From positions 186,001 to 250,000 of the forward strand of contig CAIPAH010000013.1 in the NCBI GenBank assembly GCA_903862955.1: DNA of 64,000 nt, given 5' to 3'. This DNA comes from an uncultured Opitutia bacterium. GTDB lineage: Bacteria > Verrucomicrobiota > Verrucomicrobiia > Opitutales > Opitutaceae. Below the pieces are notes generated by a model. It had not been told where the DNA came from and searched no databases. It saw nothing but the letters and a program-made list of their open reading frames with translations. Position numbers and translations under genes: made by a program. This document shows, one piece after another, positions 1 through 64,000 of the stretch (the first letter of the stretch is position 1; the number at the start of each line of letters is the position of its first letter).

Positions 1-1526
1 AGCAGCCCGGCCCCCACCAGCAGAACGACCGCGAGCGCGACCTCGGCGATGACCAGCAGCCGGCGCAACCGCAGGCCGCCCCGGCCCTCACCCGAGCCGC
101 GGCCGCTGTCCTTGAGCACCTGGTTCAAATCCAACCGCGTGGCTTGGAGCGCAGGAACGAGTCCGAAGCCGAAACCCGTGAGCAGCACGAGTCCGCAGCT
201 GAACGCGAGCGCGACACCGTTTACCGAGATTTCCGTAATCCGCGGCAAGTCCACGGGCGCAAGCGACAGGATCAACTTCAGGCTGGCGTGCGCGAGCCCC
301 ACGCCCAACACGCCGCCGAGCGCGGCGAGCAGGAGGCTTTCGCCAAGCAGTTGGCGAACGATCCGCCCGCGGCTGGCTCCCAGAGCCGTACGCAGGACGA
401 TTTCCTTTTGGCGCGAGGTCGCCCGGGCGAGCAGGAGGTTGGCGATGTTAACACAGGCAATCAGGAGCAGGAAACCGACCGAGCCGAGCAGGGTGTAAAG
501 CAGCGGGCGTGCGAATTCGACGGTCTCCTCGGTCAGGGAGTTCACCTGCACGCCCCAATCCTTGTTGGAGTCGGGATATTGCTGGCCGAGCCGGCGGGCG
601 ATGACCTCGAGCTCGGTCTGGGCCTGGGTCAGGGTCCGTCCGGGCTGCAGGCGCCCCGTGACGCTCAGGAACCGCGTCTTGTAATTCGCCGCCGCCTGCG
701 AGGGAAACGCTCCGAGGGAGTACATGGCGGGCGCGTTGATTTCGGGATGAAACTCGGGCGGCAGGACGCCGATGACCGTGGCGGCCTGGGTTCCGTTGAT
801 GGTGATGGCTCGACCGATGGCATCCGGCCGCCCGCCGAAATAGCTCTGCCAGACATTGTACCGCAGGATGACGACGCCGGGTGCGTTCGGCTTGTCCTCA
901 TCCGCGCGGAAGTCGCGGCCGAGCATCGGTTGCACGCCGAGCACGGAAAGATAGTTGGCCGTGACGTGGGACGTGTACGCCCGGAAAGGTTCGTCGCCGC
1001 CGGTGACGTTTTGGGAATAGTTCAAGCAAGCGGCGAGACCGCTGAAGACGGTGGCCTGCTTCTGGAATTCGAGGAACGCAGGGGGTGAAACTGAGCCGCG
1101 CGGGAATTTCGGGGGCAGCACTTCGTGAATAGCGACCAGCTGCTCGGGATGGGGATAAGCGAGGGGATGCAGCACGGCCAGGTAGACGACGCTGAAGACG
1201 ACGGTGCAGGCCCCGATGCCGAGCGCCAGGGTGAGCAGGGAAACCGCGGTGAAGCCCGGATTCTTGCGCAACTGCCGGACGGCGTAGCGGAGATCCTGCA
1301 GCAGGTGTTCGAGCCACCGGACGCCGCGCTGGTCACGGGCCGTCTCCTTGATTTGCTCGACGCCGCCAAACTGCCGCTGGGCGGCGTAGCGCGCTTCGTC
1401 GGGGTTCATGCCTGCGGCCAGATTCGCCTCAATCTGCAACTCGAGGTGATGCCGCATCTCCTCGGACATTTCGCGGTCGAGGGTGTCCTGGCGGAAGAGG
1501 GAGCGGAGGCGGCGGAGGAGTTTCAT
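1..1526 (-). CDS. ADOP-type ABC transporter permease (partial, C-terminus outside window)
   Basis: This is a membrane permease of the MacB/FtsX superfamily, of the kind called acidobacterial duplicated orphan permease (ADOP). The start is ATG at 1524-1526 and about 508 residues are visible before the window edge. The cytoplasmic leader (residues 1-80, starting MKLLRRLRSLFRQ, with an EEMRHHLELQ helix) is typical of ADOPs. A first membrane helix lies near 91-118 (GFTAVSLLTLALGIGACTVV), followed by a periplasmic MacB-type domain. The FtsX core follows with CVNIANLLLARATSRQKEI and an LRTALGASRGRI stretch. The usual length is about 800 residues, so roughly a third, including the second FtsX half, is missing. 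The upstream PadR gene on the same strand is the usual partner of ADOPs. The substrate cannot be told; there is no ATPase in view. Family assignment is firm, function only general. Confidence 0.9.
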   Translation of the reverse strand, partial: MKLLRRLRSLFRQDTLDREMSEEMRHHLELQIEANLAAGMNPDEARYAAQRQFGGVEQIKETARDQRGVRWLEHLLQDLRYAVRQLRKNPGFTAVSLLTLALGIGACTVVFSVVYLAVLHPLAYPHPEQLVAIHEVLPPKFPRGSVSPPAFLEFQKQATVFSGLAACLNYSQNVTGGDEPFRAYTSHVTANYLSVLGVQPMLGRDFRADEDKPNAPGVVILRYNVWQSYFGGRPDAIGRAITINGTQAATVIGVLPPEFHPEINAPAMYSLGAFPSQAAANYKTRFLSVTGRLQPGRTLTQAQTELEVIARRLGQQYPDSNKDWGVQVNSLTEETVEFARPLLYTLLGSVGFLLLIACVNIANLLLARATSRQKEIVLRTALGASRGRIVRQLLGESLLLAALGGVLGVGLAHASLKLILSLAPVDLPRITEISVNGVALAFSCGLVLLTGFGFGLVPALQATRLDLNQVLKDSGRGSGEGRGGLRLRRLLVIAEVALAVVLLVGAGL

Positions 1527-1532
1527 TTTGTT

Positions 1533-1627
1533 GCCCACGGAACACACGGAATACACAGAAGCAGAATGGTGCGGAAGCGTGCTCGGGTCCGGGTCTTCAT
1601 TCGGTGTGCTCCGTTTGTTCCGTGGGC
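1533..1627. repeat. Palindromic intergenic repeat, family B (CCCACGGA type)
   Basis: The arms are 1533-1558 (GCCCACGGAACACACGGA...) and 1602-1627 (...TTTGTTCCGTGGGC), an imperfect inverted repeat around a 43-base loop. The same motif recurs at 21051/21207, 30240/30356, 31680 and 33985. It lies between padR and the permease gene, so it would fold in their common transcript. Confidence 0.8.
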
Positions 1628-1679
1628 CAAATAAGCCGAAAGCCGGGTTTCGTGTATTTCGTGCTTTTCGTGGTGAACC

Positions 1680-2018
1680 TCAGGTCACTTTCAGCACGAG
1701 GTTGATGGCGGCGGCGACCTGCTCCCAGTTGGCGGTCTCGATCGTCAGCTGCCTCCGGCCGGCGGGGGTGAGCGAGTAAAACCGCGCCTTGCGGTTGTTG
1801 TCCGAGACGCCCCACTCGGCGGCGATCCAGCCCTGCTCCTCAAGCCGGTAGAGGGCGGGGTAGAGCGAGCCTTGCTCCACCCGCAGCATGTCCTGCGACA
1901 TTTGCCGGATCTCGAGCGAGATGCCGAAGCCGTGGATCGGGCCGCGTTGCAGCGCCTTCAGGATGAGCAGGTCGAGCGTGCCCTGCAGCAGCTCGGCCTT
2001 CGGGTTGGGTTTCGCCAT
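1680..2018 (-). CDS. PadR family transcriptional regulator
   Basis: A 112-residue winged-helix repressor of the short PadR class, presumably controlling the ADOP permease that follows it on the same strand. The PadR domain spans nearly the whole protein: LLQGTLDLLILKALQRGPIH at residues 9-28, a recognition region with VEQGSLYPALYRLEEQGW, and the wing region KARFYSLTPAGRRQL. I chose the ATG at 2016-2018 rather than an in-frame codon 29 positions upstream. The domain begins right after this ATG, and a strong Shine-Dalgarno sequence (AGGAGGC) sits 6 bases before it, one of the few clear ones in the window. A perfect palindrome just upstream of that site may be its operator, implying autoregulation. 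The effector is unknown. Confidence 0.92.
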   Translation of the reverse strand: MAKPNPKAELLQGTLDLLILKALQRGPIHGFGISLEIRQMSQDMLRVEQGSLYPALYRLEEQGWIAAEWGVSDNNRKARFYSLTPAGRRQLTIETANWEQVAAAINLVLKVT

Positions 2019-2028
2019 AAAGTTGCCT

Positions 2029-2043
2029 CCTAGATGTTCTAGG
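2029..2043. promoter_or_regulatory. Candidate PadR operator
   Basis: CCTAGATGTTCTAGG is a perfect 6+6 palindrome with a 3-base centre, located just upstream of the padR ribosome-binding site. A second small palindrome, TCCTAGGA, lies at 2064-2071, next to a TTGACG hexamer read on the minus strand (2072-2077) that could be a -35 element. The position suggests a binding site for the PadR protein itself; this is inference. Confidence 0.5.
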
Positions 2044-2130
2044 AAGGAGGAAAGCCGGGTCTCTCCTAGGACGTCAAGGAGAGACTGGGTCACCACGAAA
2101 TCCACGGAAGCCGGACTCCCGACTCTTTTT

Positions 2131-2201
2131 AGCCGGAAGCCAGGAAACCAGGAACCGGACCCCGATCAGAGGATTGTTTCCTGGTTTCCTGGCTTCCGGC
2201 T
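2131..2201. repeat. Palindromic intergenic repeat, family F (GGAAGCCAGGAAACC type)
   Basis: Two 24-base arms, 2131-2154 and 2178-2201, are exact reverse complements around a 23-base loop. The core is AGCCGGAAGCCAGGAAACC. Further copies occur at 33880-33933 and, diverged, at 18072-18143. No coding potential is seen here. Confidence 0.85.
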
Positions 2202-2227
2202 TAAAACGCCCGGCTTGCCCCATATTT

Positions 2228-2243
2228 TACTCCGAACGGAGTA
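2228..2243. promoter_or_regulatory. Palindrome upstream of the E1-E2 fusion gene
   Basis: TACTCCGAACGGAGTA is a perfect 7+7 inverted repeat with a 2-base centre, about 85 bases before the start of the dehydrogenase gene. It is short, unlike the long dispersed repeats, and resembles a dimeric repressor site. The regulator is unknown. Confidence 0.4.
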
Positions 2244-2327
2244 TGGAAAACGCGTTGCTTTGGGCGCGGTTTGGGCGAGGTTGGGAGGCAGAAACACCGC
2301 CCCAGCTCCCGAATTTTTTGGAGTCAC

Positions 2328-5300
2328 ATGCCTTCTTCCGTCGCGTCCCGCCTGTCCACGTCCCTCAAGCGCCGGCTGCTGACCACCATCCTCGAAAGCC
2401 GCCACGGCGACTTGCGCGAGGAGAACCTCAACCGCCAGGGGAAGGGCCATTTCCACGTCTCCGGCCGCGGCCACGAGGCGCTCGCGGCGACCGGTCTGCA
2501 GCTGCTGCCCGATGACTACGTCGTGCCTTACTACCGCGACCGTGGGCTCGTGCTGGGGCGCGGCGTGACGACGCGGCAGCTCGCGCTCGATTACATGGCG
2601 AAGCGCGAGTCGTCGTCTGGCGGACGGCAGATGCCATCGCATTACAGCTACCGCGAGCTGAACATCTGGAGCGTGCCGACGCCGACGGCGGCGCAACTCC
2701 TGCCGGCGTGCGGCATGGCGTGGGGCATGCAGCTCGACCACAAGAAGAGCCTCGTCGTCACCACGGTGGGCGACGCGGCCACGCGGCAGGGTGACTTCTT
2801 TGAGGCGGTGTGTTTTGCGCAGGAGCGGAAACTGCCGGTGCTGTTCATCGTCGAGGACAACGGCTTTGGCATCAGCACCCCGACAAAGCGCACGACGCCA
2901 CGGGCATTGAGCGTGCTCAACGAGGAGCAGTGGCAGCTGATCGAGGGCTGGGACGTCGAGGCGGTGCACGCGGCGACCGAGTCGGCCATCGCGCGGATCC
3001 GCGCGGGTGACGGGCCGGTGCTGCTGTGGCTGAAGTTGGAGCGGCTTTCGAGTCACACGAGTTCGGACGACCAGGCGATTTACCGCAGCAAGGAGGAGCT
3101 GGCGACGCTCGGGGAACGCGACCCGCTGCTGATGCTGAAGGCGCAGCTCATCGCCGAGGGCGAACTGACGGAGGCGGAGTTTGAGCAACTCGACAAGGAG
3201 ACGCGCGAACGCGTGCGGCTCGACTACGCCGCGGCGGAGCAGGCGGAGAATCCGGTCGCGAACGAACTCGAGACCAATGTGTCGTCGCAGCCCGCGCAGC
3301 TCGACGAGCAGGTGCTACGCCCGGGCAAATACCGCATGGGCGACGTGATCAACCTGACGTTGCGCGCGGGGCTGGACTCGGATCCGGGCCGGCTGATTTT
3401 CGGCGAGGATATCGAGGATCCGAAGGGCGGCGTGTTCCGGCTCACGCAGAAGCTTTCGACGGATTTTCCCACGCAGGTGTTCAACTCGCCGCTGGCGGAG
3501 AGCACGATCCTCGGCGTGGCGTGCGGGCTGGCGAGTTACGGCAAGCGGCCGGTGTTCGAGCTGCAGTTCATCGATTTTATTTACCCCGGGTGGAACCAGC
3601 TCGTGACGAACCTCGCGACGCTGCGCTGGCGCACCTACGGCAAGTGGTCGTGCCCGGTCGTAATCTACGCGCCCTACGGCGCCTACCTGCCGGGCGGCTC
3701 GCTCTGGCATTCGCAGGCGAACGAGTCGGCGATCGCGCATTTTCCCGGGCTGAGGGTCGTGATCCCCAGCACGCCGGAGGACGCGGCGGGGCTGCTCTGG
3801 ACGGCGATGCACTCGGAGGATCCGGTGATTTTCCTCGCGCCGAAGCATATGCTCTGGGCGGAGCGCGAGATCGACGAACCGGCGATGGCGGTGCCGATCG
3901 GCCACGCACGCCTGCGGCAGGCCGGCCGCGACGTCACGCTCGTGGCGTGGGGCAACACGATGGAGAAATCCCTCGAGGCGGTGGCGGCGGTGGGGGATGC
4001 GGTCAGCGTCGAGCTGATCGACCTGCGCTCGATCGTGCCGTGGGACCACGAGATGATTGAGGAGTCGGTGCGCAAGACCGGCCGGCTGGTCGTCGTACAG
4101 GAGGACACGGAGAACTGCTCCGTGGGGCAGATGATCATTTCGCACATTGCCGGCCGCCCGGACGTCTGGAGCCGGATGGTGGCGCCGCCGGTGCTGGTTT
4201 CGAAGGGCAACGTGATGATCGGCTACAGCCCGGTCTACGAATATGCCGCGCTGCCGGACACGCCACGGATCGTCGCGGCGCTGCGCCGGGCGCTGGCGAC
4301 GTCCATGGAGCGGGCTCATTCGACCGGCTCAGCGCCGGCGGGTGTTGCGCTATCCACTGCGACGCCCTCGGTTTCGGCTTCCGGCCAGCCGGCGGCGCCC
4401 GTAAATTCCGCCGTGCCCGCCAACAGCGACATCGTCGTCAAAGTGCCCATCATGGGCGAGGGCCTGCGCTCGGCGCGGGTCGTGGCACTGCACAAGCAAC
4501 CCGGCGACAAGGTCAGCCACGACGACGTGTTGTGCGAGGTCGAGACCGACAAGGCTGTTTACCCGATCGAGGCGTCATTCGCGGGCACGTTCAAGGCATG
4601 GAAGATCAAGGCCGACGACACGGTCGAGATCGGCCAGGAGATCGCGCTCGTTGCCGCTTCCGCCGACTCCGGGGCCCCGGCGGCGAATCCGAGTTTACAG
4701 CAACTGCAGCAGCAGCCACGTGCTGCGACGCCCGCCCCGGCGGCTCCGCTGGGCGAACGGCGCGAGCCGGCCTTGCCCAACGCGATCACGCGGCGGCTCG
4801 ACACGGTGGTGCCGGCGAACATGGAGATGGACGTCCGTTACGGCGCGATCCGGGCCGCCCGCGAGGCGGCGAAGAAGAAACTCGGCGCGGCGGCGCCCTC
4901 GCCGTCGGTGATGATGGCGTGGTGCGTGGTGCGCGGCATGGAGCAGCACCCCCCGTTCCGCCGCATCGTGGCGAAGGACGGCGCGATTTTGGAGCAGGCG
5001 GTATTTGATCTTGGCATCGCGGTGGCGCTCGAGGGCGACCGGTTGGCCACGGCGGTGATCCGCCAGAGCAACAAGCTCGACTGGGTGGCCTTCGTCGCGG
5101 CCTACACCGCGGCGGTGGAAGCCGCGCGCACCGGCAAGCCCGAGGAAGTGCAGTCGCCGCTCAACCTGACGAGCCTCGGGGCGTTCGGCATCGAAAAGGC
5201 TTTCCCCATCGTGGTGCCACCGGCGATGTGCACGCTCTTCGTGGGCACGGCGCACGAGCGCATGATCAACGACGGCGGCGTGGTGCATCCCACCGAGGTC

Positions 5301-5408
5301 GTGACGCTCTCGATCACGTTTGACCACCGCGTCGTCAACGGCGCGGGCACAGCGGCGTTTCTCGCCGACCTGCGGACGCATTTCGAGAAATTCGCGCTGC
5401 CGGCGTGA
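2328..5408 (+). CDS. Single-chain 2-oxoacid dehydrogenase, E1alpha-E1beta-E2 fusion
   Basis: A 1026-residue protein joining three subunits of a branched-chain-type 2-oxoacid dehydrogenase complex. E1alpha is about 1-310, with a thiamine-diphosphate motif starting GDA at 148-150 and ending in the N178 region (EDNGFGIS). E1beta is about 330-660 (FGEDIEDPKGGVF; a C-terminal APPVLVSKGN region). A linker rich in Ala, Pro and Ser leads to a lipoyl domain (701-776, ETDKA with lipoyl lysine 742), a second linker with a Gln run, and an acyltransferase core (about 815-1026). I see no peripheral subunit-binding domain. The catalytic DHRxxDG motif reads DHRVVNG (999-1005), with Asn for Asp. The start at 2328 was chosen for GGAG five bases upstream and because similarity begins there; an in-frame codon 19 positions earlier is possible. 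No E3 gene is in the window. Substrate (2-oxoisovalerate-like) is inferred from the E1alpha/E1beta type. Confidence 0.93.
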   Translation: MPSSVASRLSTSLKRRLLTTILESRHGDLREENLNRQGKGHFHVSGRGHEALAATGLQLLPDDYVVPYYRDRGLVLGRGVTTRQLALDYMAKRESSSGGRQMPSHYSYRELNIWSVPTPTAAQLLPACGMAWGMQLDHKKSLVVTTVGDAATRQGDFFEAVCFAQERKLPVLFIVEDNGFGISTPTKRTTPRALSVLNEEQWQLIEGWDVEAVHAATESAIARIRAGDGPVLLWLKLERLSSHTSSDDQAIYRSKEELATLGERDPLLMLKAQLIAEGELTEAEFEQLDKETRERVRLDYAAAEQAENPVANELETNVSSQPAQLDEQVLRPGKYRMGDVINLTLRAGLDSDPGRLIFGEDIEDPKGGVFRLTQKLSTDFPTQVFNSPLAESTILGVACGLASYGKRPVFELQFIDFIYPGWNQLVTNLATLRWRTYGKWSCPVVIYAPYGAYLPGGSLWHSQANESAIAHFPGLRVVIPSTPEDAAGLLWTAMHSEDPVIFLAPKHMLWAEREIDEPAMAVPIGHARLRQAGRDVTLVAWGNTMEKSLEAVAAVGDAVSVELIDLRSIVPWDHEMIEESVRKTGRLVVVQEDTENCSVGQMIISHIAGRPDVWSRMVAPPVLVSKGNVMIGYSPVYEYAALPDTPRIVAALRRALATSMERAHSTGSAPAGVALSTATPSVSASGQPAAPVNSAVPANSDIVVKVPIMGEGLRSARVVALHKQPGDKVSHDDVLCEVETDKAVYPIEASFAGTFKAWKIKADDTVEIGQEIALVAASADSGAPAANPSLQQLQQQPRAATPAPAAPLGERREPALPNAITRRLDTVVPANMEMDVRYGAIRAAREAAKKKLGAAAPSPSVMMAWCVVRGMEQHPPFRRIVAKDGAILEQAVFDLGIAVALEGDRLATAVIRQSNKLDWVAFVAAYTAAVEAARTGKPEEVQSPLNLTSLGAFGIEKAFPIVVPPAMCTLFVGTAHERMINDGGVVHPTEVVTLSITFDHRVVNGAGTAAFLADLRTHFEKFALPA

Positions 5409-5442
5409 GGTTGATCGCGGAAACGCGAGGGAATGGACGTAG

Positions 5443-6186
5443 CTACTTCAGTGCCGCGCGGGCGCGGGCGAAGGCTTCGGCGTCGTATTTTTCGGTCTTT
5501 GGGAGCGTGAGCGCGTGCGTGAGGGTGGCGCGCGCGGCGTCGCGCTGGCCGTCGGCCAGCAGGGCCAGGCCGAGTTCCACGTGGTGCGCGGGACGGTTGG
5601 GCGCGAGCGCGACGGCGATGCGCAGCTGGCGGACAGCCTCGGCGGTCGAGGCATCGGGCAAGCCGCCGTAGACGAGGCGCACCAGCCAGCGGGTGCCGAA
5701 GCCGAGGGAAGAGACCTCGTAATTCCAGCGGCCGAGGACGAGGTGGGCGAGCGCATAGCGGGGATCGAGCGCGAGCGCCTCGTCGGCGTATTGTTTTACG
5801 AAGCGCGAGTAGGTGATCTTCGTGCGGGTGTCGGCAAAGGCCGTGAGCTTGCCGTAGCAGATGGCGAGCGCGAGGACGTTGACGGCGTTGTGCGGCGCGA
5901 GCGCGACGGAGCGGCGGGCGTAGACGAGCGACTCCGTGCCGAGGTGCTGTTTCTCGGCGGCCTCGACTGTGTCGAGCATCGCGTCGGAATACTGTTTCGA
6001 AATAGCCTGCAGGATCGCGGCGTCGTTCGGGCGCAGTGAGTCGGCCTGTCGGAACAGCACCAGCGCCGCCTGCGTGTCGAACCGCACCTCGGCGGCGCGG
6101 GCTTCTTGGAGCACGGAGTTCACATCTGCAGCGCGAAGACCGGGGGCCCAGAGCGCGAGCAACGCGAAGGTAACTCGTGAGAGCAT
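5443..6186 (-). CDS. Exported tetratricopeptide-like protein
   Basis: A 247-residue protein with a signal peptide (MLSRVTFALLALWAPGLRAA) followed by helical repeats of TPR character. Examples are AALVLFRQADSLRPNDAAIL, LVYARRSVALAPHNAVNVLA and a final LRIAVALAPNRPAHHVELGL. The layout resembles the RMD1-like TPR domain found in some bacterial periplasmic proteins. It probably acts as an adaptor outside the cytoplasmic membrane; no catalytic motif is seen. It ends 34 bases from the convergent dehydrogenase gene. An upstream in-frame start would add 19 residues encoded by a palindromic repeat (6205-6290), so I prefer the ATG before the signal peptide. Confidence 0.75.
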   Translation of the reverse strand: MLSRVTFALLALWAPGLRAADVNSVLQEARAAEVRFDTQAALVLFRQADSLRPNDAAILQAISKQYSDAMLDTVEAAEKQHLGTESLVYARRSVALAPHNAVNVLALAICYGKLTAFADTRTKITYSRFVKQYADEALALDPRYALAHLVLGRWNYEVSSLGFGTRWLVRLVYGGLPDASTAEAVRQLRIAVALAPNRPAHHVELGLALLADGQRDAARATLTHALTLPKTEKYDAEAFARARAALK

Positions 6187-6204
6187 GAGCACACCCGAAT
6201 TTAT

Positions 6205-6290
6205 CGCGAAAACACGAAAGGGCGAAAACGCGGAGGCGGTCATTCTAATCAGGATTGGTTTTCGCGCTTCTGCTCTTTCGCGTTTTCGCG
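6205..6290. repeat. Palindromic intergenic repeat, family E (CGCGAAAACACGAAAGGG type)
   Basis: The left arm is 6205-6233 and the right arm 6259-6290 (ending CTCTTTCGCGTTTTCGCG), an imperfect inverted repeat. It starts 2 bases before the stop of the methyltransferase gene at 6292. A related copy is at 33843/33948. Confidence 0.8.
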
Positions 6291-6291
6291 A

Positions 6292-7305
6292 TTACTCCGG
6301 CTTCCGAAACAGGTAGTGGCTGACGATCCACTCGCGGCCGCCGTGGTAGCCCCAGAGTTCGGCGCAGCTCAGGTAGAACACGCGCCAGTAGGCCCACCAC
6401 TTCGTTGCCTGGTCGCGGCCGTAGGTGTCGATGAAGAGCGGGAAGATTTCCTCGCGGTGGGTGTCCATGTTCTTGAGCCAATCCTCCGCCGTCTTCTGGT
6501 AATGCGTGCCGTCGACCTGCCAGTCGGTGACAAGCTTTAGGTCATCCTGGAACTGCGGCAGCAGGTCATGGGCCGGCATCTGGCCGCCGGTGAAGAAGTG
6601 GCGGCTCATCCAGTCGGACGCGTCGCGGGCGACGAAGTGATACGAGAGACGTGAGTGGGTGAAGATGTGGACGAAGAGCAGGCCGCCGGGCTTGAGCCAG
6701 CGGGTGATGTTCGTGAAGAGCCGCTGGTAGTTCTTGAGATGCTCGAACATCTCGACCGAGACCACGCGGTCGAACTGCCCCGGCGCGATGTCGAAGGCGT
6801 TGATGTCGCAGGTGAGGATGCGGAGGTTGGTGAGGCCCCGCTTGCGCGCCTCGGTGTCGATGAACTCCTTTTGCGTGCGGGAATTCGAGATGGCGGTGAT
6901 GCGGGCATTCGGGAAGCGCGCGGCGTTGTAGAGCGCGAGGGAGCCCCAGCCGCAGCCGAGTTCGAGAATGGACTGGCCGTCGGCGAGCTGGGCGCGCTCG
7001 ACGTAGAGCGCGAGCATGGCCTCCTCCGCTTGGGCGAGCGACTCCGTGCCGATTGGATAGAGGCAGCCGGAGTATTTGAGCCGGGGCCCGAGGCACAGCT
7101 GGTAGAAGCGCGCCGGCACCTCGTAATGCTGCTCGTTGGCCGCGGCGGTCTGTTCGGCGAGGGCGCGGGTCTTGAGGTCGGCGACATACGCGGCGCGGTC
7201 GTAGCGGGCGGATTCCTCGCGAAGGCGCTGGGCGAGCAGCCGCCGGATGCCGAGGCGCACGAGCCAGTCGGGCAGGAGGTTTTTTTCGAGGAGGGAGTCG
7301 AGCAT
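6292..7305 (-). CDS. CFA-superfamily methyltransferase resembling plant coclaurine N-methyltransferase
   Basis: A 337-residue SAM-dependent methyltransferase of the cyclopropane-fatty-acid-synthase superfamily. The SAM-binding motif ILELGCGWGS is at 113-122. Before it are HYEVPARFYQLCLG and LKYSGCLYP (60-83). After it come SNSRTQKEFI, VSVEMFEHLKNYQRL, HFFTGGQMPAHDLL and a C-terminal WWAYWRVFYLSCAELWGY. These blocks match what I know of plant coclaurine N-methyltransferases almost word for word, closer than to E. coli Cfa. Bacterial members of this subgroup are unassigned methyltransferases. It is the last gene of the minus-strand lipid cluster, so the substrate is more probably a lipid than an alkaloid, but that is inference. 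The N-terminal 40 residues are a helical extension. Confidence 0.85.
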   Translation of the reverse strand: MLDSLLEKNLLPDWLVRLGIRRLLAQRLREESARYDRAAYVADLKTRALAEQTAAANEQHYEVPARFYQLCLGPRLKYSGCLYPIGTESLAQAEEAMLALYVERAQLADGQSILELGCGWGSLALYNAARFPNARITAISNSRTQKEFIDTEARKRGLTNLRILTCDINAFDIAPGQFDRVVSVEMFEHLKNYQRLFTNITRWLKPGGLLFVHIFTHSRLSYHFVARDASDWMSRHFFTGGQMPAHDLLPQFQDDLKLVTDWQVDGTHYQKTAEDWLKNMDTHREEIFPLFIDTYGRDQATKWWAYWRVFYLSCAELWGYHGGREWIVSHYLFRKPE

Positions 7306-7310
7306 CGTGA

Positions 7311-7380
7311 GCGGTCAGCTTTCGGCGATCAGCTGTCAGCCTGGTTACTGGGAAGCTGACGGCTGATTGCGGACGGCTGA
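7311..7380. repeat. Palindromic repeat, family J, overlapping the end of the DUF1295 gene
   Basis: The arms are 7311-7340 (GGTCAGCTTTCGGCGATCAG...) and 7352-7380 (GAAGCTGACGGCTGATTGCG...), an imperfect inverted repeat. A second copy lies at 9319-9417. The right arm encodes the last dozen residues and stop codon of the DUF1295 protein. Confidence 0.7.
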
Positions 7381-8166
7381 GGGCTTCCTTGGGAGCCAAG
7401 GAATGAACGCGCTCGTGGTCTGCTGGTAGCGGCGGTAGGCGTCGCCGCGGCTGCGGATGCTTTGCTCCTCGGTCATGGGTATCCCTGTTACGCGCAACAG
7501 CAGGTAAAGGATGCTGGCGGGCCCGATGATCGCGACCCAGCCCCAGGGTGAGCCCAGCGCAAAGACGAAGAACGCCACCCAGATGAGCCACTCAAAGAAA
7601 TAATTCGGATGCCGGCTGTAGCGCCAGAGCCCGACGTCGCAGACCTGGCCCTTGTTGGCGGTGTGGCGCTTGAACGCCGCCAGCTGCGCATCCGCCAGCG
7701 CCTCGCCGCTGATCGCGATCAACCAGAGCACGGCGCCGGCGATCTCGAGCGGATGCAGCACCGGGGCGGGGTTGAGGCAGGCGACGAGGAACGCCGCGCC
7801 GAGGAGCACGACCGAGACGGCCTGCATTTGGAAAAATCCGGCCATCTTGGCGCGGAAGTTGGCCTGCCAGTCCTTGCGGAGCTGCTGGTAGCGTCCGTCC
7901 TCGACCGGATGGTGTCCGATCACGCGGATGGCGAGGTGGGTGCCTAGGCGGGCGCTCCACAGGATGGCCATGGCGGCGATCAGCGCGCGGCGCACGGGCC
8001 AGCCCGGCCCGGCGAGGGCGTAGAAAGCGGCGAGCGCGCCGAAGGCGTAGGACCACGCGATGTCGACGATGCCGTAGTTGTCCACCCGGCGGGCGACGAC
8101 GTAGAGCAAGCCGAACGCGAGGCAGAGGGCCGCGAGGGCCAGCAGCAGCAGCGGCAGGGCGGTCAT
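7345..8166 (-). CDS. DUF1295 membrane protein (steroid 5-alpha-reductase/ICMT-like)
   Basis: A 273-residue integral membrane protein with about six hydrophobic helices. The C-terminal half carries the family hallmark, VGLWRYSRHPNYFFEWLIW, followed by YLLLRVTGIPMTEEQ and RRYQQTTSAFIPW. Members are related to 5-alpha steroid reductases and isoprenylcysteine methyltransferases, which act on lipids within the membrane using NADPH or SAM. Here a reducing role in acyl or lipid modification is inferred from the cluster. The ATG at 8164-8166 overlaps the stop of the upstream DUF2062 gene by four bases (ATGA), indicating translational coupling. The last residues (PSAVRNQPSASQ) come from a palindromic repeat and are unlikely to be functional. 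Confidence 0.85.
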   Translation of the reverse strand: MTALPLLLLALAALCLAFGLLYVVARRVDNYGIVDIAWSYAFGALAAFYALAGPGWPVRRALIAAMAILWSARLGTHLAIRVIGHHPVEDGRYQQLRKDWQANFRAKMAGFFQMQAVSVVLLGAAFLVACLNPAPVLHPLEIAGAVLWLIAISGEALADAQLAAFKRHTANKGQVCDVGLWRYSRHPNYFFEWLIWVAFFVFALGSPWGWVAIIGPASILYLLLRVTGIPMTEEQSIRSRGDAYRRYQQTTSAFIPWLPRKPSAVRNQPSASQ

Positions 8167-8702
8167 GCGTCGGCCGGGGGTTCGACGGCTGCCTTGTGCT
8201 TGAGCTTGGTAACTTCCCGCGTGATCGGCAGCGCAATGTGGTAGATCGCAGCGATGTAGAACGGGGCGATGATCGCCCAAGCCACGACGCCGTACATGAC
8301 GGTGAGGCCGAACTGGTGGAAGAACAGGGCGGGGTCGTTCCAGATCATCTCGGACATTTTTCGCAGGTAACGGATGCCGATGCGCATGTGAGGGGCGCCG
8401 AAGATGGACTCGCCAACCCAGATGCAGCCGAAGATCGCGGGGAAGTGCAGGGGCCACAGCGCCTGGTTGATGAGCTGGACGATGGGCTGGTTCAGCCGCA
8501 TGGCCCAGGCGACGATGAAGCAGAGGAGCGTGGTGGTGCCGAGGACGGGAAAAAGGGCGAACGCGCTGCCGACGGCGACGGTGAGGGCGATTTTTTCCGG
8601 GCTGATGCCCTGCGTCAGCTGGGCGACGATCGGGTCGCGCACGCGGCGCTGCCAGAAGTTGCGGGCCGGGACCGGCGGGTTTTCAGGGGAAGATTCTGCC
8701 AC
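8163..8702 (-). CDS. DUF2062 membrane protein
   Basis: A protein of about 179 residues with the DUF2062 core: QGISPEKIALTVAVGSAFAL, FPVLGTTTLLCFIVAWAMRL, NQPIVQLINQALWPLHFPA and two later membrane helices. DUF2062 proteins are small membrane proteins often found near glycosyltransferase or lipid genes; the role is unknown. No ATG lies near the domain, so I take the GTG at 8700-8702; another GTG 12 codons upstream is possible. Neither has a Shine-Dalgarno sequence. It overlaps the DUF1295 start by four bases. The long open frame upstream is an antisense shadow of the DUF1475 gene. Confidence 0.7.
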   Translation of the reverse strand: MAESSPENPPVPARNFWQRRVRDPIVAQLTQGISPEKIALTVAVGSAFALFPVLGTTTLLCFIVAWAMRLNQPIVQLINQALWPLHFPAIFGCIWVGESIFGAPHMRIGIRYLRKMSEMIWNDPALFFHQFGLTVMYGVVAWAIIAPFYIAAIYHIALPITREVTKLKHKAAVEPPADA

Positions 8703-8849
8703 GGGCGGAAAGGCGTAAACGACGACCCCGCGGGGCACAAGCCGTGTTAGCGGAAGGGACGGAGGGAATGCCGTCACAGAGTTCACGGAGGTGTCACCGA
8801 GGACACGGGGGGGTGAGGTGGTGGTTGATGGCGTGGGACGATCAGAATC

Positions 8850-8906
8850 GTAGCGCGGGCGTCTCGCCTGCATTTCAAACAGTGCAGGCGGCGACGCCTG
8901 CGCTAC
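8850..8906. repeat. Palindromic intergenic repeat, family H (GTAGCGCAGGCG type)
   Basis: The arms are 8850-8871 (GTAGCGCGGGCGTCTCGCCT...) and 8884-8906 (...ACGCCTGCGCTAC), each itself a small hairpin. The TAG in the right arm is the stop codon of the DUF1475 gene on the minus strand. Other copies lie at 11676-11702, 14196-14219, 15897-15916 and 17128-17142. Confidence 0.8.
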
Positions 8907-9307
8907 GTCCGGAGACCCAGCAGCGTGACGGTGATGCCCAGCACGGCGAGGATGAGGCCGAGCCAGCCGGGGCCCTCGCGTCGCACGGTGAAGATGTCCA
9001 CCAGGCGGCCGTCCCGGGGGGTGCGGAAGAGTTCCTGGAGCCAGTAGGCCGACATGGCGATGTTGCCGAGCAGGATGATTGCGACGAACCACGCCACGCG
9101 GGCGAGCCAGGACGTCTGCTTGAAGGCCACCCAGACATAGAACGTCACGAAGCCCCAATAGGCGTCGAAGAGCGTGGCGATGAACCAAGGATGGCCGACG
9201 ACTGCAGGCGGAATGCCGAACAGCGGGCAATGCAGGCTCGCCCAGCTGGTGACCCACAGCATCGAGGCGATGATGATGATGAAAAGGGCGCGGAGGAAGA
9301 GGATCAT
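8903..9307 (-). CDS. DUF1475 family membrane protein
   Basis: A 134-residue membrane protein with four predicted helices. It matches DUF1475 as I know it: an N-terminal MILFLRALFIIIIASMLWVT, then HPWFIATLFDAYWGFVTFYV and VAWFVAIILLGNIAMSAYWL. The function is unknown. It lies between the CFA-like gene and DUF2062 on the same strand with a 107-base gap to the former, and its stop codon is supplied by a family H repeat. Its position suggests an accessory membrane role in the lipid cluster. Confidence 0.8.
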   Translation of the reverse strand: MILFLRALFIIIIASMLWVTSWASLHCPLFGIPPAVVGHPWFIATLFDAYWGFVTFYVWVAFKQTSWLARVAWFVAIILLGNIAMSAYWLQELFRTPRDGRLVDIFTVRREGPGWLGLILAVLGITVTLLGLRT

Positions 9308-9318
9308 GGTGGGGGAAA

Positions 9319-9417
9319 CGGTCAGCGATCAGCTTTCAGCAAGGAGATCGCAGGCGTGATGAAGGTGTTGAGCGGTGGTAAGTAGCTGAGAGCTGACAGC
9401 TGACTGCTGAGAGCTCA
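9319..9417. repeat. Palindromic repeat, family J
   Basis: The arms are 9319-9340 (CGGTCAGCGATCAGCTTTCAGC) described by its core CAGCTTTCAG, and 9384-9415 with GAGAGCTGACAGCTGACTGC. The repeat fills the gap between the DUF1475 and CFA-like genes, and its edge coincides with the TGA stop of the CFA-like gene. Confidence 0.65.
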
Positions 9418-10710
9418 GATCGTGATGTTGTTGGCGCGCGTATGCACCGTTTGGACGACGGAGATGTTGCGCATGGCGAAGGCGGCCTCGCAGTAGCCGA
9501 GGTAGTAGCTCCATTTGCGGATGAAGCGGTCATCGAACCCGAGCGCGCGCACGTCGCCGAGCCGGGCGCGGAAGTTGTCCCGCCAGGCGCGCAGGGTCTT
9601 CACGTAGTCGTGGCCGTGGTCCTCGACGCCGTGCAGCACGAAACCGCCGGCGCGGCTGAGCTGGTCGTTGACGCGGTTGAGGGAGAGCAGGAGCGAGCCC
9701 GGGAAAATGTGCTTTTGGATGAAATCCACGCCGCGGCGGAACTGGTCGTAGCGGTTGTCCGGGCAAGTGATGAACTGGAGGGCGAGCAGGCCGTCGGGTT
9801 TGAGCACGCGGTGGAGCGTCGCGCAGAACTCCGGCAGGTAGCGGTGGCCGATCGCCTCCATCATCTCGATGGAGACGACCTTGTCGAAGCGGCCGGTGAG
9901 GTCGCGGTAGTCGCAGAACTGGACGTCTACGCGGTCGGCCAGCCCCGCCGTGGCGACGCGAGCCTGCGCGAGTTCGAACTGCTGGCGCGAGATGGTGACG
10001 GTGGTGACGTGGCAGCCGTAGGTGCGGGCGGCGTGGATCGACCAGCCGCCCCAGCCAGTGCCGATCTCGAGCACGTGGTCGAACGGGACGAGTCGGAGCT
10101 TGCGGCACAGCGCGTCGTTTTTTTCCCGCTGGGCGTCGGCGAGCGTCCAGTCGGGGGATTTCCAGTGCGCGCCCGAATACATCATGGACGGGTCGAGGAA
10201 GAGCGCGAAGAAGTCGTTCGAGAGATCGTAATGCTCGCTGATGTTGCGCTGGGCGGTGGCGCGGGAGTTGGGCCGCAAGAGGTGGCCCACGCGGTTGCCG
10301 AAGCGCAGGAGGTTGAGCGCGACGGAACGGGCGCGCTGTGAGCCGGACAGCGTCGGGGCGGTATCGACGTTGAGGATGAACCACGCGATGACGCCGGCGA
10401 GATCGGGGGTTTCCCAATCGCCGTCGATGAACGACTCGGCGAACCCGATGTCACCCGACCAGAAACATTTGCCGAAAAATTCCGGCCGGAGCACGCGGAT
10501 AGCGGCGAACGCCGGCAGGCCGAGCGGAAGCGTGGTTTCCGTTTCGCGCGAACCGAACTCGCGCACGGCGCCGCCGGGCAGCTCGAGCCGGAGATGGCCC
10601 TTGGTCATGGCACCGAGGGCGTCGAGGACGGCGCGCTGGATGAACGTGCCGCCGGGCGGGCGGGCGTAGTCGGCCACGATGGGGGTGGAAGGAGTGGAGG
10701 GATCGCTCAT
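9415..10710 (-). CDS. Cyclopropane-fatty-acyl-phospholipid synthase-like methyltransferase
   Basis: A 431-residue enzyme of the CFA synthase family, expected to transfer the SAM methyl group to double bonds of unsaturated phospholipid acyl chains at the membrane. An N-terminal domain of about 150 residues precedes the family signature HYDLSNDFFALFL (160-172) with PSMMYSG, then the SAM motif VLEIGTGWGGWSIHAA at 213-228. Later blocks SIEMMEAIGHRYLPEF and FIQKHIFPGS are also typical. The length fits the 420-residue class found next to DUF1365 and FAD oxidoreductase genes. The ATG at 10708-10710 overlaps the DUF1365 stop (ATGA), so the two are coupled. Product could be a cyclopropane or a methyl-branched chain; sequence alone does not decide. 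Confidence 0.9.
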   Translation of the reverse strand: MSDPSTPSTPIVADYARPPGGTFIQRAVLDALGAMTKGHLRLELPGGAVREFGSRETETTLPLGLPAFAAIRVLRPEFFGKCFWSGDIGFAESFIDGDWETPDLAGVIAWFILNVDTAPTLSGSQRARSVALNLLRFGNRVGHLLRPNSRATAQRNISEHYDLSNDFFALFLDPSMMYSGAHWKSPDWTLADAQREKNDALCRKLRLVPFDHVLEIGTGWGGWSIHAARTYGCHVTTVTISRQQFELAQARVATAGLADRVDVQFCDYRDLTGRFDKVVSIEMMEAIGHRYLPEFCATLHRVLKPDGLLALQFITCPDNRYDQFRRGVDFIQKHIFPGSLLLSLNRVNDQLSRAGGFVLHGVEDHGHDYVKTLRAWRDNFRARLGDVRALGFDDRFIRKWSYYLGYCEAAFAMRNISVVQTVHTRANNITI

Positions 10711-11612
10711 GTGAGGTCGGAAGGGATTGGCCGCAGAGGTTCCGGCGGTTGTGGGTCGGGGGAGATGGAGGAGTGCGGCCGGTAGAGTTCGCGCTGGTCG
10801 GCGGGGCGGGCGGCCTTGGCGAACCACGGGACGCGCTTGAGCCAGAGGAGCAGGGCGTGCCAGTGGATCAGCGCGATGATGCGCAGCGTGATGAGTGGGT
10901 ATTTGACGGCGAACCAGGCGAGCTGGGCGCCCGTCAGCTCGCGGCGCGGACCGGCGAGCGTGCTGGTGAGCGTGCGGTCGGCCCCGATGTAGTCGTCGAT
11001 CTGGACCGAGAGGTTCTCGCCCGGCGGGCGCAGCGTGAAATCGAAGTCCACGTCCACATCGGTGTAGGGCGACACGTAGAAATGTTTCGGGACGCGGAAC
11101 CTAAATGCGCCGCTGGCGTCCGCACGCGTATCCGGGCCGAGGAAATAAGGCTTCATTTCCTTGAACGTGTTCGTGACCTCGGCGAGGGCGGCGACGGGTA
11201 CGCCGGTGCGGTCGTAACAGAAGTAGAACGACACCGGGTTGAACAGGTAGCCCAGCACGCGCGGCAGGGTCACGAGCAACACGCGGCCGCCGGTGAGGTC
11301 GACGCCGCGGGCGGCCATAAAAGCGGTGACGCGGGCCTTGAGATTGGGGTAGGGCGGGACCGCTGGGCCCGAACGCGGCTCATCCGGAGGATTCGCCCTA
11401 CCGTTGAATACGAGCTCGCTCGTCGGCAGGAAGTCGCGCTCGCGGAAGGAGTAGAGGTTGGGGCGATTGACGGAGAAGAGCGCGAAGCGGCGGTGGAGCG
11501 TGTCGAGTTCGTCGAGGTCGATGGCGAACAGGAATATCCGGTAGAGAAACCGATGCGGCCGGGGCGCAAACCGCGCGTGCATGACCCGGCATTCGTAGAG
11601 GCAGGAATTCAT
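10707..11612 (-). CDS. DUF1365 family protein
   Basis: A protein of about 301 residues of the DUF1365 family, which is nearly always encoded with a CFA-like methyltransferase and an FAD oxidoreductase, as here. Family blocks visible are RVMHARFAPRPHRFLYRIFL near the N-terminus, LLVTLPRVLGYLFNPVSFYF, and KHFYVSPYTDVDVDFDF. The biochemical role is not established. I take the ATG at 11610-11612 (MNSCLYECR) because the conserved region starts there; an ATG six codons earlier is equally possible and neither has a good ribosome-binding site. The stop overlaps the CFA-like start by four bases. Confidence 0.88.
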   Translation of the reverse strand: MNSCLYECRVMHARFAPRPHRFLYRIFLFAIDLDELDTLHRRFALFSVNRPNLYSFRERDFLPTSELVFNGRANPPDEPRSGPAVPPYPNLKARVTAFMAARGVDLTGGRVLLVTLPRVLGYLFNPVSFYFCYDRTGVPVAALAEVTNTFKEMKPYFLGPDTRADASGAFRFRVPKHFYVSPYTDVDVDFDFTLRPPGENLSVQIDDYIGADRTLTSTLAGPRRELTGAQLAWFAVKYPLITLRIIALIHWHALLLWLKRVPWFAKAARPADQRELYRPHSSISPDPQPPEPLRPIPSDLT

Positions 11613-11675
11613 GCGGACGGGGGGAAGCATGGCGGGATCAAATGATACGGGCAAGGCTGGCGCGCGGACGCGTTG

Positions 11676-11702
11676 GTAGCGCAGGCGTCCCGCCTGCGCT
11701 AC
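11676..11702. repeat. Palindromic intergenic repeat, family H
   Basis: GTAGCGCAGGCG, a 3-base loop (TCC), and CGCCTGCGCTAC form a perfect 12-bp stem. It sits 6 bases beyond the FAD oxidoreductase stop codon and could act as a transcription attenuator before DUF1365. Confidence 0.85.
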
Positions 11703-11707
11703 TCGAG

Positions 11708-12994
11708 TCAGGTGGGCCATGGGTCGCGGCCGAGGAGCTGGGTGCAGAGGTTATACGCGCTGAGCAGGCCGTCCTCGTGGAAGCCGTAGCGCTGCCAGGC
11801 GCCGGCGAAGAAGGTGTTCGTCGTGCCGCGGGCGGCGGCATTCAGCGCGGGCAGTTCGGCTTGCGCGCGGACGGCGCCGAGGCTGAAGAGCGGATGCTCG
11901 TAGGCGATGCGTCGCAGGACCTTGTCGGGCGCGACGGCCTCGGGACGGTTGATGCTGACGAAATAGTTCTCCCGGTCGGAGACGCCCTGCAGCGAGTTCA
12001 TCCAGTAGTGCGTTGCGGTCGAAATGCGGTCGTCGGCATCGCGGTTGATTTCGTAGTTCCAGCTCGACCACGCCAGCCGGGTGCGGGGCATGACGCTCGT
12101 GTCGGTGTGGAGCGTGGCGGTGTTGGGCTGGTATTTGAACTCACGGAGGAGGCGCGCTTCGCCAGCGCTGGGCCGCTCGAGGAGCTGGAGGGCTTGGTCG
12201 CCGTGGCAGGCGAGGATCACCTGGTCAAAGGGGTGGGTGGCGCCCACGGACGTCGTAAGCGTGACGCCGGCGGGGGTGCGGGAGACGCGGACAGCGGCCT
12301 GGCCGAGCCGGATCCGGTCGCGCCATGGGGCGGAGATTTTTTCGACGTAGGTTTTGGCGCCGCCGTCGACGGTCCACCACGGGTGCTGGGTGTCGAGGCC
12401 GAGAAAGCCGTGGTTGTGGAAGAATCGCAGCAGGGACGTCGCGGGAAATTCCAGCATCAGCTCCGGCGGCGTGCTCCACACGGCGGAGCTCATCGGCACG
12501 AGGTAGAGATCAAAAAAGTCCCGGCCGTAGCCACGGCGCCGGACGTAATCGCCGAGGGTCTCATCGCGCACGGCCGGGTCGTCGAGGGCGGCGACAGCCT
12601 CGCGGTTGAAGCGGTTCACTGCGGCCAGCATGCGGTAGAAGCGAGGGCGGAAGAGGTTGCGGCGCTGGGCGAAGAGGTGGTTGAGCGAGGAGCCGGCGAA
12701 CTCGAGCCCGGTGCCGGCGTGGCGCACGCTGAACGACATGAACGTGGGCTTGGTCGGGACGGCGAGGTCGCGGAAGAGCCGCGTGAGCAGCGGGTAGGTG
12801 ACGTGGTTGAACACCATGAAGCCGGTATCGATCGGGACGGGGCGGCCCGTGGACGGCTCCTTGACGGTGACGGTGTTCGTGTGTCCGCCGGCGTAGTCGT
12901 TCTGTTCGAACAGCGTCAGGTCGTGCTCCTGGTGGAGAAAGTGGGCGCAGCCGAGCCCGGCGATGCCGGTGCCGATGATCGCAATTTTTGCCAC
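11708..12994 (-). CDS. FAD-dependent oxidoreductase (COG2907-like) of the lipid cluster
   Basis: A 428-residue flavoprotein of the amine-oxidase/desaturase-like type. The dinucleotide motif IIGTGIAGLGCAHFL is at residues 6-20, followed by FEQNDYAGGHTNTV and DTGFMVFNHVTYP. The C-terminal FAD-contact block is FFAGAWQRYGFHEDGL. Proteins of this type pair with CFA-like enzymes. In plant cyclopropane synthases a domain of this kind is fused ahead of the methyltransferase, and in Rhodobacter a homologous gene belongs to the set linked to furan fatty acid formation. A role in oxidising or isomerising the acyl chain before or after methylation is inferred. It lies 12 bases downstream of the desaturase gene, consistent with one operon. 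Confidence 0.9.
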   Translation of the reverse strand: MAKIAIIGTGIAGLGCAHFLHQEHDLTLFEQNDYAGGHTNTVTVKEPSTGRPVPIDTGFMVFNHVTYPLLTRLFRDLAVPTKPTFMSFSVRHAGTGLEFAGSSLNHLFAQRRNLFRPRFYRMLAAVNRFNREAVAALDDPAVRDETLGDYVRRRGYGRDFFDLYLVPMSSAVWSTPPELMLEFPATSLLRFFHNHGFLGLDTQHPWWTVDGGAKTYVEKISAPWRDRIRLGQAAVRVSRTPAGVTLTTSVGATHPFDQVILACHGDQALQLLERPSAGEARLLREFKYQPNTATLHTDTSVMPRTRLAWSSWNYEINRDADDRISTATHYWMNSLQGVSDRENYFVSINRPEAVAPDKVLRRIAYEHPLFSLGAVRAQAELPALNAAARGTTNTFFAGAWQRYGFHEDGLLSAYNLCTQLLGRDPWPT

Positions 12995-13006
12995 GGGTGC
13001 CGGGGA

Positions 13007-14062
13007 CTACGCGCCGGTGGCGGAAGCGACCTTCTTGAGGGCGGAAAACCCGGGGCGCGGCGGAACGGTGTGACCGGCGTTGGTGGGGGAGGTGGCCGGG
13101 TCGCGGGCAGCGGCTTCGGCGAGCACGGAGGCGGGCACGGGCTTGAGGTCGCGGATGAAGCCGGTCCACGAGAGCAGCTTGAGGCCGTAGTAGGTCGGGT
13201 CGAATTCCCACCAGTAGAATCCCTGGCGGGTGGCGCTCATGTAACGGTGATGGTTGTTGTGCCAGCCCTCGCCGAGCGTGATGAGCGTGAGAATCCAGCT
13301 GTTGCGGGAATCATCGCTCGTCTGGAAGCGGCGGCGGCCCATCAGGTGCGCGAGGGAGTTGATGCAGGCGGTGCCGTGGAACAGCAGCGTAGTGCTGACG
13401 AAGAATGCCCAGCCCAGCATCTGCCAGCGCGTGGTGTGCAGCCCGGGTGCGTGGAGCTCGAGCCACCAGCCGAGGCCCCAGAGGCCGGTGGCGAAAAGGA
13501 TGGGCACGATCGTGTCGAAGCGGTTCAGCCAGACCAGTTCCGGATAACAGGCGAGATCGCGGATCTTCGAATAGTCGGTCGGGAAATGGCGGCGGCTCGT
13601 GATCCAGCCGATGTGGGACCACCAGAAGCCGTGGACGTGGGGCGAGTGCGTGTCCTCGGGCCCGTCGGAGTGCTGGTGATGATGCCGGTGGTGGTAGGCC
13701 CACCAGAGCGCGCCGCGTTGCACGGTCGTCGCGCCCCACAGGGCGAGCAGGAACTGGCCAAGGCGCGACGTGCGGTAAGTCTTGTGCGAGAAGTAGCGGT
13801 GGTAGATGCCGGTGACCGCGAACATCCGCGCGAAATACAGGAAAATGGCGCTCCCGACCGCGAAGGCGCTGGCCCCGGTCCCAAGCACCATGAAGCAGCC
13901 GGCGTGCAGGATGATGAACGGGATGCAGCGAACCCAGTCCACGCGGTCGGGCTGCGCCCGGATGTGGGCGGCCCCCTCGGGTGCGTAATCGGAGTCGAAC
14001 CACTGCACGAAAGCAGCCAGGGCGCGGCGGAGCGGGGAAGTGGCGGGGACGTTGGCGGACAT
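13007..14062 (-). CDS. Acyl-CoA / acyl-lipid desaturase (delta-9 type)
   Basis: A 351-residue membrane di-iron desaturase. All three histidine boxes are present: HRYFSH (88-93), HHRHHHQH (124-131, extended compared with the usual HRxHH) and HNNHH (268-272). Hydrophobic segments lie at about 48-85, 105-118, 185-200 and 215-232, as in stearoyl-CoA desaturases. The expected reaction is O2-dependent insertion of a cis double bond into a saturated acyl chain, with electrons from a ferredoxin or cytochrome. As first gene of the group it would make the unsaturated chains used by the downstream methyltransferases. The C-terminal 40 residues after FIRDLKPVP are low-complexity and not conserved. Confidence 0.93.
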   Translation of the reverse strand: MSANVPATSPLRRALAAFVQWFDSDYAPEGAAHIRAQPDRVDWVRCIPFIILHAGCFMVLGTGASAFAVGSAIFLYFARMFAVTGIYHRYFSHKTYRTSRLGQFLLALWGATTVQRGALWWAYHHRHHHQHSDGPEDTHSPHVHGFWWSHIGWITSRRHFPTDYSKIRDLACYPELVWLNRFDTIVPILFATGLWGLGWWLELHAPGLHTTRWQMLGWAFFVSTTLLFHGTACINSLAHLMGRRRFQTSDDSRNSWILTLITLGEGWHNNHHRYMSATRQGFYWWEFDPTYYGLKLLSWTGFIRDLKPVPASVLAEAAARDPATSPTNAGHTVPPRPGFSALKKVASATGA

Positions 14063-14161
14063 TACGAGTTCGGCGCGATGAGGGCGGTTGGCGGTGTATT
14101 TCTATTACGCGTGGAAGAGCAGGTGGGATGCCGGAAAGTGGCGGGCGTGGTCTTGCTATTC

Positions 14162-14255
14162 GGGTGGGCCGTGCGCGCCGCGCGCGGCCCACCCAGGCAG
14201 GCGGGGACGCCTGCGCTACTTACCACGGAATCACGGCCCGGAGGCCCGTGTCACG
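14162..14255. repeat. Cluster of three palindromes (families H, I and a GC-rich hairpin)
   Basis: Three hairpins stand side by side between the MFS and desaturase genes. They are GGGTGGGCCG...CGGCCCACCC at 14162-14194, GCAGGCG-GGGA-CGCCTGC at about 14197-14214 (family H), and a family I unit at about 14229-14255 that contains the MFS stop codon. The remaining bases 14063-14161 show no gene. Confidence 0.75.
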
Positions 14256-15463
14256 CCGGAGGGGATGCTGCCCTGACCCCGGGCGAAAACAGCCGCGGCG
14301 ACGAGGCAGATAGCGCCGCAGCCGGCGAGGGCCAGCGGCGCGCCGAAGGCCGATGCGGCGGCGCCCGTGAGCAGGCAGCCGATGGGAAACAGGCTTTGAC
14401 CCATCGAGAAAAGGCTCATCACGCGACCGCGCTTGTCGTGGTCGACGGCGGACTGGAGCAGGGTGTTGCTCGAGGCCATGACGAGGACGCCGCCGGCGCC
14501 CGCGGCGGCGAAGCACGGCAGGGCGACGAGGAACGACGGCGAGAGGGCGATGCCCACCAGGCCGGTCCCGCCGATCGTCGCGCCGAGGGCCACGACGCGT
14601 TCCAAACCCGTGTTCGCGGTGCGCAGCGTCAGCCGCAGGCCCGCGGCGAGCGCACCGACGCCCGTGGCAGACATCAGGAAACCCAGCGTGCGGGCGTCAC
14701 CGTGGAAAATCGTCTCCGCGAACACCGGCGCGAGGATGCTGTGGGCAAAACCGGCGAGCCCGATGATGGGCACCATGAGCAGGACGCGGCGCAGCAGGGG
14801 ATGGCGCCACGCGTAGTGCACGCCCTCGCGCAGGTCGGCAAGGGGATGCGCGGGGTTCGCACGGGGTGCGGCGGCCGGGAGGCGGACGCCGGCGAGGGCG
14901 ACGAGCACGGCGACGTAGCTGAGGGCGTCGAGCGCGAAGCACCAGCCGGGCCCGGCGGCGGCGATGACGAAGCCGGCGATGGCGGGGCCGATGAGGCGCG
15001 CGAGGTTGAAGGTGATGGAATTGAGGACGATGACGTTTTCCAGGAGCTTGCGATCGCCGGCGAGCGGGTAGGTAAGGGCCTGTCGGGACGGCCAGTCGAG
15101 GGCGTTGATCACGCCCTGCACAAAGCACAGCGCGATCAGGCGGGAGACGGTCATGTGGCCGGTCAGCGTGAGCGTGGCCAGGGCGGCGGACTGCAGCATC
15201 GCGAGCACCTGCGCGAAGCGCATGAGCTGCAGGGCATCGCGGCGGTCAATGAGCACGCCCGCGAACGGCGCGAAGAACAGCACGGGCACCTGGCTGGCGA
15301 AGCCCACCAAACCGACTTCCCACGGATCCCCGGAGAGCTGGTAGACCAGCCACAGTGCGGCCGTGGTAGTCATCCAGTTGCCCATCAACGACACGCACTG
15401 GCCCAGCAGGTAGCGGCGGTAGTTCGGCGAGGAGAGGGCGCGGAGGAAATGGGGCGGTGTCAC
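14231..15463 (-). CDS. MFS transporter, EntS-like
   Basis: A 410-residue major-facilitator exporter of the enterobactin-exporter-like group. Visible features are FLRALSSPNYRRYLLGQCVS at the N-terminus, the loop motif FAGVLIDRRDALQLMR between helices 2 and 3, RLIGPAIAGFVIAAAG, and DHDKRGRVMSLFSMGQSLFP in the second half. Twelve helices can be drawn. The substrate is unknown. It is the first minus-strand gene upstream of the desaturase but is separated from it by 168 bases filled with palindromes, so shared transcription is uncertain. Its last residues (SGVTRASGP) and stop are encoded by a family I repeat. Confidence 0.88.
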   Translation of the reverse strand: MTPPHFLRALSSPNYRRYLLGQCVSLMGNWMTTTAALWLVYQLSGDPWEVGLVGFASQVPVLFFAPFAGVLIDRRDALQLMRFAQVLAMLQSAALATLTLTGHMTVSRLIALCFVQGVINALDWPSRQALTYPLAGDRKLLENVIVLNSITFNLARLIGPAIAGFVIAAAGPGWCFALDALSYVAVLVALAGVRLPAAAPRANPAHPLADLREGVHYAWRHPLLRRVLLMVPIIGLAGFAHSILAPVFAETIFHGDARTLGFLMSATGVGALAAGLRLTLRTANTGLERVVALGATIGGTGLVGIALSPSFLVALPCFAAAGAGGVLVMASSNTLLQSAVDHDKRGRVMSLFSMGQSLFPIGCLLTGAAASAFGAPLALAGCGAICLVAAAVFARGQGSIPSGVTRASGP

Positions 15464-15563
15464 GAGGATCGCCTCCAGACGAAATCAAAGTCCCCCGGGG
15501 TGCAAGGAGCGGCGCAAAAACCGCGGCACAAAAACCGACGTAACGCGCGAGCCATGCGTCAGC

Positions 15564-15647
15564 TTACACGTCCCCGTTGCCCGACGAATCGGGTTCGGAC
15601 GCCACGAGGGCGGTGAGGAGGAAGATGACGATGATGGGAGCGAGCAT
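15564..15647 (-). CDS. Possible 27-residue membrane peptide
   Basis: An ATG-started frame encoding MLAPIIVIFLLTALVASEPD and seven more residues, that is one hydrophobic helix with a polar tail. It lies in the 500-base gap between the MFS and DUF3667 genes. No Shine-Dalgarno sequence or known homologue supports it, so it may be chance. Apart from this and the repeat at 15811-15951, I see nothing in the gap 15464-15963. Confidence 0.2.
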   Translation of the reverse strand: MLAPIIVIFLLTALVASEPDSSGNGDV

Positions 15648-15810
15648 ACGGGCGGAACGATCACTGACTCAGGATAGCGCGGAATTAGCAAAAGAAAATA
15701 CGGGCGGCCTGTCATAACGGACGCGGCAAAACCGCATCCGTGGCGCGACACCTGGAGGAATGAGTCTATCGGCACGGGACGAGGTTCCGTGAAGTTTTGA
15801 CGGTACGATC

Positions 15811-15951
15811 GGCGTGGCACGGGTCTCTGGCCCGTGATTCGGCAATGCACGGACCCCCGTAGTGCAGGAGTGCATTTTGACAAGCGATGAGAGTGCAGGC
15901 GGGGACGCCTGCGCTACTTCGGAATCACGGGCCAGAGACCCGTGCCACGCC
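15811..15951. repeat. Perfect 30-bp inverted repeat (family I) enclosing a family H hairpin
   Basis: The arms 15811-15840 and 15922-15951 are exact reverse complements over 30 bases. Each arm contains the small hairpin CACGGGTCTCTGGCCCGTG. The 81-base loop holds GCAGGCG-GGGA-CGCCTGC with the family H tail GCGCTAC. It lies just beyond the end of the DUF3667 gene. Confidence 0.9.
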
Positions 15952-15963
15952 AGACGTGCTGCC

Positions 15964-17079
15964 TCACTCGTAGGCGAGCCAGGCGACGGTGGCGGAGACC
16001 AAGGCCAAGGCGAGGGCCAGCAGGGCGAAGAAGTGGACCATTCCGAGGAGCAGGATTTTCACGGCGGTGAGGAAACGGCCCTGGCCGTAGACGACGCGGA
16101 AGGAGCGGAAGACATACCACAGCGCCCAGAGCGCGATCGCCCAGGCAGCGAGCGTGCCGATCCAACCGGGACCAAGTGAGGCGAGCTTCAGGTAGCCGTT
16201 GCCCACCATGATGACGAGGAAGAGCCAGGTGTGCAGGTGCAGCGAGAAGATGAGGTGTTCGACGTAGAACTTGCCCGAGCGGAAGTAAAAAATCTTCAGG
16301 AGCAGGGCAAAGAGCGGCACGCCGAGGAACAGCAAAGTCGGGACGCGGTGTTCGATGGCCTCCCAGATGTCGATGAGCGAGAGTTCACCGGTGCTGAGTT
16401 TGCGGAGAAGGTTGCGGCCGAAGCCGGTGGACTGGTCGATGCTGACCTTGGTGTGGCCCGACTGGGACGCGACGGGGGCGGGCGGGGCCGGCTTCGCGAC
16501 CGGCCGGGCCGCGCGGATCGCGTCGACGATCGCCTTGCGGTCGAAGTTGCCCTGGTGCTCCTCGGCGGCCGCGGTGATCCGCCGGGCGAGTTCCGCCTTT
16601 TCCGCGGGCGTGAAGTCCCGCGAGAGGGTCTTCACCTGCTCGGCCTGCCGGGTGAGGTCGTGTTGGATGTCCTCCACCTTCTTGCGGGAGAGATCGATCA
16701 GGTGGCCGTGGTTCAGCAGGGAGACACCGAGGAAAAACAGCACGCTGACAAAAATGTAGAACCGCAGCGGGTTCAGCTGGCTGGCGCGGCGGCCGGCGAG
16801 AAATTCAAGGGTGATCCGGCCCGGTTTGACCAGCAGCCAGGCGACGGTAACGAAGAATTTGCCCTCGAAGTGGAAGACGTTCTCGAGGAGGTCGTGGGCA
16901 AGATGGTGAAAGCCCCGGTGGTAATCGATGTCCTGCTGGCCGCACTGCGCGCAAAACGGGCCGGTCAGGGGCGACTCGCAGTTCTGGCAGAGACGGGGCG
17001 GGGCGGACGGGTCAGCGTAGTCGTGGGGGGCGTGGCTGGACACGGCGGCGAGGAGAGCAGGCGGCGCGCCGCGGGGCAA
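15964..17079 (-). CDS. DUF3667 membrane protein with zinc ribbon
   Basis: A protein of up to 371 residues. A four-cysteine ribbon near the N-terminus (CQNC...CAQCGQQD, about residues 31-49) is followed by the DUF3667 pattern: HDLLENVFHFEGKFFVTVAW, LLVKPGRITLEFLAGRRASQ, NPLRFYIFVSVLFFLG. A charged central region of about 110 residues (probably a loop with coiled coil) precedes four more membrane helices. The function is unknown; the family is common in Bacteroidetes and Verrucomicrobia. The only starts available are TTG at 17077-17079 and GTG at 17041-17043, so the first residues are uncertain. Confidence 0.8.
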   Translation of the reverse strand: MPRGAPPALLAAVSSHAPHDYADPSAPPRLCQNCESPLTGPFCAQCGQQDIDYHRGFHHLAHDLLENVFHFEGKFFVTVAWLLVKPGRITLEFLAGRRASQLNPLRFYIFVSVLFFLGVSLLNHGHLIDLSRKKVEDIQHDLTRQAEQVKTLSRDFTPAEKAELARRITAAAEEHQGNFDRKAIVDAIRAARPVAKPAPPAPVASQSGHTKVSIDQSTGFGRNLLRKLSTGELSLIDIWEAIEHRVPTLLFLGVPLFALLLKIFYFRSGKFYVEHLIFSLHLHTWLFLVIMVGNGYLKLASLGPGWIGTLAAWAIALWALWYVFRSFRVVYGQGRFLTAVKILLLGMVHFFALLALALALVSATVAWLAYE

Positions 17080-17142
17080 GCAAGGTGACGGGTCTCCTGA
17101 CGGAGCATGGGGCCCATTCCGCTGCGGGGACGCCTGCGCTAC

Positions 17143-17943
17143 TCATTCAGGGCGAAAGAAGGTGCCGGCGGCGGGTGGGCCTTTGAAGGCGGTGAAGCCG
17201 CCGTCCATGACGACGTTGCTGCCGGTCATGAACTCGGCTTGGTCGCTCACGATGAACAACGCGAGGCCGGCGATGTCCTCGGGCCGGCCGAGGCGCGTGA
17301 GGTGCAACGCCTCCGCCGCGGCGCGCGCGGCGGGATCCTTGGCCCAGCCTTCCTGGCATTCGGTCATGACGTAGCCGGGGCTGATGGTGTTCACGCGGAT
17401 GCCGTATTTCGCGTAGTTGAGCGCCATGGAGCGCGTGAGCGCGACGACGCCACCCTTGGCCGCGGTGTAGCTGTCCACGCCGGGCTCGGCGACGAGGGCG
17501 TTGATCGTCGCGGTGTTGAGGATGACGCCGCGCTTCTGCTTTTTCATCACCGGCAGCGCGTGCTTCGACATGAGAAACACGCCTTTGAGGGCGACGTTGA
17601 TCATCGTGTCCCAGACCGCCTCATCCAGTTCGTCCACGGCGCGGTCACGTTCGTTGCAGAGGCGGGTGGGCGCGGCGTTGTTGTAGAGGATGTCGAGCCG
17701 GCCCCACGCTTCGACGGCGGCGGCGACGGCGCGGGCGGCGTCGAAGTTTTTCGAAACGTCGGTGGCGACGAACTTGGCGGTGCCGCCGGCGGCAGTGATT
17801 TCGGCGGCGGCGGCCGTCCCGCGGGCCACGTCGAGATCGGCGAGGAGGACGCGGGCGCCCTCCCAGGCGAAGAGCCGGGCGGAGGCGCGGCCGATGCCGG
17901 AGGCTGCACCAGTAATGAGGGCGACGCGGTCGGTGAGGAGCAT
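17143..17943 (-). CDS. Short-chain dehydrogenase/reductase
   Basis: A 266-residue NAD(P)-dependent oxidoreductase of the classical SDR family. The cofactor motif TGAASGIGRA is near residues 11-20, the acidic residue DLD after beta-2 suggests NAD preference, and NNAAP follows beta-4. The catalytic set is a serine-side block (NTATINALV), YTAAKGG (Tyr-x-x-x-Lys) and the ISPGYVMTE loop. The C-terminus has FMTGSNVVMDGGFTAF, typical of the glucose/3-oxoacyl reductase branch. The usual catalytic Ser position reads Thr-Ile here, which should be checked. The ATG at 17941-17943 is preceded by a TAAGGTTTAAGG-type tandem repeat, not coding sequence. Substrate unknown. Confidence 0.88.
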   Translation of the reverse strand: MLLTDRVALITGAASGIGRASARLFAWEGARVLLADLDVARGTAAAAEITAAGGTAKFVATDVSKNFDAARAVAAAVEAWGRLDILYNNAAPTRLCNERDRAVDELDEAVWDTMINVALKGVFLMSKHALPVMKKQKRGVILNTATINALVAEPGVDSYTAAKGGVVALTRSMALNYAKYGIRVNTISPGYVMTECQEGWAKDPAARAAAEALHLTRLGRPEDIAGLALFIVSDQAEFMTGSNVVMDGGFTAFKGPPAAGTFFRPE

Positions 17944-18071
17944 GTCGGGGTAAGGTATAAGGTTTAAGGGGTAAGGTTTAAGCGGGGAGGGCCGGGGCGG
18001 GCAGTGGAGCAGGGTGGGGGAAAAAAGAAAAGCCGCGCGAACTGAGTTCACGCGGCGACTGGCGGGTGGTT

Positions 18072-18217
18072 TTTAAGGAGAAGCCAGGAAGCCAGGAGAA
18101 AGGCTTGGGCAGTCCGTTCCTGGCTTCCCGGCTTCTCCTTAAAAAAAGAACGGGCGGCTCGGAGAGCCGCCCTGGTTCATCTGGAAATGGGAAGGCGGCG
18201 ATGGGGACATCGCCGCC
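18072..18217. repeat. Family F-like inverted repeat followed by two strong hairpins
   Basis: The arms 18072-18097 and 18118-18143 match in 25 of 26 positions (core GGAGAAGCCAGGAAGCCAGG). They are followed by GGGCGGCTC-GGA-GAGCCGCCC (18152-18172) and GGCGGCGATG-GGGA-CATCGCCGCC (18194-18217). These lie just past the DUF4097 stop at 18237 and may terminate the sigma-factor operon. The rest of 17944-18236 holds a short AAGGTTTAAGG repeat (17951-17981) and no gene. Confidence 0.75.
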
Positions 18218-18236
18218 CACCTCGGAGAGTTGCTCC

Positions 18237-19301
18237 TTACTTCGTGGCTTCGATTCGACGGAGGGTCACGTCGCCGTTCATGGTGGCGATGCGGATCTCG
18301 GGGCCGCCGCCGTTGAGCGTGCCGGTGACGATCTTGCCGCCCGTCATCGGGGGCAGGGGCGGGAGCGGCGGGACCGGAGCAACCGGGGCGACGGTGCCAT
18401 CCGAGTCTTCCTTGGCGGCGCGGGCGGCTTCGTGGGCGGCGACGCGGGCTTCGTTGGCGGCCTCGTGGATCGCCGCGGCGGCTTCGTGCGCCGCTTCAGC
18501 GGCGGCGTGGGCCGCGTCCTTGACGGCTTGCTTCACGTCGTCGTCATCCGAACCCACGACGACCGCCCGCGGGGCGTGCGAGCTGTGGGAACGCTTGTTG
18601 ACGTAGAGCGACTCGGTCTTGGTGACGAGGGCCTTGTCGTCGAAGTCGGTGAGGATCGAGCCGTTGTGCGTGCGGAGGCGCACGTTGGCCTTGGCGTCGG
18701 CGGGCAGGTGGAGTGAAACTTCGCCGTTCATCGAAGTGAACGAGAGGGGCTTGCCGTCGTGGAGGGCGTGGACGGAGGCGTGGATTTCACCGTTCATCGT
18801 CTCGACGAGCGCGGCGCCGTCGATGTCGTCGAGGTGCACCTCGCCGTTGAGGCTCTTGACCTCGATGTTGCCGGTCACGCCGCCGATCGAGACATCGCCG
18901 CCGAAGTTGCTGTTGATGATCACGGTGGTGTTACGCGGGACGGTGATGGTGAAATCGCCGCCGTTGCTGGGCCAGCCGTCGTTGCCGTAGGTGAGGGCGA
19001 CGACGTTGTTTTTCTCGGTGAGGCTGTAGCTCGACGAGGAGGTGAGGACGCGGAGGCCGTCCTTGCGTTGGGCGGGTTCCTCGGGCTTGAGGTCGGTGGT
19101 GACGTGGACCTCGTTGATCTCGGCGCCCTTGAGGTGGATGTCTCCGTTGGTGACGCTGATCTTGACCGTGCCGGGCTTCGCCGGGTCGGAGAACTTGATG
19201 GTGGCGCTTTCGTTGTCCTCGGCGGCGCGGGCGGCCGTGAGCAAAAGCACGGTCATCGCGGCGGCGATGAGGAAGGAGGGGAACAGGCGGGCGTTTTTCA
19301 T
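18237..19301 (-). CDS. Exported DUF4097 beta-repeat protein
   Basis: A 354-residue protein with a signal peptide (residues 1-27, ending AARAAE) and DUF4097-type beta-helix repeats. Rungs such as VKISVTNGDIHLKGAEINEV, INSNFGGDVSIGGVTGNIEV and VKSLNGEVHLDDIDG repeat the pattern of a glycine turn and alternating hydrophobics. Between residues about 255 and 300 an Ala/His/Glu-rich helix (AAEAAHEAAAAIHEAANEA) and a proline run interrupt the repeats, which then resume once (GPEIRIATMNGDVTLRRIE). Such proteins commonly sit behind ECF sigma and anti-sigma genes and are thought to be envelope structural proteins. It is the third gene of that operon here. Function inferred only from context. Confidence 0.8.
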   Translation of the reverse strand: MKNARLFPSFLIAAAMTVLLLTAARAAEDNESATIKFSDPAKPGTVKISVTNGDIHLKGAEINEVHVTTDLKPEEPAQRKDGLRVLTSSSSYSLTEKNNVVALTYGNDGWPSNGGDFTITVPRNTTVIINSNFGGDVSIGGVTGNIEVKSLNGEVHLDDIDGAALVETMNGEIHASVHALHDGKPLSFTSMNGEVSLHLPADAKANVRLRTHNGSILTDFDDKALVTKTESLYVNKRSHSSHAPRAVVVGSDDDDVKQAVKDAAHAAAEAAHEAAAAIHEAANEARVAAHEAARAAKEDSDGTVAPVAPVPPLPPLPPMTGGKIVTGTLNGGGPEIRIATMNGDVTLRRIEATK

Positions 19302-19379
19302 GAGAGGAGGCAGGATGAGGTTGGATGAGGTGGCGGAGGGCGCTCGTTCGCAGCGTTCAGCCGTGGGTTGTGGAAAGGA

Positions 19380-20195
19380 TCAGAGTTGGGCCAGGCCGCG
19401 CTTGGCGGCGTCGCGCACCTGCGCGTCAAGGGCGGGATTGCGCGTCATGCGCTCGAGCTCGGGGACGGCCTCGTGTTCGCGGGCGGCGACGAGGAAGTTG
19501 ATCATCTCGACCTGGACGAGGGCGTTTTGCTCGCGGGGGAGCGAGGCGAGCACGCCGGAGCGGACGGCGGGCTGGTTGGCGTGCGGGTAGAGCGCGTCGA
19601 TGGCGGAGAGGCGCACGGTGGCGCTCGGGTCAAGAGCCAGGGCCGCGATGAGGTCGGCGATGACCTTCTGGTTGGGATTTTTCTGGTCGACGGTGGCGAG
19701 GACGCCTTGGAGGCGGTCGGTCGTTGAGCGCTGGTAGTTGAGCGTGTCGTTGGCGAGCTGGGCGACCTGCTTGCGCAGATCGGCGAGCTCCTGCTTCGTG
19801 GCGACGTCCACGGCCGGGGTCGCGGCGGGCGGGGCGTAGCGGGTGCCGGCGAGGAACGCGGCGACGGCGAGGGCGCCGCTGGCCACCGGGATGAGGATCC
19901 AGCGCCACAGGGAAACGCGGGCGGCATGGCGGCGGCGGACGACGGACGCGGCGATGCTGGCGGCGGAGTTTTTTTCCTCCTCGAGCATGGCGTAGAAATT
20001 CTTGCGGAGGGCGGGGCCGGGCTTGGCGACGGGGAGGCTGTCGAGGGCGGCGAGCGTCTGGGCGAGCGCGGCGTATTCCCGCTGGCAGTCGGGGCAGGAG
20101 GCGAGATGGGCGCGAACGTCGGCGGTGCTGGCGGCGTCGGAGGCGCGGGCATCCAGCAGGTCGGCAAAACGTTCCTGGGCGGAAGAGCAGTTCAT
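19380..20195 (-). CDS. Zinc-finger anti-sigma factor with C-terminal HEAT-like domain
   Basis: A 271-residue membrane protein. The N-terminus has the anti-sigma zinc motif H30-x3-C34-x2-C37 (HLASCPDC). One membrane helix spans about 96-118 (WILIPVASGALAVAAFLAG). A helical stalk (130-165) follows, and residues about 178-271 look like HEAT repeats (VIADLIAALALDPSATVRLS, VRDAAKRGLAQL). It should hold the neighbouring ECF sigma factor at the membrane until a signal arrives; the periplasmic HEAT-like part may sense partner proteins. The start at 20195 was chosen because the zinc domain begins there. The upstream bases are CT-rich with no Shine-Dalgarno sequence. Confidence 0.82.
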   Translation of the reverse strand: MNCSSAQERFADLLDARASDAASTADVRAHLASCPDCQREYAALAQTLAALDSLPVAKPGPALRKNFYAMLEEEKNSAASIAASVVRRRHAARVSLWRWILIPVASGALAVAAFLAGTRYAPPAATPAVDVATKQELADLRKQVAQLANDTLNYQRSTTDRLQGVLATVDQKNPNQKVIADLIAALALDPSATVRLSAIDALYPHANQPAVRSGVLASLPREQNALVQVEMINFLVAAREHEAVPELERMTRNPALDAQVRDAAKRGLAQL

Positions 20196-20285
20196 GGGAG
20201 GAGAGGGAAAGGTTGAAGGAGGCAGGAAGGGAGGATCAGGCGGACTCGCCTTGCCGTAGTCGCGCAAAGCGGGACGAAGGCAGGT

Positions 20286-20933
20286 TCATGAGAGGTTCTC
20301 CTTCTGGAGTTGGAGGTAGATGTCGCGGAGCGCGCGGAGCGCGCGGTGGGCGCGGACCTTGGCGGCGCCGACGGAGCATTCGAGCACGGCGGCGATTTCG
20401 TTGAAGGAAAGTTCCTGGAAGCGGCTGAGGAGCAGGACCTCGCGGTCGTCGCGGTCGAGGCAGCCGAGCGCGGAGTGCAACAGTGCGTGGTCGTCGCGGG
20501 TGGCGGCGCGGTCGCCGGCGTTGGGGCTGTCGTCGGCCACCTGGCGGAAATCGGCGGGGTCGGTGGCCGTGGGCGCGGCGTTGCTCTTGCGGAAATGATC
20601 GGCGGCGCAGCGGCGGGCGAGGTGATACATCCAGGCGGTGAAGCTGCCGTCGTCGCGGTAGGTGTGGCGGTATTTGAGCATCCGCTGGAAGACGGTCTGC
20701 GCGATGTCCTCGGCCGCGTTGCGGTGGCCGGTGAACTTCACGAGGAAGCCGAACAGCGGCCCGTGGTGGCGCTCGAAGAGTTCACCGAGCGCGTCCAGCT
20801 CGCCATCGCGGACGGCGAGCATCAACTCATGGTCGGAGAGGGTGTCGGTCGCGGAGTCCACGGCGTCAGTCGCGGAAAAACTAACCACGGAAGGGGACGC
20901 TTGGACACGGATTTCTGTAAGATCGGCAATCAC
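20286..20933 (-). CDS. ECF (extracytoplasmic function) RNA polymerase sigma factor
   Basis: A sigma-70 family protein of up to 215 residues. Region 2 is seen as DALGELFERHHGPLFGFLVK and AAEDIAQTVFQRMLKYRHTY with the SFTAWMYHLARR block. Region 4 is LHSALGCLDRDDREVLLLSR, FQELSFNEIAAVLECSVGAA and KVRAHRALRALRDIY. The first gene of a three-gene operon with the anti-sigma factor and DUF4097 protein. The start shown is GTG at 20931-20933; region 2 begins around residue 35, so a later start is possible. Signal and target promoters are unknown; autoregulation is usual for this class. Confidence 0.9.
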   Translation of the reverse strand: MIADLTEIRVQASPSVVSFSATDAVDSATDTLSDHELMLAVRDGELDALGELFERHHGPLFGFLVKFTGHRNAAEDIAQTVFQRMLKYRHTYRDDGSFTAWMYHLARRCAADHFRKSNAAPTATDPADFRQVADDSPNAGDRAATRDDHALLHSALGCLDRDDREVLLLSRFQELSFNEIAAVLECSVGAAKVRAHRALRALRDIYLQLQKENLS

Positions 20934-21011
20934 GGGCGGAGAAACGGTCGGAATCGGGCATGGCTGGATGTCAGGGGAAACCGTCCGGGCCGGGAATGGT
21001 TACAGGGTTTT

Positions 21012-21279
21012 TTAACCGCGAATGGTCGCGAATGCCTGAAACGGAGATATGCCCACGGAATACACGGAGAACACGGAAGGAAGACCGCCTCGATTTGTCA
21101 TTCTGAGCGAAGCGAAGAATCCACTTCGGGCCGGTCGACCAGGTCACACTGGATTCTTCGTTTCGCTCAGAACGACTATCCGGCGTAATCGACTGCTCTT
21201 CGCATGATCCGTGTGATCCGTGGGCAACCCTTCCTTGGTCTGAAATAATTAGCGTTCATTCGCGTCCATTCGCGGTTAA
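21012..21279. repeat. Three palindromic repeat families nested concentrically
   Basis: Outer pair (family A): 21012-21034 with 21257-21279, 22 of 23 bases complementary (core ACCGCGAATGGTCGCGAATG). Middle pair (family B): 21051-21077 with 21207-21225 (CCCACGGA type). Inner pair (family C): 21097-21122 with 21151-21176, 24 of 26 complementary (core TTCTGAGCGAAGCGAAGAAT). Together they fill the 357-base gap between the divergent sigma-factor and metallo-beta-lactamase genes. No gene is seen inside. Confidence 0.9.
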
Positions 21280-21290
21280 CCCTCCCGGCC

Positions 21291-22256
21291 ATGAACCGAC
21301 GTGAATTCATTGTGCGCTCGTCGCTCCTGGCTTCCGCGGGCCTGCTCGCCCGCTCGTCCTTCGCCGCTGATTCCGCTGCCGCTGCGGCCCCGACCACCGT
21401 TCCCGTGAAAACGCCGGCCGGCCCGGTGGCGAAATGGACGCCCGAGTTCAAGCCGCTGCGGCGCAGCGTCGGTCTGTTCACCGGCCGCGGCGGCACGATC
21501 GGCTGGTTGTCGGACGCGGACGCACTCGTGGTCGTCGACACGCAGTATCCGGAAGCGGCTGCGGTGTGCCTCGCAGGGCTGCCTGGCCGCAACAGCCGCA
21601 CGATCGACGTCGTGATGAACACGCACCACCACGCCGACCACACCGGCGGCAACGGGGTGTTCAAGCCCGCGGCGCGCACGATCGTGGCGCAGGCGAATGT
21701 CCCAGACCTGATGCGGGCGGCGGCCGAGAAGGCGGGCACGCTCACGAAGCAGACCTACCCGGACACGACCTTTACGGATGGCTGGCGACGGGATTTCGGC
21801 AGCGAGATCGTGGCCGCAAAATATCGCGGACCGGCGCACACGGGCGGCGACGTCGTGATCCACTTCGAGCAGGCGAACGTCGTCCACGTGGGCGACCTGA
21901 TGTTCAACCGCATCTACCCCGTGACCGACCGGCCGGGCGGCTGCAACATTCGCGGCTGGATCGACCGATTGGAGGTGGTGGTGAAGACCTATCCGGCGGA
22001 CGCGATCTACATCTTCGGCCACGGGAACCCGAAGTTCGGCGTCACCGGTGGCCACGCCGACATCCGGCTGCAGCGGGATTTCCTGTCCGCGCTGCTGGCC
22101 CACGTGGAAAAGGGGATCGTCGAAGGCAAGTCGAAGGCGGAGATCGTCGCGCTGGAGAATTTCCCGGGCTTCGACGACCTGCACGCCCCGTTACCGAACC
22201 GCCTGCAGGGCAATCTCAGCGTGGCGTTCGACGAGCTGACGGAGAAGAGAACCTAG
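21291..22256 (+). CDS. Exported metallo-beta-lactamase-fold hydrolase
   Basis: A 321-residue MBL-fold protein with a probable Tat signal (MNRREFIVRSSLLASAGLLA). The metal-binding motif THHHADHTGGN is at about 107-117. A further histidine comes in GPAHTGGDVVIHF, the bridging aspartate in HVGDLMFNR, and a final histidine in IFGHGNP. The fold suits hydrolysis of esters, lactones or beta-lactams in the periplasm with two zinc ions; the substrate cannot be told. The closest general group is the broad class B3-like or quinoprotein-relay MBL set, which is a guess. The ATG follows the outer arm of the nested repeat by 11 bases, with no Shine-Dalgarno sequence. Confidence 0.88.
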   Translation: MNRREFIVRSSLLASAGLLARSSFAADSAAAAAPTTVPVKTPAGPVAKWTPEFKPLRRSVGLFTGRGGTIGWLSDADALVVVDTQYPEAAAVCLAGLPGRNSRTIDVVMNTHHHADHTGGNGVFKPAARTIVAQANVPDLMRAAAEKAGTLTKQTYPDTTFTDGWRRDFGSEIVAAKYRGPAHTGGDVVIHFEQANVVHVGDLMFNRIYPVTDRPGGCNIRGWIDRLEVVVKTYPADAIYIFGHGNPKFGVTGGHADIRLQRDFLSALLAHVEKGIVEGKSKAEIVALENFPGFDDLHAPLPNRLQGNLSVAFDELTEKRT

Positions 22257-22290
22257 GAAAGTCTTGCTGGCCCCAGGCCCGCATCCAACC

Positions 22291-22313
22291 TGCCGGGAAA
22301 CTTTTTCCCGGCA
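22291..22313 (+). promoter_or_regulatory. Hairpin overlapping a start codon
   Basis: TGCCGGGAAA, loop CTT, TTTCCCGGCA form a perfect 10-bp stem whose last base is the A of the next gene's ATG. No Shine-Dalgarno sequence lies between. It could block translation initiation or be the terminator of the MBL gene; it lacks a U-tract. Confidence 0.55.
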
Positions 22314-22942
22314 TGAACCGAATCACCTCACGCCTGGTGGCGATCACGCTGGCTTTCCTTGCCGGCGCCTCGGTCAGTCGCGCCACGATCGTCGGGCTGA
22401 ACCAGATCGTGACCCCGGAGATCCAGCCGGAAGGGGTGCTCGCACTGAGCGCCCAGGCCCAGCATTCATTCATCGGCAACAGCCAGCAGATTCAGTTCGA
22501 GCTGGGCATCACGCCACAGTTTGAAGCGGCGTATTTTCAGGGGCTCAAGCCAGGCGAGGGCCTGTTCAGCGCGGAGCTGAACCTGGTGAAGCAGGGCCCG
22601 CACCTGCTGACGATCGGCGCCATCAACTGGTCGACGCGCGGCGGCGAGCCCTCGCCGGTGGTCGAATACGGATATTACACGGGCGCGGACAACTTCATCC
22701 TGGGCGCGATCCGGGTCGACGGCCACGACGAGCTGCTGGCGGGTTACAAGCGCGTGATCTCCGACCGGCTCCAGTTCTCCACCGATTTCCAGGCGGGCCC
22801 GGCCAACTCCGCCACAGTGGGGCTGACGTTCAATCTCACGCCGTCGCTCTCGATCAACCCCGCGCTCTACCGGACGAATTTCCACCCACACCACCTGCTC
22901 GGCTACGTCGTGCTGACGTGGAATGCGGTGCTGTGGAAATAG
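22313..22942 (+). CDS. Exported beta-barrel-like protein of unknown function
   Basis: A 209-residue protein with a signal peptide (MNRITSRLVAITLAFLAGAS, cut near SRA-T). The rest alternates polar and hydrophobic residues with frequent aromatic ends, for example FELGITPQFEAAYF, VVEYGYYTGADNFILGAIRV and FSTDFQAGPANSATVGLTFN. The last segment is LLGYVVLTWNAVLW. This pattern fits a small outer-membrane beta barrel, with a possible C-terminal membrane strand. I do not recognise the family. It is 56 bases behind the MBL gene on the same strand and may be co-transcribed. Confidence 0.65.
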   Translation: MNRITSRLVAITLAFLAGASVSRATIVGLNQIVTPEIQPEGVLALSAQAQHSFIGNSQQIQFELGITPQFEAAYFQGLKPGEGLFSAELNLVKQGPHLLTIGAINWSTRGGEPSPVVEYGYYTGADNFILGAIRVDGHDELLAGYKRVISDRLQFSTDFQAGPANSATVGLTFNLTPSLSINPALYRTNFHPHHLLGYVVLTWNAVLWK

Positions 22943-22952
22943 GTGGCGAGGC

Positions 22953-23756
22953 CTACGTCTTCGCCATGCGGAGTTTGTAGTGCTCGCCGCCGGCGGCCCA
23001 GAATTGCTGGGGCTGGGTGAGGTGGACCTTCCGGGCGGCGCTGGCGGTGTCGAGCATCGGCTGGCCGTAGGGCTCGGTGCCGTGCGGGCGGAGGTGATAC
23101 GAGAGGTAGGAAATCAGGTCGTCGACTTCCTTCGGGTCCTTCGCGCGACGGCCGAGGTTCATCGTGAACATCCGGCGCTCGCTGCCGCCACCCCAGGACG
23201 AATGCAGCACGCGGTGGTTGAAGATGAGCACGTCGCCGGGTTCGTTCTCGAGCGGCACGGCGGGGATGTCGCGGCCGGTGACGCCGAAGTTGGCCTCGGA
23301 CTCGGCGGTCACGGTGCCGTCCCAGATCTTGAGCGCGGCATCGTGGTGCGAGCCGGGGATGACGCGCAGGCAACCGGTGTTCGTCGTCACCCGGTCGACG
23401 TAGAAGGCCACCTTGAGGTAGCTGTTGCTCTGGTAGAGGCTGTCGCGGTGCCAGCCGGTATCGCCGGTGTAGTAATTGCCGTCGCTGCCGACGTAGTTGA
23501 AGTCGGGCCCGAGGAGGTTTTCGACGACGGCGAGCAGACCGGGGTGATCGAGAAGTGCGCTGAGGCCGGCGCTCTGGTCCACGAACGGCACGATGCTCCG
23601 GCGGCGCGTGCCGTCGGGCTTGCGCCCGTGCGCGAGGAAGACCTTTTCGAAATCGGCGATGATGGCGTCGACGCGGTCGCGGACGAGCCCGGGCAGCCTG
23701 AGGATGCCGTAGGTTTCGAAAAAAGCGCGCTGCTGGGCGGGAGTCTGGGTGGGCAT
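22953..23756 (-). CDS. Phytanoyl-CoA dioxygenase (PhyH) family protein
   Basis: A 267-residue Fe(II)/2-oxoglutarate oxygenase of the PhyH family. The N-terminal block FFETYGILRLPGLV is standard. The iron ligands are in GWHRDSLYQSNSYLKVAFYV (His-x-Asp) and the distal His in LIFNHRVLHSSWGGG, with Arg in the ERRMFTMNLGRR segment for 2-oxoglutarate. LRVIPGSHHDA is the usual middle motif. Such enzymes hydroxylate small lipophilic or natural-product substrates; the substrate is unknown. Its start at 23756 lies next to the family G repeat, and upstream in-frame codons run into that repeat, so I exclude them. It is convergent with the barrel-like protein 10 bases away. Confidence 0.88.
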   Translation of the reverse strand: MPTQTPAQQRAFFETYGILRLPGLVRDRVDAIIADFEKVFLAHGRKPDGTRRRSIVPFVDQSAGLSALLDHPGLLAVVENLLGPDFNYVGSDGNYYTGDTGWHRDSLYQSNSYLKVAFYVDRVTTNTGCLRVIPGSHHDAALKIWDGTVTAESEANFGVTGRDIPAVPLENEPGDVLIFNHRVLHSSWGGGSERRMFTMNLGRRAKDPKEVDDLISYLSYHLRPHGTEPYGQPMLDTASAARKVHLTQPQQFWAAGGEHYKLRMAKT

Positions 23757-23774
23757 GAAGGAAAGAGCGTCGAG

Positions 23775-23862
23775 TTGGCCACGAAGAGGCACGAAAAGGC
23801 ACAATAATTTTGATGCCGGGAGCAAATCCTCTTTGTGCTTTTTCGCGCCTTTTTGTGGCTAA
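23775..23862. repeat. Palindromic intergenic repeat, family G (CACGAAGAGGCACGAAA type)
   Basis: The arms are 23775-23804 (with GGCCACGAAGAGGCACG) and 23832-23862 (with CGCGCCTTTTTGTGGC), an imperfect inverted repeat in the divergent gap between the PhyH and DUF885 genes. A related copy lies at 37383-37474. Confidence 0.8.
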
Positions 23863-23905
23863 AATCCCATTGCCGCGCGTTCGGTGCTGGGCTGTCGTCG
23901 CGGGC

Positions 23906-25762
23906 ATGATCCATCGCTTCCTGCCCCGCGCCGCGGTCGTCGCGGCGCTGCTGCTCGTCCTCGCTACCGGCGCCGCGCGCGCCGCGACCACCTACACCCC
24001 GGAACAGATCGCGGCCGAGTCCGCCAAGGCCAACGCGTTTTTCGAGCGCGTGTTCAACGAGGCCGTCGACCGCAGCCCGGAGTTCCAGTCGCAGCTCGGC
24101 ATCAAGAAGGACTACGACAAGTGGGACGACAATTCCGACGCGCACCGCACCGAGGACCTGGCGCTGACGCTGGAGCACCTGGCGGAGTTGAAGCGGACGA
24201 TCAATTTCGACGCACTCGACCACCAGACGCAGCTCAGCTACCGGCTCTGGGTGCGGCAGGCGGAGCGGGGCGTCGAGGGCTACAAATGGCGGCTCTACAA
24301 CTACCCGGTGAACCAGATGTTTGGGCAGCACTCGGGCACGGCGGCGTTCCTGATCAACATCCACCGCATCGGCGACGTGAAGGACGCCGAGGCCTACATC
24401 GCGCGGCTGCACGGCATCAAGGCGCGCTTCGACACGCTCATCATCGGCCTCGAGGCGCGGCGCGAGAAGGGCATCGTGCCGCCGAAGTTCGTGTTCCCCC
24501 TCGTGATTGCGTCGTCGCAGGGGATCATCACCGGCGAACCCTTCGACCACTCCGGCAAGCCCAGCGCGCTGCTGGAGGATTTTTCCAAGAAGATCGCCAA
24601 GCTACCCGACGCCGACCCGGCGACGAAGGAGCGGCTGCTGACGAGCGCGAAGCTGGCGCTGACGGACTCCGTGCGGCCGGCCTACGAGTCACTGATTGGC
24701 GAGTTGAAGGCGCTGGAGCAAATCGCGACGGACGACGACGGCGTGTGGAAATTCCAGAATGGCGGCGACTACTACAACTTCGCGCTGCGCAGCACGACGA
24801 CGACAGACCTGACCGCGGACCAGATCCACGAGATCGGCTTGAAGGAAGTCGCCCGGATCCACGGCGAGATGACGAAGATCAAGGACCAGGTGGGCTTCAA
24901 GGGCGACCTGCCGGCGTTTTTCAAATACCTGCGCGAGGACCCGAAGTTTTATTTCCCGAACACGCCGGAGGGCAAGGCGGCCTACCTCGAGGGCGCGATC
25001 AAGATCATCGACACGATGCGCGGGCGGCTGGACGAGCTGTTCCTGACGAAGCCGAGGGCGTCGATTGTGGTGAAGGCGGTTGAGCCGTTCCGTGAGCGCG
25101 AGAGCGGCGGGGCGTTTTACCAGCAGCCGGCGATCGATGGGTCGCGTCCGGGCACCTACTACGTGAATTTGTATGAGATGGGCGCAGTGCCGAAGTATGA
25201 GATGGAGGCGCTGGCGTATCACGAAGGCATCCCGGGTCACCACATGCAGATCGCGATCGCGCAGGAACTGACGGGCATCCCGAAGTTTCGGAAGTTCGGC
25301 TTCTACACGGCGTATGTCGAAGGCTGGGGCCTCTACTGCGAGCGCATCCCGAAGGAGATGGGCTTTTACGCTGACCCGTATTCGGACTTCGGGCGGCTCT
25401 CGATGGAACTCTGGCGCGCGGCGCGGCTGGTGGTGGACACGGGCCTGCACGCGAAGCACTGGACGCGCCAGCAGGTGCTCGACTGGCTGCACACGAACAC
25501 GCCGAACAGCGACCGTGACATCACGACGGAGACGAACCGTTACATCGTGATGGCGGGGCAGGCGACCGCTTACAAAATCGGCATGATGAAGATCCTCGAG
25601 CTGCGCGAGCTGGCGACGGCGGAACTCGGCGGCGACAAAGCCCACGGCGGGAAGTTCGACCTCCGCGAATTCCACGACGTCGTCCTGAAAGACGGCGCCG
25701 TCCCGTTGGACATCCTCGAGGAAAACGTCCGCGCCTGGATCGCCGCGAAGAAGAAGGCGTGA
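23906..25762 (+). CDS. DUF885 family exported peptidase-like protein
   Basis: A 618-residue DUF885 protein with a signal peptide (about residues 1-27, ending GAARAAT). The family hallmark is a zinc-peptidase-like motif, here YHEGIPGHHMQIAIAQE (HExxxxHH), followed by AYVEGWGLYCERI and GFYADPYSDFGRLSMELWRA. The C-terminal block is IVMAGQATAYKIGMMKILEL. The length is normal for the family. DUF885 proteins are predicted metalloproteases or carboxypeptidase-like hydrolases of the envelope; substrates are mostly unknown. The start was placed at the ATG before the signal peptide, since the 32 codons ahead lie partly in a family G repeat. Confidence 0.9.
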   Translation: MIHRFLPRAAVVAALLLVLATGAARAATTYTPEQIAAESAKANAFFERVFNEAVDRSPEFQSQLGIKKDYDKWDDNSDAHRTEDLALTLEHLAELKRTINFDALDHQTQLSYRLWVRQAERGVEGYKWRLYNYPVNQMFGQHSGTAAFLINIHRIGDVKDAEAYIARLHGIKARFDTLIIGLEARREKGIVPPKFVFPLVIASSQGIITGEPFDHSGKPSALLEDFSKKIAKLPDADPATKERLLTSAKLALTDSVRPAYESLIGELKALEQIATDDDGVWKFQNGGDYYNFALRSTTTTDLTADQIHEIGLKEVARIHGEMTKIKDQVGFKGDLPAFFKYLREDPKFYFPNTPEGKAAYLEGAIKIIDTMRGRLDELFLTKPRASIVVKAVEPFRERESGGAFYQQPAIDGSRPGTYYVNLYEMGAVPKYEMEALAYHEGIPGHHMQIAIAQELTGIPKFRKFGFYTAYVEGWGLYCERIPKEMGFYADPYSDFGRLSMELWRAARLVVDTGLHAKHWTRQQVLDWLHTNTPNSDRDITTETNRYIVMAGQATAYKIGMMKILELRELATAELGGDKAHGGKFDLREFHDVVLKDGAVPLDILEENVRAWIAAKKKA

Positions 25763-25927
25763 GGGGATCGACAACGGACTACCGACTAAGGACTACTGAC
25801 CTCTGGTTTCTTCACCACCGACCTCTGGCCCGCACCCTCTGACCCGGGCCCGGCGTCGTCTTTTGGCTTTTATCACCGGGGCGGCTGTGCGATTTATCGG
25901 GGCGCAGTCGAACCCCATACCCCTACC

Positions 25928-26488
25928 ATGAATGCCCTGCTCGCCCTCTGGTTGCCGATCCTGCTCTGCGCAGTGGTCGTGTTCGCGATTAGCTCCCTCA
26001 TCCACATGGTCTTCAACTGGCACGCCGGCGATTACCGCCCCTTGGCCAACGAGGACGCCGTGCGCGCCGCGCTCCGCACCGGCAACAACCCGCCCGGCCG
26101 CTACGTGCTGCCGCACTGCAAGGAGATGAAGGAAATGGGCAGCCCGGAAATGCTGCAGAAATACCGCGAGGGCCCGGTCGGCCACCTCACGCTGCTGCCC
26201 AACGGCGCGCCCGCCATGGGCAAATACCTCGGAATGTGGTTTCTTTGGACGCTGGTGGTGGCCATCGTCGCGGCCTACCTGGCGTCGCGGCTCATCGGCT
26301 GGGACCATTCCCACGCGCGCGCCGCGGCGAAACTCGTCGCGGCCGTCACCTTTATCGCGCACGGCTTCGGCACGGTGACCGAGTCGATCTGGATGGGTCG
26401 CCCCTGGTCGTCGTCGGCGAAGCATCTCCTCGACGCCGCGCTCTACGCCATCGGCTCCGCCGCTGTGTTTTGTTGGCTCTGGCCGTGA
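25928..26488 (+). CDS. Conserved hypothetical membrane protein
   Basis: A 186-residue protein with an N-terminal helix (ALWLPILLCAVVVFAISSLI), then HMVFNWHAGDYRPLANEDAV, a soluble stretch of about 65 residues (YVLPHCKEMKEMGSPEML), and three more helices from GKYLGMWFLWTLVVAIVAAY onward. SIWMGRPWSSSAKHLLDA precedes the last helix. I recognise the general pattern from Verrucomicrobia and related soil bacteria but not a named family or function. It stands alone between repeats. The start is preceded by CATACCCCTACC and no ribosome-binding site. Confidence 0.75.
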   Translation: MNALLALWLPILLCAVVVFAISSLIHMVFNWHAGDYRPLANEDAVRAALRTGNNPPGRYVLPHCKEMKEMGSPEMLQKYREGPVGHLTLLPNGAPAMGKYLGMWFLWTLVVAIVAAYLASRLIGWDHSHARAAAKLVAAVTFIAHGFGTVTESIWMGRPWSSSAKHLLDAALYAIGSAAVFCWLWP

Positions 26489-26513
26489 GGCCGCGGTGCT
26501 CCGCGCGCCTTGG

Positions 26514-26672
26514 TGTTACGTGTTAGGTTTTAGGTCCGGATTCCCAGACGCTGCACGCAAAGCGTGCCGCCTCCTCAATCGCTGTTGCCCTATCGCCGCA
26601 GTCTCGGGCACCAGCCTCCACCTCGCTCGACCTAACACCTAACACCTAACACCTAACACCTAACACCTAACA
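26514..26672. repeat. Inverted arrays of a telomere-like heptamer (CCTAACA)
   Basis: Six exact tandem copies of CCTAACA occupy 26631-26672. About 100 bases before them, three degenerate copies in the opposite sense (TGTTACG TGTTAGG TTTTAGG) occupy 26514-26534, so the two arrays can pair. The 304-base gap 26489-26792 holds these arrays, an unremarkable loop, and a family J-like fragment near 26702-26725 (CTGAACGCTGACGCCTGACA); no gene. Confidence 0.85.
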
Positions 26673-26792
26673 CCCAAGCCTCTGGCTTCCGCCCCCTGCC
26701 CGCTGAACGCTGACGCCTGACAGCTGCCCCGCGTCTCGCGGGGCGGCCAGGTTTACGGTTGTTTTCAGGCCTAACCTGCTTGGGATACCCCG

Positions 26793-27284
26793 ATGCCCCC
26801 GCCCAATGCGACGCCGGCGCGCGATGCTTTCAAGTTGCGGTGGGATGTGTTGCTGTTCGGCCTGTTGGTGCTGGCGGCGATGCCGCATGCGACGGGCGTC
26901 GCGGCTCATGAATGGATTAGCGTCGGGCTGGTGCCCGTATTGACCGTGCACCTCGTGCTCAACTGGAGCTGGATCATCGCCACCACCCGCCAGATGTTCA
27001 CGACGCTGCCTGGCGAAACGCGTTTCAACCACGTCTGGGACGCACTGCTCTACGTGATGTTCATCGCAGCGACCGTGTCGGGTCTGCTGAGTTCCCGGGT
27101 CGTGCTCCCCGCGATCGGACTTCCGTCGCTGCGGGATGGATTCTGGGCGATGATGCATGTCGTGAGTGCCACGGTTTTGACCTGCATGATTGGGATCCAC
27201 GTCGCGCTGCACGTGCGCTGGGTCCTGGCCCGGCTGAAGCGTGGACCCGCCGCAGCGCCGACCCCGGCAAAGGAAAAGTCATGA
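26793..27284 (+). CDS. DUF4405 membrane protein (cytochrome b561-like)
   Basis: A 163-residue protein with four membrane helices. Helix-located histidines follow the DUF4405 pattern: PHATGVAAHEWISVGLVPVL, TVHLVLNWSWIIATTRQMF, MMHVVSATVLTCMIGIHVAL and a final HVRWVL. DUF4405 proteins resemble the heme-binding bundle of cytochrome b and may carry electrons or sit as small heme proteins in the membrane; heme binding here is inferred. Its stop overlaps the start of the next gene by four bases (ATGA), so the two form a unit. Confidence 0.8.
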   Translation: MPPPNATPARDAFKLRWDVLLFGLLVLAAMPHATGVAAHEWISVGLVPVLTVHLVLNWSWIIATTRQMFTTLPGETRFNHVWDALLYVMFIAATVSGLLSSRVVLPAIGLPSLRDGFWAMMHVVSATVLTCMIGIHVALHVRWVLARLKRGPAAAPTPAKEKS

Positions 27285-27589
27285 TCCAGCACCTTCGTCG
27301 CGGCATTTTCATCCTGCTGGCCAGCGTCGTCGTCGCGCTCGTCATCCTGCAACTCGGCAACCTAGGTTGGGCCGAGCGCATGCGCGTCATCGACCAGGAC
27401 AAGCAGCTGGCCCGGGCCAAATACCAGCACAGCCATAAGGCACCCGAACGGCGGCCGGGGCCGCCCCGATCGACCTCGCAGCGCTACGCCCGGGGCTTCG
27501 TCCAAGTCGTGGTGTTCGAGATCGGCCTGCCCTGTGCGGCCACGTTGGGCCTGCTGGCCTACACCCGCTGCAAGCGCGCCCGGCCGTGA
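27281..27589 (+). CDS. Small membrane protein coupled to the DUF4405 gene
   Basis: A 102-residue protein with an N-terminal helix (FILLASVVVALVILQLG), a basic middle (KAPERRPGPPRSTSQRYARG) and a C-terminal helix (VVVFEIGLPCAATLGLLAY). The ATG overlaps the stop of the DUF4405 gene, suggesting translational coupling and a joint complex. I do not recognise the family. Downstream, GC content falls at the border of the decayed island. Confidence 0.65.
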   Translation: MIQHLRRGIFILLASVVVALVILQLGNLGWAERMRVIDQDKQLARAKYQHSHKAPERRPGPPRSTSQRYARGFVQVVVFEIGLPCAATLGLLAYTRCKRARP

Positions 27590-27899
27590 GCTCCGGGGGG
27601 AATGCGGCTCGCGTCAGTGACGTCCCCGCAGAATTGATCGCGGCCCTAGCCTTTTGGATTCTGTTAAAGGGCTGCTTGGTATCGGGGTCGAAGAGGTGGC
27701 CGTGCAAATCGTAACTCCAACGTCGACCATTCTTATTTGGCTTATGCCAGCGAATATAGACCCCCATGCGACGGCCTTCGGCGTCCTTTCCCATAAAGGC
27801 TGCTTCAACAAGTGCACGTTTCTCGTCCCACGGCATATCCGCAACGGACTCGTTCGCGCGGCCAACCTTCACAACAAGGCGATGTTTGGCATCACTCAT
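27387..27899 (-). pseudogene. Probable C-terminal fragment of a serine recombinase (decayed)
   Basis: An open frame of about 170 codons read against the end of the preceding gene. Only the first 95 residues look like protein: DMPWDEKRALVEAAFMGKDA then GRRMGVYIRWHKPNKNGRRW and SYDLHGHLFDP. A KRALVE...F.G.D..GRR.GVYI pattern is reminiscent of C-terminal ends of large serine recombinases, but I cannot confirm that by alignment. Residues after about 95 run antisense to the 27281-27589 gene and look like shadow sequence. The base composition is lower in GC than the surroundings. It could instead be a complete small unknown protein starting at the ATG beside the 16-base palindrome. Confidence 0.4.
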
Positions 27900-27914
27900 G
27901 TATCTTAAGATACA
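27899..27914. promoter_or_regulatory. 16-bp perfect palindrome at the start of the island gene
   Basis: TGTATCTTAAGATACA is fully self-complementary and touches the ATG of the minus-strand frame ending at 27387. It has the size of a dimeric repressor site and is AT-rich enough to include a -10-like TATCTT. Function is inferred. Confidence 0.45.
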
Positions 27915-27984
27915 CACAGTTGTGCGCTCTGTAGTGTGTGTGGTTCTACGTTGAGGTGATCGTGTCCCTCCCTAACATGACGCC

Positions 27985-28389
27985 ATGAACGCTCGATTAT
28001 CCATTCTGCTGCTGGTGCTACAGTGCAGCGGGTGCGCCATGATGAATTATCCTGCAACGCCGCCGGTGCAGCAGGACTCCGAAACTGCGCGACATGAAGC
28101 GGCGATGGCTGAACAAGCGGCATTCGACAAGAAGTGGGGTCGCATCTCGGATGAAGAATACAACGCGAAAATCAAAGCATCGAATGAAGCTTACGCTGCC
28201 GAGGAAGCCAAGCGGCATGGATCGGCCTATTTGGCGTTACATCCGGAGACGCCCGAAGCCACAAAGCACGCCATCCTGGCTCACAAGTTCGAAATCGGAA
28301 TGACGTGGGAGCAAGTCAACGCCGCCAGCTGGGGCCCGCTCAAGCATGAGCGCTCTACGCACGACGCCAATGGCAGCTCGCCGGAGTAG
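27985..28389 (+). CDS. Putative lipoprotein, possibly C-terminally truncated
   Basis: A 134-residue protein with a lipoprotein-like signal (MNARLSILLLVLQCSGCAMM, lipobox near CSGC). The mature part is charged and helical (HEAAMAEQAAFDKKWGRISD, EEYNAKIKASNEAY). Near the end is KFEIGMTWEQVNAASWG, like the GMT..QV...WG block of small outer-membrane lipoproteins of the SmpA/BamE-like type, where a further strand region would normally follow. The sequence stops 20 residues later, so truncation is likely. It lies in the lower-GC island and is not obviously linked to its neighbours. Confidence 0.55.
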   Translation: MNARLSILLLVLQCSGCAMMNYPATPPVQQDSETARHEAAMAEQAAFDKKWGRISDEEYNAKIKASNEAYAAEEAKRHGSAYLALHPETPEATKHAILAHKFEIGMTWEQVNAASWGPLKHERSTHDANGSSPE

Positions 28390-28940
28390 ACGGGATAACT
28401 TGACCTCCAATGGTCAAACTTTGTGTCCAACAGGGGATCTGACTCTGCAAAAGCGTAGTTATGGAGGTAGGCACAGGCGGAGAGGTTGACCGCTTCTGAC
28501 GTTTCGTGAAACGCGGTGTGCGAGTCGGCAAGGTATTGGCAGTAACTTCCGACCTGGACCGAGGGGTGTAGGACATCTCGGTTCCCGCCCCCGGTGAAGG
28601 TCAGGATGCATTCGCCTTCCGCTGCGTCACACCGGTCCCATTGTTTGAGCTCAATAATTGTCGCATTGCTCGCTCCTGCGCGGTCCGTCCCCGTGATCAT
28701 GCAGTCGAGCCGAAGCGAACTGAGGGGTAATTCAAATTCCAGCAATACGCCGCTGTCACCGAGGTTCGCCCGTTCGATGATTTGTGCCATCGCCCGGAGT
28801 GAATTGCGCCAGGAATTAACTTCTGCTGGTCCCGGCTCGTACCGATAGGTAGCCAGAAAAGCGGTCTTCAGCTTATCCGCGATTCGGTTGTGGGCGGCAT
28901 CCTCGCAAAAGTCTGGAGCCTTGCCTGAGTAAAGCCGCAT
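28281..28940 (-). pseudogene. Truncated DUF2075 nuclease/ATPase (N-terminal domain only)
   Basis: The first 170 residues match the N-terminal region of large DUF2075 ATP-binding proteins. Examples are MRLYSGKAPDFCEDAAHNRI, SWRNSLRAMAQIIERANLGD and LHPSVQVGSYCQYLADSHTA. A PD-(D/E)xK-like core is visible: LDCMITG then TIIELKQWD. Full-length members have about 600 residues with an AAA/helicase-type ATPase behind this domain. Here similarity ends near base 28430 (after LLDTKFD) and an unrelated tail overlaps the lipoprotein gene, so the ATPase is lost. Such proteins are found in mobile and defence contexts. This copy is almost certainly non-functional. Confidence 0.75.
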
Positions 28941-29102
28941 GGGGGTGCCTATATCTCAACTGGCGTTGGCCAACTGTGTCGAGCTTGCCTAAGAGACCAA
29001 CGCCGCGAGGGGCGATGCCCTACACCGATGCAGAATTAGGTAATCGACGGCTACGACGGAACTCATCGGCAGGATGCCGATGCCACGAGGAGACGCGGTC
29101 GG

Positions 29103-29990
29103 CTACGCCTTGGGCGCGGAGTCGTCGGAATACTTGTTCCCCGCGCCGCCCCATTTGTCGCAGCCGCCTTGGCCGCTGGGACGGACCGACGGCGTTTGGA
29201 TGCTCGTGTACCCGCGGTAGGCGTAGGGGTCGGCCCCGGCCACGATGATGATGTCGCGGTAGTCGTAGTGCGCGTTGTGCTCGTTGTCGGGGGTCTTGCC
29301 CCAGGGCATGCGCGACTCGCAGCTCATGAAATGGTTGACGAGGGAGCGGCGATACGTGCCGGCGGGGGCCTGGTTCGGCAGCGAGCGGTGCAGGAGGTAG
29401 CCGTTGAAGAAGACCACCGAGCCCGCCTCCACCTCGACTGGGACCGCCTGGTCGTCGGTGAACGGGAAGTTGACCGACTCCTCCGCGCAGTCGAAGCGCC
29501 GGTCGCCGTGCCAGCGCTGTTCCCAGAGGATGCCGGGCCGGTGCGAGCCGGGCAGCACCCAGAGGCAACCATTCTCCACCGTGGCGCGGTCGAGCGCGAT
29601 CCACGAGCCGGTGAGCGTCCGGTCGCGCGAGGGAATGTAATCCTCGTCCTGGTGCCAGGCCTGGCCGGGCTTGCCGGACGACTTGATGAAGAGCATCGAT
29701 TGCATGCCCTTCACGTTCGGCCCGATGATGGTCGTGAGCGTCTTCACGGTGGGCGCGCTGTGGAACGTGCCCTCCATCACCGCGGAGAGCTTGTGCGGGA
29801 AATGGATGCAGAGGTAGCGCGACAGCACGGAGTCGTCCGGCTCGGCCGGGTCGGCCTTCGGGTGGTCGGGCAACTCGCCGCGCTCGCCGCGGCAGATGAG
29901 CGTCGTCTCGCGCTTGAGCTCCTCGACCTGCGCCGGCGTGAAGCCGTTCTCGAGCACCAGGTAGCCGTTGGCCTCGTAGAACGCCTTCAT
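29103..29990 (-). CDS. Phytanoyl-CoA dioxygenase (PhyH) family protein
   Basis: A PhyH-family Fe(II)/2-oxoglutarate oxygenase of about 295 residues. Key features are FYEANGYLVLENGFTPAQVE at the N-terminus, the iron motif AWHQDEDYIPSRDRTL (His-x-Asp), ENGCLWVLPGSHRPG, and the distal His in YLLHRSLPN with Arg in GTYRRSLVNHF. It probably hydroxylates a small metabolite. The start is uncertain: ATG at 29988-29990 is conservative, but the frame stays open to an ATG at 30174-30176. The codons before PGYFSPDADP look like AT-rich repeat DNA (ATTTTCGATTTTCGAATTTC). The gene stands alone, next to the decayed island. Confidence 0.85.
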   Translation of the reverse strand: MKAFYEANGYLVLENGFTPAQVEELKRETTLICRGERGELPDHPKADPAEPDDSVLSRYLCIHFPHKLSAVMEGTFHSAPTVKTLTTIIGPNVKGMQSMLFIKSSGKPGQAWHQDEDYIPSRDRTLTGSWIALDRATVENGCLWVLPGSHRPGILWEQRWHGDRRFDCAEESVNFPFTDDQAVPVEVEAGSVVFFNGYLLHRSLPNQAPAGTYRRSLVNHFMSCESRMPWGKTPDNEHNAHYDYRDIIIVAGADPYAYRGYTSIQTPSVRPSGQGGCDKWGGAGNKYSDDSAPKA

Positions 29991-30202
29991 CACGGCCGGG
30001 TCGGCGTCGGGCGAAAAGTAGCCCGGCTTCGCAATTTTCGATTTTCGAATTTCGATTGGTCGGAGACGGACGCGGAGGCGGAAATTGGGGAAGAGGCGGA
30101 ACTCATGGGGCGGCCGGAACGGATAGCACAAAGTGCGTCTCCGCGCTAGTGCCGCGCGGCGGCGGGGAGGTATCATTCATTTTTGGCGCGATCCCGGAGG
30201 TG

Positions 30203-30415
30203 GCCCGCGAATGGCGCGAATCGGACGAATCCGGAAATTGCCCACGGATCACACGGAGGACACGGAACTCAATCCGGAACCTGACTTGGTAGGCACGAAG
30301 CAATCCATCTGCATGGATTGTTTCGTGCCTACCAGTGATCGGGCCTGATCGAACATCCGTGTATTCCGTGTGATCCGTGGGCAAAAATTCGCGTCGATTC
30401 GCGTGATTCGCGGGC
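30203..30415. repeat. Three palindromic repeat families nested concentrically (second site)
   Basis: Outer pair (family A): 30203-30230 with 30387-30415 (GCCCGCGAAT...ATTCGCGGGC). Middle pair (family B): 30240-30266 with 30356-30382, 25 of 27 complementary. Inner pair (family D): 30287-30308 with 30313-30334, 21 of 22 complementary (core GGTAGGCACGAAGCAATCCA). It fills most of the gap between the divergent PhyH and LapA-like genes. Confidence 0.9.
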
Positions 30416-30473
30416 AACCTGCCTTTAATCCCGCTCTCGCCAAGAAGGCGATGATGGCTCAATTTCGCGATCC

Positions 30474-30716
30474 ATGAGCTTCGCCGCTTTCCTCAAGACC
30501 CTCTGGTTTCTCCTCATGCTGTTCATCGTCCTCTACGTGGGCATGAACAACCTGCAGGTGATCGACTTCAACTTCCCGATCGCCGGCACGACCGCCAAGA
30601 ACCCCATCCACGCGCAGGCGGCGCTGATCTTCTTCGGCGTCTTTGCAATCGGCATGCTCGCCGGCATGGTGCTGCACACCGGCGGGGGCAAAAAGAAGTC
30701 CAGCAGCAAGGACTGA
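30474..30716 (+). CDS. LapA-like (DUF1049) small membrane protein
   Basis: An 80-residue protein with two membrane helices (FLKTLWFLLMLFIVLYVGMN and QAALIFFGVFAIGMLAGMVL). The NLQVIDFNFP turn that defines the LapA/DUF1049 domain stands between them, and a Lys/Ser-rich cytoplasmic tail follows. Homologues help assemble or stabilise lipopolysaccharide-related complexes in other bacteria; here the role is unproven. It is a single-gene unit that converges on the TrmH-family gene across a hairpin repeat. Confidence 0.78.
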   Translation: MSFAAFLKTLWFLLMLFIVLYVGMNNLQVIDFNFPIAGTTAKNPIHAQAALIFFGVFAIGMLAGMVLHTGGGKKKSSSKD

Positions 30717-30722
30717 GGGGTT

Positions 30723-30791
30723 TCTCACGCAAAGCCGCAAAGGCGCGAAGCAAACGCGATCCCGGTCTGAACTTTGCGGCTTTGCGTGAGA
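30723..30791. terminator. Hairpin repeat between convergent genes
   Basis: The arms 30723-30743 and 30771-30791 are complementary in 20 of 21 positions (core CTCACGCAAAGCCGCAAAG). The hairpin occupies nearly the whole gap between the LapA-like and TrmH-family genes and could terminate both. It resembles family G in composition. Confidence 0.6.
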
Positions 30792-30792
30792 C

Positions 30793-31626
30793 TCAGGCCT
30801 TGGCGGATCGGCGGAGGTTGTCGCAGACGATGGCGGCGGCGATGCCAGCGTTGAGCGACTCGGCTCCGCCGTAGCGGGGGATGGTCACGTAATGCGTGAC
30901 ATGGGGCTTCACCGCGGCGGAGAGGCCGGAGCCTTCGCTGCCGATGACAATCACGGCGTCGCGCAGGGCGGGGAGGGCGTGGACGTCGTCGCCCTGGAGG
31001 TCGCAGCCGAGGACGGGGACTTTCACGCCGGCGAGTACGGCGGCGAGGTCGGCGGTATGGGCGCGGACGCGGGCAAAGGAGCCCATGCTGGCGTTGATGA
31101 CTTTCTGGTGAAACAGGTCGGCGCAGTCGGGCGACAGCACCACGCGGTCGAGCCCGAACCAGTCCGCGATGCGCAGGAGCGTGCCGACGTTGCCGGCGTC
31201 CTGCACGCCGTCGAGCGCGAGGGTCAGCCCACGGTCGAGCGCGCCGGGCGCGAGGGGCGTGTGCGTGAGTTTGCCGACGGCGAGGACGGTGGAGGGCGTG
31301 GGGAAATGGCTGGCGCGGGCCATTTCGTCGGGGGTGATCTCGATGGGTTCAACCTTCGCCGATTGGATCGGGAGGTGGTCGCCGATTTCCACATCGGCGA
31401 TAGGATGGCGTCGGTGTGGAAACCGACGCCCACCTTCGGCGGCCAGACGCGGCGAGGGCGCCGCGTCTCCATCCTTCACAACGTAAATGGCCTCGAAGGG
31501 AAAGCCGGCGGCGAGGAGTTCGGCGACGACCTTGGGGCCTTCGACGACGAAGAGGCCGAGTTCTTCGCGGTGTTTCTTTTCGCGCAGGGAACGCAGGCGC
31601 TGGAGATCGGCCTTGGAGAGCGGCAT
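30793..31626 (-). CDS. TrmH/SpoU-family RNA 2'-O-methyltransferase with palindrome-encoded insertion
   Basis: A 277-residue SPOUT-class RNA methyltransferase. The N-terminal substrate-binding domain starts LSKADLQRLRSLREKKHREE and GLFVVEGPKVVAELL. The knotted catalytic domain has LALDGVQDAGNVGTLLRIAD, AVIVIGSEGSGLSAAVKPHV and IPRYGGAESLNAGIAAAIV, the three SpoU motifs. It probably methylates ribose in rRNA or tRNA. Between AIYVV (50) and VEPIEITPDEMARAS (from 92) there are some 20-25 more residues than usual. They are encoded by three consecutive palindromes (31380-31468), in frame. The start at 31626 was chosen over an upstream codon because the family begins at MPLSKADL and the codons before it lie in repeats. 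Confidence 0.88.
   Translation of the reverse strand: MPLSKADLQRLRSLREKKHREELGLFVVEGPKVVAELLAAGFPFEAIYVVKDGDAAPSPRLAAEGGRRFPHRRHPIADVEIGDHLPIQSAKVEPIEITPDEMARASHFPTPSTVLAVGKLTHTPLAPGALDRGLTLALDGVQDAGNVGTLLRIADWFGLDRVVLSPDCADLFHQKVINASMGSFARVRAHTADLAAVLAGVKVPVLGCDLQGDDVHALPALRDAVIVIGSEGSGLSAAVKPHVTHYVTIPRYGGAESLNAGIAAAIVCDNLRRSAKA
31380..31468. repeat. Three consecutive palindromes inside the TrmH-family coding sequence
   Basis: P3: CGCCGATTTCCACATCGGCG at 31380-31399. P2: GGCGTCGGT-GTGGAA-ACCGACGCC at 31407-31430. P1: AGACGCGGCG-AGGG-CGCCGCGTCT at 31445-31468. All stems are perfect, and the loops of P3 (TTCCAC) and P2 (GTGGAA) are reverse complements of each other. They look like intergenic repeats but are translated. 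Confidence 0.85.
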
Positions 31627-31793
31627 GGCGGGAGTCTCCGGCAGTTGTGCCCGCGAATCACGCGAATTTTGCGAATGGTTGTCCACGGATCGCACGGAGG
31701 ACACGGAAAGCCGAGCCGCAAACCGGTGAACATTCTCGACCCCGCATCGCGGTGGTTGCGTTGGAGGCGAGGAGTCACCTACGTTGGCCTGTC

Positions 31794-33800
31794 ATGACCA
31801 AAAAACTTGGTTGGGGGATTTTGAGCACGGGACGCATTGCCGGGATTTTTGCACAGGGCCTGGCCCGCGCGGAAAACGGCCGCTTGGTGGCGGTGGGGAG
31901 CCGCACCTTGGCCAGCGCCCAGAAATTCGCGGCTGCCAATGGCAATCCGCGCGCGCATGGGAGCTACGAGGCGCTCCTGGCCGATCCCGAGGTCGAGGCC
32001 GTTTACATCGCGGTGCCGCACCCGCAGCACACCGAGTGGGCCATCAAGGCCGCCGAGGCCGGCAAACACATCCTTTGCGAGAAGCCCCTCGGCCTGAACT
32101 ACGCCGAGGGCATGGTCATGGCTGAGGCCGCACGGGCCAACAACGTCCTCCTGATGGAGGCGTTCATGTATCGCTGCCATCCGCAGACCGCCAAGATCGT
32201 CGAGCTCGTCCGCAGCGGCGCGATCGGCGAGGTGAAGCTCGTGCAGGCGACGTTCGGGTTCAACGCCGGCTTCAGTGCCGAGTCGCGCCTCTGGTCCAAC
32301 GCGGCGGGCGGCGGCGGCATCCTCGATGTGGGCTGCTACGCGGTGTCGTTCTCGCGGCTGATCGCGGGTGCGATGTCGGGCAAGGCTTTCCTCGATCCGG
32401 TTTCCGTGACGGGCGCGGGCTCGCTGCATCCGCAGACGGGCGTGGACGTCGTGGCGGCGGCGACCCTGAAGTTCGCGAACGGCCTCGTGGCGCAGGTGGC
32501 GACGAGCGTCGGGCTGAGCCAAGACAACTCCGCGCGCATTTACGGTTCGACCGGCATGATCGTCGTGCCGTCGCCGTGGATCCCGCCCAGCGAGGGCACG
32601 CCGGCGAAGTTTTTCCTGCACAAGGACGGCAAGGTGGAGGAGATCGTCGTCGCGACGGCGGCGAACCTCTACGGCCTCGAGGCCGACGCCGTGGCGCGCG
32701 CACTGGCAGCGGGCCTGCGCGAAGTGCCGGAGATGAGCATCGCCGACACGCTCGGCAACCTGGCCGCGCTCGACGCGTGGCGCGCGTCCATCGGCCTGAC
32801 CTACGAGGCGGAGAAGCCCGAGAATTTCCTGTCCACGCACTCGCGCCGGCCGCTGGCGTGCCGCGCGGACGCGAACATCCCGACGGGCGCGATCCCGCAC
32901 CTGGCCAAGCCGGTTTCGCGGCTGATCATGGGCTGCGACAACACCGTCACGATGCCGTACAGCGCGGCGATGTGGGACGATTATTTCGCGCGGGGCGGCA
33001 ACGCGTTTGACACGGCGTATGTTTACTGGGGCGGTTTGCAGGAGAAGCTGCTCGGCCAGTGGATCAAGAACCGCGGCGTCCGCGAGGACGTGTCCGTCAT
33101 CGTCAAGGGTGCGCACACGCCGTTCTGCACGCCGGAATTTCTCACGTCGCAGCTGGAGGAATCGCTCGGCCGGCTGCAGACGACGTATGCCGACATTTAC
33201 ATGCTGCACCGCGACAACCTCGAGGTGCCGATCGGCGAATTCGTCGAAGTGCTGAACGAGCACCTGAAGGCGGGCCGGATCCGGGCGTTCGGCGGTTCCA
33301 ACTGGACGCTGCAGCGCATCGCCGCGGCGAACCGTTACGCCGCGCGGAAGGGCCTGCAGGGCTTCAGCGTGGTGAGCAACAACTTCAGCCTCGCGCGGAT
33401 GGTGGATGCGCCGTGGACCGGTTGCATCTCCGCCTCCGACAAGGAATCGCGGCGCTGGCTGAAGAAGCACCAGATCCCCCTGCTCGCGTGGTCGAGCCAG
33501 GCGCGCGGATTCTTCACCGACCGCGCGGCCCCCGACAAGCGGGACGACGAGCAACTCGTGCGCTGCTGGTATTCGGACGACAACTTTGCCCGTCGCGAGC
33601 GCGCCTACGCGCTGGCGAAGAAGAAGGGCGTGCCGCCGATCGCGATCGCCGCGGCCTACGTGCTGGCCCAGCCGTTCCCGACATTCGCGTTGATCGGCCC
33701 GCGCATCCTGAGCGAGACGGTGAGTTCGCTCGTGTGCCTCGGCGTGACGCTGACGCCCAAGGAATGCGCCTGGCTCAACCTCGAGCGCGAGCGGCCTTGA
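31794..33800 (+). CDS. Gfo/Idh/MocA oxidoreductase fused to an aldo/keto reductase
   Basis: A 668-residue bifunctional protein. Residues 1-120 are a Rossmann fold (WGILSTGRIAGIFAQGL) with the Gfo/Idh/MocA motif CEKPLG at 95-100; the substrate domain continues to about 340. From about 370 an aldo/keto reductase barrel follows. Its tetrad is D406 and Y411 (FDTAYVY), K438 (VIVKGAH) and the His of YMLHRDN, and it ends with IAAAYVLAQPFPTFALIGPR. The two halves could pass a keto-sugar between two NAD(P)-dependent steps. Such fusions are known from Verrucomicrobia, Planctomycetes and relatives, to my knowledge. The start at 31794 matches the beginning of the Rossmann fold. The long in-frame extension upstream is antisense to the TrmH-family gene. 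Confidence 0.9.
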   Translation: MTKKLGWGILSTGRIAGIFAQGLARAENGRLVAVGSRTLASAQKFAAANGNPRAHGSYEALLADPEVEAVYIAVPHPQHTEWAIKAAEAGKHILCEKPLGLNYAEGMVMAEAARANNVLLMEAFMYRCHPQTAKIVELVRSGAIGEVKLVQATFGFNAGFSAESRLWSNAAGGGGILDVGCYAVSFSRLIAGAMSGKAFLDPVSVTGAGSLHPQTGVDVVAAATLKFANGLVAQVATSVGLSQDNSARIYGSTGMIVVPSPWIPPSEGTPAKFFLHKDGKVEEIVVATAANLYGLEADAVARALAAGLREVPEMSIADTLGNLAALDAWRASIGLTYEAEKPENFLSTHSRRPLACRADANIPTGAIPHLAKPVSRLIMGCDNTVTMPYSAAMWDDYFARGGNAFDTAYVYWGGLQEKLLGQWIKNRGVREDVSVIVKGAHTPFCTPEFLTSQLEESLGRLQTTYADIYMLHRDNLEVPIGEFVEVLNEHLKAGRIRAFGGSNWTLQRIAAANRYAARKGLQGFSVVSNNFSLARMVDAPWTGCISASDKESRRWLKKHQIPLLAWSSQARGFFTDRAAPDKRDDEQLVRCWYSDDNFARRERAYALAKKKGVPPIAIAAAYVLAQPFPTFALIGPRILSETVSSLVCLGVTLTPKECAWLNLERERP

Positions 33801-33842
33801 GGCCGCCGCGCGAATGGGCGGAAGTCGATCCGATCGCGGAAG

Positions 33843-34012
33843 CGCGAAAGGGCGGAAACGTGGAAGGCTGATCTGTTTTAGCCGGAAGCCAGGAAACCAA
33901 GAAGCAATCCTCCCGGTTTCCTAGCTTCCGGCTAGACCGGTTCCGATCTCCGCGTTTTCGCCCTTTCGCGATAAGAGGTTGGGCCTCGTGTGATTCGTGT
34001 GTTCCGTGGGCC
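33843..34012. repeat. Family F palindrome nested in family E palindrome, followed by a family B arm
   Basis: Outer pair (family E): 33843-33864 with 33948-33973 (CGCGAAAGGGCGGAAACG type). Inner pair (family F): 33880-33898 with 33915-33933, 18 of 19 complementary. A lone family B right arm follows at about 33985-34012 (GTGTGTTCCGTGGGC). The 260-base gap between the fusion gene and the next gene holds these and no gene. Confidence 0.85.
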
Positions 34013-34060
34013 TAAAAGGGCTCGCGGGGCGGAATGGGTTGTCACAGTCTCCGCCGTTTC

Positions 34061-34603
34061 ATGAAACCGCCGCTCACGTCCGAAGCCCAGCTGCAGCGCA
34101 TCCTGCGCATCGCGAAGACCAACGGGCTGAGCGTCGTGATCATCGCGGGCCTCGGCACGGTGCTCTCGCTCGGCGACTGGCTGGGGATGGCCGTGGGCGC
34201 GGCGGTGTTTTTTGGCGGGTGGACGGAATTGAAGGGCCGCAAGCAGGTGCTGGGCGGAGACGCGGCCGGCGTGCGGGTGCTGGTGCGCTCGCAGTGGATC
34301 GTGCTGGCGGCGATCGAGGCCTACTGCCTGATCAAGCTGGGCTTTGACTCCAGCCACGGCGTGTCGCCGGAGCTGCGTTCCGCGATGACGGACCTGGGCA
34401 TCGACATGGCCGAAATGGAGCCGTCGCTGCGCCGGGCGTTTTATGGCACGTATCTGGCGGTCGCGCTGCTGACGTTCGTCTACCAAGGCGGAATGGCACG
34501 CTACTACGGCCGCCGCGCCGGCGTGGTGCGGGAGGCGCTGGAGGCACGGGCGCGTCCTGTGACGAGCGGATCCGGCGGCGCGCCGGAAGACCTTGTGACC
34601 TGA
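34061..34603 (+). CDS. Hypothetical membrane protein
   Basis: A 180-residue protein with helices at about 28-58 (GLSVVIIAGLGTVLSLGDWL and GMAVGAAVFFGGWTEL), 78-95 (SQWIVLAAIEAYCLIKLG) and 127-145 (FYGTYLAVALLTFVYQGG). The termini are charged. No motif suggests a function and I do not recognise the family. Its stop is one base before the ATG of the glycosidase-like gene, so the two are probably co-transcribed. The start was placed at the ATG at 34061; an in-frame codon nine positions earlier is possible. Confidence 0.7.
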   Translation: MKPPLTSEAQLQRILRIAKTNGLSVVIIAGLGTVLSLGDWLGMAVGAAVFFGGWTELKGRKQVLGGDAAGVRVLVRSQWIVLAAIEAYCLIKLGFDSSHGVSPELRSAMTDLGIDMAEMEPSLRRAFYGTYLAVALLTFVYQGGMARYYGRRAGVVREALEARARPVTSGSGGAPEDLVT

Positions 34604-34604
34604 T

Positions 34605-37379
34605 ATGCCGAAGACCGGGACCAAAACGCGCGGGGCCGAGGTGCTGCCGTTCTTTTTCCTGAACCACCGGCTGGAACCGGCCCGGCTGCGCGCGCGGCTC
34701 GCGGAGATTCGCGCGGCGGGGTGCGATGGGTTTTTCATCCACGCGCGCGAGGGGCTGGCGACGCCTTACCTTTCCAAAGAATGGTTTGCGGCCGTGCGGT
34801 GCTGCATCGAAACCGCGCGGCGTCGCGGGATGCAGGCGTGGCTTTACGACGAGATGCCGTATCCCAGCGGCGTGGCGGGCGGAGAGGTCGTGCGGCGTCA
34901 CCCGGAGTTCGTCGAGCAGTCGCTGCGGGTGCAGCGGAAGAATTTCCGCGGCGGCCGCCGAATCGAGTGGCGGCTCGGCGGGGGCAACATGCTGGCCTGC
35001 TTCGCGCGTCGACGCACGGGCCGGCGCGAGACGCTCGACCTGCTCGCGGACGTCGGGGCCGTGGCGGACACGTGGCGCAAGACCAACGACGTCGACAGCA
35101 AGCTCTACTACCCGACGGGGCCGGCGGAAGTGTTCGATTGCCCGCGCGCCATCTGCGTCCTGCCCGAGAACGTGCTGGCGGCAGTGCTGCCGCGGGGCAG
35201 CTGGGAAGTCGTCGCGATCGTGTCAAAGACCGGCGGCGAGCTGATCGAACCGTTCGGAAATTACGTGGACGTCTCGAATCGCGCGGCAACGAACCTGTTT
35301 CTCGAGCTGACGCACGCGGCGTATGCGCGGCGCTTCGGGAAGCATTTTGGGCGGACGGTGCCGGGGATTTTTTGTGACGAGCCGAAATTCCGCAATCCGC
35401 TGCCGTGGGGCGAAGGCGTGGCGCGGGCCGTGGGCAAGATTGCGCCGACACTCGCGTTTGCGCTCGCCGGGGACGAAGGCGCGGCGGCGAATGATGCGCG
35501 GCGCAACTACCGGCGCGCGACCGCGCGGGCTTTCCTGGACAACTGGACGACGCCGCTCAGCGAGTGGTGCGGCGGGCACCGGCTGGCGCTGACGGGCCAC
35601 ATCAGCCCCGAGGAGGAGTGGTGGTATGAGTCGCGCCACGTGGGCAGCGTGCTGGCGAACCTGCGGAAATTCCAGGTGCCGGGCTGCGACGTGATTATCC
35701 CGGCGGCGGGCGACCGGAAGAACGCGATTCTCAACCTTACGGCGAGCCTGGCGGTGTCGGCGGCGGCGCAGGCGGGCCGGCCGCAGGCGCTGTGCGAGGT
35801 GTTCGGCGCGTGCGACTTCACGCTGGACCTGCGCACGATGAAGCGGATGGGCGACTGGCTCGCGCTGGCGGGCATCAACGTCGCGGTGCCGCACGGTTTT
35901 CTCTACTCGCTGGACGGCTACCGGAAGCTGGATGCGCCGCCGAGCTTTGCGCCGCCGGCGTTCGACCCGGCGGACTTTGCGGCGTGGGCGGACGAGTTTC
36001 GGCGCGCGGCGGAGTTCCTCGGGCCGGGCGTGGCGCCGGACGTGCTGGCGATCCGGCCGATCGACTTTTTGCGCGGGATGCCCGACAGCGGCGAGCGGAA
36101 GGCAGCGGGGCTGCTGACGCGCGCGGCGCAGTTCGCGACGGAAATGGCACGGCGCGGCTTGCGGCTGCACTGGATCGACGACGACGAACTCGAAGGCGTC
36201 CGGGCGGTGGGCGGGCGCTTCGCGTTCGGGGCCTGCCGTTACCGGCACCTGGTTTTCTTCCGCGATTTCACGGATCGCGACACCCTGCTGCGGTTGGCGG
36301 CGCTGGACGCGAAGGGCACGGTGCTCGACGAACGCTGGGCGCTGCATTCACTGCGCGGGCCGCTGGAGTCGGACGGCGAGGTGCAAGCGGCGCGTCGCAG
36401 TGACGGACGCTGGTTCGTGACGAACGTGGGGCAGGAGTCGGCGGCCTTCACGCTCGGCGCGGCTTTCGGGCAATTGCAGGGCGGCGAAAGCCGGAGCATC
36501 GACGAACGCGTGGCCGCGACCGATTCTGCGCCGGCGCGGACACAGCTCGTGCTGCCGGATCGCTGGAATGTCATTCGGCCGAAGCGCAACACGGTGTTTC
36601 TCGGCGAATGGACGCTGAATGGGCGGAAAGTGGACCTGGCGCCGGCGTTCGCGTTGCAGCCGGAGTGGACGCGCGAAAGCGGCCAGACGCTGTTTGGGTC
36701 GGTGCCGCTGAACTCGGCGCTCGATCAGCCGCGGGAGTGGATTTACCGGACCTCGTTTGCCGTGCAGGGTCGGCCGGCGCTGGAACTTGTGTGCGAGTCC
36801 GGCCATCTGCGAGGCGAGTGGACGGCGCGACTCAACGGCCGGCCGCTGACGCGCTGGCGCAAGAGCGGGGATTTCCTGCTCACGCACACGCTAGGGAAAG
36901 GCATTCGGCCCGGCACCAATCGGCTCGAGTTTCGTTTCATCCTGCGGCGATCGACCGATGGGATGATCGGTGACTGCCGGCTGGAGGGAAACGTGGTCGT
37001 GCGGCGCGGCGGCGTGATCGCGGCGGTGCCGGCAGCGGACGAGCGCGCGACGTCGGCCACCACGCGGACGGAGCTGGGGCTGCCGTTTTACAGCGGACCC
37101 GTGCGTTACTCGCAGCAGGTCAATCTCCGCCCGGTGGCGGGCCGGAAGTATTTCCTGCAGTGCGCGGGCATCACCGGCAACGGCGCGAAGGTGTGGGTCA
37201 ACCGGGAGGATTGCGGGTCGCTGCGCTGGGCGCCGGACGAAGTGGAGATCACGGCGGCGCTCCGTCCGGGGGACAACCTGGTCAAAATCGACTGGCGCGG
37301 GTCGCCGGTGACGTTGACCGGGCGGGTGGATCCGACGCGGCTCGGTGGCCGCGTGAAAGTGGTCAGCCGGGCAGATTGA
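34605..37379 (+). CDS. Large glycoside hydrolase, GH106-like
   Basis: A 924-residue protein with the layout of GH106-like alpha-L-rhamnosidases. A barrel N-terminus has FFFLNHRLEPARLRARLAEI, CDGFFIHAREGLATPYLSKE and WLYDEMPYPSGVAGGEVV. An acidic block IFCDEPKF and an EEEWWYESRHVG block, candidates for catalytic acid residues, follow. The C-terminal third is beta-rich (FLGEWTLNGRKVDLAPAFAL, GNGAKVWVNREDCGSLRWAP), probably jelly-roll domains with carbohydrate contacts. No signal peptide is seen, so it would act in the cytoplasm on imported oligosaccharides. Family level is fairly clear; substrate (rhamnose or another deoxysugar) is inferred. Confidence 0.75.
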   Translation: MPKTGTKTRGAEVLPFFFLNHRLEPARLRARLAEIRAAGCDGFFIHAREGLATPYLSKEWFAAVRCCIETARRRGMQAWLYDEMPYPSGVAGGEVVRRHPEFVEQSLRVQRKNFRGGRRIEWRLGGGNMLACFARRRTGRRETLDLLADVGAVADTWRKTNDVDSKLYYPTGPAEVFDCPRAICVLPENVLAAVLPRGSWEVVAIVSKTGGELIEPFGNYVDVSNRAATNLFLELTHAAYARRFGKHFGRTVPGIFCDEPKFRNPLPWGEGVARAVGKIAPTLAFALAGDEGAAANDARRNYRRATARAFLDNWTTPLSEWCGGHRLALTGHISPEEEWWYESRHVGSVLANLRKFQVPGCDVIIPAAGDRKNAILNLTASLAVSAAAQAGRPQALCEVFGACDFTLDLRTMKRMGDWLALAGINVAVPHGFLYSLDGYRKLDAPPSFAPPAFDPADFAAWADEFRRAAEFLGPGVAPDVLAIRPIDFLRGMPDSGERKAAGLLTRAAQFATEMARRGLRLHWIDDDELEGVRAVGGRFAFGACRYRHLVFFRDFTDRDTLLRLAALDAKGTVLDERWALHSLRGPLESDGEVQAARRSDGRWFVTNVGQESAAFTLGAAFGQLQGGESRSIDERVAATDSAPARTQLVLPDRWNVIRPKRNTVFLGEWTLNGRKVDLAPAFALQPEWTRESGQTLFGSVPLNSALDQPREWIYRTSFAVQGRPALELVCESGHLRGEWTARLNGRPLTRWRKSGDFLLTHTLGKGIRPGTNRLEFRFILRRSTDGMIGDCRLEGNVVVRRGGVIAAVPAADERATSATTRTELGLPFYSGPVRYSQQVNLRPVAGRKYFLQCAGITGNGAKVWVNREDCGSLRWAPDEVEITAALRPGDNLVKIDWRGSPVTLTGRVDPTRLGGRVKVVSRAD

Positions 37380-37382
37380 AGA

Positions 37383-37474
37383 GGTTGGCCGCAAAGAGGC
37401 GCAAGAAGCACAAGAACGGAAATCTGCGGGTGCGCTTCCTCCTTGCGCCCGCTTGCGCTTTTTCGCGGCCAACC
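37383..37474. repeat. Palindromic intergenic repeat, family G
   Basis: The arms are 37383-37414 (with GGCCGCAAAGAGGCGCAAG) and 37441-37474 (with TTGCGCTTTTTCGCGGCC). The repeat sits between the convergent GH106-like and radical SAM genes and may serve both as a terminator. Confidence 0.8.
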
Positions 37475-37478
37475 CGCC

Positions 37479-38726
37479 TTACTTGCCGATGCCCGCGGGG
37501 CTGATGGCGGGGACGCAAAGCGTGTCGCTCTCGTTTTTCTCGTCGCGAATGTGGGCGCGCATGGCGTCGCGGTAGTCGTTCACGGATTCGAAGAACGCCG
37601 ACATCATCAGCATGAGCCAATACATGCCGCGCTCCGTAAGCTGCCAGCCGCGGTCGTCGCGCTTGGCGGCGCCGAGCCATTCGAGCGTGCGCAATTCGCC
37701 CCAGAGCCGGCGGAAGAAGGAAGCCCCGTAACGGCGCTGGATGGCGGCACGGTCGAGGCGGAGGCCAAACATGCGCATCAGCAGTGTGTAGCGCATGAGG
37801 TCGCCGCGGCTCAGGCGGTGGCGCGTGGTGATGCCGGTCAAGCCGGCCGCGATGCGCTGGGCGTAGGTTTCGAGCGAGAACGTCGTCGTGTAGAGCGTGC
37901 CGTCGAGGAAACTGAACGACCCGCTGCCCACGCCGACGTAGTAGTCGGCGTCCACGATGTATTCGTCGCAGCCGTGCCCGCGCCGCGTGAAGCACCACGC
38001 AGAGGTGGGCGTGAACTCGGGCTGCAGGCGCGCGAGGATGGTGGTGAAGAACGTGCGCAGCCGGCGGTGGTCCGGCAGGCCCATCACGCCGGCCATGCGC
38101 CGCGCGGCGGTGGGGGAGGTCATCAGCGGGTAGAACGACACCTGGTTCACGCCGAGGTCGTGGAGGATGGCGATGTCGCGTTCCAGCGAGGCGATGTCCT
38201 GGTGCGGCTGGTTGAAGATGAGGTCGACGTTGAGCGTGGGAAACATGCCGACGGCGGCGCGAAGGTGAGCCTGGATGACCTCGCTGCTGCCGTATTTCTC
38301 GTAGCGGGACATGTCCTTGAGCAGGCGGTCGTCGAAGCTCTGAACGCCGACGGACAGCCGGGTGACACCCGCGGCGCGGAGCGGCTCGAGGATCTCGGGG
38401 CGCAGGTCCTTGGGGTTGGTCTCGACGGAGATGTCCTTCACGCCGAACAGCTCGCGGACGAGGTTGAGCGTGGTGACGAGCTCGCCGGGTTCGGTCGTGG
38501 GCGTACCGCCGCCGACGTAGACCCCGGTGAAGCGGAAACCGGCGGCGTGGTAGCGGCGGATTTCCTCGCGGAGCGACGCAAAGTAGCGCTGGGCCTGGCC
38601 GTGGTGGTGCTGGACGCGGTGGAACGAGCAGAACGGGCAGAGCACCTCACAGAACGGCACGTGGATGTAGAGGTAGCCGTTTCCCTCGCGCGGCGCGGGC
38701 GGCATGGTGCCCGGGGCTTCTTCCAT
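37479..38726 (-). CDS. HemW/HemN-like radical SAM protein
   Basis: A protein of about 415 residues of the coproporphyrinogen-oxidase-like radical SAM family. The cluster motif CEVLCPFC (C26, C30, C33) follows GYLYIHVPF. GVYVGGGTPTTEP, DISVETNPKDLRP and VTRLSVGVQSFDDRLLKDM are as in HemW. A C-terminal winged-helix-like region (LRTLEWLGAAKRDDRGWQLT, ERGMYWLMLMMSAFF) follows. HemN uses coproporphyrinogen III, whereas HemW members bind heme; the motif CxxxCxxC without HemN-specific extras points to the HemW or ChuW/HutW side. It lies divergent from four UroD-family genes. The start could also be a GTG at 38798, adding 24 plausible residues (LIDSFLLRAFRFRTRGFLR). Confidence 0.82.
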   Translation of the reverse strand: MEEAPGTMPPAPREGNGYLYIHVPFCEVLCPFCSFHRVQHHHGQAQRYFASLREEIRRYHAAGFRFTGVYVGGGTPTTEPGELVTTLNLVRELFGVKDISVETNPKDLRPEILEPLRAAGVTRLSVGVQSFDDRLLKDMSRYEKYGSSEVIQAHLRAAVGMFPTLNVDLIFNQPHQDIASLERDIAILHDLGVNQVSFYPLMTSPTAARRMAGVMGLPDHRRLRTFFTTILARLQPEFTPTSAWCFTRRGHGCDEYIVDADYYVGVGSGSFSFLDGTLYTTTFSLETYAQRIAAGLTGITTRHRLSRGDLMRYTLLMRMFGLRLDRAAIQRRYGASFFRRLWGELRTLEWLGAAKRDDRGWQLTERGMYWLMLMMSAFFESVNDYRDAMRAHIRDEKNESDTLCVPAISPAGIGK

Positions 38727-38991
38727 GCGGAGAAACCCGCGCGTCCGGAAGCGGAAGGCCCGGAGGAGGAAGGAATCAATGAGCGAGAAAGGGAGCACGG
38801 GAGTAAGTTGGCACCGATTGGACCCGGCTTCGAGGACCGGAACGCGGTGCGGTTTGGCAATCTTTGCGCATATCTTGCTCTGGAAGTGTTTGCGCGTTGT
38901 GCGGGTGGGGGGAAGGCGTATCGGGAAAGGCATGAAGGCGAAGTCCCACCCGGCCGCCCGGCCGGTGACGCGGGCCCACCGGGCCCCAGCC

Positions 38992-39942
38992 ATGACGCCC
39001 CGCCAACGCATGATCGAGGCCCTCGAGCGTCGTCCGCTCACCGGCCGCGTGCCGCACCTGGAAATGGTGTTTTTCCTCACGATGGAGGCGTTCGGGAAGG
39101 TCCACCCGTCGCATCGCGAATACAGCCAGTGGCTGCAGATGGAACCGAAGGAGCGTGAGATGCACCGTCGTGACATGGCCGACCTCTACGTGGCGACGGC
39201 GAAGCGCTATGAGCACTCCGCGATTTTCATTCATCCGAACCCTGGCACGCCGGAGGAATTGGACCGCATGGTCGACCTGATCCGCGAGCGCTCGGGCGAC
39301 GATTATTTTTTGATGGCGCATGGTGATGCGACCTTCGCGATCCCGAACGGCACGGAGATGGAGGAGTTTTCCTGCCGCCTCGTGGAAGAGCCCGACAAGC
39401 TCAAGGCGCAGACCGCCGGCTACGTGAAGAACGCGCTGGAAATCGCCACGCGGTTGCGCCGGCCGGGCGGGCTGGACGGCTTTGCGCTCTGTGCGGACTA
39501 CTGTTTCAACACCGGGCCGTTCCTCAGTCCGGCGCAGTTTGCGGAATTCATCACGCCCTACCTGGCGGAGGTGACGAAGGGCTACCGCGACCTCGGCTAC
39601 TACGTGATCAAGCACACGGACGGGAACATCATGCCGATCATCGACCAGCTGGTGCAGACGCACCCGCATGCGCTGCACTCGCTCGACCCGCAGGGCGGCG
39701 TGGACATCGCCGAGGTCAAGCGCCGCTACGGCCGCGAAGTGTGCCTGATCGGCAACGTGCATTGCGGCATGCTCGACACGGGCACGCCGGCGCAGATCGA
39801 GGAGGCGGCGCGTTACGCGCTGCAGCACGGCATGCCGGGTGGCGGCTACATTTTCTCCACGAGCAACTGCATCTACACCGGCATGCCCCTCGCCAGTTAC
39901 GAGCTGATGCTCGAAGTCTGGCGACGCGAAGGTAACTACTGA
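38992..39942 (+). CDS. UroD-family protein 1 (divergent metal site)
   Basis: A 316-residue member of the uroporphyrinogen decarboxylase/MtaA superfamily. It starts MTPRQRMIEALERRPLTGRV, the usual opening of these barrels. The block where cobamide methyltransferases have HxCG reads YVIKHTDGNIMPI, and a cysteine occurs later in FSTSNCIYTGMP. LSPAQFAEFITPYLAEVTK and HSLDPQGGVDIAEVKRR are typical family helices. True UroD keeps a different N-terminal Arg/Asp set not seen here, so heme synthesis is unlikely. It probably transfers or removes a methyl or carboxyl group; substrate unknown. It heads a tight run of four such genes. Confidence 0.85.
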   Translation: MTPRQRMIEALERRPLTGRVPHLEMVFFLTMEAFGKVHPSHREYSQWLQMEPKEREMHRRDMADLYVATAKRYEHSAIFIHPNPGTPEELDRMVDLIRERSGDDYFLMAHGDATFAIPNGTEMEEFSCRLVEEPDKLKAQTAGYVKNALEIATRLRRPGGLDGFALCADYCFNTGPFLSPAQFAEFITPYLAEVTKGYRDLGYYVIKHTDGNIMPIIDQLVQTHPHALHSLDPQGGVDIAEVKRRYGREVCLIGNVHCGMLDTGTPAQIEEAARYALQHGMPGGGYIFSTSNCIYTGMPLASYELMLEVWRREGNY

Positions 39943-39958
39943 ACGGCGGGGTCGCAGC

Positions 39959-40972
39959 ATGAACGGTCGCGAACGCATTCTAGCCCATCTGGCGGGCCGG
40001 CCGGTGGACCGGCTGCCCTTCATGCCGATCACGATGATGTTCGCCGCGCGGCAGGCGAAGGCGCGTTACCTCGATTACTGCACGGATTACCGCGTGCTGG
40101 CCGACGCGCAGGTGCGAACGGCGGAGACGTTCGGCTTCGACTTCGTGAGCACGATCTCCGACCCCGCGCGCGAGGCGGCCGATTGCGGGGCGCGCGTGCA
40201 GTATTTCCCGGAGCAGCCGCCGTCGTTCATCGAGGAGGAGGCGCGGCTGGCGGAGAAGATCCAGCTTGCCGGGCTGCGGCAGCCCGACCCGCTGGGCGGC
40301 GGGCGCCTGCACGACCGGATCAAGGGCGTCGGGCGGCTGCGCGAGCGCGTGGGGCGCGACCTGTTGGTCGAAGGCTGGATCGAGGGACCGATCGCGCAGG
40401 CGGCGGATTTGCGCGGGATCAACACGCTGATGATGGACTTTTACGACGACCCCGATTTCGTGCGCGAGCTCTTCGCCTTCGTCGTGGAGATGGAGCTGCG
40501 CTTCGCGCGCGAGCAGGTCGCCGCGGGCGCGGACCTCATCGGCCTCGGCGACGCGGCGGCTTCGCTGGTCGGGCCGGACGTCTACCAGGAGTTCGTCTGG
40601 CCCGAGGAGAAGCGCCTCGTCGAGGGCGTGCGTGCGCTGGGCGTGCCGGTCCGGCTCCACATCTGCGGCAACACCCGTGCGCACCTCGCGGGCATGGGGC
40701 GCCTGGGCTGTGCCATCGTGGATCTCGACTCGATGGTGCCGCTGGCGCTGGCGCGCGAGCAGATGGACCCGGACCAAGTTTTGCTGGGCAACCTGAATCC
40801 TGTCGCCGTACTGCGCAACGGCACACCGGCGGACGTCACCGCGGCGGTCACGGCGTGTCACCGCGACGCGGGGCCGCGCTACATCGTCGGCGCAGGCTGC
40901 GAAGTCCCGCCGGACAGTCCGGAGGAAAATCTCCGCGCGCTGGGCGACTACGCGCGGACGCACTTGCCATGA
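39959..40972 (+). CDS. UroD-family protein 2 (MtaA-like zinc site)
   Basis: A 337-residue barrel protein beginning MNGRERILAHLAGRPVDRLP. It carries RLHICGNTRAH (His-x-Cys) and, near the C-terminus, GAGCEVPPDSP, together the zinc-binding His-x-Cys...Cys pattern of methylcobamide methyltransferases such as MtaA and CmuA. Other family blocks are GADLIGLGDAAASLVGP and VLLGNLNPVAVLRNGTP. A methyl-transfer role with a corrinoid partner is expected from the family, but no corrinoid protein lies in the window. It is 16 bases behind protein 1, and its stop overlaps the ATG of protein 3 (ATGA). Confidence 0.87.
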   Translation: MNGRERILAHLAGRPVDRLPFMPITMMFAARQAKARYLDYCTDYRVLADAQVRTAETFGFDFVSTISDPAREAADCGARVQYFPEQPPSFIEEEARLAEKIQLAGLRQPDPLGGGRLHDRIKGVGRLRERVGRDLLVEGWIEGPIAQAADLRGINTLMMDFYDDPDFVRELFAFVVEMELRFAREQVAAGADLIGLGDAAASLVGPDVYQEFVWPEEKRLVEGVRALGVPVRLHICGNTRAHLAGMGRLGCAIVDLDSMVPLALAREQMDPDQVLLGNLNPVAVLRNGTPADVTAAVTACHRDAGPRYIVGAGCEVPPDSPEENLRALGDYARTHLP

Positions 40973-42036
40973 CGCCGCGCCAGCGGGTCGAGCGGGCGCT
41001 GCGCGGCGAACATTCGGACCGCGTGCCCTTCACGGTTTACGAGTGCATGCTGCCGCAGTGCGCGGCGGAACGGGCGATGCGGAACCGCGGGCTATGCATC
41101 GTGAACCGCCTGCCGGTGTTTCACACGCACCGGCCGAATGTGCGGACGACGGCGCAGACGTGGTGGGAAAAGGGGAAGCGGATGACGCGCACGCAGCACG
41201 AGACGGCGCGCGGCACGCTGTCCTCGCTCGTCGAGGACGGCGGCTTCACCTCGTGGCGGCACGAGCTGCTTTTGAAAAGTCCCGAGGATTACGCCGCGAT
41301 CCGATGTTACCTGCAGGACGAAACCTACGTGCCGGCGTATGCCGAGTGCGCGGCGGCGCAGGCGGCGTTCGGCGAGGATGCGATTTTCCGCGCGAACTTC
41401 GGCCTCGAGCCGCTGCAGGAACTGATCTCGGGCGGCGTCATGACGATGCAGCAGTTTTGCGAGGAGTGGATGGAACGGCGCGACGAGATCCTGGCGCTCT
41501 ACGCGATCCTCGTCGAAAACCGGCGCAAGATTTACGAGCTCGTGGCGCGGTCGCCGGCGGGGCACGCCAACTATGGCGGAAACGTCACGCCGGAGATCAT
41601 CGGGCGGAGCGTGTTCGAGGAATACTACGTGCCGCACTACCACGAGGCCGCGGAAGTCATGCACCGGCACGGCAAGCTCATCGGGTGTCACTTCGACGCC
41701 AACAACCGCCTGATCGCGTCGGCCATCGCGGGCCTGCCGCTGGATTACATCGAGGCGTTTACGCCGGCGCCGGACACGGACATGACCCTCGCCGAGGCGC
41801 GCGCGGCGTGGCCGGGCAAAGTGCTGTGGATCAATTTTCCCTCGTCGGTGCACTTGAAGCCCGACGCGGTGGTGGCGCAGACCGCGGTCGACCTGCTCAA
41901 GGAAGCCGGGTCGGTGGACGGCCTGCTGGTGGGCGTGACCGAGGACATGCCACCGGACCGCTGGCAGGACAGCTGCCGCGCGATCATGGACGGGCTGGAC
42001 CGGCATGCGCGCGAGCAACCCGGGCGGTATGCCTGA
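40969..42036 (+). CDS. UroD-family protein 3 (atypical)
   Basis: A 355-residue protein beginning MTPRQRVERALRGEHSDRVP. Unlike its neighbours, the metal-site block reads KLIGCHFDANNRLIASAIAG, and no C-terminal GxGC motif is seen. Family character is otherwise clear (VFEEYYVPHYHEAAEVMHRH, YIEAFTPAPDTDMTLAEARA). The middle contains FEDG-like and QQFCEEWMERRDEILALYA segments also seen in veratrol-type O-demethylase methyltransferases, a resemblance I cannot test here. The start overlaps the previous stop by four bases. Substrate unknown. Confidence 0.82.
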   Translation: MTPRQRVERALRGEHSDRVPFTVYECMLPQCAAERAMRNRGLCIVNRLPVFHTHRPNVRTTAQTWWEKGKRMTRTQHETARGTLSSLVEDGGFTSWRHELLLKSPEDYAAIRCYLQDETYVPAYAECAAAQAAFGEDAIFRANFGLEPLQELISGGVMTMQQFCEEWMERRDEILALYAILVENRRKIYELVARSPAGHANYGGNVTPEIIGRSVFEEYYVPHYHEAAEVMHRHGKLIGCHFDANNRLIASAIAGLPLDYIEAFTPAPDTDMTLAEARAAWPGKVLWINFPSSVHLKPDAVVAQTAVDLLKEAGSVDGLLVGVTEDMPPDRWQDSCRAIMDGLDRHAREQPGRYA

Positions 42037-42047
42037 ATCTGCCGCCG

Positions 42048-43070
42048 ATGAACTCGAAACAGCTCGTGCTTTCCGCCCTGCGGGGCGAGCCGGGGCCGCG
42101 GACGCCGGTGGCGCCGATGGCAGTGCATTTTTGCGCGCGGCTGACGGGCATCACGCTGCATCGCTACACCAGCAACGCGGCGGCGCTGGCGGGGGCGGTG
42201 ATCGCGTATCATGAGAGGTTTCGCCCGGATGCCGTGTGCGTGTCGGCGGACACGTGGGTCAACGCGCAAGCGATGGGCGCGAACGTCGGCCCGCTGACGG
42301 AAGACCAACCGTGGGGCGGGCTGGGGGAGCCGCAGATTCGCCGGCTGGCGGACGTGCGCGCGATCCTGCCGCCGGATCCCGCGCGGCAGGGACGTTACCC
42401 GCTGATGATCGACGCGCTGCGGCGCGTGGTGAAGGCGGTGGGCCGCGAGACGGCGGTGGTGGCGTGTTTTGACCAATACCCGTTTTCGCTGGCGGCGGCG
42501 CTGATGGGAATCAATGAGCTGATGTTCGCCCTCGAGGATGAGCCGGAACTTGTGCGCGCGCTGATGGAGCGCGGCCTCGAATACGGCCTCGCGTATGGCC
42601 GGGCGCTGGCGGCCGCGGGCGCCGACGTGCTGACGGGCGGGGATTCGCCGGCGGGCCTGATCGGGCCGCAGCGTTATCGGGAATTTGCGCTGCCCTACGA
42701 GCAGCGGCTGATCGCGGGGCTGAAGGCCGCGACGGGTTTGCCGGTTTCGCTGCACATCTGCGGCAACGCCGAAGCGATCCTGCCGGACATGACCCGCAGT
42801 GGGGCAGATCTGTTGGAAATCGATCAGCGGACCGACCTGGCCCGCGCGTGTCGCACGGTGGGTCCGGGGATTGGACTCTGGGGCAACCTCGACCCCGTCG
42901 GCGTGCTGGCGCGCGGACAGCCCGCGGACGTGCGCGCCGCGGCCCACGAGGCGCTCGCGGTGACAGCGGCGGCGAAGCAGCGGAGATTTGTGCTCGGCTC
43001 CGGCTGCACGCTCCCGGTGGAGACGCCGTTCGTGAACGTGGAGGCCCTGATCGCAGCGGCGCGCGGCTGA
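42048..43070 (+). CDS. UroD-family protein 4 (MtaA-like zinc site)
   Basis: A 340-residue protein beginning MNSKQLVLSALRGEPGPRTP. Like protein 2 it has the His-x-Cys block LPVSLHICGNAEAILPDM and a C-terminal GSGCTLPVETPF, so a zinc thiolate site is expected. GADVLTGGDSPAGLIGP and IGLWGNLDPVGVLARGQP are standard family blocks. It starts 11 bases after protein 3 and ends the run. Two MtaA-like and two non-MtaA-like members in one operon suggest a pathway rather than duplicates. Convergent with the next gene at 40 bases. Confidence 0.87.
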   Translation: MNSKQLVLSALRGEPGPRTPVAPMAVHFCARLTGITLHRYTSNAAALAGAVIAYHERFRPDAVCVSADTWVNAQAMGANVGPLTEDQPWGGLGEPQIRRLADVRAILPPDPARQGRYPLMIDALRRVVKAVGRETAVVACFDQYPFSLAAALMGINELMFALEDEPELVRALMERGLEYGLAYGRALAAAGADVLTGGDSPAGLIGPQRYREFALPYEQRLIAGLKAATGLPVSLHICGNAEAILPDMTRSGADLLEIDQRTDLARACRTVGPGIGLWGNLDPVGVLARGQPADVRAAAHEALAVTAAAKQRRFVLGSGCTLPVETPFVNVEALIAAARG

Positions 43071-43110
43071 CGCGGCGACGCGTCTCGCATCGCCTGCGGT
43101 TTCCGGATTG

Positions 43111-44928
43111 CTAGGGCGTGGTCGTCACGGTGGCGGTGTTGAAGTCGAGCGTCACGTGTTCACTGCCGTGGGAAAGCGTGACCACGCCGGTGTGGCGGCG
43201 GGAATTGATGAACGGGCCCTCGAACAGCGGCCAGTCGTCGAGGTTGGCGGCGACGCCATCCACGAGGCGCGGACCGCGCTGAGTGAACTGAATTTTATGC
43301 CCGCGGCCCGTCGTGTAGGTCGCGGTAAGCGTGCGCTCGTCGAAGATGGGATGGTTTTGCGCCATGCGGGCGCAGAAGGCGGCGAAGTTTTTTTCGTCCT
43401 TTGCGGCGACGGCCTCGAGGATGACGGCGGTCTTGGGATGCAGAATTGTCAGGCGGTCGTGGTCGCTTTCCGGGTGCCAGGCGCCGGGCACGCTTGTCCA
43501 GACGGCGAAGAAGATATCATCGGCGCGACAGAGGATCCAGCCGCTGGCTTCGCGGCGTTCGGCGATGACGTGGGGGAAGAAGCCGTTGATGTGCTGCCGC
43601 TCGGCGTCGGCGGGAATGTCGTAGAGCGCGATGACCGCGTTCTCGTGCTGGAAGACGTCCTCGAACGGCGAGCCCTCGATCCACTTGTCTGGGTCGGCAT
43701 AGTAGGGCCGCTGGTGCACGATGTCGGCGACGATGAGGGCCGGCGGGGTGGTGAAATACCGGCTGAGCTGGCGGGCGGAGTAGGAGGGGTTGATGAAGAA
43801 GCAGGTGGCGCCGTCCTGCGGCGACACCCATGTGAGGTCCCAGCGGTGGTTTTCGATGTCGGTGAGGTCACCCCACGACGAGCCGACGGCGAACTCCGGC
43901 GTGACGTAGGTGTATTTCCAAGTCGGCTCGCCATAGACGATGCCGGGTCCGCGGCGCGGCGCCTTCAGCTCGCGCAGCACGTAGGATTGGGTGCGGTCGC
44001 TCGCGATGCGTCCGATGAGTGGCAGGCATTCGAACTCCTGGAGGGCAGCGAGCGTGATGTAGTAATTCTCGGCGAGGTCGAACCGCAGCGGCGCGCCGCC
44101 GAAGTAGAGCCGGCCAAACTGCGTGGCGGCGCCGGTGTGTTCGCGGGTGTGGAGGACCTGGTTGTATTTCTCGCGGCTGTGTGCGCCCACCCAGTTGCCG
44201 TCGAGGTAGCACTCGGCCCAGTCCGCCAGCAGCAGCTGCATCATCATGCCGGCCTTTTTTCGGACGAGTTCGTCCCTGGCGAATTCGTGCAGGCTGGCGA
44301 AGCAGAGGAGGTAGAGGTGGTGGTAGTTGGGTGAGTCGTATTCATACATGCCGTGGTCGATGGTGGACTCGATCCAGCGCGCGATCCACGCGGCGGCGTC
44401 GCGCTGCGACTGCACCGGCGTGGAGCCGTCCGCGAGCGCGGGGCCGTCCGGCCAGGTTTGGCCGAAAAGGTAGCGCGCCGTGCGATACTGCAGCATGTGG
44501 TTGTCGGTGAACCCAAAGTCATGGGTGAAGCTCGCCGTCAGGCGGACGTGGATTTTCTCCACCAGTGCCGGCGGCAGCTTGGCGCCGAGCCGGAGCACGG
44601 CGTCCATGAACGAATAGACCTCGAAACTGCTCCACGACGCTGGGTCGGCAACCGAGTCCTCCAGATATTTGAGGCCCGTGGCGGCGTCGCTGCCCGTGGC
44701 GACCTTCAGCACGCCGAGGTAGATGCGACGGCGGGTGTCCTTGTCCACGCCGGCCGTCCACGTCTGGCGCGCCATGGCCTCACGCGTGCGGGCGCAACGC
44801 TCATGGAAACCGGCGCGGTAGGCGGCGTCGGTCGGGATGTTCGACTGGGCCCGTGCGCGTCCGGGAAGGAGCAGCAAGGCAGTCAGGAGGAGGTACACAG
44901 CGGGGACGATTCGGCGGGGAGGTTTCAT
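43111..44928 (-). CDS. Exported toroid-type protein, possible polysaccharide lyase
   Basis: A 605-residue protein with a signal peptide (about residues 1-27, ending GRARAQ). The first 330 residues are helical with aromatic-rich turns (FGFTDNHMLQYRTARYLFGQ, YDSPNYHHLYLLCFASLHEF, GNWVGAHSREKYNQVLHTRE), as in (alpha/alpha) toroid enzymes. The rest is beta-rich (CFFINPSYSARQLSRYFTTP, HIGFF-like turns, and a final sheet LTLTATYTTGRG). This two-domain plan resembles heparinase or alginate-lyase-type enzymes, and His/Tyr/Arg residues in the turns could be catalytic. I do not recognise a named family, so the enzyme role is inference supported by the glycosidase-rich surroundings. Confidence 0.65.
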   Translation of the reverse strand: MKPPRRIVPAVYLLLTALLLLPGRARAQSNIPTDAAYRAGFHERCARTREAMARQTWTAGVDKDTRRRIYLGVLKVATGSDAATGLKYLEDSVADPASWSSFEVYSFMDAVLRLGAKLPPALVEKIHVRLTASFTHDFGFTDNHMLQYRTARYLFGQTWPDGPALADGSTPVQSQRDAAAWIARWIESTIDHGMYEYDSPNYHHLYLLCFASLHEFARDELVRKKAGMMMQLLLADWAECYLDGNWVGAHSREKYNQVLHTREHTGAATQFGRLYFGGAPLRFDLAENYYITLAALQEFECLPLIGRIASDRTQSYVLRELKAPRRGPGIVYGEPTWKYTYVTPEFAVGSSWGDLTDIENHRWDLTWVSPQDGATCFFINPSYSARQLSRYFTTPPALIVADIVHQRPYYADPDKWIEGSPFEDVFQHENAVIALYDIPADAERQHINGFFPHVIAERREASGWILCRADDIFFAVWTSVPGAWHPESDHDRLTILHPKTAVILEAVAAKDEKNFAAFCARMAQNHPIFDERTLTATYTTGRGHKIQFTQRGPRLVDGVAANLDDWPLFEGPFINSRRHTGVVTLSHGSEHVTLDFNTATVTTTP

Positions 44929-45107
44929 CGAACGCGAAGTAGGGGAGTGATCATGCTGGCCAAGATGGCTGCGGGGGGCGAAGAAAAACCACGGAGGTAG
45001 CTGGCGGGCAGACCCCGCCGTCGCCAAGCCTATGGCGGGCACGGTTGCCGGAACCGGCTTGCCGTGGCGGGGGCGGGGGCCAGTGTCCGCGCCAACCCCT
45101 CTTCCCC

Positions 45108-45869
45108 ATGCTGACCCTCGAGCAGATCCAGGCGTTTGACCGCGATGGCTATGTGTTGGTGCCGGATGTGTTTTCCGCGCGCGAGATCGAGATCCTCCTG
45201 GCGCACGTCACCAAGGACGGCCGCGTGACGAAGCACCAGTGGGCGGCGCTCGATGCGGACGGGCGCTCCAGCAAACTGTCGCTGTGGGCGGACATCAGCG
45301 ATGACGTCTTCGGCGCGGTGAGCAGCAGCCCGCGCATCGTGAACAACGCGCGCATGCTGCTCCGCGAAGATATCTATCACTGGCACAGCAAGGTGATGTT
45401 GAAGGAGGCGAAGGTGGGCGGCGCGTGGGAGTGGCACCAGGACTACGGCTACTGGTATGGCGACGGCTGCCTCTACCCGCGGATGATTTCCTGCATGGTC
45501 GCGCTCGACCCGGCGACGAAGGAGAACGGCTGCCTCAAAGTCGTGCCCGGGTCGCATCTGCTGGGCCGGCTCGACCATGGCAAGGTGGCGGGGCAGGTGG
45601 GCGCCGACCAGGAGCGCGTGCAGGCCGCGATTGACCGGCTGGGCCTGAAATACTGCGAGGCCCCGGCGGGCCGCGCGCTGTTTTTCCACGGCAACACGTT
45701 CCATTCGTCCGAGGCGAATCTCTCCGAGCGCCATCGCCGCGCCTACATCTGCTGCTACAACGCCCTTTCCAACGTGCCATATAGCAAAAATGGCCATGGC
45801 AAGCCCGAGCCGATCCGCGTGTCACCCGACGACTCCATCCTGAGTTTTGCTGAGGGCGTGACCGCTTGA
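45108..45869 (+). CDS. Phytanoyl-CoA dioxygenase (PhyH) family protein
   Basis: A 253-residue PhyH-family oxygenase starting MLTLEQIQAFDRDGYVLVPD. The iron motif is in WEWHQDYGYWYGDGCLYPRM (His-x-Asp), followed by KENGCLKVVPGSHLLGRLDH. The distal His lies in GNTFHSSEANLS with Arg in RHRRAYICCYNA. This subgroup resembles ectoine-hydroxylase-type PhyH proteins. It stands three bases ahead of the six-hairpin glycosidase gene, so the two should be co-transcribed. Substrate unknown; a sugar- or lipid-derived molecule is likely from context. Confidence 0.88.
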   Translation: MLTLEQIQAFDRDGYVLVPDVFSAREIEILLAHVTKDGRVTKHQWAALDADGRSSKLSLWADISDDVFGAVSSSPRIVNNARMLLREDIYHWHSKVMLKEAKVGGAWEWHQDYGYWYGDGCLYPRMISCMVALDPATKENGCLKVVPGSHLLGRLDHGKVAGQVGADQERVQAAIDRLGLKYCEAPAGRALFFHGNTFHSSEANLSERHRRAYICCYNALSNVPYSKNGHGKPEPIRVSPDDSILSFAEGVTA

Positions 45870-45872
45870 TTC

Positions 45873-47195
45873 ATGGCTGAGGCGACTCCCGCGACTCCGC
45901 CGGTCGACGACACGACGATCATCCGTCAGGGCGTCACCGCTGCCATCAAGCAGACCCTCGAGCCGGCCGCGACGCAGCGCGCATATCCGGGGCATTTCAC
46001 GATCGTCGCCGACGGCCATTGGTTCGGCATGGAAGCGACCTGGCCCGGACTCGACTCGTGGCAGATGGCGGGCGCGTATCTGCTGCTGGGCAAGACGCAG
46101 CTTGTGCGGGATTATTTCGACTACGTGCAGGCGTCGCAGCGCACGGACGGCAACATTCCCTACGCGATCATTCCGGGGGACGCCCCGCCGGAGCACGCGA
46201 CGACCTACAACAAGGGCATGCGTTACCCGGAGGACGTGTTCACGTTCGACCCCAAGCACCCGGGCTACACGGCGCGGAAATGGATTGGGTCGTGCAGCCA
46301 CTGGATCGCGATGATCAATCCGCTCGGCACGCTAGCGGCGGTGAGCTACGTGCTGCTCGGCGACGAATTTTTCACGACGACCGGGGACAAGGCGTGGCTG
46401 GCGGAGAAAATGCCGTCATTGGAACGCGCTGCGGGTTATCTCCTCTCGCGCAAGAGTGCCAACGGCCTGATCGCTGGCGCCGGTTTCTACACCGAGATGC
46501 CGCCGCGGCACCAGTGGGATGGCGTTGCGCAATGCTACGTCGTGCACGTGTTCCGCAAATGCGCGCGGCTGCACGCCGCGCTCGGCCATGCGGCGGCCGC
46601 GGCGAAATGGACGGCGGAGGCCGACACGCTGGCGGCGCGGTTTCGCGGGGTGTTTTGGCGCGGCGACCACTACGCGGAGTATGTGCATCCCGAGCGCGGC
46701 GTCGTGGACCTGCACGGATTGTCGGACGTGAACTGGGCGGCGGTCGCCTACGACGTGGCGACGCCGGCGCACGCGGATGCGCTGTGGCCGCGGATGATGG
46801 GCGAGCCGGCGTTCTGGCACGGCGGCATGCCAACGCAGACCGTGTCGAAGCCGTTCACCTACCAGGAGTGGGAATTTTGGGAGTCACACGAGGACGTCGG
46901 CTTCAAGATCGCCGTCGGCCAGCTTTACGACGTCGCGGCGATGGGCCGGGTGTGGTTCCTCGAGTGGCAGGCGTGTGCGAAGCGCGGCGAGACGAAGCGG
47001 CTGCGCGAGTCCGTCGTGAAAGTCTGCCAGATGGGACTCAAGGAAGGCGGCTTTTGGCACGAGCGCTACCATCCGTTGCAGGTGCAGCGCGTGGACTGGA
47101 CCGGACCGAAAGGCTACGGGGAATATCCGGCGATCCTCGTGCGCGCCGTGCTGGGCAACCCGACGGTGTTCGCCGACGTGGGCCCGCTCGGTTGA
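45873..47195 (+). CDS. Six-hairpin (alpha/alpha)6 glycosidase-like protein
   Basis: A 440-residue protein with the alternating helical hairpins of clan GH-G/L type glycosidases. Blocks are GHWFGMEATWPGLDSWQMAG, RTDGNIPYAIIPGDAPP, KWIGSCSHWIAMINPLGTL, PPRHQWDGVAQCYVVHVFRK and VDLHGLSDVNWAAVAYDVAT. Aspartate and glutamate residues at GLDSWQ and EFWESHEDVGFKI are candidate catalytic acids. No signal peptide is present, so it would act in the cytoplasm. The nearest families I can name are GH63/GH37-like and GH78-like six-hairpin enzymes; the exact family is not settled. The preceding PhyH gene ends three bases before the start. Confidence 0.75.
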   Translation: MAEATPATPPVDDTTIIRQGVTAAIKQTLEPAATQRAYPGHFTIVADGHWFGMEATWPGLDSWQMAGAYLLLGKTQLVRDYFDYVQASQRTDGNIPYAIIPGDAPPEHATTYNKGMRYPEDVFTFDPKHPGYTARKWIGSCSHWIAMINPLGTLAAVSYVLLGDEFFTTTGDKAWLAEKMPSLERAAGYLLSRKSANGLIAGAGFYTEMPPRHQWDGVAQCYVVHVFRKCARLHAALGHAAAAAKWTAEADTLAARFRGVFWRGDHYAEYVHPERGVVDLHGLSDVNWAAVAYDVATPAHADALWPRMMGEPAFWHGGMPTQTVSKPFTYQEWEFWESHEDVGFKIAVGQLYDVAAMGRVWFLEWQACAKRGETKRLRESVVKVCQMGLKEGGFWHERYHPLQVQRVDWTGPKGYGEYPAILVRAVLGNPTVFADVGPLG

Positions 47196-47220
47196 GTGCG
47201 GGGTCGCCGACCAGCCGCGC

Positions 47221-47694
47221 TCAGGACTTCGGCTTGGACACGGGGGCAGTCACCACCACTGGCTCGGCCAGGCGGCTGGATTGGTAGGCCACCATCCGCC
47301 ACTCGCCCGACTCGCGCCGCCAGACGCTGAGGAAGCGAAGCGCGAAGGCGACGTGCTCCTTGCCCATGCTGGCCTTGAGCTGGGCGTGGCCGGTCATGAT
47401 GGCGACGTCGTCGGTGACGCGGGTGATCTTGGTTTCCTGGTAGTCGTAGGCGTCATACTTCACGCGGTTGGTGCGCACGGCCGCGAGGAAGACCTCCTTG
47501 GACTGCACGCGCCCGTCGGCGTGGCAGTAGATCAGGCTGTCGGACAGCAGGCGGGCGAGGCGATCGGCGTCGCCGCGCAGGGTGGACAGGACGCGCGCGG
47601 TATCAGCGATCTTCACTTCCTCCTCGACGGAGGCGGCGCGCAGCGGCGCGGCGGCGAGCAACAGCAACGACAGGAGGAGGGCGAGGCGGCGCAT
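47221..47694 (-). CDS. Exported NTF2-like (DUF4440-type) protein
   Basis: A 157-residue protein with a signal peptide (MRRLALLLSLLLLAAAPLRA) and a snoaL/NTF2-like cone fold of the DUF4440 kind. Blocks are EVKIADTARVLSTLRGDADR, LLSDSLIYCHADGRVQSKEV, TRVTDDVAIMTGHAQLK and FLSVWRRESGEWRMVAYQSS. Such proteins bind or isomerise small molecules, often without known ligands. It follows the thioesterase gene on the same strand, with 5 bases between its start and that gene's stop codon. Confidence 0.8.
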   Translation of the reverse strand: MRRLALLLSLLLLAAAPLRAASVEEEVKIADTARVLSTLRGDADRLARLLSDSLIYCHADGRVQSKEVFLAAVRTNRVKYDAYDYQETKITRVTDDVAIMTGHAQLKASMGKEHVAFALRFLSVWRRESGEWRMVAYQSSRLAEPVVVTAPVSKPKS

Positions 47695-47699
47695 GGGGA

Positions 47700-48098
47700 T
47701 CAGCGTTTGACGGGATGGGGTTTGCCGGCGGCGTCGATGGCGACGTAGGTGAACATGCCTGCCGTCACGCGCTGCTCGGAGTTCGTGAGAAAATGATGGA
47801 CCCAGGCCTCGACGGAAATCCGCATCGACGTCCGCCCAATGCGGATGAGCTGCGCGTAGCAGCTGATCGTGTCGCCGACGCTGACCGGGTTGTTGAAGGT
47901 CAGCGCGTCGATCGCGACGGTGGTGACGCGGCTGAGCGCGGTGCTGCGCGCGAGGATGGCGCCGCCGAGGTCCATCTGCGACACGAGCCAGCCGCCGAAG
48001 ATGTCGCCGTTGGCGTTGGCGACCGCGGGCATCGCGATCGTGCGGATGACGACGTCGCCCGAAGGTGCGGCGGGGGCGGGGACAGGAGAGTTCGTCAT
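47700..48098 (-). CDS. Acyl-CoA thioesterase, hotdog fold (YciA-like)
   Basis: A 132-residue single-hotdog thioesterase. The family signature is clear: TIAMPAVANANGDIFGGWLV followed by SQMDLGGAILARSTALSRVT and VDNTFN-like block ALTFNNPVSVGDTISCYAQL. The GDIFGGW segment provides the catalytic aspartate-containing region of YciA-type acyl-CoA hydrolases. It should release free fatty acids from acyl-CoAs in the cytoplasm. It is divergent from deoC and co-directional with the NTF2-like gene. Confidence 0.9.
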   Translation of the reverse strand: MTNSPVPAPAAPSGDVVIRTIAMPAVANANGDIFGGWLVSQMDLGGAILARSTALSRVTTVAIDALTFNNPVSVGDTISCYAQLIRIGRTSMRISVEAWVHHFLTNSEQRVTAGMFTYVAIDAAGKPHPVKR

Positions 48099-48190
48099 GA
48101 CGGCCTAGGGAAGGCAATCAGCGCCCCGGCGCAAGCCGGTTGCGCGGCATCCGGGCGAGTTCGCCCTTGTTTTCAGGGGAGGGCGGGGGC

Positions 48191-49144
48191 ATGTTTCGCC
48201 TCCTCATGAACGCGGGCCTGTCACTGTCGTTGCGGCGGCTGTTCGACGAAGTCGGCACGGTCGACTGCGTCGGCATCGAGGAGCGCGTGGCGAAATACAC
48301 CACCCGCAGCCTCAAGAAGGCCGCGAAGCTCTGGGGCCTGCGGACCGCGGTTTCGATGGTCGATCTGACCACGCTGGAGGGCAAGGACACGCCCGGGAAA
48401 GTCGCTTCACTTTGCGCCAAGGCCCTGCACCCGTCCGACGATCCGACGGTGCCGCAGGTCGCCGCGGTTTGCGTCTACCCGGCGATGGTGCGCCACGCGC
48501 GCCGCGCGCTGGGCTCCGACACGGCGGTGCGGATCGCGTCGGTGGCGACGGCGTTTCCGTCCGGCCAGGCGCCGCTGAAAACCCGGCTGGCGGAGGTGCG
48601 GGCGGCGGTGGCGGACGGGGCGGACGAAATTGACATGGTGATCAACCGCGGGGCGTTTCTCGCGGGGGATCTGGCCGAGGTGTCGGACGAGATTGCCGCG
48701 GTGGTGCAGACGTGCGGCCAGGCGACGCTCAAGGTCATCCTCGAGGTGAGTGAACTGGAGAGCTACGACAACATTCGCGCCGCGTCCTTCCTGGCGATGC
48801 GCGTGATCCGGCCGGGCGATTTCATCAAGACCAGCACGGGCAAGACCTCCCTCAACGCCACGCTGGGCAACAACCAGGTGATGCTCGAGGCCATCCGCGA
48901 CCACTACCTCGACACCGGCGTGGCGATCAGCATGAAGCCGGCGGGCGGCATCCGCACCGCGAAGCAGGCGCTGCAGTTCCTCATCGCGGTGAAGGAAACC
49001 CTCGGCGACGCGTGGCTGACGAACGAGCGTTACCGCTTCGGCGCGAGCTCGCTGCTCAACGACCTGCTCCGCCAGATCGAAAAGGAGCGGACCGGGGCCT
49101 ACCAGGCGCCGTATTATTTCAGCGAAGCCGCGGAAAGCTACTGA
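48191..49144 (+). CDS. deoC: Deoxyribose-phosphate aldolase
   Basis: A protein of about 317 residues of the DeoC family, which splits 2-deoxyribose 5-phosphate into glyceraldehyde 3-phosphate and acetaldehyde. The Schiff-base lysine is in DFIKTSTGKTSLNATLGNN. AAVCVYPAMVRHARRALG and GADEIDMVINRGAFLAGDL are the other family blocks, and SMKPAGGIRTAKQALQFL holds the second active-site lysine. The length is that of the longer, eukaryote-like class with an N-terminal helical extension. The start at 48191 was chosen; an ATG five codons later is possible. The following aldehyde dehydrogenase genes would oxidise the acetaldehyde or a related aldehyde. Confidence 0.95.
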   Translation: MFRLLMNAGLSLSLRRLFDEVGTVDCVGIEERVAKYTTRSLKKAAKLWGLRTAVSMVDLTTLEGKDTPGKVASLCAKALHPSDDPTVPQVAAVCVYPAMVRHARRALGSDTAVRIASVATAFPSGQAPLKTRLAEVRAAVADGADEIDMVINRGAFLAGDLAEVSDEIAAVVQTCGQATLKVILEVSELESYDNIRAASFLAMRVIRPGDFIKTSTGKTSLNATLGNNQVMLEAIRDHYLDTGVAISMKPAGGIRTAKQALQFLIAVKETLGDAWLTNERYRFGASSLLNDLLRQIEKERTGAYQAPYYFSEAAESY

Positions 49145-49146
49145 TG

Positions 49147-49239
49147 TTGCCCGCGAATCACGCGAATCGACGCGAATAACCCTGAACAAATTCAATTTCT
49201 CCCGCTTGAATTCGCGGTAATTCGTGTGATTCGCGGGCC
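49147..49239. repeat. Palindromic intergenic repeat, family A
   Basis: The arms are 49147-49177 (with GCCCGCGAATCACGCGAAT) and 49211-49239 (with ATTCGTGTGATTCGCGGGC). It begins 2 bases past the deoC stop and ends 7 bases before the aldehyde dehydrogenase start, filling the whole gap. Confidence 0.85.
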
Positions 49240-49246
49240 CTCCCAA

Positions 49247-50752
49247 ATGTCTTCCCTCAAAACCCTCGCCAAATCCGCCGCCCGCAACGGCCGGCCCGCC
49301 CCCGAGCTTATCTTCGGCGACCTCTGGGAATACGACCCCGCGCCCGAGACCGCGGACCCGAAGCTCAAGGCGCGTTACGACCTGTTCATCAACGGGCAGT
49401 TCGTGGCGCCCAAGTTGGGAAAGTATTTCGACTCCATCAACCCCGCGACCGAGCAAAAGCTCGCCGAGATCGCGCTGGCCGGCCCGGCCGACGTGGATGC
49501 GGCCTACGTGGCCGCCCAACGCGCGCAGGAAAACGTCTGGGGCCCGATGTCCGGCCGCGAGCGGGCGAAGTATCTTTTCCGCATCGCGCGGCTGTTGCAG
49601 GACCGGGCGCGGGAATTTGCGGTGGCGGAGACGATGGACGGCGGCAAGCCGATCAAGGAATCGCGCGACTTCGACATCCCGATGGCCGCGGCGCATTTCT
49701 TTTATCACGCCGGCTGGGCGGACAAACTGGAGTATGTCGCCCCGGGCCGCCGCGTCGCGCCGCTCGGCGTGGTGGGGCAGGTGATCCCGTGGAATTTCCC
49801 GCTGCTGATGTGCGCGTGGAAGCTCGCGCCGGCGCTGGCGATGGGCAACTGCGTCGTGCTCAAGCCCGCGGAGACGACCTCGATCACGGCGCTGAAGCTC
49901 GCCGAAATCATCGCCGATGCCGGTTTGCCACCGGGCGTGGTGAATTTCGTCACGGGCGCAGGCGAGACGGGTGCGGCGGTGATGAACCACCCGATCCCGG
50001 CCAAGATCGCGTTCACCGGCTCGACCGAGGTGGGCAAAAGCATCATGCGCTCGGTGGCGGGGACGGACAAGAAGATGACGATGGAGCTGGGCGGCAAGGC
50101 CGCGAACATCATCTTCGACGACGCGCCGCTCGACCAGGCGGTGGAGGGCATCATCAACGGCATCTTCTTCAACCAGGGCCACGTCTGCTGCGCGGGCTCG
50201 CGCCTGCTGGTGCACGAGCCGGTGGCGGCCCGGGTCATTGCCAAGCTCAAGCAGCGACTGAAGGTGCTGCGCGTCGGCGACCCGCTCGACAAGAACACCG
50301 ACGTCGGTGCGATCAACTCGAAGGAGCAGCTCGCGAAAATCACCGCGCTCGTCGCGTCCGGGGTGAAGGAAGGCGCGGAGATGTACCAAGCGCCCTGCAA
50401 GCTGCCGGCGAAGGGTTGGTATTTCCGCCCGACGATTTTTTCCAGTGTCACGATGAGCCACCGGATCGCGCGCGAGGAGATTTTCGGCCCGGTGCTGTCG
50501 ATCCTGACCTTCCGCACGCTGGACGAGGCGGTGGAGAAGGCGAACAACACCGCCTACGGCCTGAGCGCCGGCGTGTGGACGGACAAGGGCTCGCGCATCC
50601 TGAAGATGTCCACGGAGCTCAAGGCCGGCGTGGTCTGGGCCAACACCTACAACAAGTTCGACCCGACGTCGCCGTTCGGCGGCTACAAGGAAAGCGGCTT
50701 CGGCCGCGAGGGCGGCCGGCAAGGGCTGCTCGATTACTGCAAGCTCGTCTGA
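49247..50752 (+). CDS. Aldehyde dehydrogenase, ALDH16 N-terminal-half type
   Basis: A 501-residue NAD(P)-dependent aldehyde dehydrogenase. The general base is E280 in MELGGK and the nucleophile C314 in GHVCCAGSR. NAD-binding blocks are VIPWNFPLLMCAWKLAPALA and IAFTGSTEVGKSIM; the end is SPFGGYKESGFGREGGRQGL. The N-terminus, RPAPELIFGDLWEYDPAPE, matches the unusual start of ALDH16 proteins as I know them (ELxFExxEYGPxPE pattern). ALDH16 carries a second, inactive ALDH-like domain, which here seems to be encoded separately at 52155-53021. DeoC, just upstream, is a frequent neighbour. It probably oxidises the acetaldehyde or a nucleoside-derived aldehyde. Confidence 0.9.
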   Translation: MSSLKTLAKSAARNGRPAPELIFGDLWEYDPAPETADPKLKARYDLFINGQFVAPKLGKYFDSINPATEQKLAEIALAGPADVDAAYVAAQRAQENVWGPMSGRERAKYLFRIARLLQDRAREFAVAETMDGGKPIKESRDFDIPMAAAHFFYHAGWADKLEYVAPGRRVAPLGVVGQVIPWNFPLLMCAWKLAPALAMGNCVVLKPAETTSITALKLAEIIADAGLPPGVVNFVTGAGETGAAVMNHPIPAKIAFTGSTEVGKSIMRSVAGTDKKMTMELGGKAANIIFDDAPLDQAVEGIINGIFFNQGHVCCAGSRLLVHEPVAARVIAKLKQRLKVLRVGDPLDKNTDVGAINSKEQLAKITALVASGVKEGAEMYQAPCKLPAKGWYFRPTIFSSVTMSHRIAREEIFGPVLSILTFRTLDEAVEKANNTAYGLSAGVWTDKGSRILKMSTELKAGVVWANTYNKFDPTSPFGGYKESGFGREGGRQGLLDYCKLV

Positions 50753-50767
50753 ACCCCCGACGACCCC

Positions 50768-52141
50768 ATGGCCCAAACCCCTTATCTCACCGCCCCGGTT
50801 AACACCGACAAGATGCCGCCGGGCATCCCGTACATCATCGGCAACGAGGCGGCGGAGCGGTTCAATTTCTATGGGATGCGCGCGATCCTCGTCGTGTTCA
50901 TGACGCAGTATCTGGTGAACCGCGCGGGCGCGAAGGACGTGATGAACGAAAACCAGGCGAACGGCTGGTATCACTGGTTCGTGGCCTCCAATTATTTCTT
51001 CCCGGCTCTCGGCGCGGTGATCTCCGATGCCTTCTGGGGCAAATACAAGACGATCATCCGGCTCTCGCTGGTCTACTGTGCCGGCAGCGTGGTATTGGCG
51101 CTGGATCACACCCGCCTTGGGTTGGGACTCGGGCTGGGCCTCATCGCGCTGGGCGCGGGCGGCATCAAGCCCTGCGTTTCCTCGCATGTCGGTGACCAGT
51201 TCGGCGCGGCCAACCAGCCTCTGCTGTCGCGGGCGTTCGGTTGGTTCTATTTTTCCGTCAACGTCGGCTCGTCCGTTTCGATCCTGCTCGTGCCTTGGCT
51301 GCTGGAACATTACGGGGCCATGCCGGCCTTCGGCGTGCCGGCGGTGCTGATGTTGATTGCCACCTACGTTTTTTGGACGGGCCGCTACAAATTCGCGCAC
51401 ATCCCGGCGGGCGGGAAGACCTTCCTGCGCGACACATTCAACCGCGAGGGCTGGGCCGCCATCGGCCGGCTCGCGATCCTCTTCGCGTTCGTTGCGGTGT
51501 TCTGGTCGCTCTGGGACCAGAGCGGTGGCGAGTGGGTGCTGCAGGCGCAGAAGATGGACCTCCATTTCCTCGGCATCACCTGGCTGGCGTCGCAGATCCA
51601 GGCGGTCAACGCGGTCATGATCCTGGCCTTCATCCCGGCGTTCCAATACGTGATCTACCCGGCGATCAGCAAAGTCTTCCCGCTCACGCCGCTGCGCAAA
51701 ATCGGCCTTGGCCTCGTTGTCACGGGCCTGTCGTTTCTCGTCAGTGCGTGGATCGAAACCCAGATCGGCGCGGGCCTGAAGCCGAACATCGGGTGGCAGA
51801 TGCCGGCCTACGCACTGTTGTCCGCCGGCGAGGTAATGGTGTCGATCACGTCGCTCGAGTTCGCCTACACCCAGGCCCCGAAGGCGATGAAATCGATCAT
51901 GATGTCGCTCTACCTGCTGTCCATTTCCGCAGGCAACGCGTTCACCGCGCTGGTCCACGTGTTCATCGCGAACCCCGACGGCACGGTGAAGCTGCAGGGC
52001 GCCGCCTACTACAATTTCTTTGCCGCCCTTTCGATTGGCTGCGTGGCGGTCTTCATCGTGGTGGCCAAGCGCTACCGGGAAAAATCCTACCTGCAGGGCG
52101 ACATGCCCGTGCCCCTCGAGGAAGCCGCGGCCGAAAGCTGA
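50768..52141 (+). CDS. POT-family proton-dependent (peptide) transporter
   Basis: A 457-residue transporter of the proton-dependent oligopeptide family (POT/PTR2). The signature ERFNFYGMRAILVVFMTQYL (an ExxERFxYYG-type helix 1) and GIKPCVSSHVGDQFGA, FGWFYFSVNVGSSVSILL are diagnostic. SITSLEFAYTQAPKAMKSIM near the end is the second family signature. Twelve or more helices are expected. It imports di- and tripeptides or related compounds with protons. Its position between the two aldehyde dehydrogenase genes, 15 and 13 bases away, suggests it serves the same pathway, perhaps nucleosides; this is inference. Confidence 0.9.
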   Translation: MAQTPYLTAPVNTDKMPPGIPYIIGNEAAERFNFYGMRAILVVFMTQYLVNRAGAKDVMNENQANGWYHWFVASNYFFPALGAVISDAFWGKYKTIIRLSLVYCAGSVVLALDHTRLGLGLGLGLIALGAGGIKPCVSSHVGDQFGAANQPLLSRAFGWFYFSVNVGSSVSILLVPWLLEHYGAMPAFGVPAVLMLIATYVFWTGRYKFAHIPAGGKTFLRDTFNREGWAAIGRLAILFAFVAVFWSLWDQSGGEWVLQAQKMDLHFLGITWLASQIQAVNAVMILAFIPAFQYVIYPAISKVFPLTPLRKIGLGLVVTGLSFLVSAWIETQIGAGLKPNIGWQMPAYALLSAGEVMVSITSLEFAYTQAPKAMKSIMMSLYLLSISAGNAFTALVHVFIANPDGTVKLQGAAYYNFFAALSIGCVAVFIVVAKRYREKSYLQGDMPVPLEEAAAES

Positions 52142-52154
52142 ACCCGAATTTTCC

Positions 52155-53021
52155 ATGAGCCGACTGCCCATCACCAAAACCCCGAAAGTCTATGTCGGCG
52201 GAGCGTTCATCCGCTCCGAGAGCTCGCGCGTGTTTCCGCTCGCGGACGCCGCGGGGAACTTCTTTGCCAACATCCCGCAGTGCACGCGCAAGGACCTGCG
52301 CAACGCGGTCGAGGCCGCCGCCAAGGCCGGCCCCGGTTGGGCGAAGCGCACGGCTTACAACCGCGGACAGATCCTTTACCGCCTCGGCGAGATGCTCGAG
52401 GCCCGCGCCAGCGAGCTCGGCGACGCGCTCCGGCTCGGCGGCGCGTCGAAGGCGGCCGCGGCTAAGGAAGTCACGGCAAGCGTGGACCGGCTGATTTATT
52501 ACGCGGGCTGGGCCGACAAGTATGAGCAGGTGCTGGGCAATGTGAACCCGGTCGCCGCGCCGTATTTCAATTTCACCGTCACCGAGCCGATGGGCATCGT
52601 CGGCGTGATTGCGCCCGACGAGGCGCCGTTGCTCGCGCTGCTCTCGCTGGTCGTGCCAGCCATCACGAGCGGCAACACCGTCGTGGCGCTGGCGTCGTCC
52701 GCGCAGCCGTATCCGGCGATCGTGCTGGGCGAGCTCCTGGCGACGAGCGACCTGCCGGGCAGCGTGGTCAATTTGCTCACTGGTTTCCGCAAGGAGCTGG
52801 TGCCGACCTTCGCCACGCACACGCACCTGCGCGCGATCTCCGCCGTCGCGAATGCCGACGAGCGCAAGGCACTCGCGCTCGGTGCCGCGGACAGCGTCAA
52901 GCGCACGCGCCTGCTGAAGGCCGAAGTGCGGACGGACTGGTTCGCCGACGCTGCGCAGAGCCTCTACGCGATTCGCGATTACGTGGAGTTCAAGACCATC
53001 TGGCACCCGATCGGGGCGTGA
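52155..53021 (+). CDS. Short aldehyde-dehydrogenase-like protein without catalytic domain (ALDH16 C-terminal-half type)
   Basis: A 288-residue protein with the N-terminal, NAD-binding half of the ALDH fold: VYVGGAFIRSESSRVFPLAD, IVGVIAPDEAPLLALLSLVV and GSVVNLLTGFRKELVPTFAT. No catalytic cysteine block is present. The C-terminus is YVEFKTIWHPIGA. Length and features fit the second, inactive domain of ALDH16; 501 plus 288 residues is close to the roughly 800 of single-chain ALDH16. In single-chain ALDH16 this domain pairs with the other one, so a heteromeric complex with the 49247-50752 product is expected. It ends the operon and converges on the aminopeptidase gene. Confidence 0.85.
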   Translation: MSRLPITKTPKVYVGGAFIRSESSRVFPLADAAGNFFANIPQCTRKDLRNAVEAAAKAGPGWAKRTAYNRGQILYRLGEMLEARASELGDALRLGGASKAAAAKEVTASVDRLIYYAGWADKYEQVLGNVNPVAAPYFNFTVTEPMGIVGVIAPDEAPLLALLSLVVPAITSGNTVVALASSAQPYPAIVLGELLATSDLPGSVVNLLTGFRKELVPTFATHTHLRAISAVANADERKALALGAADSVKRTRLLKAEVRTDWFADAAQSLYAIRDYVEFKTIWHPIGA

Positions 53022-53090
53022 GGGATGGTCTCGCGACGCGCGCAACGGGCGCGACGGCGTGCAGCGGAACCTGCAACACGCGCCTTGGGC

Positions 53091-55754
53091 TCAACTCTCG
53101 GGCGGGAGGGGGACGCGGGTTTTGATCCACGTGTCGATGGGGGCGAGCTCGCGCGCTTTGACGGCGGCGTTGTGACGGATGAGGTCGGCGCCCTTGTCGG
53201 CTTCGGGGAGGGCTCCCGGCGGCAGGTGGGCGCGCACGAGTTCCATGAGCTCGTTCGCACGCGGGGCATCAGTGAACGCGGTCGCGATGCGGGGCAGGTA
53301 GGTGTTGCGACCGAAGGCCGTGACCTTGGCCAGGAGCGCCGGCAGATGCTCGCGGGTGAAATCCCAAGCGAGCGCGGTCTGCTCGCTGCTGGCGGCCACG
53401 CGGCTGACATTGCCCACGGCTTCGGCAGTGGACATCTCGTCACCGAGGCTGAGCTCGAGCGTGGTGCGCGCCAGCGCGGGATCGAGCGCGGCCTGCATGG
53501 CGTTGTAGGCGCGGCGCTTGTCCTCGGTGGTGCGCGCTGACAGGGCGAGTTCGTGCAGTTGGTCGTAGACGGAGCGGTTGGCGTAGCGGCCGACCACGGC
53601 GAGCACGGGCTCGCGGAGATCGCCGGGCAGGCTGGCGGGATCGCGGAGGAAGACGTCGAACCGCTTGTAACATTCCGCGATCGTGGCGTGGTCGCCGTAG
53701 CGTCCGAGCGATCCGATCAGGTCGGCCCGTAGCGAACGGTCGAGCGGAGACTCGCCTGCGATCGGCGTCCAACCGAGCCGCGTCAACTGGGGCGCGAGCT
53801 GCGTCACGGCCCACGCCTGAAACGCGCGGTGGCCGGGCTGATTGCGCTGGAGCAGGTCGATCCACGCCAAGGTGCCGATGACCTGGCTCCACACCGGCTG
53901 GCTCTGGCTGCCGTGGAGCTGTTCAACGAGTTCGAGGTAGGTGGGCTCGGAAAGAAAACCCGCCTCGACGAGCGCGTCGGTGTCGGCGAGCAGGTTGAGC
54001 TGCTCGGCCACGGGGAGCCGCGGGAATTCACGCCGCAGGGCCGCCGTGAGCGGCTCATCGTAGAGCACGCGGTAGAAACCGGCATCGCCGACGTTGGCCT
54101 TGAGCGCGCCGGGGCCCGCGGGAAGCGGCACGGTGGCGCGGGCGGTTTCGAGCAAGACGGTTTGCGGCTGGTCGAGGGCACCGGTGGGTGCGAGGGAGAC
54201 CGGGATTTTCCAGAGAATGGGCTCGGCCTTGAGGTTGTCGTAGGTGAAGCGCGTCTGCGTGAGCGCGACGCGAGCCGAGGGTCCCGTGCCGGTGACGGCG
54301 ACCGTGACGAGCGGGAAGCCGGAATGCTCGGTCCAGTCGGCGGCGAGCGCGGTCACGGGCTTGCCGGACGCCTCGGACAACGCGGACCAGAGGTTGGCGG
54401 TGGTGGAGTTGGAATAGCGGTTTTCCTCGATGTAGCGACGGATGCCGGCGCGGAACGTGTCGGGACCGAGGTAATCCTCCAGCATGCGGAGGAACGACTG
54501 GCCTTTCTGGTAGGAAATCGCGTCGAAGGCGTCCTCGGCCTGGCTCTCATTGCGGATGGGCCGCTGGATGGGATGCGTGGTGCGGCGCGCGTCGAGGGCC
54601 ATCGAGTTGTTCTTCTGCGTGTTGGCGCGCAGCCAGATCTGCCAGTCGGGATTGAGGGCGGCGGTGCTCTTGGTGCCCATCCACGAGGCGAAACCTTCGT
54701 TGAGCCAGAGGTTGTCCCACCACGCCATGGTGACGAGGTTGCCGAACCACTGGTGCGCCATCTCGTGCGCGATGGTGGCGAACACGGCCTCGCGGCGCGC
54801 CTGCGAGCTGTTGACAGGGTCGAAGAGGATCGCGGTGTCGATGTAGGTGATGCAGCCCCAGTTTTCCATGGCGCCGAACGACGAGAACGCGTTGGGCACG
54901 GCCACTTGGTCGAGCTTGGGCAGCGGGTAGCGGACGCCGAAATACTGATGGTAGTAAGTGAGGACGCGCTGGGCGACTTCGAGCGCGTAGCGGGCGGAGG
55001 CGCGCTTGCCCTCGGTCGTGATGATGCGGAGTTTCACCCCGTCCGCCTCGCCCTCGACCGTCTCGAATTCGCCCGCGTAGATCGCCACGAGATAGCTGGC
55101 CATGCTGGGCGTGCGGTCGAACACGACCTCCTTCAGCCCGGCGGGTAGCGGCGTCTCGCGCGCAATGGGCATGTTGGAAACCGCCATGAGTTTCGCCGGC
55201 ACGACGAGGGTGACATCGTAGGTCGCGCGATAGACGGGTTCATCCCAACAGGGGAAAACGCGCCGCGCATCGGTGGGCTCGAACTGGGTGCCGAGCATGT
55301 ATTTGTCGCCCGACGGGGTGGGATATTTGTCGAGGAAGAAGCCCTCGGCCTTCGCGTTGATCCGGCCATGGTAGGCGAAAGTGAAGGTGTGTGGGCCGGC
55401 GGGAAGTTCGGTGGGAAGGTCGAGCGTGAGTGTCTGATGCGCCGCGTCGAGGTGCGGAGTCAACGGCATGGACGGACGACCGGGATCGGCGAGGGCGGCG
55501 GCGGTGACGTCGAGTTCGAGCGCGTTCAGCGCGATCGAGCGAACGGGCGTGAGGACCTCGACGTCGACCACCGCGGTGCCGGTCGTGGTGCGGGCGGCGA
55601 AGTCGGGCGTCAGGCGCAGCGCGTAGTGGTGCGGCACCACGGTCTTGGGGAGCTGGCCGGGCGTGCCGGCAAAGGTGAACGGCTGCTCGGCGCGCGCGGC
55701 GGCAGCGAGGGCGAGGAGACACGCCGCGAGCCGGGCGAAAGGGGCGAAACGCAT
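53091..55754 (-). CDS. Exported M1 family zinc aminopeptidase
   Basis: An 887-residue aminopeptidase of family M1 (ERAP/PepN class) with a signal peptide (residues 1-22, ending AAARAE). GAMEN is at 294-298 (FSSFGAMENWG), and the zinc motif H330-E-x2-H334 is followed by E353 (HEMAHQWFGNL, NEGFASWMG). The N-terminal beta domain (LDKYPTPSGDKYMLGTQFEP) and the long helical C-terminal domain of the animal-type enzymes are both present. It removes N-terminal residues from peptides in the periplasm or outside. The start coincides with the signal peptide. It converges on the ALDH-like gene and diverges from the sensor kinase. Confidence 0.95.
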   Translation of the reverse strand: MRFAPFARLAACLLALAAAARAEQPFTFAGTPGQLPKTVVPHHYALRLTPDFAARTTTGTAVVDVEVLTPVRSIALNALELDVTAAALADPGRPSMPLTPHLDAAHQTLTLDLPTELPAGPHTFTFAYHGRINAKAEGFFLDKYPTPSGDKYMLGTQFEPTDARRVFPCWDEPVYRATYDVTLVVPAKLMAVSNMPIARETPLPAGLKEVVFDRTPSMASYLVAIYAGEFETVEGEADGVKLRIITTEGKRASARYALEVAQRVLTYYHQYFGVRYPLPKLDQVAVPNAFSSFGAMENWGCITYIDTAILFDPVNSSQARREAVFATIAHEMAHQWFGNLVTMAWWDNLWLNEGFASWMGTKSTAALNPDWQIWLRANTQKNNSMALDARRTTHPIQRPIRNESQAEDAFDAISYQKGQSFLRMLEDYLGPDTFRAGIRRYIEENRYSNSTTANLWSALSEASGKPVTALAADWTEHSGFPLVTVAVTGTGPSARVALTQTRFTYDNLKAEPILWKIPVSLAPTGALDQPQTVLLETARATVPLPAGPGALKANVGDAGFYRVLYDEPLTAALRREFPRLPVAEQLNLLADTDALVEAGFLSEPTYLELVEQLHGSQSQPVWSQVIGTLAWIDLLQRNQPGHRAFQAWAVTQLAPQLTRLGWTPIAGESPLDRSLRADLIGSLGRYGDHATIAECYKRFDVFLRDPASLPGDLREPVLAVVGRYANRSVYDQLHELALSARTTEDKRRAYNAMQAALDPALARTTLELSLGDEMSTAEAVGNVSRVAASSEQTALAWDFTREHLPALLAKVTAFGRNTYLPRIATAFTDAPRANELMELVRAHLPPGALPEADKGADLIRHNAAVKARELAPIDTWIKTRVPLPPES

Positions 55755-55880
55755 CCCACGTTCTGGCCGGGGTGCCCGTGGGGAGTCAACTTTTGGGGAT
55801 TCGCGCCACTCGGCAGGTGCTGTGACCGTTCGTCCAAAGTTTGCGCTCCCGGGCGGGCCGGCTTGTATGCTGGCCTGTCC

Positions 55881-57017
55881 ATGGAATCCGCTGCCCTGAC
55901 CAACGTGCTGCTTGAAGACGAACGCCGCCGGGTGCGCGCGAAGGACCGGCTTTATGTGATTTTGCAGTCGATCGGATGGCTATTCTGCCTCGGGACCCAG
56001 ACCTTCTACATCATCACCTTCCCGGCGGCGCGGCAGTCCGGTCAAAGCGTGCTGTGCACCCTCTGTGCGGTCGCGATGGTGGTTTTCCTGGGCTGGCTGA
56101 TCACGCATTTCTCCCGCCCGCTCGTGGAACGCTGGGGCTGGAAACTGCTGGGCTGGCGGGCCCTGTTGCCGCGCATCATGGCGCTCAGCTTCGTGCAGTC
56201 GGCGCTGTGGAGCGCGATTGGCTATGGCTACTACAACGGGCTCCTGGGCATGCCCAGCGGGAAGCTTTCCGTGTGGGTGGCCATCGTGATCAGCATCGTC
56301 AACGGCACCATCATGCTGGCGGTGTGGTGGTGCATCTATTTTTTCTACCACCTCTTCGACCGCCTCAACCGCCTCGAAATCGAGCGCCTGCGGCTGGCGA
56401 CGAGCGTCAAGGAATCCGAGCTCCGCGCGCTAAAATCGCAGGTCAACCCGCACTTCATCTTCAACTCGCTCAATTCCCTGCGCGCGCTGATCGAGGAGGA
56501 TCCGCTGCGGGCGCGGCAGGCCGTGACGCAGCTGGCCAACCTGCTGCGTTACTCGCTGCAGAGCGGCCAGCAGGAGACGGTGCCGTTCGAGGACGAGCTG
56601 AGCGTGGTCAACGACTACCTCGCCCTGGAGCAGGTGCGGCACGAGGAACGCCTGCGCCTGCGGCTCGACGTGGCGCCCGACACGCTGCAGCTGCCGATCC
56701 CGCCGATGCTGCTGCAGACGCTGGTGGAGAACGCCGTGAAATACGGCATCTCCGCGCGGCCCGAGGGCGGCGAGATCGCGATCATCGCGCGGCGCGAGAA
56801 CGATTCCCTCCGGCTGCAAGTGACGAATCCCGGGGCGCTGGAATCCGGTTCCGAGCGTGTGGCCCGCGTCAACGGCTCGACGGGCATGGGCCTGGCCAAC
56901 GCCGCCAACCGCCTGCGCCTGCTCTTTGGCGAGCGTGCCACGCTGCGCCTCCGCGCGGGCGAACCCGGCAGCGTCGTGGCTGAGGCGATCATCCCGCTCC
57001 CGGTGTCCCACGCATGA
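55881..57017 (+). CDS. LytS-type sensor histidine kinase
   Basis: A 378-residue membrane kinase. Four hydrophobic segments lie within residues 25-155 (VILQSIGWLFCLGTQTFYII, VLCTLCAVAMVVFLGWLITH, ALSFVQSALWSAIGYGYYNG, VWVAIVISIVNGTIMLAVWW). The kinase core has the His_kinase motif HFIFNSLNSLRALI with the phosphorylated H191, followed by VPFEDELSVVNDYLALEQVR and MLLQTLVENAVKYGI with GMGLANAANRLRLLFG for ATP binding. Family: LytS/YehU. The stop overlaps the regulator ATG by four bases. The signal is unknown. Confidence 0.92.
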   Translation: MESAALTNVLLEDERRRVRAKDRLYVILQSIGWLFCLGTQTFYIITFPAARQSGQSVLCTLCAVAMVVFLGWLITHFSRPLVERWGWKLLGWRALLPRIMALSFVQSALWSAIGYGYYNGLLGMPSGKLSVWVAIVISIVNGTIMLAVWWCIYFFYHLFDRLNRLEIERLRLATSVKESELRALKSQVNPHFIFNSLNSLRALIEEDPLRARQAVTQLANLLRYSLQSGQQETVPFEDELSVVNDYLALEQVRHEERLRLRLDVAPDTLQLPIPPMLLQTLVENAVKYGISARPEGGEIAIIARRENDSLRLQVTNPGALESGSERVARVNGSTGMGLANAANRLRLLFGERATLRLRAGEPGSVVAEAIIPLPVSHA

Positions 57018-57736
57018 AGGCGCTGCTTATCGACGACGAGCGGCTCGCCCGCAACGAACTGCGCCGGCTGCTGGCCGCGTTTCCCGACGTGGAAATCGCG
57101 GGCGAGGCCGCCAACGGCAAGCAGGCGCGGGAACAACTCGCGACGCTCGCGCCCGACCTGATCTTCCTCGACGTGCAGATGCCGGGCGAGACGGGCATGC
57201 AATTGCTCGAGTCGCTCGAGCCGCCGGCCCCGCACGTGATCTTCACGACGGCCTACGACGAGTTTGCGGTGAAGGCGTTCGAGCTGAACGCGCTCGACTA
57301 CCTGCTCAAACCCGTTGACCCGGCGCGCCTGGCGGCGGCGATCGAGAAGCTTCGCGCCAAGCTCGGGGCACCGCCCACGGCCACCGAGCGTCCCGCCAAG
57401 CTGGCGGCCGAGGACAAGGTCTTCGTGCGCGAGGGCGACCGCTGCTGGTTCGTCGAGGTGAAGTCGATCCGGCTGCTGGAGAGCGAGGGCAATTACACGC
57501 GCGTGCACTTCGATACGGCCCAGCCGCAGCTTTTCCGCTCGCTCAACGCGATGGAGGAGCGACTCGACCCGAAATATTTCTTCCGCGCGAACCGCCGCCA
57601 GATCATCAACCTCGCCTGGATCGACAAGATCGAGCCGTGGTTTAGCGGCGGGCTGCTGGTGCATCTCAAGGGTGGCGCCAAGGTCGAGCTCAGCCGCCGG
57701 CAGGCGCAGGAATTCCGTGAGAAGATGAGCCTTTGA
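57014..57736 (+). CDS. LytTR-family response regulator
   Basis: A 240-residue regulator. The receiver domain has the acidic pair LLIDDERLARNEL and the phospho-acceptor D53 (IFLDVQMPGETGM), then FTTAYDEFAVKAF and LLKPVDPARL. A linker of about 25 residues follows. The LytTR DNA-binding domain spans about 135-238 (VEVKSIRLLESEGNYTRVHF, KYFFRANRRQIINLAWIDKI, VELSRRQAQEFREKM). It is coupled to the kinase gene and should control the neighbouring small protein and ABC exporter or other targets. Confidence 0.94.
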   Translation: MKALLIDDERLARNELRRLLAAFPDVEIAGEAANGKQAREQLATLAPDLIFLDVQMPGETGMQLLESLEPPAPHVIFTTAYDEFAVKAFELNALDYLLKPVDPARLAAAIEKLRAKLGAPPTATERPAKLAAEDKVFVREGDRCWFVEVKSIRLLESEGNYTRVHFDTAQPQLFRSLNAMEERLDPKYFFRANRRQIINLAWIDKIEPWFSGGLLVHLKGGAKVELSRRQAQEFREKMSL

Positions 57737-57749
57737 ACCTGATTTACCT

Positions 57750-57926
57750 ATGAAAACTTCCTCTTCCAAGTGGCTGGGTTATCTCTGTCGGGCGCGGTTT
57801 TTCCTCGCCGTTGTCATGGGCCTCGGCGTCGGCTGGGCCATGAGCAAGTCGCTCGGGCCCGGCGTCAGCTTCGCCATCGGCGGGGCGATCACGGTGATCA
57901 TGATGGCACGTCCGCGAGGTGAATAA
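57750..57926 (+). CDS. 58-residue small membrane protein
   Basis: An ATG-started frame of 58 codons, MKTSSSKWLGYLCRARFFLA at the start, then two hydrophobic stretches (VVMGLGVGWAMSKSL and VSFAIGGAITVIMMA) and a basic end. It lies between the response regulator and the ABC ATPase, 13 bases after the former. Spacing and hydrophobicity make it a credible gene, but I know no homologue. It could be a small component of the transporter or sensor. Confidence 0.55.
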   Translation: MKTSSSKWLGYLCRARFFLAVVMGLGVGWAMSKSLGPGVSFAIGGAITVIMMARPRGE

Positions 57927-57963
57927 GCGCACCTGGACTCGCGACTGGCCCATTTCCTTTCCC

Positions 57964-58725
57964 ATGATTGAAGCCCACGAACTGACCAAGACATTCTCCG
58001 ACAAGAAGCGCGGCGTCATCACCGCGGTCGACCGCGTGTCGTTCACCTGCCGGCCCGGCCAGATTTACGGGCTGCTGGGTGCGAACGGCGCCGGCAAGAC
58101 CACGACGCTGCGGCTGGTCGCGACGCTGCTGCAGCCAACGAGTGGCCGGGCGACCGTCGCGGGCTTTGACGTGGTGCGCGACGCCCAATCGGTACGCGCG
58201 AACGTCGGCTTCCTTGCGGCGAGCACCGCGCTCTACGGGCGGCTGACCGCGCGGGAGATGATCACCTATTTCGGGCGGCTGAACGGCATGACGGACGCGG
58301 CCATCAAGGCGCGGATCAAGCAGCTGTCCGCCGAACTCGACATGGACGAGTTCCTCGACCGCCGCTGCGACAAGTTTTCCACGGGCATGAAACAGAAGAC
58401 CTCGATCGCGCGCACGCTCATCCACGATCCGGCGGTGATGGTCTTCGACGAGCCGACTCTCGGCCTCGATGTCATGACGGCCCGCGCCATCGTCAAATTC
58501 GTCCGCGACTGCCGCGACCGGGGCAAGACCGTGATTTACTCGACGCACATCATGTCCGAGGTGGAGAAGCTCTGTGACACCGTCGGCATCATCCACGGCG
58601 GCCGGCTGGTCGCCGAAGGCACGCTGCCGGAACTGCGCGCGCGCTTCGGCGAGCAGGACATGGAGGAAGTCTTCGTCAAGGCCGTCGGCGGCGAGGCGGC
58701 GGTGCTGGCAGCGCTGAAGAACTGA
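57964..58725 (+). CDS. ABC transporter ATP-binding protein (NatA-like)
   Basis: A 253-residue ABC ATPase. Walker A is [16 protein letters not shown]-loop and [17 protein letters not shown] follow, the signature is the degenerate [15 protein letters not shown], Walker B is [12 protein letters not shown], and the switch histidine is in [13 protein letters not shown]. The sequence is typical of the NatA/DRA ABC-2 exporter group. The start was placed at the ATG at 57964, since the 15 codons before it are not conserved and overlap the small gene. The permease follows after 11 bases. Confidence 0.92.
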
Positions 58726-58736
58726 GCCAATTTCCC

Positions 58737-59978
58737 ATGAATTTCTCCAACGTCGTCACGGTTTACCTGAAGGAACTCAAGGACACGCTCCGCGACCGGC
58801 GCGCGCTGATGTCGATGGTCATCATCCCGACGATCGTGATGCCGGCGCTGACCTTCGGCGTGGGCAAGATCGCCGCCGGGGTGGTCTCGAAGGCCCGCCA
58901 GGAGATTCCCGCGGTCATGGTCCTGAGCGGCGAGGATTCACCGGGCGTCGTGGCGGGGCTGCGGCAGGACAAGAAGCTGCGGCTGGTGGCGACGGCGGCG
59001 GACTGGAAGGATCAGATCTCGGACAAGAAACTCCGCGCGGCGGTGCGGATCCCGGCGGGCTTCGAGGCAGGCTTGAAAGCGGGCGCGGCGGAGCCGGTGA
59101 TCATTTACAACTATGACGGCGAGTTGAAGTCGGGCTTTTCGGTGAACGAGTTGGAAAGATATTTTCGTGCGCTGCGCGACCAGACGGTGACCGCGCGGCT
59201 GACGGAGCGGGGACTACCGGCGACGCTGGTGCGTCCCTTCGAGACAAAGCGCGAGAACGTGGCGGCGCCGGAGAAGGTGGGCGGCAACCTGCTCGGCGGC
59301 ATCGTGCCCTACATCATCATCATTCTCTGCTTCACGGGCGCGATGTATCCCGCGATGGATTTGACCGCGGGCGAGAAAGAGCGCGGCACGATGGAGACGC
59401 TGTTGTGCAGCCCGGTGGCGCGGGTGGACCTCGTGCTGGGGAAGTTCTTAATGGTGCTCACCGGCTCGTTGTCCGCGATGATCCTCTCACTCACGTCGAT
59501 GACGCTGAGCGCAGCGGTGGCGGGCATGGTTTTCGCGGCGAAGACCGGTCCCGCGCAGATGGCGGCAATGGCGAGCCAGGCGCAGGGTGCCGGCGGCACG
59601 ATGCCGATGATCGACCCGCTCGGGCTGGTGGGCGTCGTCGCGATGGTGCTCCCCGTGGCGGTGCTGTTTTCGGCGCTGATTTTCACCGTGGCGCTGTTTG
59701 CCAAGAGCTACAAGGAGGCGCAGAGCTACGTCGCGCCGATGATCTTCATCGTGATCCTGCCGGCGGTCCTCGGCATGCTGCCGGGCATCGACCTCAACGC
59801 GCGCCTCGCGCTGGTGCCGATCCTGAACCTTTCGCTTGTGTGCAAGGAGATGCTGTCCGGCGTGTGGCACTGGAATTACATTGTGATCATCTTCGGCTCC
59901 TCGTGCGTCTACGCCGGCATCGCGCTGGCGCTGGCGGTGCGGATGTTCAACCGCGAGGACGTGATTTTCCGCGCCTGA
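58737..59978 (+). CDS. ABC-2 type permease (NatB-like)
   Basis: A 413-residue permease with one N-terminal helix (MSMVIIPTIVMPALTFGVGK), an extracytoplasmic domain of about 150 residues and five to six further helices from GIVPYIIIILCFTGAMYPAM. The NatB signature ERGTMETLLCSPVARVDLVL(G) marks the first cytoplasmic loop. Later helices are VGVVAMVLPVAVLFSALIFT and IVIIFGSSCVYAGIALALAV. With the preceding ATPase it forms an export pump for sodium, lipids or peptides; the substrate is not evident. Confidence 0.92.
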   Translation: MNFSNVVTVYLKELKDTLRDRRALMSMVIIPTIVMPALTFGVGKIAAGVVSKARQEIPAVMVLSGEDSPGVVAGLRQDKKLRLVATAADWKDQISDKKLRAAVRIPAGFEAGLKAGAAEPVIIYNYDGELKSGFSVNELERYFRALRDQTVTARLTERGLPATLVRPFETKRENVAAPEKVGGNLLGGIVPYIIIILCFTGAMYPAMDLTAGEKERGTMETLLCSPVARVDLVLGKFLMVLTGSLSAMILSLTSMTLSAAVAGMVFAAKTGPAQMAAMASQAQGAGGTMPMIDPLGLVGVVAMVLPVAVLFSALIFTVALFAKSYKEAQSYVAPMIFIVILPAVLGMLPGIDLNARLALVPILNLSLVCKEMLSGVWHWNYIVIIFGSSCVYAGIALALAVRMFNREDVIFRA

Positions 59979-60126
59979 GCGCGCTTCGCCGCGTTGCGGT
60001 GCGGCGGAAGAGCGGAGCGGTAAATTTTTCCTCAAAGCCGGTTGGGCGCGGTAAACAACGGGTAAAAGCCGGCCGGGCCTATGGCCATTGGGCGGCGGAA
60101 AGGTTTACGCTGCGCGCGTTCAAGCC

Positions 60127-60720
60127 ATGCCCACCCCCCAGCAAATCAATCCCGTGATTGCCTTTCCGGCGCCGCGGCCAGAGCTGAAACTGCTCTCCGC
60201 CGCCGAGCGCGCCGACACCCTCGAGCGCCAGCATCTCAGCCAAGACCACGAAGCCTTGCGGGATCGCGAGGCGAATCTCCGCGACTACGAGGCCCGGCTC
60301 CGCGCGTGGCAGGCGCAGATCGAGAGCGGGCTGCAGCAGCCGCCTCCGCCGGTGGCGCAGTATATCGCGCCCGTGGCGATGGGCCGGCCGCCGAGCGCCT
60401 CGCCTTTCGAGGGGGACGTCGCACTGCACGCCGGCTGGGAAAAATTGCACCGCGCCCGGGAGTTGCTCGAGGCGGAGCAGGCGCACGTGCGCGAGGATCG
60501 GCTCAATTTGAAGGAGACCGCGACCGTGCTGAAACGCCACGAGGCGTCGCTCGTGGCCCGCGAGGAAAGCCTTGCCCAGCGCGAGGAAATCCTCGCGGCC
60601 GCGACGGCAGTGCGGCTGGCGGAGCCGGTGAAATCGCCTTCCGCCATGTCGCGGCTGACGAACATGCCTTTCACGCTCGCCAAGTCCGTGTTTGGCGGAA
60701 AGCCGCCGGAGCAGGAGTGA
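60127..60720 (+). CDS. Hypothetical coiled-coil protein
   Basis: A 197-residue soluble protein. Two helical, charged stretches (LLSAAERADTLERQHLSQDH, EALRDREANLRDYEARL and WEKLHRARELLEAEQAHVRE, TATVLKRHEASLVAREESLA) show heptad-like spacing and the ARE/REE repeats of coiled coils. A proline- and glycine-containing linker (PPPPVAQYIAPVAMGRPP) separates them. The C-terminus is basic. No family is recognised. It stands 111 bases before the phosphorylase gene and 148 after the permease gene, which may mean its own promoter. Confidence 0.7.
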   Translation: MPTPQQINPVIAFPAPRPELKLLSAAERADTLERQHLSQDHEALRDREANLRDYEARLRAWQAQIESGLQQPPPPVAQYIAPVAMGRPPSASPFEGDVALHAGWEKLHRARELLEAEQAHVREDRLNLKETATVLKRHEASLVAREESLAQREEILAAATAVRLAEPVKSPSAMSRLTNMPFTLAKSVFGGKPPEQE

Positions 60721-60837
60721 CGCGGGCGACCGCGCCCCGCGGCAGGGCCAGGCGCGTGGAAGTTCCCCGGAGCGCCGGCGCGTGATGCGTTTTTCATCGG
60801 CACCGGCCCGCGGCTGCGATTGAAAGGGGACGTCGCC

Positions 60838-62160
60838 ATGAGCGCCGTCTCCCCGCTTTTTCCGCAGCACATCATTGCCCGCAAACGCGACGGCGGCGCG
60901 TTGACGCGGGAGGAAATCGAGGCGTTTGTCCGCGGCGCGACCGACGCCTCGTGGGCGGACTACCAGCTGAGCGCGATGCTGATGGCGATCTTCCTGCGCG
61001 GCATGACGCCGGTGGAGACGGCGCATTTCACCCGCGCGATGATGGAATCCGGCCGGGTCGCGGACCTGAGCAGCATCCGGATGCCCAAGGCCGACAAGCA
61101 CTCAACCGGTGGCGTGGGCGACAAGGTCTCGCTGCACCTGGCGCCGATGGTCGCGGCGTGCGGCGTGGCGGTGCCGATGATTTCCGGACGCGGGCTCGGC
61201 CACACCGGTGGCACGCTCGACAAGCTCGAGGCGATCCCGGGGTTCAGCGTGAACCTGTCGTTCGCCAGCTACCGCGCGCAGGTGAAGCGACTCGGGCTTT
61301 GCCTGATTGGGCAGACGGCCGAACTCGCCCCGGCGGACAAGAAGCTCTACGCGCTGCGCGACGTCACGGGCACGGTGGAGTGCATCCCGCTGATCTGCGG
61401 CAGCATCCTCGCCAAGAAGCTGGCGGAAGGGATCGACGTGTTGGTGCTCGACGTGAAGTTCGGCCGCGGCGCGTTCATGAAGGACCGGAAGCAGGCGCGG
61501 CAGCTGGCGCAGGCGCTCGTGCGGGTCGCCCGGGCGATGGGCAAGCCGACGCGCGCGCTGCTCACGGCGATGGACGAACCCCTGGGCCGGACGGTGGGCA
61601 ACGCCTTGGAGGTTGCGGAATCGATCGACTGCCTGCGCGGCCGAGGTCCTGCCGACACGATGGCGGTGACGTATGCGCTCGGGGAGCAAATGCTGCTGCT
61701 GGCGAAGGTGGCGTGCACGGCGAAGGCGGCGCGGGCGCAGCTGGAGAAGACGATCCGCGACGGCAGCGCTCTCGGGAGATTTCGCGCCATGATCGGGGCG
61801 CAGGGCGGCGACGCACGAGTGGTGGACGAGCCGGGCCGGCTGCCGCAGGCGAGGCTGCAGGTGCCGCTACCGGCGGCGCGCAGCGGTTTCGTGCAGGGCG
61901 TTGACGCAATGGGTGTGGCCCTGGCGGCGTTGCGGCTCGGGGCAGGACGCGCGAAGGCCGAAGACAAAGTTGACCCGGCGGTCGGCATCAGCGGGCTCGT
62001 GAAGGTCGGCGAGAAAGTCGCTGCGGGCACGCCTCTCTGCGTGATCCACGCGAACGACCGCCAGGCGCTCGCCGAGGCCCGCCGGATGCTGACGGCGGCA
62101 ATCGTCGTGGGTGGCTCCCGCATCCCGCCAGCGCGTCTGATCCGTGAGTTGATCGGCTAG
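60838..62160 (+). CDS. deoA: Pyrimidine-nucleoside / thymidine phosphorylase
   Basis: A 440-residue enzyme of the thymidine/pyrimidine-nucleoside phosphorylase family, which converts (deoxy)uridine or thymidine and phosphate to base and (deoxy)ribose 1-phosphate. The phosphate-binding signature KHSTGGVGDKVSLHLAPM and ISGRGLGHTGGTLDKLE are both intact; DVKFGRGAFMKDRKQA and ADTMAVTYALGEQML follow. The C-terminal domain ends KVGEKVAAGTPLCVIHANDR. It belongs functionally with DeoC in this window, although 12 kb apart. The ATG at 60838 has AAAGGGG at a suitable distance; a TTG six codons earlier is possible. The product could be Pdp rather than DeoA, as the specificity is not readable. Confidence 0.92.
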   Translation: MSAVSPLFPQHIIARKRDGGALTREEIEAFVRGATDASWADYQLSAMLMAIFLRGMTPVETAHFTRAMMESGRVADLSSIRMPKADKHSTGGVGDKVSLHLAPMVAACGVAVPMISGRGLGHTGGTLDKLEAIPGFSVNLSFASYRAQVKRLGLCLIGQTAELAPADKKLYALRDVTGTVECIPLICGSILAKKLAEGIDVLVLDVKFGRGAFMKDRKQARQLAQALVRVARAMGKPTRALLTAMDEPLGRTVGNALEVAESIDCLRGRGPADTMAVTYALGEQMLLLAKVACTAKAARAQLEKTIRDGSALGRFRAMIGAQGGDARVVDEPGRLPQARLQVPLPAARSGFVQGVDAMGVALAALRLGAGRAKAEDKVDPAVGISGLVKVGEKVAAGTPLCVIHANDRQALAEARRMLTAAIVVGGSRIPPARLIRELIG

Positions 62161-62167
62161 ACCAGCT

Positions 62168-62280
62168 GTAGGAGCGGGTTTACCCCGCGGAGTCTGCGGG
62201 AATCGTTCCGCAGAAAAAGGGAAACGCGGGCAGACGGAGGTTGCGGGACGGACGGAGATCGCGGCGTGAAGCCGCTCTTA
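62168..62280. repeat. REP-like palindrome overlapping the ABC-F stop codon
   Basis: The arms are 62169-62191 (GTAGGAGCGGGTTTACCCCG...) and about 62258-62280 (...GAAGCCGCTCTTACA). The pattern GTAGGAGCGG is that of REP-type elements known from Pseudomonas and others. Two further internal hairpins (GAGTCTGCGGGAATCGTTCC region) lie between. The right arm covers the stop codon of the ABC-F gene on the minus strand. Confidence 0.7.
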
Positions 62281-64000
62281 CAGCTTCTCCAGCTCGGCGA
62301 GCTTTTCGGCGGCTTGCTCCCAGGCGGCGGTGGCCACGGCGAGCTGGTCGACGAGCGTGCTGAGCTCGAGGTTGAGATGGTGAAATTTGCCCTTGTCGGA
62401 GTAGGTCTCCGGCGCCTCGAGTGCGGCGGCGAGTTCGTTCTGGCGGGCCTCCAGCTTGGAGACCTCTTCCTCGAGGCGGTGGACCTCGGTGTGCTGCTTC
62501 TTGATCTCGTTGGGCGTGGGGCGCTTTTTCGCGAGGGCGGGCGCCGCGACCGGCGCGGGCTTGGCGGCGGGGGCGTCCTGCTTCGGGCGGGCGTCGGTGA
62601 AGCCGGCGGTGAGCGCGGCGCGGGCGTTGGAGGCCTTCGATTTCTCGAGGTAGTAGTCGTAGTCGCCGGCGTAGGGCGTGAGCCGGCCGGAGTGGACGTG
62701 CAGCACGGTCTTCGCGAGCTGGCGGATGAAATACACGTCGTGGCTGATGAAGATGAACGTGCCCTCGTATTGCTGGAGCGCGAAGAGCAGCGCGTCGATT
62801 GACGCGATGTCGAGGTGGGTCGTGGGCTCGTCCATCAGCAGCAAATTCGGCGGATCCACGAGCAGGCGGGCAAGGGCGAGGCGGGACTTTTCACCACCGG
62901 AGAGGACGCTGCACTTCTTGAAGACGTCGTCCTTGCGGAAGAGGAACGCGCCGAGGATGGTGCGCGCCTGCTGCTCGGTGAGGTCGTTCTCCGCGGTACG
63001 CAGCTCCATGACGTTCTCCATCACGGTGAGGTCGAGCTTCAGGTTGTCCGCGCGATTTTGGGCGAAATAGCCCGGGAAGACGTTGCTGCCGAGTTCCCGC
63101 ACGCCGCCCTGGATGGGGATAACGTCGCCGAGGATCTTGAGCAGGGTGGACTTGCCCGCGCCGTTGGGGCCGACAAGCACGATGCGCTGGCCGCGCTCGG
63201 CCTCGAAGTTGAGGTCGCGGTAGACGACGTGGTCGCCGTAGGCCTGCTGGACGTTCTTCAGCGAGATGACCTTCAGGCCGGAGCGCGGGGCGGGCGGGAA
63301 CTTGAAGCGGACCTTTTTCAGGTCCTCGGTCGGCTCCTCGACGGCGACGTCCTGGAGACGCTCGATCTGCTTTTCCTTGGATTTGGCGCGTGACGCCATT
63401 GACGCCTTGGCGCCGAAGCGGTCGACGAATTTCTGGAGGTGGGCGATTTCGCGCTGCTGGTTCTTGTAGGCGGCGGCCTGCTGCTCCTTGCGGGCGACGC
63501 GCTCGTTGAGGTAGTCGTCGTAATTGCCGGTGTAGCGGTTGAGCGTGCCGTTGCGCAGCTCGAGGATGCCGGTGCAAAGGATGTTGAGGAAGGCGCGGTC
63601 GTGGGAGACGACGAGGAGGCCGCCGGGGTAGCGCGTGAGGTAGTCCTGGAACCAGAGCAGGGCCTCGAGATCGAGGTGGTTGGTGGGCTCGTCGAGGATA
63701 AGCAGGGCGGGCTCGGCGACGAGGAGGCGGGCGAGATGGGCGCGCATGACCCAGCCGCCAGAGAAAGTCTTGGCGAGCTTGTCGGCGTCGCCCTCCTTGA
63801 ACCCGAGGCCGGCGAGGATCTTTTTCGCGCGCGGCTCGAGCGTCCAGTCGATGTCCCAGTCGTCGTCGTTCTCGGGCTCGAGCTTTTTGCCGCTGGTGGC
63901 GATCTGGAGGATGGTTTCGTCGCCGACGGGGGCGCTTTCCTGGGGCAGGAAGCCGAAGTCCGCGCCGCGCTCCCACTCGATCGTGCCGGTGTCGGCGGCC
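62278..64000 (-). CDS. ABC-F family ATPase (partial, N-terminus outside window)
   Basis: About 574 residues of a duplicated ABC ATPase of the ABC-F class, which act on ribosomes and lack membrane helices. From the first ATPase domain the signature and Walker B are visible (MRAHLARLLVAEPALLILDE, PTNHLDL). The linker KASMASRAKSKEKQIERL follows, then the second domain with Walker A VGPNGAGKSTLLKI, signature SVLSGGEKSRLALARLL, Walker B LLLMDEPTTHLD and SHDVYFIRQL. A C-terminal coiled-coil tail (EEVSKLEARQNELAAALEAP) resembles the Uup/YheS-like group. The first Walker A lies beyond the window. Its stop codon falls in a REP-like element. Role in translation or resistance not decided. Confidence 0.93.
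   Translation of the reverse strand, partial: AADTGTIEWERGADFGFLPQESAPVGDETILQIATSGKKLEPENDDDWDIDWTLEPRAKKILAGLGFKEGDADKLAKTFSGGWVMRAHLARLLVAEPALLILDEPTNHLDLEALLWFQDYLTRYPGGLLVVSHDRAFLNILCTGILELRNGTLNRYTGNYDDYLNERVARKEQQAAAYKNQQREIAHLQKFVDRFGAKASMASRAKSKEKQIERLQDVAVEEPTEDLKKVRFKFPPAPRSGLKVISLKNVQQAYGDHVVYRDLNFEAERGQRIVLVGPNGAGKSTLLKILGDVIPIQGGVRELGSNVFPGYFAQNRADNLKLDLTVMENVMELRTAENDLTEQQARTILGAFLFRKDDVFKKCSVLSGGEKSRLALARLLVDPPNLLLMDEPTTHLDIASIDALLFALQQYEGTFIFISHDVYFIRQLAKTVLHVHSGRLTPYAGDYDYYLEKSKASNARAALTAGFTDARPKQDAPAAKPAPVAAPALAKKRPTPNEIKKQHTEVHRLEEEVSKLEARQNELAAALEAPETYSDKGKFHHLNLELSTLVDQLAVATAAWEQAAEKLAELEKL

Follow-up and report, generated by a model that had tools for sequence, protein, structure and literature searches.

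Concentric Nests of Palindromic Repeats in an Opitutaceae Genome and Their Possible Origin by Insertion into Hairpin Loops

The Nest at Positions 21012-21279

The window, that is, the whole 64,000-nucleotide (64-kb) stretch of DNA that was analyzed, is part of contig C13 (C13:186001-250000) of the draft genome G000, which measures 3.6 Mb. In the gap between two ORFs that diverge, with starts at 20933 on the minus strand and at 21291 on the plus strand, three palindromes enclose one another. The features of this gap are as follows (the names of the two ORFs were given in the original prediction from the sequence).

20286..20933, minus strand: flanking ORF, sigma factor, start at 20933
21012..21034, plus strand: left arm of layer A, TTAACCGCGAATGGTCGCGAATG, with tandem CGCGAATGN units
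21050..21077, plus strand: left arm of layer B, TGCCCACGGAATACACGGA; the third unit ends at 21077 and the paired part is 21050-21068
21097..21123, plus strand: left REP of layer C (a head-to-head CGTC-type dimer), with TGTC tag, ATTC..GAAT stem, and CCA tail
21124..21149, strand not applicable: spacer between the two REPs of C
21150..21176, minus strand: right REP of layer C
21208..21226, minus strand: right arm of layer B, paired with 21050-21068
21257..21279, minus strand: right arm of layer A, paired with 21012-21034
21291..22256, plus strand: flanking ORF, MBL

The arm order A-B-C-C'-B'-A' proposed in the original prediction was confirmed by the arms found here, and the three-layer nest is written A(B(C)). 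Complementarity is 22/23 in A (21012-21034/21257-21279, 96% in a repeat search), 17/19 in B (21050-21068/21208-21226, 89%), and 25/27 in C (21097-21123/21150-21176), the last value coming from our own inverted-repeat finder with a score of 21 over 27; the repeat search returned C at 80% over 40 positions within 21097-21136/21137-21176. Chance pairing of the arms was ruled out by shuffled-sequence controls: the 64-kb window holds 16 inverted repeats with a score of at least 14, versus none (0, 0, and 0) in three shuffles by an order-2 Markov model; layer B of the 21012 nest, with its score of 13, is outside those 16. The pattern of A has 2 matches in the window versus 0.06 expected, that of B has 13 versus 0.21, and that of C has 2 versus 0.00. 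An Rfam scan of the window returned no family at the gathering score.

Other Palindromes in the Window

Copies of A and B had also been reported elsewhere in the window, and the finder recovered them, A at 30198 and 49149 and B at 1533 and 30238. Two further nests, one of three layers and one of two (30198-30420 and 33843-33970), had been missed.

1533..1627: lone B palindrome, arms 1533-1560/1600-1627
30198..30420: A(B(D)), a nest of three layers; arms 30198-30223/30395-30420 (A), 30238-30266/30356-30384 (B), and 30287-30308/30313-30334 (D)
31645..31709, plus strand: half nest, an A arm then a B arm in nest order
33843..33970: I(H), a nest of two layers around one shared center; arms 33843-33864/33949-33970 (I) and 33879-33898/33915-33934 (H)
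49149..49238: lone A palindrome between two ORFs, arms 49149-49177/49210-49238

The nest at 30198 also sits between divergent ORFs, its three layers are centered at 30309, 30311, and 30310.5, hence within 2 bp, and its innermost element, D at 30287, begins with TGGTAGG. No right-hand partner was found for the half nest, as no inverted repeat with a score of at least 10 occurs within 31560-31800. A perfect 30-bp inverted repeat, GGCGTGGCACGGGTCTCTGGCCCGTGATTC, is located at 15811-15951, and a relative of it at C16:29528 of the same genome encloses a GTAG hairpin.

Architecture of the Repeat Families

The three families had been taken as unrelated to each other. This stands for C, which is distinct, but A and B are alike in architecture: their arms consist of tandem units of about 9 bp (CGCGAATNN and CACGGANNA), often opening with TTRNCC as judged by eye, and in the copies of both families that were examined the units have a single polarity. 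The loops are mostly 12-60 bp long (by eye) and have an identity among copies of 0.44 versus 0.43 shuffled for A (n = 16) and of 0.42 versus 0.41 shuffled for B (n = 22); the 20-bp arm ends have identities between copies of 0.75 for A and 0.74 for B. Compared with the MITE of a DDE transposon, which has terminal inverted repeats and a target-site duplication, the A and B copies have inverted arms, and their 8-bp flanks, inspected by eye, contain no constant direct repeat; no target duplication is defined. Families E, H, I, L, and further ones follow the same plan with other units. Among palindromes with arms of at least 17 bp in the 618-kb sample described below, 34/90 have periodic arms, versus 2/90 for shuffled arms, and the other 56/90 are not periodic by our own test.

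C consists of two REPs head to head, each with a TGTC tag, an ATTC...GAAT stem, and a CCA tail (GTCATTC...GAATCCA). CGTC-tagged REPs are described, in the available part of Di Nocera et al. 2013 (PMC3733652), as having an unpaired CGTC or TGTC tag, a stem starting from AT, and a CCA tail. Judged by eye against that definition, C has the features of the CGTC superfamily, with imperfect pairing of the stem, and resembles its REPs in the tag, the stem, the tail, and the head-to-head layout. The C spacers comprise nine distinct sequences in two length classes, some of which look related between copies (by eye). The layers A and B, as well as C, are also found separately at other sites. In the whole G000 genome, the A pattern has 35 matches (2 mismatches allowed), the B pattern 90 (1 mismatch, overlapping units counted), and the C pattern 27 at 16 loci (3 mismatches), the forward and reverse matches of C pairing up at most loci and being single at some.

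A REP-associated transposase elsewhere in the genome had been named as a possible sign of mobility. G000 does possess two Y1_Tnp genes together with GTAG-type REPs, as in RAYT/REPIN systems, but nothing links these genes to A, B, or C: the three families have no GTAG tag, none of the palindromes listed around the two genes is C, and no A, B, or C palindrome is tied to them. RAYT was thus rejected as the driver. The available text of PMC3733652 likewise states that CGTC REPs are without a dedicated transposase.

Nesting Versus Side-by-Side Placement

The frequency of nesting was evaluated in a sample of 618,691 bp from six genomes of one genus (G000, G007, G008, G009, G010, and G011), in which 103 noncoding palindromes with a score of at least 13 were found by using our own gene caller. 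That concentric nesting goes beyond chance, as the original prediction implied, was borne out: the close pairs, within 100 bp of each other, comprise 14 nested and 1 side by side, versus a nested fraction of 0.33 expected from the available loop and noncoding flank (p 1.6e-6, about 2e-6). The available flank averages 90 noncoding bases, both sides together, within 100 bp on each. The window of the reported nest is part of the sample because of the finding itself; without the two pairs of the 21012 nest, 12/13 are nested, with p about 1e-5 by hand calculation. Further support was provided by the position of the inner elements, which are centered in their hosts, the mean of |l1-l2|/(l1+l2) being 0.19 versus 0.5 expected (KS p 2.9e-5).

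Outside this test, loci selected in G000 for A, B, or C yielded seven further nests and one adjacent pair. At the 16 C loci of this genome, a strong enclosing palindrome was present at four (including C22:192275, where one REP lies inside A), a weak enclosure (score 11) at two more, a palindrome beside C at one, and none at the others. A search of the 618-kb sample for insertions into arms returned 7 candidates (1 in the shuffles), and none contained a convincing palindrome insert on reading. Near position 25200 of contig C64 in G008, a hairpin of about 30 bp, CCGCCTTCGCCAAGGCTACGGCGGGC, breaks one arm of an H palindrome, which runs counter to insertion in loops only.

REP Heads and B Units Across the Order

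The 372 genomes of the order were scanned for CACGGA units that have a CGTC-REP head 5-35 bp after them, each match testing a single B unit and not a complete palindrome. The REP head was on the inward side of the B unit in 82 matches (22/372 genomes) and on the outward side in 2 (2/372 genomes), and the backward controls gave 1 and 1. The inward matches comprise 73 in 16 genomes of the own family, corresponding to about 48 distinct loci among the places listed, and 9 in 6 other genomes, which may be due to chance. When 20 loci were examined with the finder at a score of at least 12, both the REP and a B palindrome around it were present at 8; a ninth locus has B without the REP at this threshold, its REP scoring 13 on its cut-out, and the remaining ones show the REP alone or nothing by the finder. 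A single genome, G155, accounts for 14 matches in the scan, for 10 among the places listed, and for 7 of the loci examined.

The spacers of these B(REP) nests vary from locus to locus (identity 0.45 versus 0.41 shuffled), and copying of the nests as a whole was rejected because this identity is only slightly above the shuffled value. Two non-orthologous pairs align over about 189 bp at 75-77%, chiefly via their common arms and REPs.

Orthologous Gaps and Turnover

Insertion of each element into the loop of an existing palindrome had been proposed as the origin of the nest, with orthologous gaps as the means of checking it, and both received a divided answer. In favor are the REP heads inside B units in other genera and one pair of gaps, S358, with B alone in one genome and B plus REP in the other; against it, the layering at 21012 is not seen as stepwise, the ortholog in G008 has all the layers, and whole nests lie opposite short gaps.

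In G008, the A and B arms of the 21012 nest are conserved, with a REP dimer at the same place. Because G008 keeps A, B, and a REP, the three layers are probably older than the G000/G008 split. The core REPs belong to different subfamilies, ATTGCG.. in G008 and ATTCTGAG.. at 21012, and the core was probably exchanged, converted, or inserted independently. No stepwise layering was seen at this site, where G008, the only mapped ortholog with elements, is already three-layered: the orthologous gaps in G002, G003, G010, and G011 have no inverted repeat with a score of at least 9, and in G001 the right A arm persists next to the MBL gene, the sequence on the left of the arm being different. Many palindromes of the window were unmapped and have no ortholog row.

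At the 49149 site, A is present in G000 and G011, G008 and G010 have a short gap, and G007 has a palindrome of another family. The comparison of G007 with G008, which are about 93% identical, gave 18 mapped palindromes, with 23 unmapped ones excluded and any site with a palindrome in both genomes counted twice; 5 are shared, 4 are opposite a short gap, 1 is opposite other sequence, and 8 are opposite another palindrome (2 of the same family). Two whole nests of G008 are opposite 14-23 bp in G007, and the nest at C16:87631 of G000 is opposite 28 bp in both G007 and G008. As far as the data show, the layers of such nests appear or vanish together.

The S358 gap belongs to a second genus of the family. 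One species, represented by G278, has a strong B palindrome alone, with a loop of 51; in another, represented by G077, the B arms are weaker and enclose a REP pair, the gap again running from stop to start between the same genes. Both layers of G077 are below the finder threshold; in a gapped test with segments picked by eye, 0/300 shuffles reach either the arms or the REP pair. The right arms of the two genomes align over 37 bases and the left ones over 21, so that common descent of the B palindrome is likely, although not proven, and B may instead have been gained twice. This pair of gaps fits insertion into the loop, with B decayed in G077. At S350, a B(REP dimer) is common to G155 and G183, and in G235 there are B arms around one degenerate REP, these arms being reached by 1/300 shuffles in the gapped test. 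At S348 and S361, nests, or REPs with one B unit, are opposite short gaps in relatives. One GTAG pair differs between G001 and G007 as expected from a collapse between its two REPs, and therefore deletion also shapes such sites.

Between close relatives, mismatches amount to 57/769 in arms, 90/756 in loops, 166/1663 in flanks, and 680/11193 in coding sequence, and the 36 changed arm pairs comprise 22 that break, 8 that become G-T, and 6 that are still paired; some loci are counted twice in both sets. One B palindrome shows a double change between G008 and G007 that preserves the pair.

Palindromes That Enclose a Gene

Tandem arms separated by a loop of at least 250 bp were sought in 1.44 Mb; there were 7 candidates, which in most cases were not single elements. 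At C16:118794-119270 of G000 (L145:18794-19270), arms of the A family flank, at distances of 14 and 16 bp, an ORF of 128 aa that matches PDDEXK_3 (7.9e-39) and GxxExxY (1e-38). Twelve GxxExxY loci, including eight plasmid records and two IMG/VR contigs, were compared, and flanking inverted arms with a score of at least 11 were found at 6/12, with 1/33 in controls. Arms around the gene occur in G000, G297, Bacteroides, Bernardetia, and the two IMG/VR contigs, barely and weakly in Treponema, and were not found at 5/12 loci. Those of Bacteroides (CCACAGAGGACGCAGAGGACACGGAG) and Bernardetia are similar to B, and the gene of G297 lies between L-type arms with a score of 16, or 10 by the automatic test. 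As for three further relatives, one scores 7, one has non-tandem arms scoring 12, and one is interrupted by a contig end. Gemmatirosa has GxxExxY at three places, of which one is among the 12 and a second (L516) scores 7. Viral contigs gave no relative when searched with a single GxxExxY protein and 2 when searched with an alignment. In a Sphingomonas plasmid (L506), the GxxExxY gene is annotated between fabD and fabG and has no inverted arms with a score of at least 11.

The second gene type is IVP (PF05635). Intervening sequences (IVSs) of rRNA are, according to the available part of PMC4990558, stem-loops that replaced the tetraloop of an rRNA helix, some of them with an S23p ORF in the loop, and the same text attributes no known function to the IVP/S23p protein. 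The closest IVP relatives in GTDB carry the labels Opitutae/Opitutus. From the best 80 of 284 GTDB loci with an IVP gene, 76 had enough flank for the arm test and 78 for the pairing test. Arms score at least 11 at 70/76 loci and at least 13 at 60/76, compared with 7/210 and 2/210 in displaced controls and with 14/420 and 6/420 in controls displaced on one side. True pairs of flanks score at least 11 in 72/78 cases and flanks from mismatched loci in 74/234, the mismatched ones also pairing because the arms have a common motif. Periodic arms have 7-bp units in 37/43 cases. Only 1/60 IVP elements lies inside another palindrome (control 0), which weighs against present-day IVP elements being seekers of hairpin tips.

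Individual IVP-type loci deserve mention in their own right. At C16:165345-165790 of G000 (L148:5345-5790), an IVP/four-helix-bundle gene occupies the loop of a palindrome with 7-bp units, between two ORFs that resemble transporter subunits by eye. On a Nostoc plasmid (L509), inverted tandem arms of 33 bp (score 27) flank a four-helix-bundle gene located between cas2 and cas1. An IVP gene with inverted arms (L398, on C115 of G311) is found in the gap where G155 and G183 have B(REP).

Relation to Known Systems

The palindromes described here are like rRNA IVSs, as presented in the available part of PMC4990558, in being hairpins with complementary ends, with an IVP ORF in the loop in the class with 7-bp units. 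Unlike these IVSs, they are intergenic, mostly without an ORF, built from 7-10 bp tandem units, and associated with a second gene type, GxxExxY. Excision of the sequence from the transcript by RNase III is a further trait of rRNA IVSs. A and B of the 21012 nest have no IVP/S23p ORF in the loop, and the nests lie between protein ORFs and not in a 16S or 23S rRNA helix, in a window free of Rfam matches.

A single paragraph in the available part of PMC3733652 mentions REP dimers that lie within palindromes, with GTAG-15, GTAG-23, and CGTC-1 units inside other palindromes in three species. Neither counts of nesting versus side-by-side placement nor a test of centering appears in that part, and stacks of three layers and outer elements with a gene are likewise absent from it; in two of its three species no REP-free outer palindromes were found, whereas they are common here. 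Insertion into palindromes is also known for REP-targeting IS elements, with ISRm22 at the axis of palindromy and IS621, IS1397, and ISKpn1 in REPs (PMC1525189, in part); according to the same part of that source, these elements have their own transposase, whereas stacked palindromes are found here. The hairpin elements of sponge mitochondria are similar in keeping stems and varying loops between copies, but their double hairpins were attributed to tandem insertion, with nesting unmentioned in the part of PMC2800124 available, and those described here are nested. No other description of this class of element was found in the titles and abstract openings returned by searches of an open-access library.

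Origin of the Nests

The observation is real and more general than first noted. With moderate confidence, the nests are ascribed to IVS-like hairpin elements and REP dimers that inserted repeatedly into the loops of hairpins. Each nest would be a stack of short hairpin elements, each sitting in the loop of the next, drawn from two kinds, namely, palindromes with arms of tandem 7-10 bp units and freely varying loops (A, B, E, H, I, L, and others) and REP pairs (C, the G008 core, D, and GTAG types). A newcomer would tend to go into the tip of a hairpin already present, or close to it, whether that hairpin is extruded from a double strand or folds in a single strand of DNA, and entry at hairpin tips would make the layers concentric. 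The palindromes would behave like IVS elements at the tips of rRNA hairpins, the ORF-less tandem-armed ones may be miniature derivatives of those bearing a gene, and the inserting enzyme may be IVP or GxxExxY. These genes are better candidates than Y1_Tnp since they are located in the loops of such palindromes, and GxxExxY, having a nuclease fold, is the better candidate enzyme of the two. Against insertion at the tip stands the fact that no transposition was observed, and confidence in it is limited because S358 has weak arms and the REP/B scan deals with single units. A wider proposal is more tentative, a possibility that we hold with less than even confidence: that a widespread class of mobile hairpins outside rRNA, with arms of tandem 7-10 bp units, GxxExxY or IVP in its full copies, and miniatures in the form of the many ORF-less palindromes of Verrucomicrobia and other phyla, homes to hairpin tips, with the rRNA IVSs as a special case and nesting as the footprint.

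An unlikely alternative is that insertion occurs anywhere in noncoding DNA and that chiefly the loop insertions survive, the flanks containing promoters or gene ends and the arms being under selection. The gaps are indeed short, with the mean of 90 noncoding bases given above, and arms change more slowly than loops and flanks; however, the space-corrected expectation counts the noncoding flank alone and is still only 0.33 nested, uniform insertion within loops does not predict the observed centering, and the 82-to-2 ratio of the REP/B scan would require a near-total loss of side-by-side cases. Location at the tip would also follow from break repair. SbcCD-type enzymes cut extruded palindromes at the hairpin tip, and the repair of such a cut might add or capture a hairpin, with arms growing by templated repeat addition. 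The similar arms and unrelated loops of different copies and the single polarity of the tandem units in A and B agree with this; but some C spacers look related by eye, so that REP dimers may move as units, the gene-bearing versions suggest ordinary elements, and the repair origin is considered distinctly improbable.

That the nests are control elements in RNA or DNA (terminators, attenuators, or nuclease sites) built from repeats and kept by selection would agree with the somewhat constrained arms, with the pair-preserving double change in one B palindrome, and with the placement of the 21012 and 30198 nests between divergent ORFs. It is nevertheless very doubtful, as the same place holds different families or short gaps in genomes about 93% identical, the window has no Rfam family at the gathering score, and the A and B ends examined by eye lack a stem followed by a T run. 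A single inverted duplication of a linear A-B-C array would produce the perfect concentric order in one step, would fit the joint presence or absence of whole nests at several sites, and finds some sign in a weak excess of complementarity between the spacers of the layers (mean z 1.0 over 12 pairs, highest 4.6). Most spacers are, however, not complementary (8/12 with z < 2), and the layers occur without each other elsewhere, so that this origin is disfavored and hardly credible.

Significance

The novel part of these results is the putative gene-associated, IVS-like class. The rule that the elements follow can now be counted, as they lie inside one another and centered but rarely beside one another, and it offers a handle on how short palindromes spread. 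The gene-bearing palindromes provide a possible setting for two orphan protein families, IVP/S23p and GxxExxY, the latter a term found in only two papers of the open-access library searched. Should hairpin tips be the target, this mechanism would also account for the presence of IVSs in the tetraloops of rRNA.
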